This document shows positions 1 to 64,000 of a DNA stretch of 64,000 nucleotides, one piece after another; position 1 is the stretch's first letter, and every line of letters begins with the position of its first letter. The DNA is from Gemmatimonadetes bacterium T265. GTDB lineage: Bacteria > Gemmatimonadota > Gemmatimonadetes > Gemmatimonadales > Gemmatimonadaceae. Both the position numbers and the translations under genes were made by a program. The notes beneath the pieces are model-generated. The model ran no database searches, had not been told where the DNA came from, and saw only the letters and a list, made by a program, of their open reading frames with translations. The DNA is taken from the NCBI GenBank assembly GCA_019973575.1, contig BPUI01000003.1, positions 1 through 64,000 on the forward strand, read 5' to 3'.

Positions 1-54
1 TGTGTAGCAGTAGTGTGACTAAAGGCTTTTTTAGTCCGGCAGCTACTGTGCACA
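1..54. repeat. Interrupted inverted repeat upstream of the PEP-CTERM gene
   Basis: Nested palindromic arms are visible: TGTG (1-4) pairs with CACA (51-54), CAGTAG (8-13) with CTACTG (43-48), and GACTAAA (17-23) with TTTAGTC (30-36), around a short loop that includes part of a T-run (27-32). It could be the terminator of a gene lying left of the window or an operator for the gene at 200. The sequence does not separate the two. Confidence 0.5.
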
Positions 55-199
55 TCTGGCGCAAGCGTCCCGGAAGCCGTACGTTGGTGCCGTCGGGTGA
101 TACCAGGTGAAGGGACTGTCACGTGGTATCGAGCAGGACTCTGCACGGCGCGCGGGGCGCAGTGCGGGTATCGGTGCGTAATTCAATAGGGGGAGTAGG

Positions 200-907
200 A
201 TGAACCGGTCGTTTCTCTTCAAGGCTGCCTCGGCAGTCGCCACGCTCTCGTTCGCGGCGACGGCGGGCGCGCAGACGTTCGCCAACACGCTCCAGACCGT
301 CGGACAGGCGCAGATCTCCTCGGCGGGCGCCGGCAGCGGCCAGCCGCTGTTCATCGACTTTCTGAGCGGGGTCCCGTTCCCGATCACGCCCGGCAACGGC
401 GCGCCGGGCAACGTGGTCACGGGTGCGGCCACGGGCGTGTTCACGAGCGTCGCGCCGTTCACGAACGGCACGATCCAGGACCTCGAGGTCGGCGGGGGCG
501 GCTCGCCCACGACGACGAACCCGATGGGGGCCGAGGCGACGTTCATGACCATCGGCGGCTACACGTTCACGCTCGGCAGCGCGCCGAACGGCTCGACGTT
601 CGGCCCGATCTCCTTGACGGACCGGGCGGGCGGGGCGATCGCCTCGTTCGCGGTGTTCGGCACGGTGACGGGGCCCGGGTTCACGGGGCCGACGACGTAC
701 GAGGGGTCGTTCTCGACGCAGTTCGTGGGCGAGACGGCGGCGCAGGTGTTCAACCAGATCAACAACGGCGGGACGCCGATCGTGACGTTCTCGGCGAACT
801 TCGGGGCGCCGGTGAGCACGGTGCCGGAGCCGTCGACGTACGCGCTGCTCGCCACGGGCATCGGCGCGCTCGGGCTCGCCGCCCGCCGCCGCCGCGCGAA
901 CGCGTAA
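200..907 (+). CDS. PEP-CTERM sorting domain exoprotein
   Basis: This 235-residue exported protein has an N-terminal signal peptide (MNRSFLFKAASAVATLSF, cleavage near AGAQ). Its C-terminus is a textbook PEP-CTERM tail: VPEPSTYALLATGIGAL followed by a basic RRRR cluster. In known PEP-CTERM systems this tail is recognised by exosortase and the protein is released or anchored at the cell surface; no exosortase gene is in this window. The middle (residues 25-205) is Gly/Thr/Ala-rich, beta-strand-like and has no motif I recognise, so the molecular function is unknown. The ATG is preceded by GGGGGAGTAGG, a usable ribosome site. Two tandem hairpins follow the stop codon, so it is probably a single-gene transcript. 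A relative at 24000 and a decayed copy at 23505 share the same tail type. Confidence 0.85.
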   Translation: MNRSFLFKAASAVATLSFAATAGAQTFANTLQTVGQAQISSAGAGSGQPLFIDFLSGVPFPITPGNGAPGNVVTGAATGVFTSVAPFTNGTIQDLEVGGGGSPTTTNPMGAEATFMTIGGYTFTLGSAPNGSTFGPISLTDRAGGAIASFAVFGTVTGPGFTGPTTYEGSFSTQFVGETAAQVFNQINNGGTPIVTFSANFGAPVSTVPEPSTYALLATGIGALGLAARRRRANA

Positions 908-922
908 TCCGGTTCCGCTCCT

Positions 923-958
923 CGGTAGCTGGAAGCGCTCCGGCGCCTCCAGCTACCG
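923..958 (+). terminator. Hairpin just after the PEP-CTERM gene
   Basis: The 11-nt arms CGGTAGCTGGA (923-933) and TCCAGCTACCG (948-958) are perfect complements. The stem continues inward after one mismatch through GCGC pairs to a TCCG loop. It is the first of two consecutive stem-loops after the stop codon at 907. Confidence 0.65.
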
Positions 959-971
959 ATCAGAGCTCTGA

Positions 972-1026
972 AACGCAAGACAACGGGGTGGGTCGCTCAC
1001 AGCGACCCACCCCGTTGTCTTGCGTT
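972..1026. terminator. Long perfect stem-loop, 26-bp stem with 3-nt loop
   Basis: Positions 972-997 and 1001-1026 are perfectly complementary over 26 bases with the loop CAC. The arm begins AACGCAAGACAACGGGG. There is no long U-tract, only TT after the stem, so a rho-independent role is likely but not certain. It may work in both directions, since minus-strand genes approach from the right. Confidence 0.75.
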
Positions 1027-1191
1027 CCCGTGATTCTCGCCAGCAATTACGGGCCGTCGTCCGTGGGCGTGTGCCCGATCAGCACCCGTCGCCACACCGC
1101 CCATTTCCCACTACTGAACGGCGTACTACCTGCCGGCGGCGGATGACCTGGTCGAGCGCCGTCGCCGGATTCTGCCGCGGGCGTCGTCGGG

Positions 1192-1335
1192 TCAGCGGCG
1201 CGCGAGATGCGACGCGAAGTGCGGCGCGGAGGACGAGAAGAACGCGACCACCCAGCGCATCGGCACGCGCGGGAACTCGGCGCGCTGCGCGCGGGAGCTC
1301 AGCATGATCGAACGCAAGACGAGGGCACGCAGCAT
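1192..1335 (-). CDS. Possible small basic protein of 47 residues
   Basis: A short reading frame runs from ATG at 1335 with GGAG seven bases upstream on the minus strand. Most of its codons end in G or C, as in real genes here. The product starts MLRALVLRSIMLSSRAQRAE and has a weakly hydrophobic centre (MRWVVAFFSSS). No family is recognised. It is the only plausible gene in the 760-bp gap between the PEP-CTERM terminator and the lipoprotein gene, and the rest of that gap looks empty. It could still be a chance frame. Confidence 0.3.
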   Translation of the reverse strand: MLRALVLRSIMLSSRAQRAEFPRVPMRWVVAFFSSSAPHFASHLARR

Positions 1336-1640
1336 GGGAGGACTCCGTCGGGCAGGAGGGCACGGAAGACGGCCGGCGGACACCGGGGCCGTCGGGGAGA
1401 AAGGGGCCGGACGCGAGACGCAGCAACGAGTCTCCGGGTAACCGTGAGCGGGTCGTCGCCGCGCGTCACGTCCGTAGCAGGTGAGCTAGAAGAGTCTCGG
1501 AAGCGAGACAAGCGGTGTCTTTGGGTGCAATGTGCGCCATCTCACACTCGCGCCGCGTTGTCGCGATTGCAGCTTACGCGAAGTGCGGCCGAGTCCGGCC
1601 GCCTTACGACGGGCGCCGGCGCGTCGCGCCTGCCTAACTG

Positions 1641-1676
1641 TGTTACGAACGCGTCACGTGTTACGCGCGCGTCACG
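1641..1676. repeat. 18-bp tandem duplication at the end of the lipoprotein gene
   Basis: Two adjacent 18-bp units, TGTTACGAACGCGTCACG and TGTTACGCGCGCGTCACG, differ at two positions. The second copy overlaps the TGA stop codon (1672-1674, minus strand) of the lipoprotein gene. This is probably replication slippage. Confidence 0.7.
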
Positions 1677-2727
1677 AGCAGCTCAGGCGGCCGCGGGGGA
1701 GCGGGAGCGTGCAGGTGCGCGTGGAATCGTTCTGCGTGATGACGACCTTGGCCGTGGCCGAGCCGTCGTAGGTCACCACCTCGCGGCGGGTCGTCGTCTT
1801 GGTCGAGCCGCTCGCGAGCGTGACGCTCGCCGTGCTGGCGCGCACCACGGTGCCCGCGGTCGGGTAGACGCTGCTGCCCGTCTTGACCGGCACCACGAGC
1901 CCGGTCGTCGTGTCGCCCATGACACGGGTCGCGGTGAACGTCGTGCTGTCGGAGAGCTTGCCGGACGTCGACTCCTGCCCTGCGGAGGTGCCGTTCACGG
2001 TCCGCTGGGTGCTGCCGGTCGCCAGCCCGGTGACCGTGCGGTCGCTCACCGAGCTCACCGTGCTCGTCGCGCTGGCGACCGTGGCCTGGGAGCTGTCCGG
2101 GCCGAACCCGGGGCCGAAGCCGCGGCGGTTGCCGGGGGTGAACGTCGTCGTCCCCGTGACCTCGACGTGCGTGACGGCGGTATTCGTGGTCGAATCGAAC
2201 GCCTGTTGGGCGGTGCCGGCGGCGTCGGTGTAGATGGCGTAGCGGGAGATCGTCAGGCCGTTGACCGTCGTCGGGGCGCATGTGATGCGGCCGGTGCTCG
2301 ACGAGAACGTGCAGGTGCTGATGGGCAGGTTGCCGCCGAACGGCACCCCGAAGAGGCCGCGGCCGAAGCCCGGGCCGAAACCGCCGCCGCCGAGGAAAGC
2401 GCCGCCGAGGCCGCCGCCCATGAAGCCGCCGAAGCCCGGCCCGCCCCCGCCGTGGCCGCCGTGGTCTCCGTGGCCGCCGCCCGGCCCGAAGGTCCCGGTC
2501 GTGCTGTCACCGGAGGAGGGCGTGGTGCCGGTGCTCCCGCTGCTCGCGCTGTAGCTGCTCGCGAGGTAGTTGTAGCCGGGCGTCGAGCTCGAGAACGCGC
2601 TCGACAGGAGGGCCGACGTCGCCGCGAGGCTCGAGGCGGTCGGCGAGGTGGACGACTCGCGGCACGCCGCGGTCAGGGCGGCGCCTAACGCGGCGGCGCC
2701 CAGGGCGAGTCTGGGGGTGGAGCGCAT
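1672..2727 (-). CDS. Gly/Ser/Thr-rich lipoprotein of unknown function
   Basis: The start is set at 2727 because it gives a clean lipoprotein signal: MRSTPRLALGAAALGAAL followed by TAAC, with the lipidated Cys near residue 22. A longer frame upstream would add a meaningless Arg/Pro stretch. The mature protein (351 residues with signal) begins with a Ser/Thr-rich linker. It continues into a low-complexity Gly/Phe/His segment (GGGHGDHGGHGGGGPGFGG, about residues 85-135) and then a Thr/Val-rich, probably beta-sheet region containing three Cys. Such His/Gly loops can bind metal, but that is speculation here. No family is recognised. It is divergently transcribed from the peptidase gene at 2959. 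Confidence 0.65.
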   Translation of the reverse strand: MRSTPRLALGAAALGAALTAACRESSTSPTASSLAATSALLSSAFSSSTPGYNYLASSYSASSGSTGTTPSSGDSTTGTFGPGGGHGDHGGHGGGGPGFGGFMGGGLGGAFLGGGGFGPGFGRGLFGVPFGGNLPISTCTFSSSTGRITCAPTTVNGLTISRYAIYTDAAGTAQQAFDSTTNTAVTHVEVTGTTTFTPGNRRGFGPGFGPDSSQATVASATSTVSSVSDRTVTGLATGSTQRTVNGTSAGQESTSGKLSDSTTFTATRVMGDTTTGLVVPVKTGSSVYPTAGTVVRASTASVTLASGSTKTTTRREVVTYDGSATAKVVITQNDSTRTCTLPLPRGRLSCS

Positions 2728-2958
2728 GCGGTGTGAACTCCGGACTGTGGGTCGGTGCGACGGCCGCGGACTGCGCCGCCGCTGCGTCCAACACACGCGG
2801 CGCGCGCGGCCCCCCTACGCGGGACGGCGGCGTCGTCGACGCGCGCCGCGGGTCGTGCCCCCGACGTACGGGTCCGCGCCGTGCGTTCATCCCGCCGAGG
2901 CCCGGCCGTCGCGCCGGCCCAAGCCCGCGCCACCTTCAGCCCGCACCTCACCGTGACG

Positions 2959-4989
2959 ATGTCCGACCTGTTGCGCACGCCGCTCGCGACGACGCTCGCG
3001 TGCCTCGTCCGCCGCGCGCGCCGCGGCCTGCTGTCGGCGGGCGCTGTGGCCTTCTCCGCGGCGCCGGCCGCCGCCCAGTCGGCCGCCGCGCCGGCGCTCC
3101 ACGCGTCGGCCCTCCACCTGCCGCGCGCGGTGCGGCAGGCGTACGCGCGCGGCACGCGGTCGCCCGACGGCCGGCCGGGCGCGCGGTACTGGCAGAACCA
3201 CGCGCGCTACGCGATCACCGTCACCGCGCTCCCGCCCGACCGGACGGTGCGCGGGAGCGAGCAGATCACCTACCACAACGACAGCCCCGACACGCTGCGC
3301 GCGCTCGTCTTCAAGCTGTTCCTCAACATCCACAAGCCCGGCGCGCCGCGCGAGGCCTCGGCGGCGGCGGACTACCTCACCTCGGGCGTGCACGTGGACG
3401 CGTTCGCGGTGAACGGCGCCGCGACCCCGTGGGGCGACGACGCGCGCACGTTCACCGTGCGGCGCGTACAGCTCACGGCGCCGCTCCTCCCGCGCGACTC
3501 GGTGCGGCTGTCGTTCGACTGGCACTACGACGTCTCGCGCGAGGCGGGGCGCGAGGGCATGCTCGATTCGACGACGTTCTACCTCGCCTACTTCTACCCG
3601 CGCGTCGCCGTCTACGACGACTACAACGGGTGGGACACGATGACGTTCACCGACGCGCAGGAGTTCTACAGCGACTTCAACGACTACGACGTGACGGTGC
3701 GCGTGCCGCGCGACTACGTCGTGTGGGGGACGGGCACGCTGGCGAACGCCGCCGAGGTGCTGCGCCCCGCGCCGCTCGCCCGCTTCCGCGCGTCACTCGC
3801 CTCCGACACGACGGTGCACGTGGCGACACGCGCCGAACTCGCCGCGCACGCCGTCACGGCGCAGCCGCCCAACGGCGGCGCGGGCCCCGGGACCAACGCG
3901 TGGCACTTCACCGCGGCCGGCGTGCCCGACGTGACGTTCGCGCTCGGCGACCACTACGTGTGGGACGCGGGCGGCGCGGTGGTCGATAGCGCGACGGGGC
4001 GACGCGCGGGTGTGCAGGCCGCGTACAACGACACCGCCGCGGACTTCCACTACATGGTGCAGTTCGGCCGGCACGCGCTCGGCTGGCTCTCGCGCAACTG
4101 GCCCGGCGTCCCGTACCCGTACGAGAAGACGACCGTCGTGCAGGGGAGCGCGGACATGGAGTACCCGATGATGGTCAACGACGGGAGCACGTCCGACACG
4201 ACGTTCTCGCGCTTCGTCGTGGAGCACGAGATCGCGCACACCTGGTTCCCGTTCTACATGGGGATCAACGAGACGCGCTACGGCTTCATGGACGAGGGGT
4301 GGGCGACGACGTTCGAGTACCTCATCAACCAGGCCGACCTGGGTCCGGCGCGCGCAGCGACTTTCTACAAGGACTTCCGCATCGCCGGCTGGATCCACGA
4401 CCCGTCGCCGCTCGAGGACCTGCCGATCATCACGCCCGGAGACGTGCTCTCCGGGCGCGCGCTCGGCAACAACGAGTACGGCAAGGCGTCGCTCGGCTAC
4501 CTCGCGGTCAAGGACCTGCTCGGCGACGCGCTGTTCCGCCGCGCCCTGCACGCGTTCATCGAGCGCTGGCACGGCAAGCACCCCCTCCCGTGGGACTTCT
4601 TCAACACGGTGAACGACGTCGCCGGGCGCGACCTCGACTGGTTCTGGCGCGCGTGGTACTTCAGCAACAGCTACATCGACCTCGGCGTGGACGCGGTGCG
4701 GCCGACCCCGACCGGGTGCGCCGTCGCGCTGCGGAACGTCGGCGGGATGCCGGCGCCGGTCGACCTCGTGTTGGGCTACGCGGACGGCACGAGCGAGAGG
4801 GTGCACGTGACGCCGGCGGTCTGGGCGGCGGACCCGGCGCGGGCGACGGTCGCGGTCGCGACGCGCAAGACGCTCCGCTCGCTCGCGCTCGACGGCGGCA
4901 TCTTCATGGACGCGGACCCGTCGAACGACCGGTGGAGCGCGGGGACGCCGGGTGCGACGCCTAACGTAGAGTCTAACGGAGCGCCGTAG
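2959..4989 (+). CDS. Exported M1-family (gluzincin) metallopeptidase
   Basis: This secreted zinc aminopeptidase-type protein has 676 residues. A signal peptide ends near AAPAAAQSA, which favours the ATG at 2959 over the longer frame from 2755. The zinc site is canonical: HEIAH (His423, Glu424, His427), then exactly 18 residues, then Glu446 in MDEGWA, i.e. HEXXH-X18-E. The usual GAMEN exopeptidase motif is replaced by GSADMEYPMM about 35 residues upstream, as in many bacterial M1 relatives. The family hydrolyses N-terminal residues from peptides, here presumably in the periplasm or outside. The 3' end overlaps the convergent acyl-CoA dehydrogenase gene by 17 bp. Confidence 0.9.
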   Translation: MSDLLRTPLATTLACLVRRARRGLLSAGAVAFSAAPAAAQSAAAPALHASALHLPRAVRQAYARGTRSPDGRPGARYWQNHARYAITVTALPPDRTVRGSEQITYHNDSPDTLRALVFKLFLNIHKPGAPREASAAADYLTSGVHVDAFAVNGAATPWGDDARTFTVRRVQLTAPLLPRDSVRLSFDWHYDVSREAGREGMLDSTTFYLAYFYPRVAVYDDYNGWDTMTFTDAQEFYSDFNDYDVTVRVPRDYVVWGTGTLANAAEVLRPAPLARFRASLASDTTVHVATRAELAAHAVTAQPPNGGAGPGTNAWHFTAAGVPDVTFALGDHYVWDAGGAVVDSATGRRAGVQAAYNDTAADFHYMVQFGRHALGWLSRNWPGVPYPYEKTTVVQGSADMEYPMMVNDGSTSDTTFSRFVVEHEIAHTWFPFYMGINETRYGFMDEGWATTFEYLINQADLGPARAATFYKDFRIAGWIHDPSPLEDLPIITPGDVLSGRALGNNEYGKASLGYLAVKDLLGDALFRRALHAFIERWHGKHPLPWDFFNTVNDVAGRDLDWFWRAWYFSNSYIDLGVDAVRPTPTGCAVALRNVGGMPAPVDLVLGYADGTSERVHVTPAVWAADPARATVAVATRKTLRSLALDGGIFMDADPSNDRWSAGTPGATPNVESNGAP

Positions 4990-6640
4990 GCCCGGCCGCC
5001 GTTCCCACACCGGGGGACGCCGCGGCCTCGCGGACCAGCGCGTCGAGCACGGTCGCGCGCGCGGCGCGGTCGTCCGCCCCGAACGTGGGCGGGTCGATGA
5101 GCTCGGCGTAGGCGAGCGCGGCCGCCGCCGGCACGGGGTCGCCGCAGGGGGCGCGGCGCGCGGCGTCCTCGACGAGCAGGGCGAGCGCGAGACTTCCGGC
5201 CAGGCGGTGCAGCAGCCGGCGCGCGTAGACCGGCCCGACGTCGGGCGACGCCGTCGTGACCCGGACCGCGTGCCGGTCCCCGGCGAGGCGGCGGTCGAGC
5301 GCGTCGCGCAGCGGGGCGAGTCCGTCGGGGAGCGCGGCGAGGACGTCGCCGACGCGCGCCTCGTAGGCCGCGAACCCGCCGTAGCGCGCGTCGAGCATCC
5401 GGAGCAGCTCCAGCGCCTGGATGTTCGCCGGCCCTTCCCACACCGTGAGCACCTGCGCGTCGCGGAGCAGCCGCTCGGCCGGGTAGTCGCGCGTGTACCC
5501 GTTGCCGCCCATCAACTCGAGTGTCGCGCGGGCCGCGGCGACGGCGTCGTCGGCGGTGAGGTACTTGGCGAGCGAGGTGCTCACGCGCAGCCAGGTGCGG
5601 CGCGCCGGGTCGCGAAGCGCGTCGTCGAGCGCGCCCGCGGCCTCGAAGGCGAGGAGCGTTCCGGCGCGCCAGCGCACGGCCAACTCGACGAGGGTGTCCT
5701 GCACCATCGGATAGCGGACGATCGCCTGGCCGAACGCGCGCCGGTGCGTGGCCCACGCGACCGCCTCGCGCACGGCCCGCCGCTGCGCGCCCGCGGCGCC
5801 GACCGCGTTGTGCACGCGACTGTAGGTGAGCGCTTCGAGCATGAGGCGGAGCCCGTGAGGCGGCGCCGCGACTTCGACCGCCTCCGCGCCCGACAGGTCG
5901 ATCTCGCCCGTGGGGAGGCCCGTGGTGCCGAGCTTGGCCTTGAGGCGCCGGACGCGGTAGTGGTTGACCTGGCCGTCGTCGAGGTGGCTCGGCACGAGGT
6001 AGAGGCCGAGCCCCGCGGAGCCGGGCGGGGCGCCGGTCGGGCGCGCGGTGGCGAGGGCGAGGCCGCTGTTCGCGTTGCTCGTGAACCACTTGAGGCCGTG
6101 CAGCGCGAAGCCGGCGCCCCGCGGCCGGGCCGCGGTGGTCGTCGCGCCGACGTCGCTCCCGCCGTGCAGCTCGGTCGCCCACGTGCCGCCGGTCTTCGCG
6201 AGCCCGTCGGTGCGGGTGAGCTCGGGGAGGTACCGGTCGCGGAGCGGTGCGGGGGCGAAGTGGCCGAGTACGTAGGCGACCGCGCCGGTGAGCGTGACGG
6301 GGCAGTGCAGGCTGATGTCGGCCTGCGACAGGAGGTACCCCATCGCGAAGCTCAGCAGGTGGGGCGCGCCGTCGCGGTAGGGACGGCCGACGATGCCGCG
6401 CGCGTAGACCTCGCGGTGCTGCGCGTCGTAGGTCGGGTTGCAGACGATCCGGTTGACGACGCGGCCGTCGCGGTCGTAGGTCTCGAGCCGGGGCGGCGCG
6501 TCGCGGTCGGTGGCGGCGGCCTGCGCGTCGACCGCGGTCAGCACCCAGTCGTGGAACGCGGCGAGCTCGGGGCGGAAGCGGCAGAACCCGGCGACGCGCG
6601 CGTCGAGGCGGTCGGCGAGGAACGGGTCGTAGCTCGTCAT
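4973..6640 (-). CDS. AidB-like acyl-CoA dehydrogenase family protein
   Basis: A 555-residue flavoprotein of the acyl-CoA dehydrogenase superfamily. The start MTSYDPFLADRLDA (6640) is chosen because the upstream extension is Arg/Pro nonsense. Diagnostic stretches are the central FAD/substrate segment (TGGTWATELHGGSDVG, then LKWFTSNANSGLA), the helix TYSRVHNAVGAAGAQRR, GQAIVRYPMVQDTL, and the C-terminal ELMGGNGYTRDYPAERLLRD with TVWEGPANIQALE. The length and the WEG-N-Q motif fit the AidB/isovaleryl-CoA-dehydrogenase-like branch, known in E. coli from the alkylation response. The true substrate cannot be read from sequence. It probably is a monocistron, with a hairpin lying just upstream of its start. 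Confidence 0.88.
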   Translation of the reverse strand: MTSYDPFLADRLDARVAGFCRFRPELAAFHDWVLTAVDAQAAATDRDAPPRLETYDRDGRVVNRIVCNPTYDAQHREVYARGIVGRPYRDGAPHLLSFAMGYLLSQADISLHCPVTLTGAVAYVLGHFAPAPLRDRYLPELTRTDGLAKTGGTWATELHGGSDVGATTTAARPRGAGFALHGLKWFTSNANSGLALATARPTGAPPGSAGLGLYLVPSHLDDGQVNHYRVRRLKAKLGTTGLPTGEIDLSGAEAVEVAAPPHGLRLMLEALTYSRVHNAVGAAGAQRRAVREAVAWATHRRAFGQAIVRYPMVQDTLVELAVRWRAGTLLAFEAAGALDDALRDPARRTWLRVSTSLAKYLTADDAVAAARATLELMGGNGYTRDYPAERLLRDAQVLTVWEGPANIQALELLRMLDARYGGFAAYEARVGDVLAALPDGLAPLRDALDRRLAGDRHAVRVTTASPDVGPVYARRLLHRLAGSLALALLVEDAARRAPCGDPVPAAAALAYAELIDPPTFGADDRAARATVLDALVREAAASPGVGTAAGPTALR

Positions 6641-6675
6641 CGCACAGAGAGCGGCGGGCCGCGGCGGTCCCGGGG

Positions 6676-6703
6676 CGCCTGACGGGCCTGCGCCCGTCAG
6701 GCG
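6676..6703 (-). terminator. 12-bp perfect stem-loop between two minus-strand genes
   Basis: CGCCTGACGGGC (6676-6687) and GCCCGTCAGGCG (6692-6703) form a perfect stem with a CTGC loop. It includes the stop codon of the small membrane protein gene. It is likely to terminate that transcript or attenuate read-through into the acyl-CoA dehydrogenase gene. Confidence 0.6.
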
Positions 6704-6888
6704 TCGTCCGGGGCGTTCACGCGGAGCACGACTTGGGCGAGGATGAGAAGGACGCCGAGCGGGACGAGCGCGTGCCACCCCCCGGCGTGTACTCCGAGGA
6801 GGAGGAAGCCGACCGCCCAGACGACGAGGAGGAGGGCGCCTAACGGGCCGAGGATGCCGACAGTGCGTCTGTCCAGGGCGTGGCTCAC
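6697..6888 (-). CDS. Small two-helix membrane protein, 63 residues
   Basis: The GTG start at 6888 is set by a near-perfect ribosome site, GGAGGTCCCCC directly upstream on the minus strand. The product (MSHALDRRTVG...) has two hydrophobic helices, about residues 11-31 (LGPLGALLLVVWAVGFLLLG) and 37-55 (WHALVPLGVLLILAQVVL). It resembles the lmo0937/DUF5670 type of tiny membrane proteins in size and topology, but that similarity is only by eye. Function unknown. It is divergent from the TetR regulator at 7047, with 158 bp between them. Confidence 0.65.
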   Translation of the reverse strand: MSHALDRRTVGILGPLGALLLVVWAVGFLLLGVHAGGWHALVPLGVLLILAQVVLRVNAPDDA

Positions 6889-7011
6889 GGGGGACCTCCG
6901 GTGTGGGGACGGCCTGCGTGCGGTACGCGGGCGCCGTTCATGTTGGCGCACGTGCCGTGGGCTCGCAAGTGCGCCCGCAAGGCGGAACGTGGCTGGCGCG
7001 CGGAGGGGTTC

Positions 7012-7040
7012 TTGACACGAGCGTCCAGTATGCGTATGGT
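7012..7040 (+). promoter_or_regulatory. Sigma-70 promoter giving a leaderless TetR transcript
   Basis: TTGACA (7012-7017) and TATGGT (7035-7040) are separated by exactly 17 bp. The ATG of the regulator gene is at 7047, seven bases after the -10 box, so transcription should start at or next to the start codon. No Shine-Dalgarno sequence is present, which fits a leaderless mRNA. Confidence 0.75.
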
Positions 7041-7046
7041 TGGCGC

Positions 7047-7628
7047 ATGGCCCGCCCGAAGCAATTCGACCGGGACGAGGCCCTCCGGGCCGGGATGCGG
7101 GTTTTCTGGCAGCAGGGCTTCGCCACGACGACGACCGACGACCTCGCGAAAGCGATGGGGATCGGGCGGCAAAGCTTTTACGACACGTTCGGCGACAAGC
7201 GGCGGTGCTACCTCGAGGCGCTCCGCAACTACGCCCGCGACGACGTGGCGGCACAAATCGACGTGATCCGCCGCGCGCCGTCGCCCCTGCGGGCGCTGCG
7301 CGATCTGCTGTCGACGGTCACGTGGACCGAGGACCGCCGGGCGATGGGGTGCATGGCGATCAACTCCCTCGCGGAGTTCGGGGCAAGTGACGCCGAAATT
7401 GCGGCGACGCTCGCGCCCACGGCCCTGCTCCTCGAGCAGACGATCATTCATCTGTTGCGCGAGGCGAAGGCCAAGGGCGAGGTCGCGCCGTCGGTCGACG
7501 AGCAGCGGGCGGCGAGCGCGATGCTCTGCACCCGCATGGGCATGCTGGTCGGCGTCCGGGCCGGCCGGTCGTGCGAGAGTCTGCGCGCGATCGCGGACTT
7601 CACCATCGACCAGCTCGTCGCGCGTTAG
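7047..7628 (+). CDS. TetR/AcrR-family transcriptional repressor
   Basis: A 193-residue one-component regulator. The N-terminal helix-turn-helix domain is clear: FDRDEALRAGMRVFWQQGF, then TTTDDLAKAMGIGRQSFYD and TFGDKRRCYLEAL (residues 7-56). The rest is an all-helical ligand-binding domain with several Cys/Met residues (MGCMAINSLAEFG, MLCTRMGMLVG) typical of the TetR_C clade. Such proteins usually repress neighbouring genes and release on binding a small molecule. The nearest candidates are its own gene, the DoxX-like gene 145 bp downstream, and the divergent membrane peptide. The efflux operon begins 2 kb further on and could also be a target. Confidence 0.88.
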   Translation: MARPKQFDRDEALRAGMRVFWQQGFATTTTDDLAKAMGIGRQSFYDTFGDKRRCYLEALRNYARDDVAAQIDVIRRAPSPLRALRDLLSTVTWTEDRRAMGCMAINSLAEFGASDAEIAATLAPTALLLEQTIIHLLREAKAKGEVAPSVDEQRAASAMLCTRMGMLVGVRAGRSCESLRAIADFTIDQLVAR

Positions 7629-7772
7629 CCCACGCGCTAGCACGCGCGAGCACGCGCGGCCGCCACTGTCCGTCGCCGCGGGGAGCCGCACAGGTACCAC
7701 ACGCGCGTCAGCGTGTACCCAGTTTTGGACAAAGCAGTCAAACAAATGTTGTCAGCGCGAGGAGGTCACACC

Positions 7773-8291
7773 ATGTCCGTGCAGCACGTGCAGAACATTT
7801 GGAGTCCCGGCGACGGCCGTTCCGGCGACGGCGCGGCGACCGACGTCGCGGGCGCCGAGCGGGCTGCGACGGACGAGGGCCGGCGGGCGGCGCGGTGGGC
7901 CGCGCGCGTGCGGGGGCCCGCACTCGGCGTCGCGCAGGTCGTGCTCGCCGGGCTCTTCGTCGTCGTGGGGGTCGCCAAGCTCGTCGGGGCGCCGGCCATG
8001 CTCGCCGCGTTCGGCACGATCGAGAACGTGACCGGGCTCGGCGCGTGGCTCCGTCTGCTGACGGGCGCGCTCGAAGTCGCTGGCGGGGCGCTGCTCCTCG
8101 TGCGCGCCGTGGCCGGCGTGGGCGCGGTGCTCCTTGGGACGGTGATGGCGGGGGCGGTCCTCGCGCACCTGTTCGTGCTGCGCAGCGCGCCGACCGCGCC
8201 GGTCGTCCTCGGCGCCGCGCTCGCCGGCGTCGCCTACGCGCACCGCGACCGGCTCGCGGTCGTGGCGGCTCAGCTGGAGCGGAACCTCTGA
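7773..8291 (+). CDS. DoxX-like membrane protein
   Basis: A 172-residue integral membrane protein. The ATG at 7773 follows a strong GAGGAGGT ribosome site at a six-base spacing. The first 50 residues are hydrophilic. Four helices follow: LGVAQVVLAGLFVVVGVAKLVG, AWLRLLTGALEVAGGALLLV, GVGAVLLGTVMAGAVLAHLF and TAPVVLGAALAGVAYA. The spacing and the GVAKLVG / GALEVAGGALL pattern fit the DoxX/DoxD-like family. Members are linked to redox or thiosulfate metabolism or are simply uncharacterised. The stop codon overlaps the next ATG by one base (TGATG), so the downstream lipoprotein gene is probably translated from the same message. Confidence 0.75.
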   Translation: MSVQHVQNIWSPGDGRSGDGAATDVAGAERAATDEGRRAARWAARVRGPALGVAQVVLAGLFVVVGVAKLVGAPAMLAAFGTIENVTGLGAWLRLLTGALEVAGGALLLVRAVAGVGAVLLGTVMAGAVLAHLFVLRSAPTAPVVLGAALAGVAYAHRDRLAVVAAQLERNL

Positions 8292-8863
8292 TGCCACGCG
8301 CACCGAGGATGCCACGCTCCGCGGCCGTGGTCGCGCCGGCGCTCGCGGCGCTCGTCGTGATCGCCGGGGCGGGGTGCGCGCCGAGCTCGCAGTTGCGCGC
8401 GCCGCAGCTGGCGCCCGGCAACGCGGACGCGCCGGGGGTCGCGGCGACCGTCGCGGCGCTCGCCGGGACCTGGACGGGGCAGTACGACGCCCCCGTCTAC
8501 GCCCGTCGCGGCGCGCTGCAACTAGCGCTCCGGCCGGCGGCGCGCGTGGACGGCGGCACGCGTACCAGCACCGTCGTCGGCAGCGCGACGATCGCCGGCG
8601 CGGGCGCGTCGGCCCGCGTCGCCCTGGACTCCGCGCGCGTCGGGCGCGGGCGCGTCGTGCTCTACTTCGCGCCGTTCGCCGATCCGGAGAGCGGGGCGAC
8701 GCTGCGGCTCCGCCTGGACGGCGCCCTCGCCGGCGACACGCTCGGCGGCCGCCTGCGGGCCGACGCGGCGGCGACCGTCGTGCCCGAGCGCCACGGCGGG
8801 TGGCGGCTGGTCCGCGTCACCGCGCCGGTCACGGCACCCGTTACGGCGTCGCGCCTTCCGTGA
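8291..8863 (+). CDS. Lipoprotein of unknown function, coupled to the DoxX-like gene
   Basis: A 190-residue protein with a lipoprotein signal (LAALVVIAGAGC, Cys29). The mature part reads like a small beta-barrel or lipocalin-like fold: GTWTGQYDAPVYARRGALQL, SATIAGAGASARVALDSARV, ATLRLRLDGALAGDTLGGRL. The GTWTG plus alternating strand pattern is common in proteins that report a 'treated versus untreated' extract-like domain, but no family is firmly recognised. The start overlaps the stop of the previous gene by one base. The C-terminus has a VTAPVTAPVTA repeat. Confidence 0.6.
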   Translation: MPRAPRMPRSAAVVAPALAALVVIAGAGCAPSSQLRAPQLAPGNADAPGVAATVAALAGTWTGQYDAPVYARRGALQLALRPAARVDGGTRTSTVVGSATIAGAGASARVALDSARVGRGRVVLYFAPFADPESGATLRLRLDGALAGDTLGGRLRADAAATVVPERHGGWRLVRVTAPVTAPVTASRLP

Positions 8864-8874
8864 GCGCGCCTCCC

Positions 8875-9360
8875 ATGACCACCGCTGCTCCCGTGCGCGG
8901 CCGCGGACCCGCCGCGCCCGCGCCGACCGCCGACGTGGCGCGGTCCGTCGCGCGCTCGAAGGTGATGGCGATCCGGTTCGTCGCCCACCTGAGTGCGCTC
9001 AGCCCCGCGCGGCGCGCGGAGCTCGCCGCGCGGTTGCGCGACGCCGAGCGCGCGGACGCGGCCGCCGCGCGCGACGCGGCGCGCGCCGACGTCCGCGCGG
9101 CCGCGGTCGACCCCACGGTAGTCGGGCGCGACGTCGACGTCCGCCCCTTTCTCGCCGCGCTTGCGCAGCTGACGCGCGACGCGGTCGGCGACGCCGCCGA
9201 CGGCGACAGCGTCGGCGGCGACACGCTGCTCGCGCGCTGGGCGGACGACGTCGTCCGCGCGCTCCTCGTCCACACGCACCCGGCCTACCGGGCCGACTTC
9301 CAGTACCTGTATGCGCCCTTTGCGCCCGACATCGGATTCGACCGGCTCCTCCTCGGCTGA
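8875..9360 (+). CDS. Hypothetical Ala/Arg/Asp-rich protein
   Basis: A 161-residue soluble protein starting 11 bp after the lipoprotein gene and ending ITFDRLLLG-like (DIGFDRLLLG). It has an Ala/Arg-rich, probably helical middle (SPARRAELAARLRDAERADA) and a more globular C-terminus (RALLVHTHPAYRADFQYLYA). It has no signal peptide and no recognised family. The position suggests it belongs to the DoxX/lipoprotein transcript. Confidence 0.5.
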   Translation: MTTAAPVRGRGPAAPAPTADVARSVARSKVMAIRFVAHLSALSPARRAELAARLRDAERADAAAARDAARADVRAAAVDPTVVGRDVDVRPFLAALAQLTRDAVGDAADGDSVGGDTLLARWADDVVRALLVHTHPAYRADFQYLYAPFAPDIGFDRLLLG

Positions 9361-9499
9361 CGCGCGCCGGCGCGTCGAATCGCGGCTGCGGCGCGTGTGC
9401 GCCGGGTGGCCGGCCGACCAGTTCTCCGCGCTCGTCGCCGACGTTGTCCGCTTCCACGAGCGGTGGGGCGCGTGGGACGGCCTCGTCCCGCGCGCCTGA
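9311..9499 (+). CDS. Small overlapping protein, 62 residues
   Basis: This frame overlaps the last 50 bp of the previous gene and continues to 9499. Past the overlap it keeps a high third-position GC and encodes a globular-looking stretch (VCAGWPADQFSALVADVVRF, then HERWGAWDGLVPRA) rather than Arg/Pro shadow protein. It may be a real small gene translated by coupling, or the displaced 3' end of the preceding gene after a frameshift. No family is recognised. Confidence 0.45.
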   Translation: MRPLRPTSDSTGSSSADARRRVESRLRRVCAGWPADQFSALVADVVRFHERWGAWDGLVPRA

Positions 9500-9612
9500 A
9501 CGTGCGCGCGCGCGTGCGCCCGAGCGCGCCGCGTCGCGGCGCGATGCCGCCCGCGGCGCCCGCGCCCGCCGCCCGCACCCAACGCGACCTCCCTTCGGCC
9601 CGTGAGACCTTC

Positions 9613-10821
9613 ATGCGTATCCCATTCATGCACGTCCCGTTCGGCCCCACCCCGCGCCGGCTGTTGTTAGGCGCGGCCGCCGCGGCGCTCGCCGGCTGTC
9701 AGCAGGCGAAGTCGGCCCCGCCCCCCCCGCCGCCCGCCGAGGTGTCGGTGGTCACGGCGACCCCGCAGACCACCGAGGAGCCGCTCGAGTTCGAGGGGCA
9801 GGTGCGGGCGTTCCGCACCGTGCAGGTGCGCGCGCAGGTCAGCGGCGTGATCACCGCGCGCCCGTTCACCGAGGGGACCGAGGTCCGCGCGGGCGACGTG
9901 CTCTACCGCATCGACCCGACGACGTACGACGCCGACTACCGCGGCTCCGTCGCGCGCGCGGCGCAGGCGCAGGCGCAGCTGTCCAACGCGCAGACGAACG
10001 CCGGCCGCCTGCGCCCGCTGCTCGCCGACAACGCCGTCGCGCGGCAGGACGTCGACAACGCGGAGTCGGGCGTGGCGCAGTACCGCGCCGCGCTCGCCGA
10101 CGCGCGCGCGACGGTCGACCGCTCGCGCAAGAGCCTGAGCGAGACCGTCGTGCGCGCGGAGATCTCGGGGCGGGTCGGCCGCGCGCTGCTCGACCTCGGG
10201 ACGCGCGTGACCGGGCCGGGCGACGTCCTCACCACCGTCGACGTCGTCGATCCGGTGTACGTCAGCTTCCGCCCCTCCGCCCGCCAGCTGCTGCGCTGGC
10301 GGCGCGACCCGGCGCTCGCGCGCGCGATCGCGCCCGGCGGTGCGGCCCGCGTCGAGGCGGTGCTCGCCGACGGGCACCCGTTCCCGGGCGAGGGGCGCAT
10401 CGGCTACGTCGACCCCGTGGTCGACTCGGCCACCGGCACGCAGGAGTACCGCGCGACGTTCGTGCACCCCCGCGCGCTGCTGGTCCCGGGGCAGTTCGTG
10501 CGCGTGCGGCTGCGTGGGCTCGAGCGGCGGGACGCCATCCTCGTGCCCCAGCGGGCCGTGATCGAACAGATGGGGCGGCAGACCGTGTACGTGGTCGACT
10601 CGTCCAACAAGATCGTGGCGCGGCAGGTGACCGCCACCGGCTGGTCGGGCGGCGACTGGCTCATCGAGCAGGGCCTCGCGCCGGGCGAGCGCGTCGTCGT
10701 CGACGGCGTGCAGAAGATCGGCCCGGGCGCGCCCGTGCGCCCGACCCCGCTCGCGGCGGCCGCGGCCGGCGGGTCGGCCGCGACCACCCCGCCGGCCGCG
10801 GCCGCCCGGAGTGGCTCGTGA
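9613..10821 (+). CDS. RND efflux periplasmic adaptor (membrane fusion lipoprotein)
   Basis: A 402-residue MFP/HlyD-family adaptor that bridges the inner-membrane RND pump to the outer-membrane channel. The ATG at 9613 gives a lipoprotein signal (LLLGAAAAALAGC, Cys29) followed by a Pro linker. Recognisable parts are the first beta-barrel/lipoyl half (EFEGQVRAFRTVQVRAQVSG, then GDVLYRIDPTTYDADY), the coiled-coil hairpin (about residues 112-175), the second lipoyl half (VRAEISGRVGRALLDLGTRV) and the membrane-proximal barrel (QTVYVVDSSNKIVARQVTAT). Length and order match AcrA/MexA relatives. The 3' end overlaps the pump gene by four bases (GTGA). Confidence 0.93.
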   Translation: MRIPFMHVPFGPTPRRLLLGAAAAALAGCQQAKSAPPPPPPAEVSVVTATPQTTEEPLEFEGQVRAFRTVQVRAQVSGVITARPFTEGTEVRAGDVLYRIDPTTYDADYRGSVARAAQAQAQLSNAQTNAGRLRPLLADNAVARQDVDNAESGVAQYRAALADARATVDRSRKSLSETVVRAEISGRVGRALLDLGTRVTGPGDVLTTVDVVDPVYVSFRPSARQLLRWRRDPALARAIAPGGAARVEAVLADGHPFPGEGRIGYVDPVVDSATGTQEYRATFVHPRALLVPGQFVRVRLRGLERRDAILVPQRAVIEQMGRQTVYVVDSSNKIVARQVTATGWSGGDWLIEQGLAPGERVVVDGVQKIGPGAPVRPTPLAAAAAGGSAATTPPAAAARSGS

Positions 10822-13800
10822 GCGCCGCGCCGCGCAACGGGACGCCTAACGGCGCCGCGTCCAACGGTACCGGGTCCAACGGCTCGCACGGTGCGAACGG
10901 CGCACCGCCGGCCGCCGCGCCGGCCGCCGTTCGCGAGTACCTCTTCGTCCGCCGCCCCGTCCTCGCCATCGTCATCTCGGCGGCCGTGACGCTGCTCGGC
11001 CTGATCGCGATGCTCGCGCTGCCGATCAACCGCTACCCGCAGATCACGCCGCCGTCGATCCAGGTGGTCGCGGTCTACCCGGGCGCGAGCGCGCAGGACG
11101 TCGCCACCTCGGTGGCCGCCCCGATCGAGCAGCAGCTCAACGGCCTGAACGGGCTGCTCTACTATAAGTCGTCGAACTCGAGCGACGGGGTGATGAACCT
11201 GTCGGTCACCTTCGACATCGCGCGCGACCAGGACCTGGCCGCGGTCGACGTGCAGAACGCGATCTCGGTCGCCAGCCCGCAGCTCCCCGCGGCCGTGCGG
11301 CAGAACGGCATCACCGTGACCAAGGCCAACGCCGACATCCTCATGGTCGGCGCGCTCACGTCGAGCAACCCGGGCGACGGCGCCGCGTACCTCACCAACT
11401 ACGGCAAGCTGTACGTCGAGAACGAGATGAAGCGCCTGCCCGGCGTGGGCGACGCGAGCTTCTTCTCGCCGCTCGACTTCTCGATGCTCCTGAGCCTCGA
11501 TCCCGAGAAGATGGCGCAGCTCGGGATCACGGTCGACGACGTGCAGGCCGCGGTCCAGCAGCAGAACGCCACGCAGCCCGGCGGCCGGCTCGGCCGCGAG
11601 CCGTCGCCCGCGGGCACGCAGCTGACGATCCCCGTCGCGACGAGCGGCCAGCTTACCACGCCCGAGCAATTCGGCGCGATCATCGTGCGCGCGTTGCCTA
11701 ACGGATCGCTCGTCCGCGTGCGCGACATCGCGAGCGTGCACCTCGGCTCGCGCCAGTACGACATCTCGGGGCGGCTGAACGGCAAGGAGACCGCGCTCTT
11801 CGGCGTCTACGCCCGCCCGGGCGCGAACAACCTCGCGGTCAAGGCCGCCGTGGTCGCGCGCATGAACGAGCTCGCCAAGGCGTTCCCGGCCGGCGTGCGC
11901 TGGACGATCCCGTTCGACACCACCCCGTTCATCAACGAGAGCATCCGCGAGGTGATCATCACGCTCGCCGAGGCGATGGGGCTGGTGACGCTCGTGGTGT
12001 TCGTCTTCCTGCAGAGCTGGCGCGCGACGCTGATCCCGGTGCTCGCCGTGCCGGTCAGCATCATCGGCACCTTCCTCGGCATCGCCGCGCTCGGCTTCAC
12101 GATCAACACGCTGACGCTCTTCGGGATGGTGCTCGCGATCGGCATCGTCGTCGACGACGCGATCGTCGTGATCGAGAACGTCGAGCGCATCATGTCGACC
12201 GAGCACGTCTCGGCCCGCGTCGCGACCAACCGCGCGATGGGGCAGATCTCGGGCGCGCTGATCGCGATCGTGCTGGTGCTCTGCTCGGTGTTCATCCCGG
12301 TGGCCTTCGTGCCCGGGATCACGGGCGCGATGTACAAGCAGTTCGCCGTCACGCTCGTCTTCGCGGTGTTGCTCTCGGGCATGGTCGCGCTGACGCTGAC
12401 GCCCGCGCTCTGCTCGCTGCTGCTCAAGGAGACGCCCGAGGGCGAGACGCACGGCCGCTTCTTCACGTGGTTCAACAAGCGGTTCGGCTCGCTGACCAAC
12501 GGCTACCTGCGCGCCGCGGGCGGCGTGGTGCGCCGGCCGCGCGTGTGGTACCCGGTGTTCGCGATGGCCGTGGCGCTCATCGCGGTGCTCTTCCGCCGCG
12601 TGCCGAGCGGGTTCGTGCCGAGCGAGGACAAGGGCTACTTCGCGCTCTCCGTGCAGCTGCCCGACGCGGCGTCGCTGCAGCGCACGATCGCCACGGTGCA
12701 GCAGGTGGAGCAGATCGCGCGCGCGGAGCCCGCGGTGAAGGACGTGGTCGCGATCGCGGGGCTCGACCTGCTCACCACCTCCAACCAGACGAACACGGCG
12801 ACGATCTTCGTCGGCCTCAAGCCGTGGGGCGAGCGCGGCCCGGGGGAGGACGTCGAGAGCATCCTCGCGCGCGTCAACGGCAAGCTGTTCGGGCTGAAGC
12901 AGGCGATCGGCTTCGGGTTCAACCTGCCCGAAATCCCCGGGCTCGGCACGACGGCCGGGCTGGAGATGAACCTGCAGCAGCGCTCGGGCACCGACATCGC
13001 CGCGTTCGGCGGCGCGGTGCACCAGTTCGTCCAGGACGCGAACAAGGTCGCCACGCAGGGTGCCAACGGCGGCGTGCGCACCGACGTGCCGCAGCTCTTC
13101 GTGCACGTCGACGAGGACGCGGCGCGGGCGCGCGGGGTGGGGACGTCGTCGGTGTTCGCGACGCTGCAGACGATGCTCTCGACGCTCTACATCAACGACT
13201 TCACGCTCTACGGCCGCCCGTACCGCGTGCAGGCCGAGGCGCAGCAGCAGTTCCGGCAGACGCCCGAGGACGTGGGGCGCTTCTACGTGCGGGGCGCGGG
13301 CGGCGCGATGATCCCGGTCTCCGCGCTCGTCACGACTGAGATGCGGAGCGCGCCGAGCCTGCTGACGCGCTTCAACGGCTTCCCGTCGGCGACGATCACC
13401 GGCACGCCCAGGCCCGGCGAGAGCTCGGGGCAGATGCTCGCCGGCGTCGAGAAGCTGCTCAACGACAAGTACGCGTCGCAGGGCATCGGCTTCGCCTACA
13501 GCGGCGAGAGCTACCAGGAGCAGGCGTCCGGCGGGACGAGCACGCGCGTGCTCGGGCTCGCGCTGGTGCTCGTCTTCCTAGTCCTCGCCGCGCAGTACGA
13601 GAGCTGGACGGTGCCGTTCGCGGTCCTGTTAGGCGTGCCGTTCGGGCTCCTGGGCGCGGTGGCGGCGGTGTGGCTGCGCGGGATGCCCAACGACGTGTAC
13701 TTCCAGGTCGGGCTGTTCGCGGTGATCGGCCTCGCGGCCAAGAACGCGATCCTGATCGTGGAGTTCGCGACCGAGCTCGTCGCGCGGGGCGCGTCGGTGA

Positions 13801-14144
13801 AGGAGGCGGCGCTCGAGGCGGCGCGCGAGCGCTTCCGTCCGATCCTGATGACGTCGCTCGCCTTCATCCTCGGCGTCTCGCCGCTCATCGTCGCGAGCGG
13901 CGCGGGGGCGGGGAGCCGGCACTCGTTGGGCACGAGCGTGTTCTTTGGGATGCTCGGCGCGACGACGCTCGGCGTCTTTTTCATCCCGCTGTTTTACAGC
14001 ACCATCCGCGGATTCGTCGCGCGGCGGGCGGGCGGGGCGTCGACCGCGGGGCCGGGCGCGGTGCCCGGGGCGCCGTCGAGCGCGCCCCCGGCCGTTGCCC
14101 CCGGCGCGCCGGTCCCGGCGCTCGCCGCCGTGCGGGGGAGCTGA
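10818..14144 (+). CDS. RND multidrug efflux permease (HAE1/AcrB type)
   Basis: A 1108-residue inner-membrane proton/drug antiporter. It starts at GTG 10818, four bases inside the adaptor gene. A 30-residue Asn/Gly/Ala-rich N-terminal extension (NGTPNGAASNGTGSNGSHG) is unusual and precedes the normal start region REYLFVRRPVLAIVISA. Both halves have the expected six-helix bundles and large periplasmic loops. The proton-relay Asp pair is present in helix 4 (GIVVDDAIVVIENVE, about residues 442-456), and the helix-10 Lys in AAKNAILIVEF. The C-terminal tail is Ala/Pro-rich and probably disordered. Family and neighbours say multidrug efflux; the substrates are unknown. Confidence 0.95.
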   Translation: MSAAPRNGTPNGAASNGTGSNGSHGANGAPPAAAPAAVREYLFVRRPVLAIVISAAVTLLGLIAMLALPINRYPQITPPSIQVVAVYPGASAQDVATSVAAPIEQQLNGLNGLLYYKSSNSSDGVMNLSVTFDIARDQDLAAVDVQNAISVASPQLPAAVRQNGITVTKANADILMVGALTSSNPGDGAAYLTNYGKLYVENEMKRLPGVGDASFFSPLDFSMLLSLDPEKMAQLGITVDDVQAAVQQQNATQPGGRLGREPSPAGTQLTIPVATSGQLTTPEQFGAIIVRALPNGSLVRVRDIASVHLGSRQYDISGRLNGKETALFGVYARPGANNLAVKAAVVARMNELAKAFPAGVRWTIPFDTTPFINESIREVIITLAEAMGLVTLVVFVFLQSWRATLIPVLAVPVSIIGTFLGIAALGFTINTLTLFGMVLAIGIVVDDAIVVIENVERIMSTEHVSARVATNRAMGQISGALIAIVLVLCSVFIPVAFVPGITGAMYKQFAVTLVFAVLLSGMVALTLTPALCSLLLKETPEGETHGRFFTWFNKRFGSLTNGYLRAAGGVVRRPRVWYPVFAMAVALIAVLFRRVPSGFVPSEDKGYFALSVQLPDAASLQRTIATVQQVEQIARAEPAVKDVVAIAGLDLLTTSNQTNTATIFVGLKPWGERGPGEDVESILARVNGKLFGLKQAIGFGFNLPEIPGLGTTAGLEMNLQQRSGTDIAAFGGAVHQFVQDANKVATQGANGGVRTDVPQLFVHVDEDAARARGVGTSSVFATLQTMLSTLYINDFTLYGRPYRVQAEAQQQFRQTPEDVGRFYVRGAGGAMIPVSALVTTEMRSAPSLLTRFNGFPSATITGTPRPGESSGQMLAGVEKLLNDKYASQGIGFAYSGESYQEQASGGTSTRVLGLALVLVFLVLAAQYESWTVPFAVLLGVPFGLLGAVAAVWLRGMPNDVYFQVGLFAVIGLAAKNAILIVEFATELVARGASVKEAALEAARERFRPILMTSLAFILGVSPLIVASGAGAGSRHSLGTSVFFGMLGATTLGVFFIPLFYSTIRGFVARRAGGASTAGPGAVPGAPSSAPPAVAPGAPVPALAAVRGS

Positions 14145-14146
14145 CG

Positions 14147-15706
14147 ATGTCGCGCCTCCTACGGTCCGCGGCGCCCGGCGTCGCCCTCGTCCTGGCCGGC
14201 GCCTGCGCCGTCGGTCCCTCGACGCGCGTGAACACCGCGGTCGCGCCGGTGGTCGGCCCGACCGCCGCGGCGACGCCGGCCGGCACGCGCGCGCTCCTCG
14301 ACTCGCTCGCGGTGGTCCGCGCGGACGAACACGCCGGCGCGGGCGCGTCCGGCGTGGGCACGTCCGGCGCGGGCGGGTCGGGTGTTCCCGGCGCGCCGGC
14401 GACCGGCGACGCGACGCGCCCGCTCTGGGCGCCGGCGCGGCTCGCCACCGACACGGCGCGCGAGCTGCGCTGGCTCGACGTGCTGCGCGACCCGACGCTC
14501 GTCGCGCTCGTCGGCGACGCGGTCGCGAACAACCGCGACCTCCGCGTCGCGCAGGCGCGGATCCGCGAGTACCGCGCGGCGTTGGGCGTCGCCCGCAGCA
14601 GCTTCTTCCCGCAGGTCACCGCGACCGCCGCGCGCTCGACCAACCGGACGGTATTCGGTCCGTTAGGCTTCAGGTACAACGCGACGCAGGTCGTCGGCGA
14701 CGCGTCGCTCGAGCTCGACGTGTGGGGCCGGATCCGCCGCAACACCGAGGCGGCGCGCTTGGACCTCGGCGCGCAGCAGGAGGACCTGCGCCAGACCACG
14801 CTGACGCTCGTCGGCGACGTCGCGACCGCGTACCTCCAGATCCGCGAACTCGACGAGAACCTCGCGGTCGCCGACCAGACCGTGGCGTCGCGCCGCGCGA
14901 CGCTCGACATCGCCCGGCGCCGCTTCCAGCAGGGCGTGACGTCGGAGCTGGACGTGCGCACCTTCGAGGCGGAGCTCGCCGCTCCGGCCACGCAGGTCGC
15001 CACGCTCGCGCTGCAGCGCACGCAGCAGGAGAACCAGCTCGCGCTCCTGCTCGGGCGCGGGCCGACGCCGATCCCGCGCGGGCGGCCGCTGGCCGAGGTC
15101 GTCGCGGCGGTGACCGTGCCGGACTCCGTCCCGGGCGCGATCATCGCGGACCGGCCCGACGTGCGGGCGGCCGCGCGCGCACTCCAGGCGTCGATCGCGC
15201 GCGTCGGCGCGGCGGTCGCGAACCGCCTACCCACGGTCACCCTGAGCGGCGACTACGGCACGCAGCAGCCCGGCTACCGCAACCTGTTCCGCCAGTCGGG
15301 CGAGCTCTACACCGCGCAGGCCGGCCTCTCGATCCCGCTCTTCACCGGCGGGCGCCTCGCGGCGGAGGAGCGCGAGGCGCGGGCGCGGGCGGACGAGGCG
15401 CGCGGGCAGTACGAGCAGACCGTGTACACGGCGCAGCGCGAGATCAACGACGCGCTCGCCGGCGTGCGGCTCGGCCGCGACCAGCTCGTCGCGCAGGCGA
15501 CCCAGGCGCAGGCGCTCCAGCGCGCGTTCGCGATCGCACAGGCGCGCTACCGGAGCGGCGTGTCGACGTACCTCGAGGTGCTCGACGCGCAGCGACAGCT
15601 GTTCGCCGCCCAGCTCGCGCTCGTGCAGGACGAGCGGCAGTACCTGGTCGCGACCGTGGACCTGTACCGCGCGCTCGGCGGCGGGAGGGACGTGGTACCG
15701 CGCTGA
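14147..15706 (+). CDS. Outer-membrane efflux channel lipoprotein (NodT/OprM type)
   Basis: A 519-residue TolC-superfamily outer-membrane factor, third gene of the efflux operon, starting two bases after the pump stop. It has a lipoprotein signal (VALVLAGAC, Cys20). A low-complexity Gly/Ser/Ala segment (about residues 60-85) is followed by the paired OEP repeats: first RDPTLVALVGDAVANNRDLRV with VAQARIREYRAALG, second ADRPDVRAAARALQASIARV. SLELDVWGRIRR and SGVSTYLEVLDAQRQLF are classic outer-membrane-factor signatures. With the adaptor and pump it completes an envelope-spanning exporter. Confidence 0.93.
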   Translation: MSRLLRSAAPGVALVLAGACAVGPSTRVNTAVAPVVGPTAAATPAGTRALLDSLAVVRADEHAGAGASGVGTSGAGGSGVPGAPATGDATRPLWAPARLATDTARELRWLDVLRDPTLVALVGDAVANNRDLRVAQARIREYRAALGVARSSFFPQVTATAARSTNRTVFGPLGFRYNATQVVGDASLELDVWGRIRRNTEAARLDLGAQQEDLRQTTLTLVGDVATAYLQIRELDENLAVADQTVASRRATLDIARRRFQQGVTSELDVRTFEAELAAPATQVATLALQRTQQENQLALLLGRGPTPIPRGRPLAEVVAAVTVPDSVPGAIIADRPDVRAAARALQASIARVGAAVANRLPTVTLSGDYGTQQPGYRNLFRQSGELYTAQAGLSIPLFTGGRLAAEEREARARADEARGQYEQTVYTAQREINDALAGVRLGRDQLVAQATQAQALQRAFAIAQARYRSGVSTYLEVLDAQRQLFAAQLALVQDERQYLVATVDLYRALGGGRDVVPR

Positions 15707-17511
15707 GGACGGCGGGGCGCCGTTCTCAGCGCGCCGGCGCGTCGTCACGCGGCGGCGTGCGCGGGCAGACACTACACGACCGCCGCCGCTCCTGCGGATC
15801 CGCCGCCGCGCGTTTCGCGTTAGGCCCGCTCGTCAGGCCCGGCGCCGCACGCGCGCCCGGTCGCGCGCGTACGGTCCCCGAACGCCTCGACGCGCCGCCG
15901 CTCCTCGAGCGGGCTCACGACCCAGTGCAGGTATGCCACAACGAGCGGTAGCAGGACGGGCGGCTACCGCTGCCGCGGCGGCCCGACCTCTCCCAGCGCC
16001 GCGCGCACGAGCCCGGCGGACGTCGGGGTGCGGGTCGGCCGGTACGGCCCGCGCGGGACGAGCGCCGCCGAACGCTGCCCGGGTACGGTGGGAGTGCGCG
16101 CCCGCCGGCAGAGCCGCCAGGCCCCGGCCGGCGACGACCGCCCCAGCTGCGAACAGCACCGCGTCGGCGGGAGCCGCCCGGCCGGCGAGCGACGTCGGGG
16201 TCGCGGAGCGCGGCCGCCGACGCGAGTGGTCGCGCGTGTTCGCACGTCAGGACGAGTGTGCAAACGCTCGGGCGAACGTCCGGTCGAGCGTGGCGGCGCC
16301 CCCACGACGAGCGCGTGCGCTGCGAGGGCGGTGTGTCCGGGGGCACGTGTCGAGCCCGAGAATGAACGCGCCCCCACTGCCGGTGCGTCGGGCAGCTGCG
16401 CGGAGCCGGCTGCGGTCACGCCGGCGAGCACGAGCCGCGGTCAGAGCGGCCAGACGACGGGCGCTCGTCTCACTCGTGCGACCGCGCTTCGCACTCCGGC
16501 CGGCGCCGCAGCGTACAGGACGCCCGGGGCGGCTGGTCGGAGTGCGGGGAACGCGGGGGCGAGTAGCAGGCACGCACTGCCGGCGGCGCCCCCAAGCGTC
16601 ACGCCGGGGGACGTCGACGTGTGCCGCGCCACGTACACGGGCGAGGGTGTGTTGAGCTTCGGGTGGGCCGCGCCGTCTTCGTTCTCGGTGGTGTTGAGGC
16701 GGGCGTGACGCCGGCGCACGATGGAGTGAGTGCCTGCCGCGGCGCGGTCGCCGTTGGCGCGCCGGCGCGTGGGGCCCGCGGGCGTATCGATGGCGGCGGC
16801 CTGCCGAGTCGCGAGCACCGACCGGCCGCCTTCCGGCCGCTAGGAGTCCGTGAATGGCCGGCGCACCTCACGCCCTGCGCTCGCCCCCTCGCCAGGCACC
16901 GCGCGCTCCTCGCCCATGAGCAGCACCAGGTCGCCGCGCACCCTGACGTACTCCACGGTCCGCCCGTCGCGGCGGCAGCAGATCTTCCCGGGATCTTCCC
17001 GGTGCCGCCACGCGGCCGCGTGCCAAGCGGCCGCGATGCGCGGGTCGCGGGCGGCGGCCGCAACGTCGGCGTCGACCGGCCGCCACTGCGCGCCGGCCTG
17101 GCCCACCCGAGGGCAAGCGCCGCGGAGACGATCGCGCCGGGATCGTGGTCGCCCGCCGCGTCCGACACCCGCGCGTGTGCGCCCGCGCGTTCCTGCCGTC
17201 TGCGCTCATGGTTACGCACCGATCCGCCCTCGCGCCCCGGCGCCGTATTCGCCCCGCTTCGGTCGTCAATGAGCCGACCTCGCGTGGGCTGGGTCGACGT
17301 CGACCGCGCGGGCGTCACGACGTCCCGAAACTCGGTCGTAGCATCAGCGGCTCATGCCGCGCCCGGCGACGCGTTCTGGGACACCCCGACCGGCGACGTC
17401 GCGATTGGACGCAGCGTTCCTCCGGGAACGCGTGATAACGGGCCGGCGGCAACGCGGCAGGCCGGGCTGGCGCCCCGACGGACGCCGGCGAGATTACGGC
17501 GGCGTGGGCCG
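15707..17511. other. Gene-poor region, about 1.8 kb, possibly decayed membrane protein gene(s)
   Basis: No reading frame here combines a start site with a protein-like sequence over its whole length. On the minus strand between about 16830 and 15830, hydrophobic membrane-like fragments occur in different frames (SACLLLAPAFPALRPAAPG; then AALAAHALVVGA; then MLFAAGAVVAGRGLAALPAG). This would fit a membrane protein gene broken by several frameshifts, but no family can be named. The one candidate intact gene is listed at 16840. The region separates the efflux operon from the cassette-like island. Confidence 0.45.
16840..17106 (-). CDS. Possible small hypothetical protein
   Basis: An 88-residue frame from GTG 17106. 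It is the only stretch in this region that looks globular: DPRIAAAWHAAAWRHREDPG, KICCRRDGRTVEYVRVRGDL, VLLMGEERAVPGEG. The C-x-x-DGRT-VEYVRV-D segment looks like a small beta-sheet domain. There is no recognised family and no convincing ribosome site. It could be a remnant. Confidence 0.3.
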   Translation of the reverse strand: MGQAGAQWRPVDADVAAAARDPRIAAAWHAAAWRHREDPGKICCRRDGRTVEYVRVRGDLVLLMGEERAVPGEGASAGREVRRPFTDS

Positions 17512-17587
17512 GTGCAACGTTGCGTAGAGAAGGCCGCACTCACGCCGTCTTGAGCCGCCCGCGTACGCAACTGAATAGGCGTTGGGC
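17512..17587 (+). repeat. attC-like site A (left boundary of the hicAB cassette)
   Basis: A left core-like GTGCAAC (17512-17518) is followed by GTTGCGTAGAG. The right arm reads ACGCAACTGAATAGGC and ends with the core GTTGGGC (17581-17587), which fits the integron consensus GTTRRRY. GTTGCGT and ACGCAAC can pair. The right arm matches the pattern seen in sites B, C and D. The left core is imperfect, so this is the weaker of the two complete sites. Confidence 0.5.
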
Positions 17588-17684
17588 GGCGACGAGTGCG
17601 GTCGCCAGGACGGCTGTGGCGGTTCCTCGCCGGTCGCGGGCTGGCAGCGTGGCGGGACCCGCGCGCGCGGGGTAAGTTCGTCGC

Positions 17685-17963
17685 ATGGGCCGCCACGAGA
17701 AGCTCCTCGCGCAGATCCTGGGCGGGCGCGCGGACGCGAACGTCGGCTTCGACGCGCTCCGGGCGTTGTTGCGGCACCTCGGTTTCGAGGAACGCACCCG
17801 CGGCAGCCATCACGTGTTCCGGCGCGCCGGGGTGGCAGCCCTGATCAACTTGCAGCGCGACGGCGACAAGGCGACGGTGTACCCGGTGCGGCAGGTCCGC
17901 GCGATCTTGGTCGAGCACGGCCTCACCGCCGGCGAGCCGCCCGACCCAGCGGAGGGGGAATGA
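17685..17963 (+). CDS. hicA: HicA-family mRNA interferase toxin
   Basis: A 92-residue toxin of the HicA/YcfA family, dsRBD-like fold, that cleaves mRNA when free of HicB. Family features are the N-terminal LLAQILGG helix, FDALRALLRHLGFEERTRG and the catalytic GSHHVF segment (Gly40-Phe45, His42/His43). A beta-strand follows (ATVYPVRQVRAILVEHGL). The gene begins about 100 bp after attC-like site A, and its stop overlaps the hicB start by four bases (ATGA). That layout ensures coupled synthesis of toxin and antitoxin. It is probably repressed by the HicAB complex, but no operator was identified. Confidence 0.85.
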   Translation: MGRHEKLLAQILGGRADANVGFDALRALLRHLGFEERTRGSHHVFRRAGVAALINLQRDGDKATVYPVRQVRAILVEHGLTAGEPPDPAEGE

Positions 17964-18196
17964 GCGTGAGCGACGCGTACAAGTACGAGTTGATTGTCTA
18001 CTGGAGCGCGGCAGACGGCGCCTTCGTCGTGGACGTGCCCGAGCTGCCCGAGCTGCCCGGGTGCGCCGCGCACGGCGCCACGCCGAGCGCGGCCGTAGCG
18101 AGTGCGCAGGAGGCGATCGGGCTCTGGATCGAGACGGCGCGCGAGTTCGGTGACGCGGTGCCCGAGCCGAAGGGGCGGCGGCTGCTACTCGCGTGA
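17960..18196 (+). CDS. hicB: HicB-family antitoxin (short form)
   Basis: A 78-residue antitoxin starting at ATG 17960 after GGAGGGGG, overlapping hicA by four bases. The ribonuclease-H-like HicB fold is shown by YKYELIVYWSAADGAFVVDV followed by PELPGCAAHGATPSAAVASA and AIGLWIETAREFGDAVPEP. The ELP unit is duplicated (PELPELPG), a small in-frame expansion. There is no C-terminal helix-turn-helix or ribbon-helix-helix domain, so this form probably neutralises HicA without being a strong autorepressor. The stop is five bases before attC-like site B. Confidence 0.85.
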   Translation: MSVSDAYKYELIVYWSAADGAFVVDVPELPELPGCAAHGATPSAAVASAQEAIGLWIETAREFGDAVPEPKGRRLLLA

Positions 18197-18200
18197 CGCC

Positions 18201-18297
18201 GCCTAACGTTGCGTTGCAGCAGGCGCAGCGGGCCGACGCCCCGCGTGGCGGGACGGCTCCGGGTAGCCCGCTGCGCAGCTGAACTTGGGCGTTGGAC
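18201..18297 (+). repeat. attC-like integron recombination site B
   Basis: The best attC candidate in the window (97 bp). A left core GCCTAAC (18201-18207, fits RYYYAAC) is followed by GTTGCGTTGCAGC. The inner arms CGCAGCGGGC and GCCCGCTGCG are perfect complements. The right arm AGCTGAACTTGGGC ends in the core GTTGGAC (18291-18297, fits GTTRRRY). Imperfect pairing near the cores with a perfect inner stem is what folded attC sites look like. It lies directly after hicB and directly before the next gene, as expected at a cassette junction. Confidence 0.72.
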
Positions 18298-18309
18298 GGC
18301 TACGAGCAA

Positions 18310-18903
18310 ATGACCGACGATCAGGACGAGATCGAAACCGAGATCCTCGATGCTCTCGCCAGTGCAGCGGACGCTCGTCGTCCGTACGCCGGCTTTTTCT
18401 CCTGGCCCGACCCGGACGTCGCCGAACGCGGAGTTGCCGCGGACTTCGCGGCCGCGGCGGCCGGCGTGGAGCCGGGCCTGCCCTGGGACGAGCTACGCTC
18501 TCGCGGCCGGGGCAACGATCCTCCGGATTGCGAAGCGGTGGACTCGACCGGGCGAAGGATCGCGATCGAGATCACCGAGATTGTCGATGGCCGGCCGATC
18601 GCTGCGGCGACCGCCACCCGTCGTCCGCAGGAGCGGCTATGGGCCATCTGGAAGCGCGAGCGGTTTCTACAAGAGGCTCAGCGCCGGCTCACCGAGAAGG
18701 ACGGCAAGGTGCTCAAGGACGGCCCGTACGACGAGTACATCGTCATCATCCACACCGACGAGCCCACGCTCGATGCGGAGCGCGTGGGCGAGTGGTTGAC
18801 CGACCACAGGTTCGACCAACCGCGGCAGCTGAGCCGTGCGTACCTTCTCCTCTCGTACGATCCACGTCCGGCCAGCTACCCCTACTTCAAGCTCTCGTGG
18901 TGA
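18310..18903 (+). CDS. Hypothetical protein with nuclease-like (PD-(D/E)XK-type) core motif
   Basis: A 197-residue protein starting at ATG 18310, 13 bp past the right core of attC-like site B. The stretch GNDPPDCEAVDSTGRRIAIE followed by ITE has the spacing of the PD...(D/E)xK active-site region (Asp in PPD, then Glu in AIEIT), with Thr in the Lys position. The N-terminus is acidic (TDDQDEIETEILDALASAAD) and the C-terminal half is alpha/beta (DGPYDEYIVIIHTDEPTLDA, then YLLLSYDPRP). G+C and third-position GC are visibly lower than in flanking genes, in line with acquisition. The nuclease reading is inference from a short motif. It is probably co-translated with the next gene, three bases away. 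Confidence 0.6.
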   Translation: MTDDQDEIETEILDALASAADARRPYAGFFSWPDPDVAERGVAADFAAAAAGVEPGLPWDELRSRGRGNDPPDCEAVDSTGRRIAIEITEIVDGRPIAAATATRRPQERLWAIWKRERFLQEAQRRLTEKDGKVLKDGPYDEYIVIIHTDEPTLDAERVGEWLTDHRFDQPRQLSRAYLLLSYDPRPASYPYFKLSW

Positions 18904-18905
18904 GC

Positions 18906-19220
18906 ATGAAGCGTTTGTTCAACAGCCGCGGTCAGCACATCGCCAACGAATCGGGAGGCCGCCTCTACGCACCCGCCGGTGGCAACGTCGGCCGTCAGAT
19001 CGACGGTGCAGGCATCTTCGTCGACCTCAACGGCCGGTACTTGGGTGAGGTGGTGTACGGCGACCGATTGCTGAGCGACCAGTCTTCGGGTTACCGAGCC
19101 ACCAACTTTGGCAACGCCGGTACCACGGGAAGCATCGGCAATGCTGGTGACCCCGGGAGCCACGGGGCGATCGGTGTGCCAGGCGGGTACGAGGATATCG
19201 CGCCGGATCGCTTACGTTAG
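18906..19220 (+). CDS. Small protein resembling the '4-fold beta flower' family
   Basis: A 104-residue protein with start ATG 18906; GTG 18900, overlapping the previous stop, is an alternative. The first 60 residues are a run of short beta motifs, LFNSRGQHIANESGGRLYAP, GGNVGRQIDGAGIFVDLNG and RYLGEVVYGDRLL. This is the pattern of the Bflower (4-fold beta flower) proteins as I remember it; membership needs a profile search. The tail is a collagen-like G-rich run (GNAGTTGSIGNAGDPGSHGA). G+C is clearly lower than in the core genes. It forms a two-gene unit with the nuclease-like gene and is followed 17 bp later by the left half of attC-like site C. Confidence 0.65.
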   Translation: MKRLFNSRGQHIANESGGRLYAPAGGNVGRQIDGAGIFVDLNGRYLGEVVYGDRLLSDQSSGYRATNFGNAGTTGSIGNAGDPGSHGAIGVPGGYEDIAPDRLR

Positions 19221-19237
19221 AGGATCACGCGCCAGCC

Positions 19238-19275
19238 GTCCAACGAGGCGTTGAAGCTGTCGGGTATGCACGGAT
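19238..19275 (+). repeat. Left half of attC-like site C, cut by an IS110 element
   Basis: The core GTCCAAC (19238-19244) is followed by GAGGCGTTGAAGCTG and CGGGTATGCACGGATGC. Nearly the same sequence follows the left core of site D at 21253 (GCGTTGAAGCTG, CGGGTATGC, GGATGC). No matching right half follows here; an IS110 recombinase gene does. The candidate right half is at 20850-20870 on the other side of the element. Confidence 0.5.
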
Positions 19276-19351
19276 GCTATGCCGCGGCCCTCGGCGCTGT
19301 CTCGCCTCGGCATCACCGCTCGCTCACAACCCGCAGACAAGCTAAGGGAGA

Positions 19352-20623
19352 TCAAGTCCCGGCCATGGCGAGTTCTGGTGCGGGTACGGTGCCGAAGCGG
19401 GCGGGGAGTTCGTAGCCTTTCGCGTGCAGGAGGACGCTGTACGTGATGTGCAGGAGTTGGTGGGCCACGTGGCTGAGCGCGACTAGGTAGGGCTTCCCGC
19501 GGGCGCGTTGGGCGTCGTAGACCGCCTGGCACTGCGGGTCGGTGCGCGCGGCCGAGCGGGCGGCGAGCATGACGGCGCGGCGCACGTACCGATTGCCGCG
19601 CTTGCTCATGCGCGCGTGCCCGGCGGAGCGGCCCGACTGCTTGACCTGGGCGTCGAGGCCGACGGCGGCGACGAGCTTGTCGGCCCCGTGCTTCGGCTTC
19701 TTGAGGGTGCGCGCCTGCTCGCGCGCCTGCGCGGCGAAGCGCGCCATCGCCGGGAGCTCGGCGAGCCACGTCCGCACGGTCTCGCGGCCGAAGCCCGGCA
19801 CGGTCGCGAGCAGGGCGCGGGTCGGGGCGTCGTCGGCCTGCAGCGCGTCGAGGCGCTCGCCTAACGCGACGACGTGCGCGCGCAGCTGCTCGAGGTGGGT
19901 GACGAGGGTCTGGACCGCGACGGCGGCCGCGCCGTACGGGTCGACGACGCCGACCGAGGCGGCGGCGCAGGTGCGCAGCGCGCGCGCCGTCTCGGCCCCG
20001 AGATGGCCGCGGCTGGCCGCGTGGAGCACGCGCGTGACCTCGGACGCGCGCGCTCGGGCGAGGGCCGCGGGCGTCGCCCACCGGGCGAGGACGGCGAGCG
20101 CGCTCGGGCTCCCGAGGTCGGAGAACACGGCGGCGAACTCGGGGAAGAGCGGGTCGAGCACGGTGTGCAGCTTCGTGAGCTGGCGCGCGCGGAGCTCGAC
20201 CATCTCGGTCCGGAGTCGGCTGATCTCACGCGCGGCGGCCTGGCGGTCCTCGGGCACCGCGTGCGAGGCGAGGCGCTTCCCGCCCCAGTGCAGCAGGCGC
20301 GCGATCACGACCGCGTCGATCCGGTCGGTCTTGGCCCCGCGCAGGTTGGCGTTGCGGAAGGCCCGGGTCTGGAGTGGGTTGAGCACGCGGACGGTCGGCG
20401 CGCCCCACTGCTGGAGCCACGCGTGCAGGGTGAGCCAGTAGACCCCGGTCGCTTCGAGCCCGACCTGCACGTCGGCCGGCGGCACGTCGGCGAGGCGTGC
20501 CGCGAGTTGCGTCAACCCAGATCGCGTCGGGGCGAACCGGGCTTGCCAGACGAGCTCGCCGTCGCCGTCCAGGAGCGCGGCGTCATGCCAGCGCTTGCCG
20601 ATGTCGAATCCGAGGTACATCAT
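19352..20623 (-). CDS. IS110-family DEDD recombinase (transposase 1)
   Basis: A 423-residue RNA-guided-type recombinase of the IS110 family. The RuvC-like N-terminal domain has all four acidic residues: Asp7 (GFDIGK), Glu57 (GLEATGVYW), Asp100 and Asp103 (GAKTDRIDA). The C-terminal Tnp_20 domain has TVPGFGRETVRTWLAELP and the Ser-containing segment VKQSGRSAGHARMSKRG (Ser330 is the likely nucleophile). The start has GGAGGT six bases upstream. There is no frameshift or truncation, so the element may be active. Members of this family insert by Ser/DEDD chemistry guided by an element-encoded bridge RNA. Confidence 0.9.
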   Translation of the reverse strand: MMYLGFDIGKRWHDAALLDGDGELVWQARFAPTRSGLTQLAARLADVPPADVQVGLEATGVYWLTLHAWLQQWGAPTVRVLNPLQTRAFRNANLRGAKTDRIDAVVIARLLHWGGKRLASHAVPEDRQAAAREISRLRTEMVELRARQLTKLHTVLDPLFPEFAAVFSDLGSPSALAVLARWATPAALARARASEVTRVLHAASRGHLGAETARALRTCAAASVGVVDPYGAAAVAVQTLVTHLEQLRAHVVALGERLDALQADDAPTRALLATVPGFGRETVRTWLAELPAMARFAAQAREQARTLKKPKHGADKLVAAVGLDAQVKQSGRSAGHARMSKRGNRYVRRAVMLAARSAARTDPQCQAVYDAQRARGKPYLVALSHVAHQLLHITYSVLLHAKGYELPARFGTVPAPELAMAGT

Positions 20624-20848
20624 CGTCGCACCTCCGTGGGTGGTGCCTCCGTCGGGGCGGGCCGACTCCAGCGCACGCTCGTGTCGATCAGCGCAGGGGA
20701 ACGCGCAGCAAGCTGAATAGCGCAGGGGAGCCGGACGCGCGGTCTGCAGGGAGAGGAGCGGGAGTGCCCTCGGCTTAACTTCAGCGCAGCCCGACGCCCG
20801 TACGCTACTCCGGCCGCTGCATGCCCGTCCAGGAGCTCACGACTATAC
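20624..20848 (-). ncRNA. Candidate bridge-RNA region upstream of recombinase 1
   Basis: About 225 bp of non-coding DNA precede the recombinase start. In IS110-group elements this end carries the bridge RNA that specifies target and donor. It contains the direct repeat AGCGCAGGGGA at 20690-20700 and 20719-20729 and several short pairing segments (for example GCGC...GCGC around AGCAAGCTGAATA). No fold was computed, so the RNA call rests on position and family knowledge. Confidence 0.35.
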
Positions 20849-20871
20849 GAGCTTAACTTGGGAGTAGACAA
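20849..20871 (+). repeat. Right half of attC-like site C
   Basis: GAGCTTAACTTGGGAGTAGA resembles the right arms of site B (GCTGAACTTGGGCGTTGGAC) and site A. The core is degraded (GTAGACA instead of GTTRRRY). Upstream, GCATGCCCGTC (20810-20820) could pair with the CGGGTATGC of the left half at 19238. A second, more degenerate right-arm-like sequence, GGCTTAACTTCAGCG, is at 20772. Confidence 0.42.
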
Positions 20872-20887
20872 CACACAGGAGGCTCCG

Positions 20888-21229
20888 TTGCGCGTCTGGT
20901 TGGCTTGCACGACACTCCTCGGTGCCGCCGGCGCTTTCGCGCTGACTGGGGCGGCGCGCCAGCCCGGGCCGGGGTACACGCCGCCCGACGGCTTCGTCCC
21001 GGACTCGGCGACCGCCGTCCGGGTCGCCGTCGCGGTCTGGACGCCCATCTACGGGGCAGCCACGATCGCCGGCGAACGGCCGTACCACGCCCGGCTGCGT
21101 GGCGGTATCTGGACCGTCGAGGGCTCGCTGCCGCGGGCTCAGCCGGGGACCGTCGTCAGCGGCGGCGTCGCGCTGGCGGAGATCGCCAAGCGTGACGCGC
21201 GGGTCTTGCGGGTCACCCACGGTCGGTGA
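20888..21229 (+). CDS. Exported NTF2-fold immunity-type protein
   Basis: A 113-residue protein. TTG 20888 is preferred because AGGAGG lies five bases upstream. The N-terminus is a signal peptide (LRVWLACTTLLGAAGAFAL, cleavage near GAARQP). The mature part matches the NTF2-fold immunity family pattern: PDSATAVRVAVAVWTPIYG, then YHARLRGGIWTVEGSLP, GGVALAEIAKRDARVLRVTH. Relatives accompany polymorphic toxins or occur as orphan integron-cassette genes. No toxin gene is adjacent. It lies alone between the right half of attC-like site C and the left core of site D, as a single-gene cassette would. Confidence 0.75.
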   Translation: MRVWLACTTLLGAAGAFALTGAARQPGPGYTPPDGFVPDSATAVRVAVAVWTPIYGAATIAGERPYHARLRGGIWTVEGSLPRAQPGTVVSGGVALAEIAKRDARVLRVTHGR

Positions 21230-21252
21230 CGACGACCGCCGGCGCGCGTGTT

Positions 21253-21290
21253 GTCTAACGTTGCGTTGAAGCTGACGGGTATGCGAGGAT
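21253..21290 (+). repeat. Left half of attC-like site D, cut by a second IS110 element
   Basis: The core GTCTAAC (21253-21259, fits RYYYAAC) is followed by GTTGCGTTGAAGCTGACGGG and TATGCGAGGATGC. This is close to the left half of site C and shares GTTGCGTTG with site B. It begins 23 bp after the stop of the immunity gene. The candidate right half is at 22830-22857, beyond the second recombinase gene. Confidence 0.5.
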
Positions 21291-21615
21291 GCCCCGCTCC
21301 TCCGCGTATTCCGTCGCAGGGACAGTCCGTCATGCTCGGAAACCCCGCAGCTTCTGTGAAGCGGCGGCCCTCGCCACGGGCTGTGGTGCACGCGTGGCGT
21401 CGTAGCGGGTCGTGATCGGGTTGTGCGGGCCGGGCGCGAGGTGCTGCTCAGTCTTCTGTTCGCGCTCAGAGTGGCGTGCGGGGGCACGCCGGCGCATGGG
21501 GGGAATGCGGGAGCGGGTGGCGCCCTCTAACGGGCGGCCTCACGTGCGGCCATAAGCTGCGTCGCGCTCAGCCGCCCGGCGTCAGTCACCAGGCATGCCC
21601 GGCCCGCGTGTCGCG
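21291..21615 (-). ncRNA. Candidate 3' bridge-RNA region of IS110 element 2
   Basis: This 325-bp segment has no credible gene. It holds several possible stems, for example GGCGTGC (21473-21479) with GCACGCC (21484-21490), and GGGCGGC near 21530 with GCCGCCC near 21580. IS1111-type elements encode their guide RNA in this position. The RNA call is inference from layout, not from a computed fold. Confidence 0.35.
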
Positions 21616-22719
21616 TTAGGCGGTGGCGACCTCCGGGGTGGTATCCGCCCGCGACCGGACGCGCGCGGCGGAGTAGTCCGTGCCGTCGCGCCACATGACG
21701 TAGGGCACGCCGGCGAGCCGCCGGGCGAGGGCGACCATGGCGACCCGGGTGCCCCGCCGGACCGCGACGCGCGCGGCCCACGCCTGCAGGGGTGCCGCGT
21801 CGGGGTCGCGGCTGCGCTGGAGGCGCCACGCCGCCTCGACGAGCAACCAGCGCACGCGGGGCGAGCCCGCCTTGGTGATGCGGCCGCGCTGCTGCCGCTC
21901 GCCCGAGCTGCGCTCGCCCGAGCTGCGCTCGCTCGGGACCAATCCGAGGTAGGCCATCACCTGGTGGGCGTCGCGGAAGCGGGCGACGTCGTCGAGCGTG
22001 GCGACGAACGCGGTCGCGGTCACCGGTCCGATGCCCGGCGCGGTCGTGAGGCGTTGCACCGCGGCGTCGGTCGCCGCGAGCGCCGTGAGGCGTTGGTCCG
22101 CCGCGGCAATCTGCTCGTTCAGCGGCGCGAGCACGGCGAGGAGCGGTGCGACCTCGGTGCGCGACGCGCTGGATACGGCCCCGGTCGCGTCGAGCACGGC
22201 GAACTTGGTGGCGGTGCGCTCGGCGTCGCCCGCGGGGAGCCGCAGCCCATCGCGCCGCACCAGGGCCTTGAGCACCGCGATGTAGCGCGTCCGGGTGCGC
22301 ACGAGTGCGTCGCGGACGGCGAGCTCCGCCCGCACGTGCCGCTGCGCGTCGGACAGCCGGTGTGCGGGCCGGTACGCGCCCAGGCGGCACGCCTCGGCCA
22401 GCGTGCGGGCGTCGCGCTTGTCGGTCTTCACGCGCCGCGACCGGGTGGCATACATCGGCGCGTAGTTCGGGTCCGCGACGATCACCGTGTGGCCGAGCGC
22501 CTCGAGGTGGCGCGCGACCCACTCGCTCTCGGTCGAGGCCTCGAGGAGCACCCGGGCCGGGGCGCGACCGCCCAAGGCGGTGGTGAACTGCGGGCGCGTG
22601 GTCGCGATGCGCCGCTCGGTCACCGTCCCGTCGGCGCCGAGGGTACACAGCTGGCTCTCGCGCTTGTGCAGGTCGAGCCCTATCGTGTCGTGCGGGGCAG
22701 CAGTGGCGGGTCCTGGCAT
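21616..22719 (-). CDS. IS110-family DEDD recombinase (transposase 2) with duplicated serine loop
   Basis: A 367-residue recombinase; start ATG 22719 follows GGGAGG at seven bases. Acidic residues of the RuvC-like domain are Asp16 (GLDLHKRESQ), Glu60 (LLEASTESEW), Asp100 and Asp103 (VKTDKRDART). The Tnp_20 domain has TTAPGIGPVTATAFVATLDD and GLVPSERSSG. The segment ERSSG, which should hold the catalytic serine, is duplicated in tandem (residues 264-273) by a 15-bp repeat; most relatives carry it once. The reading frame is otherwise intact and ends GCC-TAA. It is only distantly similar to recombinase 1, so two different lineages are present. Confidence 0.9.
   Translation of the reverse strand: MPGPATAAPHDTIGLDLHKRESQLCTLGADGTVTERRIATTRPQFTTALGGRAPARVLLEASTESEWVARHLEALGHTVIVADPNYAPMYATRSRRVKTDKRDARTLAEACRLGAYRPAHRLSDAQRHVRAELAVRDALVRTRTRYIAVLKALVRRDGLRLPAGDAERTATKFAVLDATGAVSSASRTEVAPLLAVLAPLNEQIAAADQRLTALAATDAAVQRLTTAPGIGPVTATAFVATLDDVARFRDAHQVMAYLGLVPSERSSGERSSGERQQRGRITKAGSPRVRWLLVEAAWRLQRSRDPDAAPLQAWAARVAVRRGTRVAMVALARRLAGVPYVMWRDGTDYSAARVRSRADTTPEVATA
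21896..21925. repeat. 15-bp tandem duplication inside the recombinase 2 gene
   Basis: CGCTCGCCCGAGCTG occurs twice head to tail (21896-21910, 21911-21925), followed by a partial third CGCTC. It adds five codons (ERSSG on the minus strand) exactly at the serine loop. Confidence 0.85.
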
Positions 22720-22829
22720 CGGCTGGCCTCCCGGGCAGTAGTGCGGCCCCTCTCGGGTGACCGCGTTAGTCACGTTGTGGCGCATCTATGGTGTGACCGC
22801 GTCCCCGCGGAGGTCCAGCCCCCAGCCGC

Positions 22830-22857
22830 CGCTTCATCCCCTCTAACTGGAGCGTTC
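22830..22857 (+). repeat. Right half of attC-like site D
   Basis: CGCTTCATCCCCTCTAACTG continues into GAGC and GTTCGGT. CTCTAACTGGAGCGTT parallels the right arms of sites A, B and C (NCTNAACTNNNGCGTT). The core GTTCGGT differs from GTTRRRY at one position. It lies about 25 bp before the next gene. Confidence 0.42.
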
Positions 22858-22884
22858 GGTGGCCACGAACTGGGAGGTGTACGC

Positions 22885-23289
22885 ATGACGCGTCGGCTCT
22901 GGATCGGGGTCGTCGCCGCCCCGCTCGCGGCGGTACCGGTCGTGTGGGCCGTCGCCCTCGCGGTGGCCGCGCGCGTCACCGGCGGGCCTCTACCGCCCGG
23001 CGCGGCCGGGCACACACTGTTCTTCTTCCTCCGCTTCGGCGCCCCCGCGGCTTACGCCCCGAGCGCGCTCCTCGGCGCCTGCGCCGACTGCACCGCCACC
23101 GCTCCGGTGGCCGCGCCGGGCGCGCTGCGGCGACTCGTGCTGCCCGCGTACACCTACACGCGAATGAGGGCCGGCGACGTCCACAGCTGCGCCATTCGGA
23201 CCGACGGCACGCTCGCTTCCCGGGGCGACATGGTGTTGGCCCGGGCGATGCATCTGCCCACTGGCACCCGCGTAGGTGAGTGCGCGTAA
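22885..23289 (+). CDS. Chimeric small protein: membrane helices plus a degenerate RCC1-like repeat
   Basis: A 134-residue product with a good ribosome site (GGGAGGT, six bases before ATG 22885). The N-terminal half is membranous (LWIGVVAAPLAAVPVVWAVA, then HTLFFFLRFGAPAAYAPSAL). The C-terminal part, RMRAGDVHSCAIRTDGTLAS, has the signature of RCC1/BNR-type beta-propeller repeats, where ...HSCAxxxDGTLxCWG... recurs. The following residues look like a degraded copy (Cys-Trp replaced by Ser-Arg). The two parts do not normally occur together, so this is probably a fusion created by rearrangement next to the IS/attC region. It may be non-functional. Confidence 0.5.
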   Translation: MTRRLWIGVVAAPLAAVPVVWAVALAVAARVTGGPLPPGAAGHTLFFFLRFGAPAAYAPSALLGACADCTATAPVAAPGALRRLVLPAYTYTRMRAGDVHSCAIRTDGTLASRGDMVLARAMHLPTGTRVGECA

Positions 23290-23504
23290 CTTCCGCGGCT
23301 GTGCGCCGCGGACGGGCGGCACGCTCACGTGCTGGCGGGATACCCTCGCCACCGGTGCGCGGCGCCGTCGCCCGCCGCGGCACGCCCCACTGGCCTACGA
23401 CCTTTTTCCGCGACGACGAGCTGCGCATCGTCGTCCGCGGGAGCTGGAGGTGTGGGCCGGCATCAACCTCTCGGCCCTCGCCGCGCCCACACCGGAGCGA
23501 CCTC

Positions 23505-23900
23505 ATGCGTCTGACCGCCGCCCGTCGTGTCCTCGGCCATCGGCGTGTTGGTGGTGACGGGCGGCGCATGCTTCGACCTGTTCTTCACCCCCGGGACCGT
23601 GACCCCAGGCTCGATCTACTTCGTCGCGCTGCGGACGACCGACGGCGGGAACCCCGCGGCGTTCGGGTACGCGGGTATCTTGTTCCCCGACCCCTAACCC
23701 CCACGGTACGCTGCTCACGGGCGCGGCCACCACGTCGCCGACCGGGGGGCCGTACACCGCGGTCCGCGGGATCGACGTCGCCTGCCGTACGTAGCACGAA
23801 CACCGCGGTCGTCACCCCCGAGCCGGCGGCCGCCGCCCTGCTCGCGGCGGGGCTGGCGGGCGTGGGCGCGGCAGTCCGGCGGCGGGGCGCGACCGCCTAA
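23505..23900 (+). pseudogene. PEP-CTERM protein gene broken by frameshifts
   Basis: Pieces of one exoprotein are readable in three frames. They are a start MRLTAARRVLG after a GGAG site (23505), then GACFDLFFTPGTVTPGSIYF with VALRTTDGGNPAAFGYAGIL ending in an in-frame stop near 23697. Next comes NPHGTLLTGAATTSPTGGPY with TAVRGIDVACR, and last the sorting tail TPEPAAAALLAAGLAG plus RRRGATA to the stop at 23900. At least two frameshifts separate them. The tail is almost the same as that of the intact gene 100 bp downstream, so the two are duplicated paralogues, one decayed. A sequencing or assembly error is the alternative. Confidence 0.7.
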
Positions 23901-23999
23901 CACCATCGTCTAACGCGATCGCCTCGCGCGGCGGCCGCACGCGACCGGCCGGACCCGACGGCCGAACTCACCAGCACCAGCACACACCGGAGCGTACCC

Positions 24000-24839
24000 A
24001 TGCGAACGACCGTCGTCCGACGCGCGCGGCTGCTGCGCGCCGCCCTCTCCGCGGCCCCCGTGCTCACGTTCGGCGGCGTGCGCGCCGCATCGCTCGCGGC
24101 GCAGGCGCCGCGTCACTACGCCGTGGCCGGGATCCTCGGGCCGGGGGGCGAGGCGGGGAAGTGCGGCAGCGCCGCGCAGACGCCCGGTCCCGGGGTCAGC
24201 ATCCTCGGCTGCACGCTGTCCGGGCTTCGGTTCACGGGCACCAGCTCCACCCTCGCCGGGGTCGTCGGCGCGAACGTGTCGGTGCAGGGCACGAGTACGG
24301 GGCCGTTCGCGCCGGGCACGACGGCGTTCTCCAACGCGGGCGCGTTGTGGACCGACCAGATCGTGTTCGGCGGGACGCGGCCGGCGTCCGCGGCCTTCAC
24401 CGTCAGCTTCAACGGCCTGCTCGGCCCGGGCGGCACCGTGGCCTACGGCTTCGAGGGCGAGGCGACCTCCTACGACCAGACGGTCTCGCGGCCGGGCGCG
24501 GTCGCGGACGTACAGACGATCCGCGTGGCCACGGTCGACCAGCTCCCGCTGGTGTTCGACTACTTCGTCCGCGCGGTCGCGAGCGTGACGAACTCCGGGT
24601 CGGCCGACGCGCCGCTCGCCGGGTCGGCGTTCGCCGACTTCGCCGGCGGGGTCACGCTCACGGGCCTCGCGTTCTACGACGCGGCGGGGCAGGACATCAC
24701 GGGCCGGGTGCAGTACACGTTCGCGAACGGGACGGTGATCTACCCGCAGCAAGCCGTCCCGGAGCCCGCGGCCGTCGCCCTGCTCGCGGCGGGGCTCGCG
24801 GGCGCGGGCGCGATCGCCCGGCGACGCCCGCGCGCCTAA
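24000..24839 (+). CDS. PEP-CTERM sorting domain exoprotein (intact paralogue)
   Basis: A 279-residue exported protein with a basic N-terminus and signal helix (LLRAALSAAPVLTFGGV), and a C-terminal sorting signal VPEPAAVALLAAGLAGAGA followed by RRRPRA. The body is strand-rich (GPGVSILGCTLSGLRFTGTS; GGVTLTGLAFYDAAGQDITG) with two Cys that may form a disulphide. The function beyond cell-surface sorting is unknown. The ATG follows CGGAGCGTACCC, nearly the same leader as the decayed copy upstream, which supports a tandem duplication. Confidence 0.8.
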   Translation: MRTTVVRRARLLRAALSAAPVLTFGGVRAASLAAQAPRHYAVAGILGPGGEAGKCGSAAQTPGPGVSILGCTLSGLRFTGTSSTLAGVVGANVSVQGTSTGPFAPGTTAFSNAGALWTDQIVFGGTRPASAAFTVSFNGLLGPGGTVAYGFEGEATSYDQTVSRPGAVADVQTIRVATVDQLPLVFDYFVRAVASVTNSGSADAPLAGSAFADFAGGVTLTGLAFYDAAGQDITGRVQYTFANGTVIYPQQAVPEPAAVALLAAGLAGAGAIARRRPRA

Positions 24840-25344
24840 CGCGCGGTCCCGACGCGCTCGCCCGACCGCGCCGGCCCCCGCCGCCGCTTCCCGGCGGAGC
24901 GAACACCGCCCCATAGTGCGGGCGGGTGCACATGCGTGCGCCGATGAACGCCGCGACGCCCCCGCCGCGGCCCGGTCTGGCCGCCCTGGCGCCGATGCCC
25001 ACCCGACCCAAACTCACCGCCGTCCACGACTCCTGATGTCGTCGCGGGGCAGCCCCAGCGCCGCCCGACGGCGCGATCACCAGGCCGTCGCGGATCATCG
25101 CCTTCGAGATGGCGCTGATCCGCACGGCAGCCACCACACCGGCGGGCGCCGACCAGACACATCGCCCGCGTCGGCACGGGCCGCCGCAGCTTCGCACGCC
25201 GGACGCCGCGCCGTCGATTCGTTCAACAACCTCCGCCGCAGTCCCCTCCAGCAGTTCGCGCCCGCGTGGGGCTTGCCGACCACGGCGGGGGTCCGCGGCT
25301 GCCAAACACAAACGCGCTTTGCTCTAGCGCCCGGCGGCGACGCG
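24840..25344. other. About 500 bp without a convincing gene
   Basis: Only fragments are seen. A minus-strand stretch around 25140-25000 reads VRISAISKAMIRDGLVIAPS, which looks protein-like but has no clear start, and the frame dissolves into Gly/Arg repeats. It may be a gene remnant. No repeat or RNA signature was noticed. Confidence 0.4.
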
Positions 25345-26211
25345 GTGCACTCTCGTCCCACGCGCCGACGCCAGTGGGTCGAGATCGCCGACCAGCCGTG
25401 GTGCCCGGCGGCGGTGCGCGACGGACTGACCGACTACCTGCAGTTCGTCATCGACCGCACGGGCCCCTACGCCGCCGCGGCGCCCCTGCTCGCCGCGGCG
25501 CTCCGCACGAACGCCGCGGACGCCGGCGCGACGCGCGACGTCGTCGACCTGGGCTCGGGGGCGGGCGGGCCGTGGCGCACCCTCGCCGGCGCGCTCGCCG
25601 CGGCAGGCGTGCCCGTGCGCGTGCGCCTAACCGACGCCTACCCGAACGCGGCGGCGTTCGCCCGCCTGGCGGTCGCGACCGGGGGCGTCGTGACCGGCGC
25701 GCCGCAGCCCGTGTCGGCCGACGCGGTGCCGGCCGACCTCGCGGGATTCCGCACCCTGTTCTCCGCCTTCCACCACTACCCGCCGCCGCTCGCCCGGCGC
25801 GTCCTGGCCGACGCGGTCGCGCGCGGCGCGGGCATCGGGGTGTTCGAGGCCACGCGGCGCGACCCGCGCGCCCTCCTGGTCATGCTCGCGGTGCCGTTCG
25901 CCGTCCTGCTTGCCACGCCCTTGCTGCGGCCGTTCCGGTGGTCGCGGCTTCTGCTCACGTACGTGCTGCCGCTCATCCCGCTGGTGGCGCTCGTCGACGG
26001 CGTCGTCTCCTGCCTGCGGACGTACACGCCGGACGAACTGCGCGCGCTGGCGCGAGCCGCGGAGGCCGACGCCGCGCAGGCCGGCGTCGCGACCGGCGAC
26101 ACGCCGGGGGACGGCGCGCGGGGCGACGCGGGATACGCGTGGACGGCGGGCGAGGCGGGCGCGGGCCCGATCCCGATGACGTACCTGGTCGGGCGCCCGG
26201 GCCACCCGTAG
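25345..26211 (+). CDS. SAM-dependent class I methyltransferase-like protein
   Basis: About 288 residues from the tentative GTG 25345; the true start could be upstream, as no good ribosome site is visible. Motif I is VVDLGSGAGGPWRTLA (near residue 75), followed by an acidic strand end in VRLTDAYPNAAAF. Then LFSAFHHYPPPLARRVLADA matches the post-I helix of this group. A hydrophobic segment (LLVMLAVPFAVLLATPLLRP, then LLLTYVLPLIPLVALVDGVV) precedes SCLRTYTPDELRALARAAE, a combination seen in uncharacterised bacterial methyltransferases. The substrate is unknown. It stands alone, with weakly coding DNA on both sides. Confidence 0.7.
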   Translation: MHSRPTRRRQWVEIADQPWCPAAVRDGLTDYLQFVIDRTGPYAAAAPLLAAALRTNAADAGATRDVVDLGSGAGGPWRTLAGALAAAGVPVRVRLTDAYPNAAAFARLAVATGGVVTGAPQPVSADAVPADLAGFRTLFSAFHHYPPPLARRVLADAVARGAGIGVFEATRRDPRALLVMLAVPFAVLLATPLLRPFRWSRLLLTYVLPLIPLVALVDGVVSCLRTYTPDELRALARAAEADAAQAGVATGDTPGDGARGDAGYAWTAGEAGAGPIPMTYLVGRPGHP

Positions 26212-26499
26212 GCCGCCAGGGCCAGGCCGCCAGGCCGCCAGTGGTCGCTGTCGAGGACCTCGACCTCGACGCCCACTCGGGACACCAGGGTGGGTCCGCC
26301 GCCGTGCGGGCGCGCGGCGGACTCGGTGCTGGCGGAAACGGTCCCGCGTCTGGCGACGATCACGGACTCCGTGCACGCTGACGCTCGGCCGCGGCGAGCG
26401 CGCGGACACCGTACTGCGACCAGAGACGGCGCTCGGGTCGGGGCCGTCCGTGGTCGGCGTGATTGCCGGTCGCGCCGGGCTCTGATTCGCCCGCGGATG

Positions 26500-29400
26500 T
26501 CACGGATCGTCGCGCTCCCCGTCGTCGCCGAACGCCGGCCCGGCGTCGTCGCCGCCGCTCAGCCGCTCGACGCGGAGGAGCTGGCGGTACTGCCGGCCGC
26601 CCACGGTGAGCGTGACCAGGTAGTCGCCGCTCGGCACGACGGGCGCCGGCCCGCGGCGTCCGCCACTCCCGCCGAACAGGCCCCCGCCGCCGCCCCGCTC
26701 GACCGGGCGGCCCGGGACGCGCAGTAGATCCGTGATCGCCTCCGTACCGCCGGGGAACCCGTTCAGCACGTCGAGCGGGCTGTCCTCGCCGCCGCCCGCC
26801 GCACCTTCGCCGCCGGCGCGCGCGCCCCCTGCGGGCGCCCCCCCCGCGCCGACGAACGCCCCCTCGGCCGGGCGCGCCGCGAACGTGCCGCCCCCGCCGC
26901 CGCGGACGCCGCTGCGGTAGAAATTGGTGGGGTCGTAGGTCGGCGCGGTGATGCGGCGCAGCGTCTCGACGATCGGCCGCGCCGTGCCGGCCTTCTCGAG
27001 CGAGTCGATCACGAACGCGACCCGCGTGGCGCGTTCGGCGCTGTCGCGCCGCTGCGAGGGGGAGAGCGGCGCGCGCGGTGCCGGGCGGCCGCGGAAATCC
27101 CAGACCACGCGGTGAAGCCCGGGCGTGGCGGGGCCGGTGAGCGTGCGCACGGTGTCGCCCCGCGCGTTGGTGATCAGGAGGCTCGCCTGCGGCCCGCGCG
27201 GGCCGCCGGGGCCGCGCGGGCCGGCCGCCCCGCCGCCCGCGTTAGACACCGGACTGTTAGGCGCCGCTCCGGTCGACGCCGCGGCGGCCGCGGCCGCGCT
27301 CGGCGGCGGGGGCGTGCCCGCGCGGGCGGCGGTCGGCGACTCGTCGGGCGTCGTCGCCCCGGCGCGCGCCGGCGTCGCCGCCGCGCCCGACGCGCCGGCC
27401 GGCGCGCCCCCGCCGCCGTTCGGCGCGTCGCTCGGGCCGAGGCCGGCGACGGCCGCGCCGCCGCCCGGCCCCGCGACCCGGTAGACGATCTCCGCCCCGT
27501 ACGCCGGGCTCGGCGCCGCGAACACCTTCTGCCCCGAGCCGTTGGACGACTCGCCGAGCGCGGGGCCCTGGCCGTACTCGTAGCCCGTCTTCGGCTCGAA
27601 CAGGTACGTCGGGGCGGCCGCGACCGCGCCGAGCTTCGCGCCCGCCATCTGCTGCAGCGGCGCCACGTCGACGACCCACAGCCCGCGCCCGTGCGTCGCG
27701 GCGATCAGCTCGTGGTCGCGCGGGTGGACCTTGAGGTCGAACACCGGCGTCGTCGGCAGCCCGGCCATGAAGCGCTGCCACGACGCGCCGCGGTCGAGCG
27801 AGACGTACGCGCCTAACGACGTGCCGGCGTAGAGCAGGTCGCGGTTCGCGGGGTCCTCGCGGACGACGTGCACCTGGTCCGCGCTCCCCGAAGGCAGCCC
27901 GGCCGCGATCGAGCGGAAGGTGCGGCCGCCGTCGGCCGTCGCGTAGAGGTAGGGCGTGAAGTCGTTCCGGCGGTGGTTGTCGAACGCGACGTAGAAGGCG
28001 AGCGAGTCCGCGTGCGAGGGCTCGATGCGGCTCACGTACACGTCGCCGCTCGGCAGGCCGGGGAAGCGCGCGGCGGGGATCTGCTCCCACGACGCGCCGT
28101 CGGTGCGCGTCGTCCAGACGTTGCCGTCGTCGGTGCCGGCGTAGAGAAAGCCCGGCCGCACGTACGACTCGGCGAGCGCGACGACCGTGCCGTACGTCTC
28201 CGCGCCGGTCGCGTCGAGCGTGATGCCGCCGGTCTTGTTGACGCTCGTGTCGATCTTCGCCCGCTGCTGCTTGGAGAGGTCGGGCGAGATGAAGTAGAGG
28301 CTGTCGCCGCGGCGCGTGCTCTTGAGCACCCGGTTGCCGCCGACGTACAGGACGTCGGGGTTGTGGGGCGAGAGGAAGAACGGCGTCTCCCAGTTGAAGC
28401 GCACGTCGAACGCCGCCGAGTCGGCGCGCTGGCGGGCGCGGATCCCGGCGATCTGCGTGCGCTGGGCGGGCGACTCGGGGCGCGCGGTGTCGCCGCGGGC
28501 GACGAGCACCGAGTCCTCGAACTGCTGGTAGCGCGGGCGGAAGGCGGGCTTGACGAGCGCGTTCCGCTCGCCCGTGCGCAGGTTGAGGCGCGAGACGTTG
28601 CCGCCCTGCGACTCGCCGAAGACGACCCACGGCTCTGCCGGGTGCTGCGCGGTGTAGAAGCCGTCGCCGCCGGCGATCGTGAACCAGTACGCGTTGGTCA
28701 CCGGCCCGCTCTTCCGCCGGCTCGGCCCGCACCACGAGCCGTTGTCCTGCGCGCCCGCGCAGACGTTGTAGGGCGTCTCGAAGTCGTAGCTCAGGTCGTA
28801 GAACTGCGCGATCGGGAGCACGGCGCCGAAGTCGTAGTTGCCGCCGCCGTCCCAGCTCTGCGAGATCCCGCCGTCGTCGCCGACGATCATGTGCTCCGGG
28901 TCGCCGGGGTCGATCCACATCGCGTGGTGGTCGACGTGGATGCCCTGCGTGGCCGTGCGCGCCGTCCGCCCGCCGTCGTTCGAGACGAGCACGGGCGTCG
29001 ACGAGAACCAGACGCGGTCGGGGTTCCGCGGGTGCACGCGCACCTGCGAGTAGTAGAACGGCCGCGTGTCCGCGTCGTTCATCTTCTCCCACGTGCGGCC
29101 GCCGTCGCGGGTGCGGTAGAGGCCGTTGCCTAACTTCTGCTTCGCCGTGCCTTTCGGGACCTTGCGGCCGCGCACCGAGTCGGCCTCGACCAGCGCGTAG
29201 ACGACGTTCGGGTCCTGCGGGAAGATGCTGAGGCTGATGCGCCCCTTCTGGGTTTCGGGGAAGCCGCCGCCGCGGACCTCGCTCCACGTCGCGCCCGCGT
29301 CGGTGCTCTTCCAGAGGGCGGAGCCGGGGCCGCCGCTCGTCAGGAAGTAGGGGCCGCGGACGCGCTCGTAGCTCGCCGCCCAGACGGTGTTCGGGTTTCT

Positions 29401-30099
29401 GGGGTCGATCGCGACGTCGACGAAGCCGGCGCGCGGGCTCACGAACTTCGCGAGCTTCCACGTCGCGCCGCCGTCCTCGGTCTTGTAGAGGCCGCGCTCG
29501 GGGTTTGCGGCCCAGGCGGCGCCTAACGCGGCGACGTAGACGACGTTCGGGTCGGTCGGGTGGACGGCGATGCGGCCGACGTGCTGCGTCTTCTCGAGTC
29601 CCACCGGCTTCCAGGTCATGCCGCCGTCGGTGCTCTTGTACACGCCGCGGCCGGGCTCGATCGTGTTGCGCGAGTTCTGCTCGCCGGTGCCGGCCCAGAC
29701 CTGCTGCGTGTCGCTCGGCGCGATGGCGAGCGCGCCCATCGAGATCACGCGCTGGTCGTCGAAGACGGGGCGGAAGGTGGTGCCGCCGTTCGTCGTCTTC
29801 CAGATCCCGCCGGCGACCGAGGAGACGAAGAAGGTCTTCGACGGCGAGGGGATCCCGGCGATGTCCGAGACGCGCCCCTCGAAGTTGGCGGGGCCGATCG
29901 TGCGCCAGCGGAAGCCGGCGAGCGTCGCGGAGTCGAGGGTGGAGCGGGCACCCGCGGCGGCCGGCGCGCGGGGCGGCTGCTGCGGGGCACGCGGCTGCGC
30001 GGCCAGTGGCTCGGCGCACAGCACCGCGACGACGGCGGGTGTGAGGCGGACCGCGGCCCGGCGGGCGGCGGGCGGGCGGCGGAGGTGCGGTCGGAACAT
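26500..30099 (-). CDS. Secreted Vps10/sortilin-type multi-bladed beta-propeller protein
   Basis: A 1199-residue exported protein with a signal peptide (VVAVLCAEPLAAQ) and many BNR/Asp-box-like blades. Examples are GGIWKTTNGGTTFRPVFDD, GVYKSTDGGMTWKPVGL, GLYKTEDGGATWKLAKF, GLYRTRDGGRTWEKMND. The C-terminal third (from about residue 860) is a long Ala/Gly/Pro-rich linker containing a short sheet domain (ASLLITNARGDTVRTLTGPA, then TPGLHRVVWDFRGRP) as in FlgD-like C-terminal modules. Annotated relatives are called 'glycosyl hydrolase' or 'WD40/YVTN/BNR-like', but catalysis is unproven. The second copy of this architecture is at 32161 on the opposite strand. Confidence 0.85.
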   Translation of the reverse strand: MFRPHLRRPPAARRAAVRLTPAVVAVLCAEPLAAQPRAPQQPPRAPAAAGARSTLDSATLAGFRWRTIGPANFEGRVSDIAGIPSPSKTFFVSSVAGGIWKTTNGGTTFRPVFDDQRVISMGALAIAPSDTQQVWAGTGEQNSRNTIEPGRGVYKSTDGGMTWKPVGLEKTQHVGRIAVHPTDPNVVYVAALGAAWAANPERGLYKTEDGGATWKLAKFVSPRAGFVDVAIDPRNPNTVWAASYERVRGPYFLTSGGPGSALWKSTDAGATWSEVRGGGFPETQKGRISLSIFPQDPNVVYALVEADSVRGRKVPKGTAKQKLGNGLYRTRDGGRTWEKMNDADTRPFYYSQVRVHPRNPDRVWFSSTPVLVSNDGGRTARTATQGIHVDHHAMWIDPGDPEHMIVGDDGGISQSWDGGGNYDFGAVLPIAQFYDLSYDFETPYNVCAGAQDNGSWCGPSRRKSGPVTNAYWFTIAGGDGFYTAQHPAEPWVVFGESQGGNVSRLNLRTGERNALVKPAFRPRYQQFEDSVLVARGDTARPESPAQRTQIAGIRARQRADSAAFDVRFNWETPFFLSPHNPDVLYVGGNRVLKSTRRGDSLYFISPDLSKQQRAKIDTSVNKTGGITLDATGAETYGTVVALAESYVRPGFLYAGTDDGNVWTTRTDGASWEQIPAARFPGLPSGDVYVSRIEPSHADSLAFYVAFDNHRRNDFTPYLYATADGGRTFRSIAAGLPSGSADQVHVVREDPANRDLLYAGTSLGAYVSLDRGASWQRFMAGLPTTPVFDLKVHPRDHELIAATHGRGLWVVDVAPLQQMAGAKLGAVAAAPTYLFEPKTGYEYGQGPALGESSNGSGQKVFAAPSPAYGAEIVYRVAGPGGGAAVAGLGPSDAPNGGGGAPAGASGAAATPARAGATTPDESPTAARAGTPPPPSAAAAAAASTGAAPNSPVSNAGGGAAGPRGPGGPRGPQASLLITNARGDTVRTLTGPATPGLHRVVWDFRGRPAPRAPLSPSQRRDSAERATRVAFVIDSLEKAGTARPIVETLRRITAPTYDPTNFYRSGVRGGGGGTFAARPAEGAFVGAGGAPAGGARAGGEGAAGGGEDSPLDVLNGFPGGTEAITDLLRVPGRPVERGGGGGLFGGSGGRRGPAPVVPSGDYLVTLTVGGRQYRQLLRVERLSGGDDAGPAFGDDGERDDP

Positions 30100-30268
30100 G
30101 GGCGGCGGGCGCGGGGCGGCGGACGTATTGCGGGCGCTACGCAGGGGATCGGCAGAGCGCTGTACGGTCCGGGCCGCCAGCGCGCGACGGTCGAACGTAT
30201 GTAGAGACGCCCGCCGACGCTCGCCGACGCCTCCGGCACAGACGCGTCGGGCGCGGCCGCGGGGTCGT

Positions 30269-30300
30269 GCGTGGCGCGCGACGTGTGATGCGCGCCACGC
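30269..30300. repeat. Perfect 11-bp inverted repeat with 10-bp spacer
   Basis: GCGTGGCGCGC (30269-30279) and GCGCGCCACGC (30290-30300) flank GACGTGTGAT. It lies in the 590-bp intergenic region between the divergent propeller and papain-like genes. It could be an operator or part of a hairpin. A second stem, GGGCG-C-GTGCC with GGCACGCCC, follows at 30311-30332. No other feature was found in this intergenic region. Confidence 0.6.
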
Positions 30301-30690
30301 GGCACACCCCGGGCGCGTGCCGTGGCACGCCCGGCATCTGGCGCGCGGCGCGTCGAACTGCTATCGCGGCCGGCGCGGAAATTTCCCATAATCTCGCGCG
30401 TCGCAGAATTACTACGTCGCCCCGCCGCCGTGCCGCGTCGGGCGGATCGGCCAGGTCCCGGCCGAGTTGGTAGCACGTCGGAAGTAAATCCGCCGCGCGG
30501 GCGTCGCCCGCGGCGGGTCACCCGACGACGGGGCCCCGGTGGGCACTCGTGTCGCTCGAGCCCACCGCGCCCGCCCGCCTCCCGCGCCGCGCGACGCCGA
30601 GGGCGGCACGGGAGTACGGCCGCAGTCCCCCGCCCACCCCGGGCGGGACGCCGACCGCGCGCCTCACCGTCCTACCGTCCGGAGACCCGC

Positions 30691-31548
30691 ATGTCCAGTC
30701 GGACCACGCACGCCCGCACGTCCGGGGTGCAATACCAGCAATACCAGTCCACCGCCCCCGGCCCCGACGCGGGCCCGCGCCCGCGTCAGATCCAGCACTT
30801 CGGCTGGACCCCCGACCTCCCCGACCACCGGGACTTCCTCTACGCCGCGCCGACGCCCGTATTGAAGAACATCCCGGCGAGCGTCGACCTCCGGCCGAAG
30901 TGTCCGCCCGTGTACAACCCGGGCGAGCTCGGGAGCTGCACGGCGAACGCGATCGCCGGCGCGGTCGAGTTCGACCAGATGAAGGAGTCCGCCAAGTACC
31001 CGACGCCGTTCGTGCCCTCGCGCCTGTTCATCTACTACAACGAGCGGACGATCGAAGGGACGGTCGGCCAGGACAGCGGCGCGCAGCTGCGCGACGGCAT
31101 CAAGAGCGTCGCGTCGGTCGGCGTCTGTCCGGAGGCGACGGACTGGCCGTACGACATCACCAAGTTCACCGACGCGCCGCCCGCCCAGGCCTTCGCCGAC
31201 GCGTCGCAGTACAAGGTCACGTCGTACCTGCGCCTGATCCAGGACCTCAACACGATAAAGGGGTGCCTCGCGTCCGGCTACCCGTTCGTCTTCGGGTTCA
31301 CGGCGTACGACAGCATCTATCAGCCGAACGCCGCGAGGACCGGCCAGATCCCGATGCCGACGACGCAGGACAGCGTCGTCGGGGGCCACGCGGTGATGGC
31401 GGTCGGGTACGACGACGCGTCGCGCGCCTTCACCATCCGGAACTCGTGGGGGACGGAGTGGGGCGCGGGCGGGTACGGGTTCCTGCCGTACTCGTACCTG
31501 CTCGAACGCACGCTCGCGCAGGACTTCTGGACGATCCGGAGCACCTGA
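30691..31548 (+). CDS. Papain-like (C1A) cysteine peptidase
   Basis: A 285-residue protease of the peptidase C1 fold. The ATG at 30691 has GGAG seven bases upstream. The catalytic residues are all visible: Cys83 in GELGSCTANAIAGAVEF, His233 in SVVGGHAVMAVGYDD, and Asn251 in TIRNSWGTEWGAGGYG. The substrate-groove segment SRLFIYYNERTIEGT is also family-typical. There is no obvious signal peptide or inhibitory prodomain. The N-terminal 40 residues are Gln/Pro-rich, and WTPDLPDHRDFLYAAP matches the short lead-in seen in bacterial C1A proteins. The physiological substrate is unknown. Confidence 0.88.
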   Translation: MSSRTTHARTSGVQYQQYQSTAPGPDAGPRPRQIQHFGWTPDLPDHRDFLYAAPTPVLKNIPASVDLRPKCPPVYNPGELGSCTANAIAGAVEFDQMKESAKYPTPFVPSRLFIYYNERTIEGTVGQDSGAQLRDGIKSVASVGVCPEATDWPYDITKFTDAPPAQAFADASQYKVTSYLRLIQDLNTIKGCLASGYPFVFGFTAYDSIYQPNAARTGQIPMPTTQDSVVGGHAVMAVGYDDASRAFTIRNSWGTEWGAGGYGFLPYSYLLERTLAQDFWTIRST

Positions 31549-31581
31549 CAGCGGGCGCCGCCGCGGGGCGGGGCCGGCGTG

Positions 31582-32088
31582 TTAGGCCGACGCCGTCGCG
31601 CCCGACGGCCGCAGGTGCGTGACGACGACGGGCAGGCGCGCCGCGAGCGCGTCGGCGACGAGTAGGCGGTGGCAGTGCCGCGGGTCGGCCTCGAAGCAGA
31701 GCAGACAGACGTGCCGAGCGGCCGCCAGCCCCGCGAGCACGTCGAGGTCGGCCTGCGCCTCGGCCGTGCCGAGGTGCGCACGGTAGACCGCGCGCATCGC
31801 GGCGTGGCGCCCGGCGCGGGCGGCGGCGCGCCCGTCGGCCGGCGTGCCGAGCCCGCGCAGGTGGCGGTAGTCGACGCCCGCCTCGGCGAGCGCGGCCGCG
31901 AGGCGCGACTTGGCGAACCCCGGCCGGCGCGAGCGGGCGACGGCGCGCACGTCCACGAGTAGCGCGACGCCGGCGCCGCGGAGCGCGTCGAGCAGCGCCG
32001 GCAGCGTCGCGCCCTCGTAGCCGACCGTGGCCACCGGGATCGGGGCGGCGGACGGGAGTTTCGGGGCGGTCGGCCGACGCGGGGGCAT
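31582..32088 (-). CDS. DUF488 family protein
   Basis: A 168-residue soluble protein. Signature segments are PVATVGYEGATLPALLDALR, LLVDVRAVARSRRPGFAKS, VDYRHLRGLGTP and the Cys/His box HVCLLCFEADPRHCHRLLVA. DUF488 members are uncharacterised. The conserved Arg/Cys/His residues suggest a nucleic-acid or nucleotide-linked enzymatic role, but nothing is established. The start MPPRRPTAPK (32088) is 72 bp from the divergent propeller gene. Confidence 0.85.
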   Translation of the reverse strand: MPPRRPTAPKLPSAAPIPVATVGYEGATLPALLDALRGAGVALLVDVRAVARSRRPGFAKSRLAAALAEAGVDYRHLRGLGTPADGRAAARAGRHAAMRAVYRAHLGTAEAQADLDVLAGLAAARHVCLLCFEADPRHCHRLLVADALAARLPVVVTHLRPSGATASA

Positions 32089-32160
32089 GCCCGAATGTAC
32101 GGCGCCGGCTAGCGTTCTCGCGTTGGTAGCGGTTTCGCGACCCCCTCCCGCCCGACTGTC

Positions 32161-35100
32161 ATGCGCGCGTCCGTCCCCCGCCTCACCGCCCTCCTCGCCG
32201 CCGTCGTCGGTACGGCCCCCGCCGCCCGCGGGCAGACGGCCGCGGCCCCGGCCTCCCCGACCGCCGACCCCGCCGCGGCCATGCACTGGCGCACGATCGG
32301 CCCCACGCGCGCCGGCCGCGCCCGCGCGCTCGCCGGCGTGCCGAGCCAGCCGAACGTGTTCTACGTCGGCTTCGACAACGGCGGCGTGTGGCGCTCGACC
32401 GACTACGGCTCCACGTGGCAGCCGCTCTTCGACCGCGAGCCCACCGGCTCGATCGGCGCGATCGCCGTCGCGCCCTCCGACCCGAACGTGATCTACGTCG
32501 GCACCGGCGCGGGGATCATCCGCCCCGACCTCGCCGTCGGCAACGGCGTCTACAAGTCCGTCGACGGCGGCAAGACGTGGACGCACCTCGGCCTCGACGA
32601 CACCGAGATGATCGCGATGATCGAGGTCGACCCGCGGAACCCCGACCGGCTGTTCGTCGCCGCGTTAGGCCATCCCTACGGGCCGAATGCCGAGCGCGGG
32701 ATCTACCGCTCGACCGACGGCGGGCGCTCGTTCCAGAAGGTCCTCTACAAGGACGAGTACACGAGCGGCAACGACGTGCGCCTCGACCCGCGCGACCCCA
32801 ACGTCGTCTACGCGACGCTCTGGCAGCAGCAGCAGAGCTTCGTCGAGGGGCAGGGCTTCGGCGGGGCGGGGAACGGGATCTTCAAGTCGACCGACGGCGG
32901 CACGACGTGGCGGCAGCTGACGAACGGCCTGCCGGCCGTGATCCAGGCGAACCTCGCCGTCGCCCCGAGCGACCCGCGCGTCCTCTACGCGGCCGTCGCG
33001 GGCGCGACGCCCGACGGGAGTACGGGGCGCGGGAACGCGGGCGTCGTCGGCTTCTACACCTCGAACGACGCGGGCGAGCACTGGCGGCTCGCGGTCGAGA
33101 ACCCGCGGAGCGGGAGCGGGCAGGGCACCGACGCGCACGACGCCAAGGGCGCGGGTGCGCGCGACTCGAGTGCCCGCACGGGCGGTGCGCCTAACGAGAA
33201 CGCCCCCCGCGCACGCGCCGGGGGCTCGCCGGCCGACTCCGCCGCGGCGCGCGCGGGCACGCCGGGGAACGCCGGGACGCCCGCGGCGCCGACCGTCGGC
33301 GACCCGCGCCCGATGATCCGCATCGGCGGCGGCGATCTGCCCACGCTCGCCGTCGACCCCAAGGACCCGCGCGTCGTCTACAGCTCGTCGACCGTCTTCT
33401 GGCGCACCGAGGACGCGGGCCGCACGTGGACCGCGGTACGCGGCGCGCCGGGCGGGGACGACTACCAGAAAACGTGGATCAACCCGAACAACCCCGACAT
33501 CCTGCTCGTCGTTTCGGACCAGGGCGCGGTCGTCTCGGCCAACCGCGGCCGGTCGTGGAGCAACTGGTACACGCAGCCCACGGCCGCGATGTACCACGTC
33601 TCGACCGACCTCGCCTTTCCGTACCGCGTCTGCGGCGGGCAGCAGGACTCGGGCTCGGCGTGCGTCGACAGCCGCAGCATGGACGGCGAGATCACCTTCC
33701 ACGACTGGCACCCGGTCAACATCCAGGAGTACGGCATCGCCGCGCCCGACCCCCGGAACCCCGACGCGGTCTACGGGAGCATGCGGACCAACGTCTCGCT
33801 CTACGACCGCCGGACGGGGCAGACGACGCTCGTCGGGCCGAGCGCGGAGGCGAGGGGGACGCAGTACAACCGCAACGTGCGGACGATGCCGCTGCACTGG
33901 TCGCCGGTCGACCCGGGCGTGCTCTACTACGCGTCCGACGCCGTCTGGAAGAGCACCGACCACGCGCACAGCTGGACGCGGATCTCCCCCGACCTCGCGC
34001 GGCAGACGTGGGCGGTGCCGGCGAACGCGGGCAAGTACGCGGCGGGGGTCACGCCCGCCCCGTTAGGCGCGATCACCGCGCTCGCGCCCTCGCCGCGCGA
34101 CGCGGGCGTGCTCTGGGCCGGCACCGACGACGGCAACCTCCAGACGACGACCGACGGCGGCGCGCGCTGGACCAACGTCACGCCGCCGCAGATCAAGCCA
34201 TGGACGCGCATCTTCAACATCGACGCCGGGCACTTCGACGCGCGCACCGCCTACGCGGCCGCGAACACCCTCCGCCTCGACGACCTCAACCCGCACTTCT
34301 GGCGCACGCACGACGGCGGGCGGACGTGGACGGAGATCAACACGGGCATCGCGCCCGGCGCGGTCGCGAACACGATCCGCGAGGACCCGCGCGTGCCGGG
34401 GCTGCTCTACGCGGGGACCGACACGCAGGTCTGGGTCTCGTTCGACGACGGCGACCACTGGCAGTCGCTCCGCCGCGACATGCCGGCGATCTCGGTGCGC
34501 GACCTCCAGGTCAAGGACGACAGCACGTGCCTCTGCGCCGACCTCGTCGCGGGGACGCACGGGCGCGGGTTCTGGATCCTCGACGACCTGACGCCGCTCC
34601 GCCAGGCGGCCGCCGTGCGCGCGGCCGCCGCGTCGCGCGCGGCCTACCTCGTCAAGCCCGTGACCGCGGTGCGCGTGCGCTTCGCGACCAACGACCCGAC
34701 GCCGTGGCCGCCCGAGGTCCCCGCCGGCGAGAACCCGCCCCCCGGCGCGGTGCTCGACTACTTCCTCGGCGCCGACGCCGCGGGCCCGGTCACGCTCGAA
34801 GTCCTCGACGCGGCGGGGAAGGTCGTGCGCACGTACTCGAGCGCCGACCGCGTGCCGGGCCCGGACCCCGCGCTCGACCCCGCCGCGTACGACCGCGTCT
34901 GCCAGCGGACCCCGTCCGCGCCGGACTGCGCGGTGCCGCTCTACTGGCCCGCGCCGGCGATGCGGGTCGGGACGTCGGCCGGCATGCACCGGGTGAGCTG
35001 GGACCTGCACTACGACCCGGTCCCCGGCACCGGTGCGTTAGGCGAGGACGACGACGGGGCGAACGGCGCCGTGCCGCACCGCACCTACCCGTCGCCGGCC

Positions 35101-35598
35101 TCGCCGTGGGCGCCGCCGGGCGCGTACACGGTACGCCTCACGGTGGACGGCCGCCGCTACACGCAGCCGCTGGCGCTGCGCCTCGACCCGCGCGTCCGCA
35201 CGCCGGCCGCGGGGCTCGCGCAGCTCGCCTCGCTCTCGACCTCCACGTACGCGGCCGCCGTCGCCGCGCACGCCGCGTACGTGGAGGCCCGCGCGCTCGC
35301 CGCCCGTACGGGCGACGCCGCGCTGCGGGCGCGCGTGGACTCGATCGCCCCGCCGCCGGGCGAGCGGCCGGCGGCGCCCGGCCCGCGGCGCGGCCGGGCC
35401 GCGGACGCGGTGACGACGTTGGACGGCGCGAGCCGCGCCCTCGTCGACGCGGTGATGCCGCTGCAGGGCGCCGACGTCGCGCCGACCGCCGGGCAGATCG
35501 CGGCGTGCGACCGGGCGCGCGCCGACGCGGCCGCGGTCGTCGCGCGGTGGAACGCGCTCCGGGCGGGCGCGCCCGCGGCGCGGAACGGCGGCCAGTAG
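32161..35598 (+). CDS. Secreted Vps10/sortilin-type beta-propeller protein, second copy
   Basis: A 1145-residue exported paralogue of the protein at 26500 with a signal peptide (LLAAVVGTAPAARGQ). Blades include GGVWRSTDYGSTWQPLFD, GVYKSVDGGKTWTHLGL, GIYRSTDGGRSFQKVLY, GIFKSTDGGTTWRQLTN and HFWRTHDGGRTWTEINTG. An Ala/Gly/Asn-rich insertion interrupts the propeller at about residues 315-380. The C-terminal part has a sheet domain (PVTLEVLDAAGKVVRTYSSA) and a helical tail (TYAAAVAAHAAYVEARALAA). The hydrolase gene begins three bases after its stop, so the two are very likely co-transcribed. Confidence 0.85.
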   Translation: MRASVPRLTALLAAVVGTAPAARGQTAAAPASPTADPAAAMHWRTIGPTRAGRARALAGVPSQPNVFYVGFDNGGVWRSTDYGSTWQPLFDREPTGSIGAIAVAPSDPNVIYVGTGAGIIRPDLAVGNGVYKSVDGGKTWTHLGLDDTEMIAMIEVDPRNPDRLFVAALGHPYGPNAERGIYRSTDGGRSFQKVLYKDEYTSGNDVRLDPRDPNVVYATLWQQQQSFVEGQGFGGAGNGIFKSTDGGTTWRQLTNGLPAVIQANLAVAPSDPRVLYAAVAGATPDGSTGRGNAGVVGFYTSNDAGEHWRLAVENPRSGSGQGTDAHDAKGAGARDSSARTGGAPNENAPRARAGGSPADSAAARAGTPGNAGTPAAPTVGDPRPMIRIGGGDLPTLAVDPKDPRVVYSSSTVFWRTEDAGRTWTAVRGAPGGDDYQKTWINPNNPDILLVVSDQGAVVSANRGRSWSNWYTQPTAAMYHVSTDLAFPYRVCGGQQDSGSACVDSRSMDGEITFHDWHPVNIQEYGIAAPDPRNPDAVYGSMRTNVSLYDRRTGQTTLVGPSAEARGTQYNRNVRTMPLHWSPVDPGVLYYASDAVWKSTDHAHSWTRISPDLARQTWAVPANAGKYAAGVTPAPLGAITALAPSPRDAGVLWAGTDDGNLQTTTDGGARWTNVTPPQIKPWTRIFNIDAGHFDARTAYAAANTLRLDDLNPHFWRTHDGGRTWTEINTGIAPGAVANTIREDPRVPGLLYAGTDTQVWVSFDDGDHWQSLRRDMPAISVRDLQVKDDSTCLCADLVAGTHGRGFWILDDLTPLRQAAAVRAAAASRAAYLVKPVTAVRVRFATNDPTPWPPEVPAGENPPPGAVLDYFLGADAAGPVTLEVLDAAGKVVRTYSSADRVPGPDPALDPAAYDRVCQRTPSAPDCAVPLYWPAPAMRVGTSAGMHRVSWDLHYDPVPGTGALGEDDDGANGAVPHRTYPSPASPWAPPGAYTVRLTVDGRRYTQPLALRLDPRVRTPAAGLAQLASLSTSTYAAAVAAHAAYVEARALAARTGDAALRARVDSIAPPPGERPAAPGPRRGRAADAVTTLDGASRALVDAVMPLQGADVAPTAGQIAACDRARADAAAVVARWNALRAGAPAARNGGQ

Positions 35599-35600
35599 CC

Positions 35601-36578
35601 GTGCGGGCGACACGCGTGCCACGTCTGCCGCGCGTGCGCGGCGCGCTCGCGGGGTTCGCGGGGCTGATCGGCCTCGCGGGACCGTCGCGCGGCGCGGCCC
35701 AGCCCGCGGGCCCGCCGCAGCCCGACCTCGCCCAGCCGCCGCAGGTGATCCGCCTCTGGCCGGGGCGCGCGCCGGGCGCGCTCGGCGACGAGGACCGCGA
35801 CACGCCGACCCTCACCCTCTACCGGCCGTTCGGCCGGCCGTACACGACCGCCGGCGGGGCGACCGCGGGGACCGCCGTGATCGTCGCCCCCGGCGGGGGC
35901 TACGCCGCGCTCGCGGAGAACCACGAGGGGCGCCAGGTCGCGAACTGGTTCAACGCGTTAGGCGTGACGGCGTTGGTGCTGCGTTACCGGCTCGGCCCGC
36001 GCTACCACCACCCGGTCGAACTCGGCGACGTGCAGCGCGCGCTCCGCCTCGTGCGCGCCCGCGCCGGCGAGTTCGGCGTCCGCGCGGACCGCGTCGGCGT
36101 GATGGGCTTCTCGGCCGGCGGGCACCTCGCCGCGACGGCGGCCACGCGCTTCGACGACGGCGACCCGCGCGCGCCCGACCCGGTCGACCGCGCGTCCAGC
36201 CGCCCGGACTTCCTCGTCCTCGCCTACCCGGTCGTCTCCTTCACCGCGCCCTACACCCACCAGGGCTCCGCGACCAACCTGCTCGGTGCCGACGCGCCCG
36301 CCGCGCTCCGGGCGGAGCTGTCGGCCGAGCAGCACGTGACGGCCCGCACGCCGCCGACGTTCCTGTTCACGACGAACGCGGACGACGTCGTGCCGGCCGA
36401 GAACAGCGTCGCGTTCTACCTCGCGCTGCGCCGCGCCGGCGTCCCCGCGGAGCTGCACGTCTTCGAGCCCGGGTCACACGGGGCTGGGCTCGCGCTCGCC
36501 GACCCCGTGCTCGGCGTCTGGCCCGCGCTGCTCGCGACCTGGCTGCGGACGCGCGGACTGCTCACGCGGCCGCACTGA
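35601..36578 (+). CDS. Exported alpha/beta hydrolase, acetyl-esterase-like
   Basis: A 325-residue enzyme from GTG 35601, directly after the propeller gene. A signal region (ALAGFAGLIGLAGPSRGAAQ) suggests export. The alpha/beta-hydrolase core shows the oxyanion stretch VIVAPGGGYAALAENHEG, the nucleophile elbow VGVMGFSAGGHLAATAA, an acid-loop region TTNADDVVPAENSVAFY and the catalytic His in EPGSHGAGLALAD. The GGGY and FSAGGH pair is characteristic of acetyl-xylan-esterase or BD-FAE-like enzymes that remove acyl groups from polysaccharide. Linkage to the propeller protein hints at a shared extracellular polymer substrate, as inference. Confidence 0.85.
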   Translation: MRATRVPRLPRVRGALAGFAGLIGLAGPSRGAAQPAGPPQPDLAQPPQVIRLWPGRAPGALGDEDRDTPTLTLYRPFGRPYTTAGGATAGTAVIVAPGGGYAALAENHEGRQVANWFNALGVTALVLRYRLGPRYHHPVELGDVQRALRLVRARAGEFGVRADRVGVMGFSAGGHLAATAATRFDDGDPRAPDPVDRASSRPDFLVLAYPVVSFTAPYTHQGSATNLLGADAPAALRAELSAEQHVTARTPPTFLFTTNADDVVPAENSVAFYLALRRAGVPAELHVFEPGSHGAGLALADPVLGVWPALLATWLRTRGLLTRPH

Positions 36579-36599
36579 CGCGTCGCGGAAGCGTCCGAC

Positions 36600-36806
36600 G
36601 ACCCGGACGGGCGTCGAGCCGGCGAGCTTCGTCGACGCGCTGCCCACGAGTGGGTGGGTGCACGACTTGTACATCGTCCCCGCGGCGCGCGGGCGCGGCG
36701 TCGGCGACACGAAGGGTTCGGGCCCCTGCTGTCCGCGCTCGCCCCCATGCGGCCGGAGGTGGTGCAGCAGGTGGCCGAGGCCAAGGCAGCGGCGCGGGGC
36801 CGATGA
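36600..36806 (+). pseudogene. Remnant of a GNAT-type acetyltransferase gene
   Basis: One frame reads ASFVDALPTSGWVHDLYIVP followed by AARGRGVGDT, the acetyl-CoA-binding motif A of GNAT enzymes. After a frameshift the second frame reads PLLSALAPMRPEVVQQVAEA and ends at TGA 36806. The N-terminal half of a GNAT domain is missing. It lies in the 325-bp gap between the two hydrolase genes; the rest of the gap holds nothing evident. Confidence 0.5.
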
Positions 36807-36903
36807 GTGGGGGCCCGACCGCGGCCCCGACCGCGCTCGGCTTGCCCGCCGGTGTGCGCGATGGAATAATCCCCCTCGACCCCCGCCTCCGCTCCCCGCC
36901 CGC

Positions 36904-38808
36904 ATGCCTCGTCCGTTCGTCACACCACCCGCGTCGCCGCGGGTGCGGTCGCCGAGAGTGCTCGCGGCGCTGCTCGCCGCGACGCCCGCGGCACTGGCGA
37001 TGGCGACGACGTGTGGGGCGGCGCAGCCGCCCGGCGGGGCCGGCGCAGAGGTGGCCGCCGCCCCGTACCCGCGCCCGGCGGGCGCGTACGCGGTCGACAG
37101 CGTGCGCACGACGCTGGTCCCGATGCGCGACGGCGTCCGGCTCGCGACCGACGTCTACCGACCGGCCGGCGTGGCGGGGCCGCTGCCGACGGTCCTCATG
37201 CGGCTGCCGTACAACAAGGCGGCCTACCGTGGGGCGACGGGACCCGCGGCGTTCTTCGCCTCGCACGGCTACGCCGTCGTGCTGCAGGACGTGCGCGGCA
37301 AGTTCGCCTCGGAAGGCGCCTTCCGCGTCTACGCCGGCGACCGGACCGACTGGGCCGACACCTTCGACTGGGTGGCCGCGCAGCCCTGGTCCTCGGGCCG
37401 CATCGGCACGTACGGCTGCTCGTACCTCGGCGAGGAGCAGATCCTCGCCGCGCCGCTCCGGCACCCGCACCACGTCGCCGCCATCGCGCAGGCCGCCGGG
37501 GGGAACCTCGGCCGCGTGGGGCGGCACCGGAGCTTCTGGGGCTCGGTCGAGGGCGGCGCCTTCGCGCTCTCGATCAACTTCGGCTGGATGCCGGTGTTCG
37601 CGTCGGTCGACCGGGGCGCGCGGCCGGCGCCGCACGTCGACCTCCCGACGTTCCTCCGCACGCTGCCGGTGCTCGACATGACCGAGCGCGCCGGCTCGCC
37701 GTCGTGGGACTGGCGCAACTTCCTCACGCGCGCGCCCGACGACCCCTGGTGGGACCGGCAGGGCTACCTGACGTCGCGCGACAGGGTGGGCGTTGCCACA
37801 CTCCACGTCTCGTCCTGGTTCGACCTGGCCGACCAGGCGCTCACCGAGGCGGCGCTCTTCCGCGCCAACGGCGTGAACGACCGGGCGCGGACCGGGCAGT
37901 ACGTAATCATCTCGCCGACGACGCACTGCGCCTCCGAGGCCGCGTCGGGCGACACGCGGGTCGGCGACCTGCCGGTCGGCGACGCGCGGCTGCACTACTG
38001 GGAGACGTACCTCGCGTGGTTCGACCGGTGGCTGCGCGGCACCGTGCACGCGCTCGATGCGCTGCCGCGCGTGCAGTACTACACCATCGGCCGGAACGCC
38101 TGGCGCGCGGCCGACCGCTGGCCCGTGCCGGGCATGCGCGCGACGGCGTTCTACCTCCGGAGCGGCGGCGGGGCGAACACCCGGACCGGGGACGGCCGCC
38201 TGAGCCTCGCCCCGTCGACCCGGGCGGGCCGCGCGGCGGAGCCCCCCGACACGTTCACCTACGATCCGGCCGACCCCGTCCCGTCGCGCGGCGGCGCAAT
38301 CTGCTGCACCGGCAACCCCAAGGACCAGCCGGGCTCGTACGACAACGCGGACCTCGAGCAGCGCGCCGACGTGCTGGTCTACACCGGCGACGTGCTCCGC
38401 GAGGGGCTGGAGCTGACCGGCCCGATGCGCGCCGAGGTGTACGTGAGCTCCGACGCGCCGGACACGGACGTCACGGTGAAGCTGCTCGACGTGTTCCCGG
38501 ACGGCCGGGCGATGAACATCCAGGAGGGGATCACGCGCGCGCGGTGGCGGGGCGGCTTCGCCCGGCCGCGGCCGATGCGGCCCGGCGTGGTCTACCGGGT
38601 GCCGGTCGGCCTGCACGCCACGTCGTGGTACCTGCCGCCGGGGCACCGGCTCCGGGCCGAGGTCTCGAGCTCCAGCTTCCCGCGCTTCGACCGCAACCTG
38701 AACACGGGCGGGCGGAACTACGACGAGACGGCCGGGCGGGTGGCGCACACGGCCGTACACCACGCGGGGGCGTACGCGTCGCGCGTCGTGCTGCCGGTGG
38801 TCCGGTAA
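36904..38808 (+). CDS. Exported CocE/NonD-family hydrolase (X-Pro dipeptidyl-peptidase-like)
   Basis: A 634-residue enzyme with an N-terminal signal region (VLAALLAATPAALAMATTCG). The S15/CocE hydrolase domain is clear: VPMRDGVRLATDVYRPAG, PYNKAAYRG, QDVRGKFASEG and the nucleophile elbow GTYGCSYLGEEQ with Ser173. The C-terminal half is the jelly-roll domain typical of this family (FTYDPADPVPSRGG, ELTGPMRAEVYVSSDAPDTD, VTVKLLDVFPDG). The family cleaves esters or amides, including X-Pro peptides and acylated antibiotics; the substrate here is unknown. There is no operon partner, and the next gene is convergent. Confidence 0.88.
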   Translation: MPRPFVTPPASPRVRSPRVLAALLAATPAALAMATTCGAAQPPGGAGAEVAAAPYPRPAGAYAVDSVRTTLVPMRDGVRLATDVYRPAGVAGPLPTVLMRLPYNKAAYRGATGPAAFFASHGYAVVLQDVRGKFASEGAFRVYAGDRTDWADTFDWVAAQPWSSGRIGTYGCSYLGEEQILAAPLRHPHHVAAIAQAAGGNLGRVGRHRSFWGSVEGGAFALSINFGWMPVFASVDRGARPAPHVDLPTFLRTLPVLDMTERAGSPSWDWRNFLTRAPDDPWWDRQGYLTSRDRVGVATLHVSSWFDLADQALTEAALFRANGVNDRARTGQYVIISPTTHCASEAASGDTRVGDLPVGDARLHYWETYLAWFDRWLRGTVHALDALPRVQYYTIGRNAWRAADRWPVPGMRATAFYLRSGGGANTRTGDGRLSLAPSTRAGRAAEPPDTFTYDPADPVPSRGGAICCTGNPKDQPGSYDNADLEQRADVLVYTGDVLREGLELTGPMRAEVYVSSDAPDTDVTVKLLDVFPDGRAMNIQEGITRARWRGGFARPRPMRPGVVYRVPVGLHATSWYLPPGHRLRAEVSSSSFPRFDRNLNTGGRNYDETAGRVAHTAVHHAGAYASRVVLPVVR

Positions 38809-38983
38809 CGGCCGCGGTCAGGGCGGGGTACCGACGGCGACGCGCGTCGCGGTTCCCGACGGTGCCCCGCGGGGGCCGGAGCTGAGCCACGTCGACGACG
38901 GCGGCGCGGCCATCCTCCGGGGCGAGCGCTCCGGGCGCGGCCGGCGCGTTCGCACGGCCCACCGTCGACCCGGCGCGTTAGGC

Positions 38984-39055
38984 TGTCGTCCCGGGCGCGC
39001 CTGGCCCGGCCGCGTCACCCGGGAAGGCAGGTCCCTCGCCGCGCTCGGGACGACG
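38984..39055. repeat. Degenerate copy of a MITE-like inverted repeat
   Basis: Ends TGTCGTCCCG and CGGGACGAC flank a 53-bp interior, and GCAGGTCCCTCGCCGCGCTC resembles the right arm of the perfect copy at 57358-57472. The left arm has diverged. It lies in the gap between two convergent genes. Confidence 0.6.
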
Positions 39056-39089
39056 AGCGGAGAATGACGGCCAAACTCTGCGCAGCACA

Positions 39090-41543
39090 TTAGCGCGCGA
39101 CGGGGTACGCGCGGTCGCCCGACAGCGTGAGGCGCGCCGTCCGGACCGACGCGGAGCTCGACCCCGCCATCACGTCGAACGCGCCCGGCTCGACGACGTG
39201 CCGCATCCCCGCGTCCCAGAGCGCGAAGGCGCGCGGCGCGAGCCGGAAGGTCACGGCGCGCGTCTCGCCCGGGCGGAGCGTGACGCGCTCGAAGCCCGCC
39301 AGCTCCATCACCGGGCGCGTCACCGAGCTCACCGCCTGGCGTAAGTAGAGCTGCACGACCTCGTCGCCCGCGCGCGCGCCGGTGTTGGTCACGTCCACAC
39401 GCACCGGCACCGAGTCGCCGGCCGCGACCCGCTCGGCCGACGCGGTCGACGCGACCTGCGGCGCGCCGACGCGGAACGTCGTGTAGCTCAGCCCGTGCCC
39501 GAACGGGAAGAGCGCGTCGGTGCGGTCGAACAGGTAGCCGCGGCGCGCCGACGGCTTGTAGTTGTAGAACGCCGGCAGGTGCCCGACCGAGCGCGCGATC
39601 GAGACGGGGAGCTTGCCGCCCGGGTTCGCGTCGCCGAAGAGCACGTCGGCCACGGCCGTCCCGCCCTCCTGCCCGGGGTACCACGCGTCGAGGACGGCCG
39701 GCACGCTGTCCGCGACGTAGTTGATCGAGAGCGGGCGCCCGTGGACGAGCACGACGACGGTCGGTATGCCGGTGGCGAGCACCGCGCGCACGAGCGCGTT
39801 CTGCTCGCCGACGAGGTCGAGGCCCGTGCGGTCGCCGAGGTGCGTGCGGCTCCACGCCTCGCGCGAGGTCTGCTCGTTGTCGCCGACGACGAGGACCGCG
39901 ACGTCGCTCTGCCTAACGATCGCGGCCGCCTCGCGGATGCGGGCCGCGTTCTCCTGCGGGTCCGCGAGCCGCACCGCGTCGGCGTTCCAGCGCGCGGCCG
40001 AATTGCTGCCGCCCCGCGCCGGGTGCGCGGCGTCGCGCACGGGCTCGGTGATCCGCACGCCCTCGGCGTAGAGCACGCGCACGCCCGCGCCGGCCTTGCG
40101 CCGGATCCCGTCGAGCACGTTCACCGAGCGGAGCGGGGCGTCGCTGTAGCCGCCGAGGAACGCCTCGGCCGCGTTCGGCCCGACGACGGCGATGGTGCGC
40201 AGCCGCGCGCGGTCGAGCGGGAGGAGGGGCGCGCCGCCGCGGGCGGGCCCGCGTGTGACGGGCACGTTCTTGAGCAGCACGATCACCTTCCGCGCCGCCT
40301 CCTCCGCGAGGGCGCGGTGCGCGGGGTCGCCGACCGAGCGCGCGGCGAGCGCCGTGTCGACGTACGGGTGCTCGAACAGACCTAACAGGAACTTGTGCCG
40401 GAGGGTGCGCGCGACGGCGGAGTCGACGAGCGCCGCGGGCACGCGCCCCGCGCGCACGAGGTCCGCGAGCGCGCCGTACGTGCTCCGGTCGGGGAGGTCG
40501 GCGTCCACGCCCGCGAGGATCGCCTCGCGCGCGGCCTCCGCCGAGTCGGCCGCGACGTGGTGCAGCGAGACGAGGTCGTTGAGCGCGCCCCAGTCGGAAA
40601 CGACCGTCCCGCGGAACCCCCACTCCCCGCGCAGGATCCCCTGCAGCACGCGCGCGTTGGCGTGCATCGGCACGCCGTCGAACTCGTTGTAGGACGGCAT
40701 CACGCTCGCCGCGCCGGCCGCCTCGACCGCGGCTTCGAACGGCGGCAGGAATACCTCGCGCAGCACGCGGTCGCCGTAGGGCGCGGGCGCGGTGTTCTCT
40801 CCCGACTCGGGCTGCCCGTGCCCGGTGAGGTGCTTGAGCGTGGCGAGTACGCGGTCCGGGCCTAATGCACCGCCCGCGCCGCGCCCCTGCAGCCCGCGCA
40901 CCGCGGCCACGCCGAGCCGGGCGACGAGGTACGGGTCCTCGCCGTACGTCTCCTCGATGCGCCCCCAGCGCGGGTCGCGCGCGACGTCCACCACCGGGGC
41001 GAGCACCTGGTGCGCGCCGCGCGCCCGCGCCTCGGCCGCGATCGCCGCGAAGACGCGCTCCTGCAGCGCGGGGTCCCACGCGCTCGCGAGCGCGATCGCC
41101 TGCGGGAAGCTCGTCGCGTCGCGCGCCATGAGGCCGTGCAGGGCCTCCTCGTGCATCAGCGCGGGGACGCCGAGCCGCGTGCGCTCGACGAGGAAGCGCT
41201 GCACGTCGTTGACGAACCGCGCCTCCCCCGCCGCGTCCCGCCCCTCGCTCGGCCGCTCGACGCGGCCGACGCCTAACGGGATCCGGGCCGCCGCGCTCTC
41301 CGGCGCGAACCGGCCGCCCGGGCCGAGCAGGCGGCGCTTCTCGTTCCAGACGCAGCGCAGCTGCGCGACCTTCTCGTCGAGCGTCATGCGGCCGAGCAGG
41401 TCGCGCACTCGCGCCTCGACGGGGCGCGCGGAGTCGCGGTAGACGGGGCGGTCGGCGGCGGGCTGCGCGCGCGCCGTCGCGTGCGCGGTGGCCGTCGCGA
41501 CGAGCGCGAGGGCCGCGCGCATCCGTCGGGTGGGCGTGGGCAT
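39090..41543 (-). CDS. Exported GH3-family glycoside hydrolase (beta-glucosidase/xylosidase type)
   Basis: An 817-residue enzyme with a signal peptide (MRAALALVATATAHATARAQ). The GH3 N-terminal barrel shows QLRCVWNEKRRLLGPGG, RLGVPALMHEEALHGLMARD, LATLKHLTGHGQPESG (substrate-binding Lys-His at 237-238) and the nucleophile Asp317 in FRGTVVSDWGALNDLV. The alpha/beta sandwich and fibronectin-III-like C-terminal domain follow (VDVTNTGARAGDEVVQLYLR). HEEALHG rather than HGE is typical of the xylosidase/glucosidase subgroup. It starts 43 bp after AKR gene 1 on the same strand, so the three genes probably form one transcript. Confidence 0.92.
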   Translation of the reverse strand: MPTPTRRMRAALALVATATAHATARAQPAADRPVYRDSARPVEARVRDLLGRMTLDEKVAQLRCVWNEKRRLLGPGGRFAPESAAARIPLGVGRVERPSEGRDAAGEARFVNDVQRFLVERTRLGVPALMHEEALHGLMARDATSFPQAIALASAWDPALQERVFAAIAAEARARGAHQVLAPVVDVARDPRWGRIEETYGEDPYLVARLGVAAVRGLQGRGAGGALGPDRVLATLKHLTGHGQPESGENTAPAPYGDRVLREVFLPPFEAAVEAAGAASVMPSYNEFDGVPMHANARVLQGILRGEWGFRGTVVSDWGALNDLVSLHHVAADSAEAAREAILAGVDADLPDRSTYGALADLVRAGRVPAALVDSAVARTLRHKFLLGLFEHPYVDTALAARSVGDPAHRALAEEAARKVIVLLKNVPVTRGPARGGAPLLPLDRARLRTIAVVGPNAAEAFLGGYSDAPLRSVNVLDGIRRKAGAGVRVLYAEGVRITEPVRDAAHPARGGSNSAARWNADAVRLADPQENAARIREAAAIVRQSDVAVLVVGDNEQTSREAWSRTHLGDRTGLDLVGEQNALVRAVLATGIPTVVVLVHGRPLSINYVADSVPAVLDAWYPGQEGGTAVADVLFGDANPGGKLPVSIARSVGHLPAFYNYKPSARRGYLFDRTDALFPFGHGLSYTTFRVGAPQVASTASAERVAAGDSVPVRVDVTNTGARAGDEVVQLYLRQAVSSVTRPVMELAGFERVTLRPGETRAVTFRLAPRAFALWDAGMRHVVEPGAFDVMAGSSSASVRTARLTLSGDRAYPVAR

Positions 41544-41585
41544 CGGGCGGGTTGGGAGGAGGGGGACGGCGCGCGCCCCCGCCGC

Positions 41586-42647
41586 TCACCGCCAGCCGGT
41601 CACGCGCGCCCCGCCGAAGATCATACGGTTCACCGCCGGCGCGAAGATGGGGTAGGGGAAGGTCGGCTCGGGCGCGGTCGCCTCGTCGAGCGTGCGAAGC
41701 TGTTCGGGTGTGAGCTGGACGTCGAGTGAGGCGAGGTTGTCGTGCAGCTGCTCGACCCGGCTCGCGCCGATGATTGGCGCGGCGACGCCCGGCCGCGAGG
41801 ACGCCCAGGCGAGCGCGACCTGCGCCGGCGCGCGTCCGGCCGCGGCGGCGACGTCCCGCAGCACGTCCAGCACGCGCCAGTTGCGGTCGGTGAACTTCGT
41901 GTTGCCGAACGGGTTGCTGCCGCTCAGCCGGCCCTCCCCGCTCGCGCCCTCTGCGGACTCCGTCGGCGCGCGCGCGTACTTCCCGGCGAGGAAGCCGCCC
42001 GCGAGCGGGCTCCACGGCACGACGCCGAGCCCGAGGTCGAACGCGGCGGGGACGTGCTCGCGCTCGATGCTGCGCTCGACGAGCGAGTACTCGAGCTGCA
42101 GCGCGATCGGGCCGGGCACGCCGTGCGCCGCCGCGAGCGTCGCCATCTTGGCGGCGTACCACGCGGGCACGTCCGAGAGGCCGAAGTAGCGCACGAGGCC
42201 GGCGCGGACGAGGTCGCCTAACGAATGAAGTACTTCGTCCGCGGGCGTGACCACGTCCCACGCGTGTAGCCAGTACAGGTCGACGTAGCCGGTGCGCAGC
42301 CGGCGCAGCGAGCCCTCGAGCGCGCGGCGGATGTTCTTGCGGCCGTTGCCGCCCGCGTTCGGGTTGGGCGGGGCGGCGTTGAAGGCGAACTTGGTCGCCA
42401 GCACGACCTGGTCGCGCAGGCCGCGGTCGGCGACGTAGCCGCCTAACAGCTCCTCGCTGCGCCCCTTCGCGTACACGTCGGCGGTGTCGACGAAGTTGCC
42501 GCCCGCGTCGACGTAGGCGTCGAAGACGGCCTTGGACACGTCGTCCGGCGACCCCCAACGCGGCGCGCCGAAGGTCATCGTGCCGAGGGCGAGCGGGCTG
42601 ACGACGAGGCCGGAGCGGCCGAGGGTGCGGAACTCGGTGAGCGGCAT
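41586..42647 (-). CDS. Aldo/keto reductase 1
   Basis: A 353-residue NAD(P)H-dependent oxidoreductase with the AKR (beta/alpha)8 fold. The tetrad is present: Asp54, Tyr59 (DTADVYAKG), Lys86 (VVLATKFAF), His128 (YVDLYWLHAWD). Other family segments are LGTMTFGAPRWG, WSPLAGGFLAGKYAR and the cofactor-phosphate region PIIGASRVEQLHDNL. It probably reduces sugar-derived or reactive aldehydes; its place upstream of a GH3 gene hints at sugar metabolism. Its start is three bases after the end of AKR gene 2. Confidence 0.9.
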   Translation of the reverse strand: MPLTEFRTLGRSGLVVSPLALGTMTFGAPRWGSPDDVSKAVFDAYVDAGGNFVDTADVYAKGRSEELLGGYVADRGLRDQVVLATKFAFNAAPPNPNAGGNGRKNIRRALEGSLRRLRTGYVDLYWLHAWDVVTPADEVLHSLGDLVRAGLVRYFGLSDVPAWYAAKMATLAAAHGVPGPIALQLEYSLVERSIEREHVPAAFDLGLGVVPWSPLAGGFLAGKYARAPTESAEGASGEGRLSGSNPFGNTKFTDRNWRVLDVLRDVAAAAGRAPAQVALAWASSRPGVAAPIIGASRVEQLHDNLASLDVQLTPEQLRTLDEATAPEPTFPYPIFAPAVNRMIFGGARVTGWR

Positions 42648-42650
42648 GCG

Positions 42651-43691
42651 TCAGCCCCGCGCGTTCGCCAGCTGCGTCGCGCGCGCCTGGCTCCACATCT
42701 CCAGCATCCACCCGGGATACTCGGCGGGGAGCCGGCTCACCGCGTCGAGCGTGCGCAGCTCGTCGTCGGTGAAGCTGACGTCGACCGCGCCGAGGTTGTC
42801 GTCCAGCTGGTCGACGCGCTTCGCGCCGAGGATGACGCTCGTCACGCGCGGCTGGTGCAGGAGCCACGCGAGCGCGAGCTGCGCGACGGTCGACTGCTTC
42901 TGCTCGGCCATCGCGCGCAGCGCGTCGATGACGTCGTAGGCGCGGTCCATCGCGACCGGCGGGAAGGCGAAGGCGGTGCGGCGGCTGCCTTCCACGTCCT
43001 GCTGTTCGCGCCCGTACTTGCCGCTCAGCAGCCCGCCCGCGAGCGGGCTCCAGACGAGCAGGCCGATCCCCTCGCTCGCGAGCATCGGGACGATCTCGCG
43101 TTCGAGGTCGCGCCCCGCGATCGTGTAGTAGGCCTGGAGCGAGGCGAACTTCGCGAGGCCGCGGTGCGCGGAGATGCCGACCGCCTTCGCGATCTGCCAC
43201 GCCGCCCAGTTGGAGACGCCGATGTAGCGGACGAGCCCCTCGCGCACGAGATCGTCGAGCGCGCCGAGGGTTTCCTCGATCGGCGTGGCCGGGTCGAAGC
43301 CGTGGAGCTGGTACAGGTCGATGTGGTCCAGCTGCAGGCGGTCGAGGCTCGCCCGCGCGGCGTCGAGGATGTGGCCGCGCGACGAACCGCGCTGGTTCGG
43401 CCCCGCGCCGGTCTCGCCGAACACCTTCGTGGCGACGACGATTTCGTCGCGCTTGATCCCGAGATTCTTCAGCGCCTGGCCGGTGATCCGCTCCGAGTTG
43501 CCGCCGGAGTACGTGTCGGCCGTGTCGAGGAAGTTGACGCCCGCCTCGACCGCGCGCGCGAGCAGGGCGTCGGCGTCGGCCTGCTGCACGGTGCCGACGA
43601 TGTTGTACGCGCCGTCCCCGCCGAATGTCATCGTGCCGAAGCACAGCTCGGACACGAACAGTCCCGTGGCGCCCAACCTGTTGTAGCGCAT
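42651..43691 (-). CDS. Aldo/keto reductase 2
   Basis: A 346-residue paralogue, first gene of the minus-strand run. ATG 43691 follows GGAGGATCGGTAC. The catalytic tetrad is Asp56, Tyr61 (DTADTYSGG), Lys89 (VVATKVFGE), His130 (HIDLYQLHGFD). The C-terminal cofactor site is VILGAKRVDQLDDNLGAV. It reads toward AKR gene 1 and GH3. The gene is divergent from an AraC regulator, and the 180-bp region between them carries repeated CGATCCTC boxes, so AraC control is likely. Confidence 0.9.
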   Translation of the reverse strand: MRYNRLGATGLFVSELCFGTMTFGGDGAYNIVGTVQQADADALLARAVEAGVNFLDTADTYSGGNSERITGQALKNLGIKRDEIVVATKVFGETGAGPNQRGSSRGHILDAARASLDRLQLDHIDLYQLHGFDPATPIEETLGALDDLVREGLVRYIGVSNWAAWQIAKAVGISAHRGLAKFASLQAYYTIAGRDLEREIVPMLASEGIGLLVWSPLAGGLLSGKYGREQQDVEGSRRTAFAFPPVAMDRAYDVIDALRAMAEQKQSTVAQLALAWLLHQPRVTSVILGAKRVDQLDDNLGAVDVSFTDDELRTLDAVSRLPAEYPGWMLEMWSQARATQLANARG

Positions 43692-43775
43692 GTACCGATC
43701 CTCCAGAATTGCGTGACTTCGTACGACCCCAACGCCTTTCCAATACTGGCGGGTCCAGACCGGAATGCCGTTGAT

Positions 43776-43805
43776 CGATCCTCGGCGATCGTTGCCCGAT
43801 CCTCC
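43776..43805. promoter_or_regulatory. Likely AraC-type operator, CGATCCTC boxes 21 bp apart
   Basis: CGATCCTC occurs at 43776 and 43797, exactly 21 bp apart, the spacing of AraC-family half-sites. A third copy is at 43696, overlapping the ribosome site of AKR gene 2. All lie between the divergent AKR and AraC genes. Confidence 0.5.
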
Positions 43806-43871
43806 GGCCGCGGTGCCAGGCCGGGGCGCGCGGGCGTAGGTTCGACGAGGACCGCTCACGGGAGGGAGGGC

Positions 43872-44750
43872 ATGGGACGGATCGGAGAGCTCGCGGCACT
43901 CGTCGCCGAGCTGCGCGACGGCGAGGGCCCCGGCGAGACGGCGATCCCGGGGTTGTACCTGTCGCGGTACACCGCGACCAGCGCGCCGCGGCACACCGTC
44001 GACCGCGCCGTCCTGTGCGTCGTCGCGCAGGGCGCGAAGTGCGTGCTGGTGAACGACGCGCGCTACGTCTACGACCCCGAGACGTACCTCGTCCTCTCGC
44101 TCGACCTCCCGCTCCTCGGCCAGATCGTCGAGGCGACGCCGGAGCGGCCGTGCCTCGGCGTCGCGGTCGAGCTGGACTTCGCCGAGATCGGCGCGCTGAT
44201 CGTCGAGGCCGAGCTGCCGCCGTCGGACCCGCGCTCCGAGCGGGGCGTGTTCAAGAGTCCGCTCGACGCGGAGCTGTTGGACGCGGTGATCCGGTACGTG
44301 GGCCTGCTCAGGCGGCCGGCCGAGATCGCGGTGCTCGCGCCGCTCGTCCGCCGCGAGATCTTCTACCGCCTGCTGCTCGGCGAGCAGAGCGGGCTGCTGC
44401 GCCGGATGCGGGCGGGCAGCGGTCAGGTGCAACGCATCGCCGCCGGGCTGGAGTGGCTGAAGCGGAACGCGACGCGCCCGATCCGCATGGAGGAGCTCGC
44501 GCGCGAGGTGAACATGAGCCCGTCGACGATGCACGCCTGGTTCAAGGCCGTGACGCACATGAGTCCCCTGCAGTTCCAGAAGCAGCTGCGGCTGCAGGAG
44601 GCGCGGCGCATCCTGATGTCGGAGCCGGCGGACGCGGCGACGGCGAGCCAGCGCGTCGGCTACGAGAGTCCGTCACAGTTCAGTCGCGAGTACCGCCGGC
44701 TGTTCGGCGTCCCGCCGCTGCGCGACGTCGGGCGGCTGCGGGCCGGTTGA
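43872..44750 (+). CDS. AraC-family transcriptional activator
   Basis: A 292-residue regulator; the ATG at 43872 follows GGGAGGGAGGG. The N-terminal AraC_N-type (YqhC-like) sensing domain is about residues 10-165 (GLYLSRYTATSAPRHTVDRA, then YDPETYLVLSLDLPLLGQI). The C-terminal double helix-turn-helix is about residues 190-285 (RPIRMEELAREVNMSPSTMH, LRLQEARRILMS, VGYESPSQFSREYRRLFGVP). In Proteobacteria, relatives such as YqhC sit next to and activate aldehyde reductase genes. The divergent aldo/keto reductase pair here reproduces that layout, so the same role is inferred. Confidence 0.88.
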   Translation: MGRIGELAALVAELRDGEGPGETAIPGLYLSRYTATSAPRHTVDRAVLCVVAQGAKCVLVNDARYVYDPETYLVLSLDLPLLGQIVEATPERPCLGVAVELDFAEIGALIVEAELPPSDPRSERGVFKSPLDAELLDAVIRYVGLLRRPAEIAVLAPLVRREIFYRLLLGEQSGLLRRMRAGSGQVQRIAAGLEWLKRNATRPIRMEELAREVNMSPSTMHAWFKAVTHMSPLQFQKQLRLQEARRILMSEPADAATASQRVGYESPSQFSREYRRLFGVPPLRDVGRLRAG

Positions 44751-44856
44751 GGCTGTCGGCCGGCGGCGCGGCGCGCGGCGGGGAGGGATGCGCGCGCGGG
44801 CGCGCGGCCACATATTGGCGCATGTCGCGTCCGGCATTCTTCTGGTTCCGGTCCTA

Positions 44857-46137
<1,281 letters not shown>

Positions 46138-46150
46138 CACCCGCGCGGCG

Positions 46151-48769
46151 TCAGTCGCGCGACCGGAGCAGGGCGGCGAACGGCGGATAGTCGCGTACCG
46201 ACGCGAAGTCCATGTCCGCGTGGTCGCTCAGCACGTACGACAGCCCCTCGGCCTCGGCCCGGCGGTAGAGCGCGGTGGCGCGGTCGCGGTCGCCGAGCAG
46301 GGCGGCGATGCGCGCGCGCGCGGCGGTCGGCAGGCCGTTCGCGTAGGGCACGTGGATCGCGGCGAGCGCGTCGTCCCAGCGCGCCGCGGCGGCCCGGTCG
46401 CCGCGGCGCGCGGCCAGGCCGCCGAGGTAGGCCACCGTGACCACGCCGCCGACGCCGTCACGCGCGAGCGCCTGGAACGCCGAATCGGCCGCGGCCCAGT
46501 GTTTGGCACGGTAGAGCGCGCGGGCGACGACGACGCGCCCCGCGGGCGTTTCGCGCACGGCCGCCGGGCGGGCCTGGTACCAGGCGAGCGCGCGCTCGGC
46601 GAGCACGTCGCCCTCGCGCGGGTGGCCGTGCGCGCGCAGCTCCCGCCCGCAGTCCCAGAGCACGCTCCCCGCGTCGTACTCGGGATCGTCGGGCAGCCCC
46701 TCCGCCCCGATCGCGGTGCGCACGGCGTCGTCGACCCGCCCCGCGCCGACGTACGCGATCACGAGGTCGATGATGGTCGTTTGCGCGCCGGGGAACTTCC
46801 GGACACCCGCCTCCGCGACCGCGACCGCCGCCGCGGGCTCGCCGAGCATGTGGTACGCCGTCAGCTGATACCCGGGCAGGTTGGCCCACCCCCGCATCCA
46901 TCCGCGCTCGGGATCGGAGCGCGCGAACGCGTCGGCCGCCTCGCGGAGCCGGCGCGCGCGCGACGCACTGATGCCGACCAACATGTCGGCCTCCGGCCCC
47001 GGGGCGTGCTCACGGAGCGCGTGGGCCGCGGCGACCGCGTCGTCGTACTGCCCGTGGAGCCAGTCCGAGACGATCGCGACGAGGTCCTGGTCGGCGGCAG
47101 AAAGGCGTTCGGGCCGCGCGTGCAGCGCCGCGATCATCGAGTCGGCCGCGGCCGGCTGTGCGAGCGCCTCGTAGTCGAACGCCGCCATGATGAGCGGCTG
47201 CGGGTACGTCGAGTCGAGCGCGAACGCGCGCCGCATGTGCGCCGCGGACTCCGCGAACTTGCGCGCGGCGAGGAGGTCCCAGCCGGCGATTGCCTCGCGG
47301 TACGCCTCGTACGTGGGCGGCGTGCGCGACTGGCGGATGAAGTCGCTCATCCGCGGGTTGTAGAGCGTCGCCATCGCGCCCGTCACGGCCTCGCGCGCCC
47401 GCTCGATCGCGGCGAACGGCGCGACGACGGGCGCGCTGACGGGCACGACGGCCTGGAGCACGTGGCCGTCCTTGGCGTCAGCGATCTGCGTCTCGACGCG
47501 GAGCGAGTCGCCGGTACGGTAGTACGTGCCCCAGACGACGACGTCCGCCCCCGTCGCCGCGGCGAGCGCGTGCAGTCGGTCGACCCCCGACGGCGCCAGG
47601 CCCGGTGGGCGACCCGCGTCGCCCGAGGCAACAACCGCCGTGCGCGCATCGACGACGCGGACGAGACCCGTCTCCCCTAATCGTTCGGTGATCCACCCGG
47701 CCGCCATCCGCCCGACCGGGTCGAGCGTGGTGTCGCCGGTCGCGTTGTCGAAGGCCGCGACGAGCACGCGCGGCATCGAGGGCGGATCGGCGCGGCCGTG
47801 ACGGGACTCGAGCACGCCCGCGGTCCCAACCGCGACGGTGAGCCCGAGTCCGGCGAGCACGCGCATGCGCCACGGCGCACGGCGCCGGCGTGCCGTCACG
47901 CTGGGCGGGAGGGAAGGCCCTGGCTCGGGCACGGCCGGCGCGGCTGGCAGGCTTGGTGCGGCTGGCAGGCTCGGCGTGGCCGGCGGCATGGGCGCGGCGT
48001 CCGCCTTCTGCGCAGCGGCGACGCCGCCCACCGGCACGCCGCCCGTCGGCGTCGCGTGCCGACCGGCTCGTAGGGCGGCGAGCCGCGCCGCGAACGCCGG
48101 TTCCGGCTCGGTGTCGAGCTCCTCGCGCCACAGCGTCTGGTAGAGCTCCCCCTGTCGAATCGCGCCGGCGGTGTCGCCGCTCGCGGCCAGCGCGTCGACG
48201 AGCCCGAGTGCGATGCGGGAGCTGAGCGGGTCCACCCCCGCCGTGCACCGCCACCACTGCACCGCTTGCGCGGCGTCGCCGACGGCCGTCGCCTCGCGCG
48301 CGAGCTCCTCGACCGCGCGCCCGAACCGCCCGGCGATCCGCGCGCGCTCGCACTCGGCCCAGCGCTCGAACTCCGGCGCACCAGGCACGTGCACCCCGTC
48401 GAGGAACGGGCCGCGGTAGGCCGCCGCCGCCCCGCGCCGGTCGTCCTGCGCGAGCGCCGCCTCGAACGCGCCGACGTCCGACGTCACGACCTCCGGGTTG
48501 AGGCGCAACTCGGCGGTGCCGACCGTGAGCGCGTCCTCGCCGAGCGTGCGGCGGAGCTGATACAGGGCCTGCGCGAGCGTGCGGCGGGCCGAGTCCTCGT
48601 CGCGCTCGCCCCAGAGCAGGCCGACGAGGCGCGCGCGACTGACGCCGCGGTCGCCGCCGACGGCGAGCACGGCGAGCGCCGCCATGCCCTTGCGTTGCGC
48701 GCCGGCGGCGTCGACGGGGACGCCGTCGCGGTCGATCGACAGGCCGCCGAGCACTCGCAATTGCAGCAT
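46151..48769 (-). CDS. BTAD (SARP-like) regulator with membrane segment, TolB-like domain and TPRs
   Basis: An 872-residue one-component regulator. The N-terminus is an OmpR-type winged helix plus BTAD domain: LQLRVLGGLSIDRDGVPVDA, LVGLLWGERDEDSARRTLAQ, ALYQLRRTLGEDAL, FLDGVHVPGAPEFERWAECE. A Pro/Ala linker and one transmembrane helix follow (MRVLAGLGLTVAVGTAGVLE, about residues 300-320). Next is a TolB/FlgO-like periplasmic domain (RVLVAAFDNATGDTTLDPVG, then ATGADVVVWGTYYRTGDSL) and helical TPR-like repeats. The design lets an envelope state control a cytoplasmic DNA-binding domain, which is an inference. The intergenic repeats at 48822-48865 are its probable target. Confidence 0.88.
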   Translation of the reverse strand: MLQLRVLGGLSIDRDGVPVDAAGAQRKGMAALAVLAVGGDRGVSRARLVGLLWGERDEDSARRTLAQALYQLRRTLGEDALTVGTAELRLNPEVVTSDVGAFEAALAQDDRRGAAAAYRGPFLDGVHVPGAPEFERWAECERARIAGRFGRAVEELAREATAVGDAAQAVQWWRCTAGVDPLSSRIALGLVDALAASGDTAGAIRQGELYQTLWREELDTEPEPAFAARLAALRAGRHATPTGGVPVGGVAAAQKADAAPMPPATPSLPAAPSLPAAPAVPEPGPSLPPSVTARRRRAPWRMRVLAGLGLTVAVGTAGVLESRHGRADPPSMPRVLVAAFDNATGDTTLDPVGRMAAGWITERLGETGLVRVVDARTAVVASGDAGRPPGLAPSGVDRLHALAAATGADVVVWGTYYRTGDSLRVETQIADAKDGHVLQAVVPVSAPVVAPFAAIERAREAVTGAMATLYNPRMSDFIRQSRTPPTYEAYREAIAGWDLLAARKFAESAAHMRRAFALDSTYPQPLIMAAFDYEALAQPAAADSMIAALHARPERLSAADQDLVAIVSDWLHGQYDDAVAAAHALREHAPGPEADMLVGISASRARRLREAADAFARSDPERGWMRGWANLPGYQLTAYHMLGEPAAAVAVAEAGVRKFPGAQTTIIDLVIAYVGAGRVDDAVRTAIGAEGLPDDPEYDAGSVLWDCGRELRAHGHPREGDVLAERALAWYQARPAAVRETPAGRVVVARALYRAKHWAAADSAFQALARDGVGGVVTVAYLGGLAARRGDRAAAARWDDALAAIHVPYANGLPTAARARIAALLGDRDRATALYRRAEAEGLSYVLSDHADMDFASVRDYPPFAALLRSRD

Positions 48770-48821
48770 CGCCCCTCCTCCCCGAGGCGCGGACCCGCCC
48801 GCGCCCGCCGAGCCCCGCCAA

Positions 48822-48875
48822 CTGATTGCGCGCTGATCCGCGTCTGATCGCCCTCTGATCGGGCGGGCCTACGGT
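48822..48875 (+). promoter_or_regulatory. Four 11-bp direct repeats plus -10 box: SARP-type promoter
   Basis: CTGAT begins at 48822, 48833, 48844 and 48855, an exact 11-bp period (units CTGATTGCGCG, CTGATCCGCGT, CTGATCGCCCT, CTGATCGGGCG). The last heptamer ends at 48861, eight bases before a -10-like TACGGT (48870-48875). SARP/BTAD activators such as ActII-ORF4 and DnrI bind heptamer repeats at 11-bp steps with eight bases to the -10 box. The repeats lie between a BTAD regulator gene and the outer-membrane protein gene. Confidence 0.7.
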
Positions 48876-48947
48876 ACGTGGCAGTTGCGCTACCGGCAAT
48901 AGGGCTGGTGCGCAACCCACTCGCGCCATCTGCTGAGGCCGCTGCGC

Positions 48948-49685
48948 ATGCCTGTCCCCGCGATCCCCGTACTCCCCCCGTCCCGCCCGACTGCCGCCTG
49001 CCGGCGCGGTGTCCGCCTGGCAGCCGCCGTGGCTGCCGTCGCGACCGCGCACCCCCTCCGCGCGCAACTCGTCCCCCTGGTCGGCTCGCGCCCGGCCATC
49101 CTCAGCCTCGGCGTCGCGGGCGGCTTCACCGTGCCGACCAAGAACGCCGACACACCCACGCGCGTCGGCCCCAACGGCCAGACTTATGTGCTGGTCCACA
49201 TCCCCGGCCTGCCGCCGCTCCGTTTCAACGTCGGCTATCAGAAGCAGACGTTCCGCGACGTGCTCGGCGTGCCGTCGCTCCCCGGCGGCCCGAGCACGGG
49301 CGCGACGCTGACGACGGTCGAAAAGGACCGCTCGCGTCAGATGCTGAGCGCCGTCGGCGGGATCACGCTGCCCCTGTTCCACCTCGGGCCGGTGAGCCCG
49401 TACCTGACGGCCGGGCTCGGAGCCTTTCACGTGCATACGCCGGCGGACACCGCCGTGACGGCCGCGGCCGGGAGCACCACGCCACTCGTCGCGACCGCCC
49501 CTTCGCAGTCGAGCGTCAGCTTCGGCGTGGACGGCGGCGCGGGACTTTCGCTCGCGCTCGGGCGCGTGGCGGCCTTCGCCGAAGGGCGCGTGCAGAACGT
49601 CTACTCCGACCACGGCGCGATCAAGAGCGCGCGACAGATCAAGGCCGTCCCGGTCGCGCTCGGCTTCAGCGTGGGCCTCTTCTGA
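48948..49685 (+). CDS. Exported outer-membrane beta-barrel-like protein
   Basis: A 245-residue protein with a signal peptide (VRLAAAVAAVATAHPLRAQ). The mature part is made of amphipathic strands and turns: ILSLGVAGGFTVPTKNADTP, MLSAVGGITLPLFHLGPVSP, VSFGVDGGAGLSLALGRVAA. It ends in LGFSVGLF with a terminal Phe, the BAM-recognition type of C-terminus. This fits a small porin-like or OmpA/OmpW-like barrel of unknown function. It is the first gene behind the 11-bp-repeat promoter (5' UTR about 66 bases) and is linked to the next gene by a one-base stop/start overlap. Confidence 0.7.
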   Translation: MPVPAIPVLPPSRPTAACRRGVRLAAAVAAVATAHPLRAQLVPLVGSRPAILSLGVAGGFTVPTKNADTPTRVGPNGQTYVLVHIPGLPPLRFNVGYQKQTFRDVLGVPSLPGGPSTGATLTTVEKDRSRQMLSAVGGITLPLFHLGPVSPYLTAGLGAFHVHTPADTAVTAAAGSTTPLVATAPSQSSVSFGVDGGAGLSLALGRVAAFAEGRVQNVYSDHGAIKSARQIKAVPVALGFSVGLF

Positions 49686-50611
49686 TGCGCCCGCTCCTCC
49701 TCGTCTCCAGCCCGGAATCCGCCGCGATGTGTCCGCTCACCACGTTCGTCGTCGCCGCGCTCGTCGCCGCGGCCCCCGTGCACGCTGCCGCCGCGCAGGG
49801 TTTTCTGCATCGGCTCGTCCACCACACGTCCGCATCCGCCGCCGTGGACAGCACCCGGCCGACCACGGTCGACTCGGCGCGTGGGAAGGATTCGGCCGCC
49901 ACGGCCGCGGTCCCCGTTCCAGTTACCGCTCCAGTTACCGATCCAGTTACCGATCCAGTTACCGAGCATCACGGCCGCTTCGGGGCCCTCGGCGGGATCG
50001 CGCGTGCCGCGGCGTCGCGCGTCGGGCCGGGCCTCGCGCTCGCCGAGCAGACGACCGGAGTGTCGCGCGGTACGGCCGCCCAGGTCGCCCTCGGGCTGAC
50101 CGGTGTTGGCGCCGTCGGGCTCCTCGCCAAGCCGGGCATGGTGGGGGCGGCCCTGAGGCTGGCCGGTAGCAATCCACTCGCCCGCCTGGGCGGTGGCGCA
50201 CGACTGGCGGGCATGCCCGTGCTGCCCGGCACGGGCATCGCACCGAGCGGCCGCCGCGCCACGCGCGACGCCGCGTCGGCCGCAACGCTGGCCGCCGCAA
50301 TGCCACCTGCCGCAATGCCGGCCGCGGTGGAAAGCGATTCCACCGCCCAAGCGGCACAGCGCGGGATGACGGAGAGCGACCGCGCGTACTGGCGCGTGGT
50401 CGACCGCGTCATGACCCGGATCCGGGCGGGCGATACGGTCGCGGGGAAGCAGTACTATGCCATGCGCGGCATGTATGACGCGAGCCGGCGGGTGCTCGCC
50501 GAGCCGCGGCCGCTCACGAGCGATCGCGTGCGGCGCTACGAACTCGGCGTGCGGGCGGCGGCGCGGTGCGGCGAGGAGCTGGCCGCGTGCCGGGATACGC
50601 CGGGCAGCTGA
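49685..50611 (+). CDS. Exported protein of unknown function, coupled to the barrel gene
   Basis: A 308-residue product starting at ATG 49685, overlapping the previous stop (TGATG). A signal sequence is present (LTTFVVAALVAAAPVHAAAA). A VPVTAPVTDPVTDPVT repeat (12-bp DNA repeat) forms a linker. The centre is hydrophobic, Gly/Ala-rich (VALGLTGVGAVGLLAKPGMV). The C-terminal 90 residues look globular and charged (SDRAYWRVVDRVMTRIRAGD, YYAMRGMYDASRRVLAEP) and end with two Cys. There is no recognised family. It probably works in the envelope with the barrel protein under the same BTAD-type control. Confidence 0.6.
   Translation: MRPLLLVSSPESAAMCPLTTFVVAALVAAAPVHAAAAQGFLHRLVHHTSASAAVDSTRPTTVDSARGKDSAATAAVPVPVTAPVTDPVTDPVTEHHGRFGALGGIARAAASRVGPGLALAEQTTGVSRGTAAQVALGLTGVGAVGLLAKPGMVGAALRLAGSNPLARLGGGARLAGMPVLPGTGIAPSGRRATRDAASAATLAAAMPPAAMPAAVESDSTAQAAQRGMTESDRAYWRVVDRVMTRIRAGDTVAGKQYYAMRGMYDASRRVLAEPRPLTSDRVRRYELGVRAAARCGEELAACRDTPGS
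49919..49966. repeat. 12-bp in-frame tandem repeat, four copies
   Basis: CCAGTTACCGCT/CCAGTTACCGAT units repeat four times and encode PVTA or PVTD. The period keeps the reading frame, so copy number can change linker length without breaking the gene. Confidence 0.8.
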
Positions 50612-50737
50612 CGGCGCCGGGCCGTCGGAGGTTGTTCGCCCGCGCGGTCCTGACTCCGCGCGCGCCGGCGTTCATCTTTCCGCCACGCGTTCGGCGGCGT
50701 GTCGGACGCGTGTCAACGGCTTCCCCCGAGACACGTG

Positions 50738-51850
50738 ATGATCCCTGGCTCCCGGCGCGACTTCCTGAAGCACGTGGCCGTGGGCGTCGGCTGTGCGGCC
50801 GCCGGGGTGTTGGACCCGGCCGCCGCGCTCGGCACGCCGAAGTCCGGCGGTCCGGGGCGCGGCGTCGGCCCCATGGCGAGCAAGACCTACACGAACCCGG
50901 TCTACGGCGGGTCGATGCCCGACCCCGGCGTGCTGCGGCACTCAGGCGTCTACTACGCCTTCGGCACGACCGGGTCCGAGCGGAAGGCGGACGGCCGCAT
51001 CTTCACCCTGCTCCGCTCGGCGGACCTCGTCACCTGGACGGAGCTCGGCGGCGCGCTCACGCCGCCTAACGCGGACGCGCGGTACGAGTACTGGGCGCCC
51101 GAGGCGGTCGAGCACGAGGGGACGTTCTACCTCTACTACGCGATGGGCGGCGTCGAGGAGGAGCACTTCGAGCTCCGCGTCGCGACGAGCCGCGCGCCCG
51201 AAGGGCCGTACGTCGACACCGGCACCCCGCTGCTCGACTGCGAGCACAACCGGTTCACGATCGACCCGCACCCGTTCCGCGACGCGGACGGACAGTGGTA
51301 CCTGTTCTACGCCCGCAACTACCCGAACACCGACGGCGGCGCCCTGCCCGGCACGGGGCTCGCCGTGGACCGGCTCGTCGGGATGACGCGGCTCGCGGGG
51401 GAGTGTCGCACCGTGCTCCGCGCCCACTACCCGTGGACGCTCTACGAGGCGCACCGCCGCATGGACGTCTACGGGCGGACGTTCGACTGGCACACGATCG
51501 AAGGGCCGTGGGTCGAGCGACACGGCGGGCGGTACTACTGCTTCTACAGCGGGTCCAACTATCAAACCGCGCGCTACGGCGTGGACTACGCAGTGGCCGA
51601 CCATCCGATGGGGCCGTACACCGGGCAGGGACGCGAGGCGCGCGTGCTGCACGCCGTGGCCGGGCACGTGCGCGGGCCGGGGCACCACTCGGTCGTCGAG
51701 GGGCCGGACGGGCGCGACTACATCGTCTACCACGCGTGGAACGCGGACCTGACCGTGCGGCAGCTGTGCGTCGATCCGCTGGAGTGGACGCCCGACGGGC
51801 CGCGGTGCGCGGGGCCGACATGGACGCCGCAGCCGGCGCCGGGGGCGTGA
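50738..51850 (+). CDS. Tat-exported GH43-like glycoside hydrolase
   Basis: A 370-residue enzyme with a twin-arginine signal (SRRDFLKHVAVGVGCAAAG; ATG 50738 preferred). The five-bladed GH43 propeller is shown by YTNPVYGGSMPDPGVLRHSG (catalytic-base Asp region), YYAFGTTGSERK, YWAPEAVEHEGTFYLYYAMG, FTIDPHPFRDADGQWYLFYA and the late GHHSVVEGPDGRDYIVYHAW. The family cleaves arabinofuranosyl or xylosyl links, sometimes galactosyl ones. With the GH3 enzyme and the esterase in the window this points to plant or microbial polysaccharide turnover. It appears monocistronic. Confidence 0.88.
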   Translation: MIPGSRRDFLKHVAVGVGCAAAGVLDPAAALGTPKSGGPGRGVGPMASKTYTNPVYGGSMPDPGVLRHSGVYYAFGTTGSERKADGRIFTLLRSADLVTWTELGGALTPPNADARYEYWAPEAVEHEGTFYLYYAMGGVEEEHFELRVATSRAPEGPYVDTGTPLLDCEHNRFTIDPHPFRDADGQWYLFYARNYPNTDGGALPGTGLAVDRLVGMTRLAGECRTVLRAHYPWTLYEAHRRMDVYGRTFDWHTIEGPWVERHGGRYYCFYSGSNYQTARYGVDYAVADHPMGPYTGQGREARVLHAVAGHVRGPGHHSVVEGPDGRDYIVYHAWNADLTVRQLCVDPLEWTPDGPRCAGPTWTPQPAPGA

Positions 51851-51893
51851 GCGGGACGTAGAACCGGTCGGCGGGCGCGGTGCGCGGGCGGAC

Positions 51894-51917
51894 AACCCTT
51901 TTGCGGACCCGCCTGTC
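51894..51917 (+). promoter_or_regulatory. Possible ECF-type promoter of the sigma factor operon
   Basis: AACCC (51894-51898) and GTC (51915-51917) are separated by 16 bp just upstream of the sigma factor start, the layout of many autoregulated ECF promoters (GGAACC-N16-GTC). The match is short, so this is tentative. Confidence 0.35.
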
Positions 51918-51926
51918 AGTAGCGCG

Positions 51927-52631
51927 ATGACCCGGGTGGCGCCGCGCGCCGCTCGCCGCGACTCCCCCGACCGAGCGCCACGTGCGGATGCCCGTCCCGA
52001 GATGTTCGATGCCGTCGCGCGCGTGGTGGGTGCGGTGCCGGCGGTGAGCCGGGCGCCGACGCCGCGCACGACGACGGGGCCGGCCCTCGATCGCGCGGAC
52101 GAGCGGTCGCTCGTCGCCCGCGCGCTCGGCGGCGATCCGGCGGCCGAACGCGCGGTCTACGACGCGCACGTCGAGGGCGTCTACCGCCTCGCGTACCGCA
52201 TGGCCGGGCGCGACGACCTGGCGCGCGACATCACCCAGGACACGTTCATCCGCGCCTTCGAGCGCCTGCCGACCTTCCGGCACGAGGCGGCCCTGTCGAC
52301 CTGGCTGCACCGCATCGCCGTCTCGGTCGCGCTCAACACGTTGCAGCAGGTACAGCGGTTCGCGCGGCGCGAGGCGCCGCTCGACGAGGGGGGCGACGCG
52401 CCCGCGCCCGACCGGCGGGCGGACCCCGACCTCCGCGACCGGATGGCCGCCGCGATCGACGCGCTGCCGCTCGGCCACCGCGCGGTGTTCGTGCTCCACG
52501 ACGTCGAGGGTTACACGCACGTCGAGATCGGCGCCGCGCTCGGCATCCCGGCGGGCACCTCCAAGGCGCGGCTCTTTCACGCCCGCGCTCGGCTGCGCGA
52601 GCGCCTCGCCGCGTTCCGGCGTCTCGACTAA
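51927..52631 (+). CDS. ECF (RpoE-like) RNA polymerase sigma factor
   Basis: A 234-residue sigma factor with only regions 2 and 4. Region 2 is VYRLAYRMAGRDDLARDITQ followed by DTFIRAFERLPTFRHEAAL and STWLHRIAVSVALN. Region 4 is LPLGHRAVFVLHDVEGYTHV, EIGAALGIPAGTSKARLFHA and RARLRERL. The first 60 residues are an unstructured Arg/Pro/Ala extension; ATG 52002 is a possible later start. It is the first gene of a run whose second gene is a single-helix membrane protein, the usual sigma/anti-sigma pairing. It should direct this operon and perhaps others in response to an envelope signal. Confidence 0.9.
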   Translation: MTRVAPRAARRDSPDRAPRADARPEMFDAVARVVGAVPAVSRAPTPRTTTGPALDRADERSLVARALGGDPAAERAVYDAHVEGVYRLAYRMAGRDDLARDITQDTFIRAFERLPTFRHEAALSTWLHRIAVSVALNTLQQVQRFARREAPLDEGGDAPAPDRRADPDLRDRMAAAIDALPLGHRAVFVLHDVEGYTHVEIGAALGIPAGTSKARLFHARARLRERLAAFRRLD

Positions 52632-52653
52632 CCGGCGTCCGAACTCACCAGCC

Positions 52654-53613
52654 ATGGCGATCGACATGCCGCCCGACCTACCTCCCGACGATCCGATGGC
52701 CGCCGGCCCCGACGTCCCACTCGACGCGGCCCTCCGCGCGGCCGCACGCCGGTACCACGAACCGCCCCCCGCGCCGGCCGACGCGATGTGGGCCGCGATC
52801 CAGGCGCGCCGCACCCGCGCCGCGCCGCCTTCGGCCGGCGACGCCGATGACGAGACGGCGGAGGTGGTCGGCGAGCCGGCCGTCCGCGTCGTGCACCTCC
52901 CGTCGGCGCCCGGCGGCCGAGACCGCGCGCGGCCGCCGCGCGCGCGGTGGCGCGCCGGGTGGCGCGTGGGGTCGCTCGCCGCGGCGGCCGTGTTGTTCGT
53001 TGCACTTGGTATTGAAATCGGCCGGTCGACGGCGTCGGCGGGACGTGACGCGCCGCGCGTCGTCGCGGCCTCCGCCCGGTCCGACGCGCGTGCGGCGTCG
53101 CCGTCGGCGTCCGCACCGTCGCCGGAACGCGTCGCGAGCGCCGGGCGAACGCCTGTCGCGCCGGCGTCACACGCGCCGTCGCCGCGGGTGACGCCGGAGT
53201 CGCGGGTCCGGCCAGAGGACGCCGCCCCCGAGCGCGGAGCGCCCGACGCCGCGGCCGGCGCGACGTCCGCCCCGCTCCGCGCGGCCACGGAGCAGCACCT
53301 CGCGCGCGCGGAGCTCCTGCTCGCGACCTTCGCCGCGCACGAGTCCGGGGCCGCGGCGCCCGACTCCGCGTGGGCGCGCGACCTCCTCACGACGACGCGC
53401 CTCCTGCTCGACTCCCCCGCCGGCCGCGACCCGACGCGCCGCGCGCTGCTCGAAGACCTCGAACTCGTGCTCGCGCAGCTCGCGCGCCTGCCGCGCGCCG
53501 ACACGCCCGAGGAGCGCGCCCTCATCGACCGCGCGATCCGGCGCGGCGACCTGCTCGCCAAGCTGCGTACCGCCGCCCCGGCGGGCGCGCCCGCCGGGGC
53601 GCCCGGCGCCTAA
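52654..53613 (+). CDS. Membrane-anchored anti-sigma-like protein
   Basis: A 319-residue protein 22 bp after the sigma gene. The cytoplasmic N-terminus (about 100 residues: LDAALRAAARRYHEPPPAPA, DAMWAAIQARRT) is shaped like an anti-sigma domain, without the HxxxCxxC zinc motif. One transmembrane helix (VGSLAAAAVLFVALGIEIG) follows. The outer part has a Ser/Pro/Ala-rich spacer and a helical sensor-like domain (LARAELLLATFAAHESGA, LLEDLELVLAQLARLPRADT) with a periodicity recalling heavy-metal-resistance or LTXXQ-type folds. The anti-sigma role is inferred from position and topology. Confidence 0.78.
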   Translation: MAIDMPPDLPPDDPMAAGPDVPLDAALRAAARRYHEPPPAPADAMWAAIQARRTRAAPPSAGDADDETAEVVGEPAVRVVHLPSAPGGRDRARPPRARWRAGWRVGSLAAAAVLFVALGIEIGRSTASAGRDAPRVVAASARSDARAASPSASAPSPERVASAGRTPVAPASHAPSPRVTPESRVRPEDAAPERGAPDAAAGATSAPLRAATEQHLARAELLLATFAAHESGAAAPDSAWARDLLTTTRLLLDSPAGRDPTRRALLEDLELVLAQLARLPRADTPEERALIDRAIRRGDLLAKLRTAAPAGAPAGAPGA

Positions 53614-53655
53614 CGGCAAACGTCCGAAAGTCTAACACTACCCGCCGGAGACCCC

Positions 53656-55008
53656 GTGCCCTTGCTCCCCCTCGTGCTCGCCCTCGGCGCCGCCGGCCTG
53701 CTCGGCCGCGCGCCGGCCGCGCCGCCCGCCGCCGCTCCGCGCCCCCGCGCGCCGGCCGCGTGGGCCGCGCAGGACCCCGCCGACTCGCTCTACCGCGACG
53801 CCCGCGCCGCGCTCAACGACGGCGACTACGAGCGCGCCGCCGCCGGCTTCCACACGATCACCGACCGCTACCCGCGCAGCGCCTACGCGCCCGACGCGCC
53901 CTACTACGAGGCGTTCGCCCGCTACCGCCTGGGCGGCTCGCGCAACCTCCGCGCGGCGCTCGCCCTGCTCGACGGCCAGCGGCAACGCTCCGCGCGGGCC
54001 GCCACGCGCGACGACGCCGCCGCGCTCGGCGCCCGGATCCGCGGCGAGCTGGCCCGCGGGGGCGACGCTGACGCGGCGGCGACCGTGGCCGACGACGCCC
54101 GCGCCGCCGCGAGCGCCTGCCCGCGCGGCGGCGACGAGGACGAGCGGGTCGCCGCGCTCAACGCCCTCGCGCAGATGGACGCGGGCCAGGCAACGCCCGT
54201 CCTGCAGCGCGTGCTCGCCCGGCGCGACGCGTGCTCCGCCCCGCTCCGCCGCAAGGCCGTCTTCCTCCTCTCGCAGCAGGGCGGCGCCGAGACGGCCGAC
54301 GCGTTGCTGCGCGTCGCGCAGACCGACCCGGACCACGAGGTGCGCGAGCAGGCCGTGTTCTGGCTCTCCCAGGTACACACGCCGCGCGCGACCGAGGTGC
54401 TCGTCGGCATCCTGAACAACACGAACGGCGCGGGCGACGCCGAGTTACAGGAGCGGGCGCTGTTCGCCCTCTCGCAACAGGGCTCGGAGCGCGGCACGCA
54501 GGTCCTGCGCGACCTCGCCGGCCGCGAGGGGGCGAGCACGGCGCTGCGCGAGAAGGCGATCTTCTGGCTCGGCCAGGGCCGCTCGGCGGAGAGCGCGGCC
54601 TTCCTGCGTACGCTCTACGGCCAGCTGCGCGACCCCGGGCTCAAGGAGCGGCTGCTGTTCTCGCTCTCGCAACAAGGCGGCGAGGGAAACGACCAGTGGC
54701 TCATCGCCGTCGCGCAGAACGGCCGCGAGGACCTGGAGCTGCGCAAGAAGGCGATCTTCTGGGCGTCGCAGGGCCACGCCGGCGTCGCGCAGCTCAACGC
54801 GCTCTACGGACGCCTAACGGAACGCGAGCTGCGCGAGCAGATCATCTTCGCCCTCAGCCAGCGCCGCGAGCGCGAGGCGGTGGATCGGCTGATGGAGATC
54901 GCCCGCGCCGACGCCGACCCGGAGCTGCGCAAGAAGGCGATCTTCTGGCTCGGCCAGTCGCGCGACCCGCGGGCGGCGCAGTTCCTCCTCTCGCTGCTCG
55001 ACCGGTGA
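53656..55008 (+). CDS. Exported HEAT-repeat protein 1
   Basis: A 450-residue protein from GTG 53656 (GGAG at six bases). It has a signal-like N-terminus, a TPR-like segment (YRDARAALNDGDYERAAAGF), and about seven HEAT-type helical repeats from residue 190. Consecutive units carry the cores RRKAVFLLSQQGGAETADAL, REQAVFWLSQVHTPRATEVL, QERALFALSQQGSERGTQVL, REKAIFWLGQGRSAESAAFL, KERLLFSLSQQGG, RKKAIFWASQGHAG and RKKAIFWLGQSRDPRAAQFL. HEAT arrays bind other proteins. Its stop overlaps the next start by four bases (GTGA). Confidence 0.82.
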   Translation: MPLLPLVLALGAAGLLGRAPAAPPAAAPRPRAPAAWAAQDPADSLYRDARAALNDGDYERAAAGFHTITDRYPRSAYAPDAPYYEAFARYRLGGSRNLRAALALLDGQRQRSARAATRDDAAALGARIRGELARGGDADAAATVADDARAAASACPRGGDEDERVAALNALAQMDAGQATPVLQRVLARRDACSAPLRRKAVFLLSQQGGAETADALLRVAQTDPDHEVREQAVFWLSQVHTPRATEVLVGILNNTNGAGDAELQERALFALSQQGSERGTQVLRDLAGREGASTALREKAIFWLGQGRSAESAAFLRTLYGQLRDPGLKERLLFSLSQQGGEGNDQWLIAVAQNGREDLELRKKAIFWASQGHAGVAQLNALYGRLTERELREQIIFALSQRREREAVDRLMEIARADADPELRKKAIFWLGQSRDPRAAQFLLSLLDR

Positions 55009-56321
55009 GCGCGCCGACGCGGGCGCGCGCGGCGCGCGGCGTCGCGCTCGTCGTGGCGTTAGGCATACCGGTGGTGCGCGCAGCGGCACAGCGCCCCGCG
55101 CTGGCCGCGCGCGTCGCGGCGGCGGCCGTCGCGGGCGACGGCGCGGTCACGCTACACTACGCGACGCGCGCGGCCGCCTGCGGCGACGGGCGCGACTTCG
55201 TCGCCCTCGGCCGGTTCGTGTCCGGCGGCGGCGTGATGGGGTACGGGTGGCGCGATACGCCGTGCGTGCACGGGCCGGCGACCGCGACGCTCGCCGTGCG
55301 CGGCGGGGCGGTGACCGGCGTGCGGGTGCGCGTCGGGGGCAGCAGTCCGGCCGCGTCCGCGGGACGCGACCTCGGCGCCGTGGGCGCGGAGGAGGCCGCG
55401 CGCTACTTCCTGTCGCTCGCCGAGCGCGACGCGGACGCCGAACAGGCCGTCGCGGCGGCGACGATCGCCGACAGTGCGGACGCGTGGCGGCCGCTGCTCG
55501 CCCTCGCGCGGCAGGCGGCCGCGCCGGAGCGGACGCGGCGGGCGGCCCTGCACTGGCTCCCCGCCGCCGCGCCGCCGGAGGCCGTCCCGACCTTCGCGGC
55601 CATCGTGCGCGACCCGGACGAGCGGCGGCCGGTGCGCGAGGGCGCGTTCGTCGTGCTCGCGCTCGCGCCCGGCGGCTCCGGCGTGCCCACGCTCGTCGCG
55701 GCGGCGCGCGGCGAGCGTGCGGCGGGCGGGGGCGACGCGTGGGTGCGCGACCGCGCGGTCTTCTGGCTCGGCAACGCCGACGACCCGCGCGCCCGCGCCG
55801 CGCTCCGCACCCTCGCCGCCGCCGACAGCGCGCCCGAGGCGGTGCGCGCGCAGGCGATCTTCACGCTCGGCCACCTCGACCGCGGCGGCGACCGCGGGGA
55901 GGGGAACGCGGCCTTCCTGCGCGCGCTCTACCCACGCCTAACGAACGGCGTCCTCCGCGACCGCACCATCCAGAGCGTCGCGCAGGGCGACGACGCGGCG
56001 AGCCGGCGCTGGCTGCTCGATCTGGCGGCGGACGCGGCGCAGCCGCTCGACGCGCGCAAGCAGGCGCTCTTCTGGGCCGGGCAGCGCGACGACGACGTCG
56101 CCGACCTGCTCGCCGAAGACGCGCGGCTCGCGGGGCCGGAGCTGCGCCGGCACTACACCTTCGTGCTGTCGCAGCGGCCGGAGGACGCGGCGGTCGACCG
56201 GCTGATCGCGATCGCGCGCGCGGACGCCGACGCGGAGGTGCGCCGGCAGGCGATCTTCTGGCTCGGGCAGAGCCGGAGCGCGCGGGCGCGGGCGTACCTC
56301 GAAGGGCTCGTGGCGCGGTGA
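55005..56321 (+). CDS. Exported HEAT-repeat protein 2
   Basis: A 438-residue protein translated by coupling from the previous gene. A signal region (GVALVVALGIPVVRAAAQ) is followed by a small beta domain with two Cys (VTLHYATRAAACGDGRDFVA, GVMGYGWRDTPCVHGPATAT) and then HEAT units: RDRAVFWLGNADDPRARAAL, RAQAIFTLGHLDR, RKQALFWAGQRDD, RRHYTFVLSQRPEDAAVDRL, RRQAIFWLGQSRSARARAYL. The C-terminal repeat nearly matches that of protein 1, so the genes arose by duplication. The CGDG...CVHG domain is shared with protein 3. Its own stop overlaps the next GTG by four bases. Confidence 0.8.
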   Translation: MSAPTRARAARGVALVVALGIPVVRAAAQRPALAARVAAAAVAGDGAVTLHYATRAAACGDGRDFVALGRFVSGGGVMGYGWRDTPCVHGPATATLAVRGGAVTGVRVRVGGSSPAASAGRDLGAVGAEEAARYFLSLAERDADAEQAVAAATIADSADAWRPLLALARQAAAPERTRRAALHWLPAAAPPEAVPTFAAIVRDPDERRPVREGAFVVLALAPGGSGVPTLVAAARGERAAGGGDAWVRDRAVFWLGNADDPRARAALRTLAAADSAPEAVRAQAIFTLGHLDRGGDRGEGNAAFLRALYPRLTNGVLRDRTIQSVAQGDDAASRRWLLDLAADAAQPLDARKQALFWAGQRDDDVADLLAEDARLAGPELRRHYTFVLSQRPEDAAVDRLIAIARADADAEVRRQAIFWLGQSRSARARAYLEGLVAR

Positions 56322-57199
56322 GCGTCCCGCGGCTCGTGAGGCGGGCGACCGCGGCCGCGGTCGTGCTCGCCGCGGTGGTCGCGCGGACCGAGGCGCGCGG
56401 GCAGGACGCCGCAGGCTCGCCTAACGCCCGCGCGTTGGCCGAGCGCGTCGCGCGGGCGGGCGACGGGGTGGTGCGCTTCCGCTACGCCGTCCGCGACGGC
56501 GTGTGCGGCGACGGCGCGCGCGGGATCACGATCCGGGGCGCCGACGGCACCGCGCGCTACGGCAGCACCGGATACAGCGGCGACGACCGGTGGGGCGCGC
56601 CGCCCTGCGAGCCCGGGCCGGCGCGCGTGGCGCTCGCCGTGCGCGGGGGTGTCGCGGGCGCGGTGCGGCTCGCCGTCGGCGGCGAGAGCGACCACCCGGG
56701 TGAGGGCGGCCGTGCGGTCGACCTCGGCGTCGTCCCCGCCGCGGCCGCGGCCGCGTACCTCCTCGACCTCGCCGCGCGCGACGACGCCCCGTCGCCGAAC
56801 CGCCTGCTACTCGGCGCCGTGGTCGCGGACAGCAGCGTCGTCTGGCCGGGCCTGCTCGGCCTCGCGCGCGACGCGCGGCTGCCTAACGCGACGCGGCGCG
56901 AGGCGACGTTCTGGGCGGGCCGGTACGCGTGCGACGCCGTGACCGCCGCGGCGCGCGCGGGCCGCGCGCCGGCGGGCCGCGCCGACACCGCCGGCCGCGC
57001 GGTGCGCGAGCAGGTCGTCTTCGCGCTGTCGCAGCGCCCGGGCGACGAGCGCGAGGCGACGCTGCTCCGCGTGGCGCGCGCGGACCGGGATCCGGCGGTG
57101 CGCTGCGCGGCCCTCTTCTGGCTCGGGCAGGAGACGGGGGGCGAGTCCGCGGGCGCGCGCACGCTCGCGCTCTACGAGGACGTGCTGCGCGGGCGGTGA
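56318..57199 (+). CDS. Exported HEAT-repeat protein 3 (short)
   Basis: A 293-residue last gene of the coupled trio. It has a signal region (AAAVVLAAVVARTEARGQ) and the same two-Cys beta domain as protein 2 (VVRFRYAVRDGVCGDGARGI, then RYGSTGYSGDDRWGAPPCEP). Few HEAT units remain: RREATFWAGRYACDAVTAAA, REQVVFALSQRPGDEREATL, RCAALFWLGQETGGESAGAR. It is shorter than its neighbours, with fewer repeats. All three are predicted to sit outside the cytoplasmic membrane, in reach of the anti-sigma sensor part. Confidence 0.78.
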   Translation: MSVPRLVRRATAAAVVLAAVVARTEARGQDAAGSPNARALAERVARAGDGVVRFRYAVRDGVCGDGARGITIRGADGTARYGSTGYSGDDRWGAPPCEPGPARVALAVRGGVAGAVRLAVGGESDHPGEGGRAVDLGVVPAAAAAAYLLDLAARDDAPSPNRLLLGAVVADSSVVWPGLLGLARDARLPNATRREATFWAGRYACDAVTAAARAGRAPAGRADTAGRAVREQVVFALSQRPGDEREATLLRVARADRDPAVRCAALFWLGQETGGESAGARTLALYEDVLRGR

Positions 57200-57203
57200 G
57201 CGC

Positions 57204-57823
57204 TCACTCGAACCGAAGGTACCGCCGCCCGCGTAGTCGGAATGCGCCGACGACGCCCACGGTCCGGCCGGCAATCCTGGCGACTGTCACGAGCATCGTG
57301 CCGGCACATGACGTTACGTGTGATTCAGGAGACTCGAGTGACGCGCTCACGTTCGGCTGTCGTCCCGAGCGGCGCGAGGGACCTACCGTCCGGGGTGACG
57401 GGGCCGGGCGGAAGGTGCCCAATGTGTCTCGCCACCAGGGTGGGTAGGTCCCTCGCGCCGCTCGGGACGACAACGGGGAACTGCTACCCCAACGCCGTGA
57501 AGTACAGGAGACCCTCCTGTCGAATCGTTAGTCAAACCGGAAGTGAAGTACCGTCGGGCGCGCACCCGGAACGCGCCCGTCACGCGCACGGTGCCGTCCG
57601 GGGCGTTCGTGACGCTGCTCAGGATGAGTTGGCTCCCCAGCGCCCGGTAGTCGCGCCAGCGGACGGGATCGGCGGGGCCCGGGTAGAGGGTCCCCATGAA
57701 CACGGCGGCGTCGGGCGCGTCGAGTTGCGCCCGCGGCGCGTTGTCGGGGAGGACGCGGTAGACGCCGGGCGCGACGCCCCGGACCGGATCGCGGGCGGTA
57801 ATCGAGAACACCAGGCGCGACAT
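57204..57823 (-). pseudogene. Gene fragments with a repeated C-terminal motif, interrupted by the MITE
   Basis: On the minus strand from 57823, MSRLVFSITARDPVRGVAPG continues through VYRVLPDNAPRAQL and GSQLILSSVTNAPDGTVRVT to GAFRVRARRYFTSG, then runs into the inverted repeat at 57358-57472. Beyond the repeat, a related ending VARIAGRTVGVVGAFRLRGR plus RYLRFE and a stop is found at 57204-57290. The two tails look like diverged duplicates of one ending. This suggests an exported-protein gene disrupted by duplication and insertion. Neither part has a clear N-terminus. The family is unknown. Confidence 0.4.
57358..57472. repeat. MITE-like element with perfect 30-bp terminal inverted repeats
   Basis: Positions 57358-57387 and 57443-57472 are perfectly complementary over 30 bases (outer end TGTCGTCCCGAGCGGCGCGA) around a 55-bp spacer. 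There is no coding capacity. A degenerate relative is at 38984-39055. Size and structure fit a non-autonomous miniature element or a REP-type repeat family. Confidence 0.8.
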
Positions 57824-58156
57824 GTCCGGGGCGGCCTCAGCATCCCCGCCCGCCGTAGTGACGGGGAGGACGCGGCACGGCGCGCGTATCACGGTCGTGT
57901 CGTCCTTGTGGTTGTGCGTGGGGCGCTTCGGCGCGCCGTAACGGCGCGGGGTAGACCGTCCCGTCCGCGGGAAACACTCGCGTGCGGGCGTCGGAACGTG
58001 CGACGCCCAGCGCCGCCCGCGTGCAACGGACTCCATGGAAATCGGCCGCGGCGAAACCATCCGCGCGCGGCCCCCGTCTGAACACGCATGCCGGATCTCG
58101 GCGTGCCGCTCCGGTTCGCGGAGGGCGCCCCGCCGGCCGTGTGCCCCGCCTCGAAC

Positions 58157-60964
58157 ATGCCCGCCTTCGTCCCGTCGTCCGCCCGCGTCGCGGGCGCGCT
58201 TCGCGCGTGCCTCCGCCGCTCGGTTCTTCTCCTCACCGTCGCGTACGCGGGCGTCGCGCACGCGCAGGCGACCCCCGCCGCGTCGGTGCACCCGACCGCG
58301 CCGCCGGTCGCCGCGGCCGCGCGGCGCGAGGGCGCGATCGCGATCGACGGGCGGCTCGACGAGGCCGCGTGGCAGCGCGCGACGCCGATCACGACCTTCC
58401 GCCAGTACCAGCCGACCGAGGGCGCGCCGGCGTCGCTGCCGACCGAGGTGCGCGTCCTCTACGACGACCAGGCGCTCTACGTCGGCGCGCGCATGCGCGA
58501 CTCGTTAGGCGCGCGCGGCGTGCGCGCGCCGCTCGCCCGGCGCGACCAGCTCCTCCCCGGCAGCAGCAACAACGGCGCGTTCAACTCGCTCACCACCGAC
58601 AAGCTCGTCGTCGTCCTCGACCCGTACCACAACCACCTCGACGAGGCGTGGTTCGAGATCAACCCCGCCGGCGTGCGCGGCGAGTCCTTCAACGGCGACC
58701 CGTCGTGGGACCCGGTGTGGCAGGCGGCCGCGCACGTCGACTCGGCGGGGTGGACGGCGGAGCTGCGCATCCCGTACTCGCAGCTGCGCTTCCGGCAGGG
58801 CGCGGCGCAGACGTGGGGACTGCAGGTGTGGCGCTACGTCGACCGGCTGAACGAGCGCGACATGTGGGCGTTCTGGTCGCAGAAGTCGAGCGGCGGCCCC
58901 GCGTTCTACGGCCACCTCACCGGCCTCACGATCGGCGAGCAGCCGCGCCAGTTCGAGCTCCTGCCCTACGTGGTCTCGCGCAACCAGTTCAAGTACGCCG
59001 CGCCGGGAGACCCGTACCACTCGTCGCGCGACATGGGCGTGAACGCGGGCGGGGACCTCAAGTACCTCGTCACCTCCAACCTCACCCTCGACGCGACCTT
59101 CAACCCCGACTTCGGGCAGGTCGAGGTCGACCCGGCGGTGCTCAACCTCTCGGCCTACGAGACCTTCTACGACGAGAAGCGGCCGTTCTTCGTCGCGGGG
59201 CAGGGGGCGTTCGACTTCGGCGGGATGAACTGCATGTTCTGCAGCAACGTCTCGGGGATGAACGTCTTCTACTCGCGCCGCATCGGGCGCGCGCCGCAGC
59301 TCGACGGGTACGTCGACGGCCGCGCCGCGGACGCGGGCACCTACGCGGACACGCCCGACAACACGACCATCCTCGGCGCTGCCAAGCTCACGGGGCGCAC
59401 GAACTCGGGCTACACGCTCGGCGTGCTCGACGCCGTGACCGGCCGCGAGACGGCCCGCTTCCTCCCCGCGCCGGGCGCCCCCTCGGCCCGCCAGCTCGTC
59501 GAACCGCCGACCAACTACTTCGTCGGGCGCCTGAAGAAAGACTTCCGCCAGGGCGCGACCACGATCGGCGTCGTCGCGACGTCGACGCTCCGCGTGTTAG
59601 GCGGCGACTCGGTCGTCGCCGACCGGCTGCGCGCACGCGCGGCGGCCGTCGGGCTCGACTGGGACCACCGCTGGCACCAGCGCGACTACTCGTGGATCGG
59701 GAGCGTCGTCGCCTCCGACGTCGCGGGCTCGGCCGACGCGATCGCGCTCACCGAGCGCTCGAGCGCGCACTACTTTCAGCGCCCCGACCGCGTCGACGCG
59801 GGGGGCGGGCCGTTCGGGCTCTTCCCCGCGCGCTACGACACCACGGCCACCGCGCTGCGCGGCTACGGGCTCTACACCCGACTCGCGAAGGAGAACGGCA
59901 ACTGGCTCTGGGAGACCGCGCAGAACTGGCGCAGCCCGGGCTTCGAGGTGAACGACCTCGCCTACCTCGACCGCGCCGACTACAAGTGGATGAACGCGAA
60001 CGTCGCCCGGCAGTGGACGACGCCGACCCACTGGTACCGGAACGTCGTCGCGATCGTCGGCGGGCAGCAGCAGTTCAACTACGACGGCCTGCGCACGGAC
60101 AAGCAGGTGCAGGCGTACTACGGCATGCAGTTCCCGAACTACTGGAACCTGCGCACCTTCGCCATCCACCACCCGAGCGTGGACGACGACCGCCTCACGC
60201 GCGGCGGGCCGGTGGTCGTGCGCGCGGGGTACGACTTCGGGCACGTGCAGGTCTCGACCGACCCGCGGCAGCGCGCGGTGCTCAACCTGACCGTGGAAGG
60301 CGTGCGCGGCGTGGACGCGCCGACGCACGGGTACACGCTGCAGCCGGGCGTCGCGTTCAAGCCGGCGGCGAACGTCTTCGTGCAGCTCGCGCCCACCTAC
60401 AACCGCAGTCAGGACCCGGCGCAGTACGTGACCGCGGTCGCGGACCCGACGGCGACGGCGTTCGGCGGCACGCGCTACGTGTTCGCCTTCCTCACCGCGC
60501 GCACGCTCTCGCTCGATACGCGCGTGAACTGGACGTTCACGCCGGACCTGACGCTGCAGCTCTTCGCGCAGCCGTTCCTCGCGAGCGGCGACTACGGCGC
60601 GTTCCGCGAGTTCGCGGCGCCGCGCACGCTCGCCACGCGCGTCTACGGCCGCGACGCCGGCACGATCACGCGCACCGCGGGCGCGGGCGGCGCGACGTAC
60701 ACCGTCGACCCCGACGGGCCGGGCGGGCCGGCGGCGCCGTTCAGCTTCGGCGACCCGACGTTCACGACGCGCTCGATGCGCGGCACCGCGGTGCTGCGCT
60801 GGGAGTACCGCCCCGGCTCGACGCTCTTCTTCGTCTGGACGCAGGAGCGCGCCGGCGGCGACGCGTTAGGCCGGTTCGACTTCGGGAGCGCCGGGACCGC
60901 GGTCTTCCGCGACCGGCCGACGAACGTCTTCCAGATCAAGGCGACGTACTGGATCGGGCGCTGA
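58157..60964 (+). CDS. DUF5916 outer-membrane protein with N-terminal CBM9-like domain
   Basis: About 935 residues from ATG 58157; ATG 58088 would add 23 residues before the signal peptide. The signal (RRSVLLLTVAYAGVAHAQ) is followed by a CBM9-like domain (IAIDGRLDEAAWQRATPITT, FRQYQPTEGAPASLPTEVRV, LYVGARMRD). Next is the DUF5916 beta-barrel-like region (YLVTSNLTLDATFNPDFGQV, EVDPAVLNLSAYETFYDEKR, PFFVAGQGAFDFGG). This combination is common in Gemmatimonadota and Bacteroidota; the function is unsettled and may be uptake or surface binding of glycans. It ends convergent to the CGNR regulator gene. Confidence 0.85.
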   Translation: MPAFVPSSARVAGALRACLRRSVLLLTVAYAGVAHAQATPAASVHPTAPPVAAAARREGAIAIDGRLDEAAWQRATPITTFRQYQPTEGAPASLPTEVRVLYDDQALYVGARMRDSLGARGVRAPLARRDQLLPGSSNNGAFNSLTTDKLVVVLDPYHNHLDEAWFEINPAGVRGESFNGDPSWDPVWQAAAHVDSAGWTAELRIPYSQLRFRQGAAQTWGLQVWRYVDRLNERDMWAFWSQKSSGGPAFYGHLTGLTIGEQPRQFELLPYVVSRNQFKYAAPGDPYHSSRDMGVNAGGDLKYLVTSNLTLDATFNPDFGQVEVDPAVLNLSAYETFYDEKRPFFVAGQGAFDFGGMNCMFCSNVSGMNVFYSRRIGRAPQLDGYVDGRAADAGTYADTPDNTTILGAAKLTGRTNSGYTLGVLDAVTGRETARFLPAPGAPSARQLVEPPTNYFVGRLKKDFRQGATTIGVVATSTLRVLGGDSVVADRLRARAAAVGLDWDHRWHQRDYSWIGSVVASDVAGSADAIALTERSSAHYFQRPDRVDAGGGPFGLFPARYDTTATALRGYGLYTRLAKENGNWLWETAQNWRSPGFEVNDLAYLDRADYKWMNANVARQWTTPTHWYRNVVAIVGGQQQFNYDGLRTDKQVQAYYGMQFPNYWNLRTFAIHHPSVDDDRLTRGGPVVVRAGYDFGHVQVSTDPRQRAVLNLTVEGVRGVDAPTHGYTLQPGVAFKPAANVFVQLAPTYNRSQDPAQYVTAVADPTATAFGGTRYVFAFLTARTLSLDTRVNWTFTPDLTLQLFAQPFLASGDYGAFREFAAPRTLATRVYGRDAGTITRTAGAGGATYTVDPDGPGGPAAPFSFGDPTFTTRSMRGTAVLRWEYRPGSTLFFVWTQERAGGDALGRFDFGSAGTAVFRDRPTNVFQIKATYWIGR

Positions 60965-60985
60965 CCGGGGCCGCGGCGCCCCGCG

Positions 60986-61028
60986 CCGTGGCGCGCTAGC
61001 CGGTGGCGCGCTGCCCGGTGGCGCGCTG
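60986..61028. repeat. 14-15-bp tandem repeats across the end of the CGNR gene
   Basis: CCGTGGCGCGCTAG, CCGGTGGCGCGCTGC and CCGGTGGCGCGCTG follow head to tail. They encode the QRATGQRATG tail and the stop codon (60996-60998) of the minus-strand gene. Confidence 0.75.
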
Positions 61029-61688
61029 CCGGTCGGCGCGGCGGCGCGACTTCGCGCGCGTCCCGCAGACCTCCATCTGACACCAGCGGCGGAGGCCGTT
61101 CCGGCTCCGGTCGACGTACATCCACCCGCAGTCGGCCGCGCCGCACACGCGCAGGCGCGCCGCCTCGGCCGAGGCGAGGAGTTCGGCCGCGTGCCAGGCC
61201 ACGGGCCAGAGCGGCGCGTCGAGCCGTGCGTCGGCGTCGCGCCACGCCCAGCGGGCGGCCGCTCCTTCGGCCGCGTCGGCGGCGGGCTCGAGGCGCCGCT
61301 GCCCGGCCGCGGCGGCCACGGACGGGTCGAGCGCGGCGAGCGCCGCGCCTAACGGCCGGCCCGCGGCGGCGTCCGCGAAGACGCGCTGCAGCGCGCCGCG
61401 CAGCGCGTGCGCCGCGGCCAGCGCCGCCGCGGCGTCGGCCGGCCGCGCCCGCGCGGCGTCGCGGAGCGCCGCGCCGAGCGCGGGCGGGAGCACGCCCGCG
61501 CCCTCCGCCCAGCGGGTGAGCCGGGCGTAGTCGTCGAGCCGCTCGTCGAGGAGCCCGCCGGAGGTCCAGTCGACGGTGTTGACGAAGTCGACGCTCGGAT
61601 CGCCGCCGACGTACTTGTGCGGCAGCTCGGGCGACGGCCGTTCCGGCGAGCGCGCGGCGGGCGGCGACGAATCGCGGATGGCACCCAT
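60996..61688 (-). CDS. CGNR zinc-finger (ABATE-domain) transcriptional regulator
   Basis: A 230-residue protein. The N-terminal ABATE/DUF1470 helical domain starts KYVGGDPSVDFVNTVDWTSG and runs to about residue 165. The C-terminal zinc finger is LRVCGAADCGWMYVDRSRNG followed by LRRWCQMEVCGTRAKSRRR, with four Cys. The family-naming motif CGNR is CGTR here, Asn replaced by Thr. The tail QRATGQRATG comes from a DNA tandem repeat. The gene is divergent from the ABM-like/EamA pair and shares a symmetric operator region with it, so it probably regulates that pair and itself. Confidence 0.85.
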   Translation of the reverse strand: MGAIRDSSPPAARSPERPSPELPHKYVGGDPSVDFVNTVDWTSGGLLDERLDDYARLTRWAEGAGVLPPALGAALRDAARARPADAAAALAAAHALRGALQRVFADAAAGRPLGAALAALDPSVAAAAGQRRLEPAADAAEGAAARWAWRDADARLDAPLWPVAWHAAELLASAEAARLRVCGAADCGWMYVDRSRNGLRRWCQMEVCGTRAKSRRRADRQRATGQRATG

Positions 61689-61696
61689 CCCCGGAC

Positions 61697-61776
61697 GCTA
61701 GCACTAGTATCCGGCGTCGAACAGGAGCACGCGGCACGAATGTCGCACCGGTAATCGTTCGAATACTGGTGCTAAC
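61697..61776. promoter_or_regulatory. Symmetric operator candidate between divergent genes
   Basis: GCTAGCACTAGTAT (61697-61710) and ATACTGGTGCTAAC (61763-61776) are inverted copies matching at 12 of 14 positions. One lies 9 bp from the CGNR start, the other about 37 bp from the ABM-like gene start. Confidence 0.55.
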
Positions 61777-61812
61777 TTCGGCATCGAGCGCTGACCTTTC
61801 TAGAGGTGCCCC

Positions 61813-62154
61813 GTGACCCCGCTGCTCGCCCGCACCTGGCGCGGTACGACCGACGCCGCCGACGCCGACGCGTACCTCGCCTACTTGCGCGCGACCGGCC
61901 TCGCCGCCTACGCCGCGACGCCCGGCAACCGTGGCGTGTTCGCTTTCCGCCGCGTCGCCGATGGGCGCGCCGAGTGGCTGCTGGTGACGCTCTGGGACTC
62001 GCTGGACGCGGTGCGCGCCTTCGCCGGCGCGCGGGCAGGCGACGCGGACCCGACCCGCGCGGTGTTCTACCCCGAGGACGACCGCTTCCTGACCGTCCGC
62101 GACGACTCCGCCACGCACTACGACGTCGTGTACGCGGGCGGGGCCGGTGAGTAG
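61813..62154 (+). CDS. ABM-like (ferredoxin-fold) small protein
   Basis: A 113-residue cytoplasmic protein, GTG 61813 with GAGGTG upstream. The alternation of strands and helices (LLARTWRGTTDAADADAYLA, then GVFAFRRVADGRAEWLLVTL and WDSLDAVRAFAG) resembles antibiotic-biosynthesis-monooxygenase/dimeric alpha-beta-barrel proteins. ABM-type members oxidise small aromatics or degrade haem, but most, like this one, have no assigned reaction. The stop lies inside the EamA gene (8-bp overlap), so both are co-translated under the CGNR regulator. Confidence 0.7.
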   Translation: MTPLLARTWRGTTDAADADAYLAYLRATGLAAYAATPGNRGVFAFRRVADGRAEWLLVTLWDSLDAVRAFAGARAGDADPTRAVFYPEDDRFLTVRDDSATHYDVVYAGGAGE

Positions 62155-63145
62155 CGCCGCGCGCCCGGCCGCGCCGCTCGCGCCGGCGCTGGAACGCGCG
62201 GCCGCCCCGGAACGCGAGGCCGCCCCGACGCGCGCCGGCCCGTCGCGCCTGCAGGTGATCGCGGCCTTCGCGGCGATCTACGGCTTCTGGGGCGGGACGT
62301 TTCTCGCCACGCGCTACGCCGTCCACGTCGTCCCGCCGCTGCTCACGATCGCGGTCCGCTGCACCGGAGGCGCGGTCGTCCTCGGGCTGTGGCTGGCGGC
62401 GCGCGGAGAACTCGTCCGCCCCACCGCCGCGCAGTGGCGCACCGCCGTCGTCGCCGGCGCGCTGCTCTTCCTCGGCTGCCACGCCGTGATGGCCTGGGCC
62501 GAGCAGCGCGTCACCTCCGGCCAGGCGGCGCTCTACTCGACGGCGATCCCGCTCTGGACGGTCGCGCTCGCGGCCGCCCGCGAGCGGCGGCGGCCGTCGG
62601 CGCGCGTGTTAGGCGGGCTCGCGCTCGGCGTCGCCGGCGTCGCGGTGCTCGCCGCCGCCGGCGCGGCGGGGCGCGCGGCCGGCGTCGTGCCGGGGCGCGG
62701 CCTCGCGCTCGTCGCCGGCGCGTTCTGCTGGGCCGCCGGCTCGCTCGTCGCCCGCGACGGCGCGCGCGTCGACTCGGCGGTGCAGGGCACGGCGATGCAG
62801 CTGGCCGGCGGCGCCGCCGTGCTGCTCCTCGCCAGCGCCGCCACCGGCGAGCTCGCGGCCTGGTCGCCGGCGTCACTCACCGCCCGCGCGGCCGCGTCCC
62901 TCGGCTTCCTCGTCGTCTGCGGGACGGTGTTAGGCTTCGGCGCCTACACGTGGCTCATGCGCGTGCGCCCGCCGGCGATGGTCGGGACCTACGCGTTCGT
63001 CAACCCGGTCGTCGCGGTCGTCCTCGCGTGGCTGGCGGGCGACGAGGCCGCCTCGCCGCGCACCGCCGTCGCCCTCGCGCTCGTCTTGGGCGCCGTCGTG
63101 CTGACCTGGGAAGGCGCCCGGCCCGCGCCGGCCCGCCGGGCCTAA
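62147..63145 (+). CDS. EamA/DMT-superfamily transporter
   Basis: A 332-residue inner-membrane protein starting at GTG 62147. Ten hydrophobic segments form two five-helix EamA repeats: IAAFAAIYGFWGGTFLATRY, LLTIAVRCTGGAVVLGLWLA, ALLFLGCHAVMAWAEQRVTS and, in the second half, ALVAGAFCWAAGSLVARDGA, VCGTVLGFGAYTWLMRVRPP, GTYAFVNPVVAVVLAWLAGD. YAFVNPVVAV is a family hallmark. Members export amino acids, drugs or metabolites. Coupling with the ABM-like gene suggests modification plus export of the same compound class, as inference. Confidence 0.9.
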   Translation: MSSAARPAAPLAPALERAAAPEREAAPTRAGPSRLQVIAAFAAIYGFWGGTFLATRYAVHVVPPLLTIAVRCTGGAVVLGLWLAARGELVRPTAAQWRTAVVAGALLFLGCHAVMAWAEQRVTSGQAALYSTAIPLWTVALAAARERRRPSARVLGGLALGVAGVAVLAAAGAAGRAAGVVPGRGLALVAGAFCWAAGSLVARDGARVDSAVQGTAMQLAGGAAVLLLASAATGELAAWSPASLTARAAASLGFLVVCGTVLGFGAYTWLMRVRPPAMVGTYAFVNPVVAVVLAWLAGDEAASPRTAVALALVLGAVVLTWEGARPAPARRA

Positions 63146-63154
63146 CGTCACGCC

Positions 63155-63535
63155 TCAGGCCGCCGGCGGGTGCGCCGGCGCGAAGACGCGCAGCCGGTGC
63201 CCGTCGGGGTCGAGCGCGACGAACGTGCGGCCGAAGTCCATCGCCGTCGGCGGCTGCGCCATCGCGAGCCCGCGCGCGCGCCAGTCGTCGTACGTCGCGT
63301 CGACCGCGGTCGCGTCCGCGACGGGGAAGCCGAGCTCGCTCGCGCCGCCGAGTGCCGCGGGCGCCGGCTCGACGGTGTGGCGCGACCAGAGCCCGAGCTG
63401 CAGGCCAGACCCGAGCACAAAGAGCGCGAACGTCGGCGACGCTTCGACCGGCGCGCGGCCGAGCAGGGTCGTGTAGAACGTCGCGCTGGCGGCGGGGTCG
63501 TCGACGTAGAGCAGGACGAAGTTCGGGTCGCGCAT
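63155..63535 (-). CDS. VOC-superfamily (glyoxalase/bleomycin-resistance-like) protein
   Basis: A 126-residue protein with the paired beta-alpha-beta-beta-beta modules of the VOC fold: NFVLLYVDDPAASATFYTTL, PTFALFVLGSGLQLGLWSRH, ELGFPVADATAVDATYDDWR, GRTFVALDPDGHRLRVFAPA. LDPDGHRLRV is typical of the last strand. The ATG has CCGGAG six bases upstream. Members include metal-dependent lyases, dioxygenases and antibiotic-sequestering proteins; the specific role is unknown. It is convergent with the EamA gene and lies after the WYL regulator on the same strand. Confidence 0.85.
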   Translation of the reverse strand: MRDPNFVLLYVDDPAASATFYTTLLGRAPVEASPTFALFVLGSGLQLGLWSRHTVEPAPAALGGASELGFPVADATAVDATYDDWRARGLAMAQPPTAMDFGRTFVALDPDGHRLRVFAPAHPPAA

Positions 63536-63609
63536 GGGTCGCTCCGGAGAGGGGATCGCGGGCGCGGCGGTCGCCGCGCCCGACGGTCGGAGCGTAGGGG
63601 ACCGTGCTG

Positions 63610-64000
63610 TCAGATTGTGTCAGTAGCGCGCGCCGGGATCTGCTCGGCCGCCCGCCACTCGCGCAGCAGGGCGTCCCGCCGGCGCGGGTACCGCGCGTCG
63701 AGCGGCGTGAGCGCCGCGATCCGGTCGGCGCGGAAGTGCCGGAACCCGCCGCGCAGCTCGCACCAGCCGACGACGACGCGCGCCCGGTCGAAGAACGTCA
63801 GCGCAAACGGCCAGATCGTCCGCACGCTCTCGCGCTCCCGCAGGTCGCGGTACGTGAGCGTCAGCTTCCGTTCGGCGCGGATGGCCCGCCGGACGACGGT
63901 CAGCTCCGCCTGCCCCACGGCGCGTTCGGCGGGGGAGCCGCCGTCGAGCGGCGCGCCCGGGCCGACGAGCAGCGTCGTGTCGTCGAGGGCCTGGCGCCGG
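63610..64000 (-). CDS. WYL-domain (YafY-type) transcriptional regulator, 5' part outside the window
   Basis: The open frame reaches the window edge without a convincing start. It begins RQALDDTTLLVGPGAP and continues VGQAELTVVRRAIRAERKLT, LTYRDLRERESVRTIWPFAL, VVGWCELRGGFRHFRADRIA and ALTPLDARYPRRRDALLREW. AIRAERKLTLTYRD followed by the W-x-L-like VGWCELR and the RHFRADRI box is the WYL ligand-sensing domain found behind a DeoR-type winged helix. The helix-turn-helix part should lie beyond 64000. The VOC gene 74 bp downstream on the same strand is a plausible partner. Confidence 0.8.
   Translation of the reverse strand, partial: RRQALDDTTLLVGPGAPLDGGSPAERAVGQAELTVVRRAIRAERKLTLTYRDLRERESVRTIWPFALTFFDRARVVVGWCELRGGFRHFRADRIAALTPLDARYPRRRDALLREWRAAEQIPARATDTI

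Follow-up and report, generated by a model that had tools for sequence, protein, structure and literature searches.

The intergenic region between a BTAD regulator gene and its divergent neighbour in Gemmatimonadetes bacterium T265 carries an array of four direct repeats at exact 11-bp steps, each step one turn of the helix, set next to a -10 sequence that can be read on both strands. The region lies within positions 1 to 64,000 of contig BPUI01000003.1, the 64,000-nucleotide stretch analysed here and called the window below. Judged from sequence comparisons, it is probable that a membrane-anchored SARP-type regulator activates a divergent gene for an outer-membrane protein from a -10 that serves both directions, and that it represses its own gene. 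The putative target of this SARP relative is an exported beta-barrel-like protein rather than an antibiotic or secondary-metabolite cluster; because control of such a cluster is a typical, though not a structural, feature of SARPs, the wording SARP-type is used rather than SARP. The features of the locus are collected in Table 1.

Table 1. Features of the regulator gene, its divergent neighbour and the region between them, in window positions.
Feature	Positions	Strand	Description or basis
BTAD regulator, 872 aa	46151..48769	-	OmpR-type winged helix, BTAD domain, TM-like segment, C-terminal part with TPR-like end
Operator array (putative), 4x CTGATNN at exact 11-bp steps	48822..48861	+	Direct reading; family-wide 11-bp period
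Candidate -10 of divergent gene, TACGGT	48870..48875	+	8 bp past array; TAnnnTA enrichment at phased arrays
Predicted -10 of BTAD gene, TACCGT	48871..48876	-	Overlaps proposed + strand -10; start predicted near 48864
Predicted -35 of BTAD gene, TTGCCG	48894..48899	-	Exactly 17-bp spacer to TACCGT
Divergent gene for a predicted exported, outer-membrane beta-barrel-like protein of 245 aa	48948..49685	+	Signal-like N-terminus; homologues match OMP_b-brl

Direct reading of the window gives the heptamers CTGATTG (48822-48828), CTGATCC (48833-48839), CTGATCG (48844-48850) and CTGATCG (48855-48861), and the eight bases between the last of them and TACGGT are GGCGGGCC (48862-48869). Both the 11-bp steps and the eight-base gap reported in the preliminary description of this DNA are therefore correct. 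On the strand of the BTAD gene the array reads GATCAG/GATCAG/GATCAG/AATCAG, with the core TCA. The pattern CTGAT(N6CTGAT)x3 has a single match in the window and none in 100 dinucleotide shuffles, with up to three mismatches allowed. At the same tolerance this is its single occurrence in the 5.63-Mb genome, the rest of which contains no further copy of the operator. Given the base composition, a fourfold 11-bp repeat of any pentamer has an expected count of 1.5e-5 in 150 bp. The other BTAD paralogues in the T265 genome are without a proximal 11-bp array.

The gene divergent to the putative target had been said to encode a BTAD protein, and a match to the BTAD domain at residues 106-230 (E 9.4e-13) bears this out. 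The winged helix scores 21.8 bits with Trans_reg_C, under the 26.2 cut-off, and a profile of the regulator's relatives searched against the PDB matches AfsR (8hvr, E 7.9e-11, over winged helix and BTAD) and also EmbR. The recognition helix, at about residues 59-74, carries R63 and Q67. A TM-like segment at residues 302-320, following RRRR, is called with hydropathy as the sole measure (1.67); hydropathy exceeds 1.5 in 20 of 23 full-length relatives, and some array genes encode no TM segment. A gene for a PAS-domain histidine kinase (44788-46137) converges on the BTAD gene across a 13-bp gap. In another family, the coding region of the BTAD gene at locus L266 specifies a product that is apparently fused to a Ser/Thr protein kinase domain (ADFGIARALE motif).

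The window copy of the 245-aa protein has no Pfam match of its own, and OMP_b-brl is matched by its homologues (E 3.2e-7). The closest case lies on contig 95 of genome G067. There the same outer-membrane protein, at 46-50% identity, faces a BTAD gene whose product is 46% identical to the window regulator over the N-terminal part, and this syntenic pair has repeats of identical 8-bp geometry ahead of TAGTGT. Elsewhere, no other homologue of the outer-membrane protein adjoins an array and an orthologous BTAD gene. Further along the window, a gene run at 53656-57199 encodes repeat proteins with many IFWLGQ/LFALSQ-type HEAT-like units.

The promoter elements of the two genes overlap. On the + strand TACGGT has no -35 hexamer, and the start of the divergent gene is predicted near 48882. 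The sole TTG-17-TAnnnT promoter at the locus, overlooked in the preliminary description, lies on the - strand and faces the BTAD gene. Since TACGGTA on the + strand is TACCGTA on the - strand, the sequence is a symmetrical -10 that can be read both ways. TACGGT is thus not the free-standing -10 that had been proposed, since it mirrors the predicted -10 of the BTAD gene. The repeats fall within the predicted 5' leader of the BTAD gene, from about +5 to +42. A generic sigma-70 scan of 48700-49000 called no promoter, because the -35 of the BTAD gene is TTGCCG. SARP operators repeat their word directly every 11 or 22 bp. The locus had been taken to reproduce the Streptomyces SARP promoter rule, and it does so in its repeats, its 8-bp gap and its poor -35, but its candidate -10 belongs also to the predicted BTAD gene promoter.

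This layout recurs in the phylum. The comparison covered the upstream regions of 211 Gemmatimonadota genes that encode a BTAD protein with the winged helix at its N-terminus: 105 loci from the same family as T265 (set 1), 51 further loci of that family (set 2) and 55 loci of the same order and class but other families (set 3). Periods of 7-16 bp were scanned; to score, a period had to show at least 4 of 6 identical positions across three consecutive units inside 140 bp. An 11-bp period is present upstream of 53/105, 23/51 and 26/55 BTAD genes in sets 1, 2 and 3, while the other periods reach at most 6/105, 5/51 and 5/55, none above background, and control segments around the same genes score in 60 of 1213 cases. 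The search upstream of other BTAD genes that the preliminary description had proposed thus returns exact 11-bp direct repeats at about half of the 211; the repeat words vary from gene to gene while the period holds in all three sets. The strict pattern TTGN3-N17-TAN3T, directed toward the BTAD gene, occurs in 34 of the 105 set-1 regions; the reverse strand has no match with this 17-bp spacing, and 558 control segments have none at all. Relative to this promoter the repeats keep a fixed phase. T[CT][AG] cores in set 1 peak at 12, 23, 34 and 45 past the end of the BTAD-gene -10, with a total of 73 in this phase vs 6-22 in the others. With the promoter matrix and threshold frozen beforehand, set 2 gives 24 vs 2-9, and set 3 gives 50 across two adjacent phases vs 2-7 each. 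What is best conserved across the loci is a predicted BTAD promoter with an array directly downstream, the arrangement of putative autoregulation.

Other placements are also seen. At L052 an 11-bp array (GATCAGA/GGTCAGA/GGTCAGA) lies upstream of the -35 of the BTAD promoter, not downstream of the -10. A clade comprising L016, L017 and L027 uses another phase, with cores near +18, +29 and +40 and divergent lipoprotein-like genes, and here the 8-bp reverse -10 does not fit.

Could a protein other than the adjacent regulator be the one that reads the array? When residues 20-110 are scanned against 12 positions of the repeat unit, the top covariation among all residues tested is that of residue 67 with core base 3 (z 18); core base 2 comes next, covarying with residues 63 and 70 (z 12), and residue 66 covaries with the base preceding the core (z 10). 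All four residues lie in the recognition helix. All 11 TCG arrays go with D at residue 67, and 45 of the 47 others with Q, as in the window protein; Q67 pairs with a core A. Residue 63 is N in all five TTA arrays; in TCA arrays it is H in 30 of 41 and R, the less common residue found in the window protein, in 7 of 41. The covariation found in the earlier sets recurs in set 3 (D67 with TCG in 2/2, N63 with TTA in 1/1), and L067, outside the main TCG clade, combines D67 with mixed TCG/TCA units. On the tree the changes recur, eight times for N63 and three times for D67, with few supported independent pairs in tree-based pair tests. These comparisons indicate that the BTAD protein reads its own array, because the repeat cores covary with residues 67 and 63 of the adjacent protein. 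In the D67 clade (L077, L080, L084, L098, L115 and relatives) TCTCGC replaces the TCA arrays, a natural specificity switch.

The same covariation bears on two other readings. An OmpR/PhoB-type response regulator other than the adjacent BTAD protein might bind the array as a PHO-box-like site, given that PhoB-type sites are likewise 11-bp direct repeats and that a histidine kinase gene adjoins the BTAD gene. This is very improbable, however, as the repeats change across the phylum along with the recognition helix of the BTAD protein itself, and the site is unique in the genome, unlike those of a global regulon. Closer still to negligible is the chance that the repeats function at the RNA level, within the leader of the BTAD gene, or represent a chance or mutational tandem repeat. 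They do lie within the predicted leader, but no Rfam match was found for the repeat region, the 11-bp period is kept in all sets despite differing repeat words, and the repeat sequence changes with the DNA-reading residues of the protein.

Alignment to AfsR suggests how the BTAD protein would sit on the array. Window Q67 corresponds to AfsR T88, Q71 to R92 and residue 66 to R87. AfsR T88 contacts position -36 and R92 position -38, while R87 touches the backbone at -35 to -33 (PMC10936776). Within the first unit of the window array, residue 67 falls on bp 48823 and residue 66 on 48826, and therefore the downstream side of the protein would point rightward, toward 48948. If the last unit (48856) is set on AfsR position -25 and the -10 is assumed to span -12 to -7, the -10 is predicted at 48869-48874, and TACGGT lies 1 bp off this prediction. 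From the covariation and the published structure we infer the orientation of AfsR at afsS, with a register within 1 bp, facing the divergent gene. The description of the repeats as a SARP-type operator thus gains from the 11-bp arrays across the phylum, the helix/repeat covariation and the AfsR register, and is qualified by the fact that the array also covers the predicted BTAD transcript from about +5 to +42.

The symmetry of the -10 recurs as well. When a forward TAnnnT is followed by an A, a reverse TAnnnT appears exactly 8 bp from a phase-12 array. In set 1 this A is present at 14 of 20 phased arrays vs 6 of 44 other BTAD promoters, and a relative's generic promoters have TAnnnTA in 3 of 30 cases. 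Sets 2 and 3 combined give 11/17 vs 9/35 (p 0.014), set 2 alone not being significant, and all sets give 25/37 phased arrays vs 15/79 other BTAD promoters (p 6e-7), p-values that assume independent loci where the loci are related and independence is only partial. TAnnnTA is frequent but not universal, with about a third of phased arrays lacking the A. Several set-3 loci carry TAGTATA or TACTATA, so that the reverse -10 is TATACT or TATAGT. The neighbouring genes differ too: by our own simple gene caller, the ratio of divergent to co-directional upstream genes is 90:4 with an array vs 70:32 without (p 6e-7), and a crude signal test marks the divergent products as seemingly exported in 50/83 cases with an array vs 29/78 without (p 0.004). 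At L096, L107 and L119, which form a BTAD clade with ATCAGG arrays, the divergent gene resembles a HAD-type sugar phosphatase.

Could the array serve autoregulation alone, as a repressor site over the start region of the BTAD gene, with the divergent gene not controlled from it? The conservation of the BTAD promoter and its downstream array would be expected, and at four array genes the upstream gene is indeed co-directional, with TAnnnTA absent from one of these loci (L102). Yet a simple roadblock does not need a fixed phase, TAnnnTA is specifically enriched at phased arrays, arrays avoid loci that have no divergent gene, and the protein as oriented above faces that gene. Together, these four observations therefore favour control in both directions over autoregulation alone, which is rather unlikely.

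In the preferred model, activation of the divergent gene with self-repression, BTAD protomers would occupy neighbouring 11-bp units, one protomer to each, and face the + strand. Once active, they would recruit RNA polymerase to TACGGT in place of the missing -35, turning the divergent gene on, much as SARPs stand in for a missing -35 (PMC10936776). The same -10 in the opposite reading, with the TTGCCG -35, would be the regulator's own promoter. Binding would repress the regulator gene, whose predicted start region lies under the array and whose polymerase would have to compete with that of the divergent gene for one -10; at E. coli bidirectional promoters, activators of one direction have been measured to repress the opposite direction (PMC12825309). 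The signal would presumably be sensed by the C-terminal part of the regulator beyond the membrane, and the TM-like segment hints that sensing takes place at the envelope, which is also where the target protein would reside. It is improbable that the regulator instead uses the array to keep both genes repressed until a signal lifts the repression. Such two-way repression is known for an AcrR-type regulator at a bidirectional promoter (PMC12825309), but here the divergent direction has no -35, and register and orientation fit an activating AfsR site.

The component parts of this model are of known kinds, and their combination is new. The control layout has so far been known mainly from Streptomyces antibiotic regulators. 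The earlier remark that SARP sites are hardly described outside Actinobacteria agrees with the literature searched (mostly other than subscription papers), in which no description of SARP-type operators in Gemmatimonadota was found, and with a survey that lists few true SARPs outside Actinobacteria (PMC7040171). The chances appear about even that SARP-type switches of this sort, membrane-anchored, specific to their locus and each reading its own array, form a class found throughout Gemmatimonadota. Every such regulator would share one symmetrical -10 with a single divergent gene, whose product is often exported. A simple code (at residue 67, Q reads A and D reads G; at residue 63, H reads C, N reads T and possibly T reads G) would match each regulator to its own 11-bp array. 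This would extend the SARP promoter rule beyond Actinobacteria with a different logic, in which one symmetrical -10 serves regulator and target in opposite directions. With their own array variant at many divergent pairs, these loci would provide a natural experiment in the co-change of winged-helix regulators and operators, and the two-position recognition code would allow sequence alone to predict the target gene of many uncharacterised regulators.

Several known systems share parts of this arrangement. The PHO box, the site of the OmpR-family protein PhoB, consists of direct repeats (7 bp + 4 bp) upstream of a -10; PhoB is a response regulator with a receiver domain and a regulon, whereas the window protein would be a one-component regulator with one site. 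OmpR-like activators of the CadC/ToxR type have an N-terminal winged helix, a single membrane segment and a local target gene, and differ in that the protein described here has a BTAD domain placed between its winged helix and its TM-like segment, as well as a SARP-type tandem array. EmbR of Mycobacterium tuberculosis is alike by sequence in its winged helix and BTAD architecture, but has a C-terminal FHA domain and no membrane segment described (PMC10936776). The acrR/acrA and soxR/soxS promoters (PMC12825309) likewise use one symmetrical -10 readable both ways; their activators are SoxS or SoxR, while here a SARP-type array in one phase recurs at many regulator genes. AfsR at afsS of Streptomyces coelicolor (PMC10936776) shares the OmpR-type winged helix with BTAD, the 11-bp direct repeats, a last repeat 8 bp from a weak -10, in keeping with the 8-bp rule for SARP promoters (PMC7040171), and a poor -35. 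It differs in having two repeats rather than four, another repeat word and other contact residues, and a NOD domain where the window regulator has its TM-like segment. Unlike at afsS, the array described here would be shared with the regulator's own promoter, and where AfsR serves antibiotic control in Streptomyces, the predicted target in Gemmatimonadota is an outer-membrane protein.
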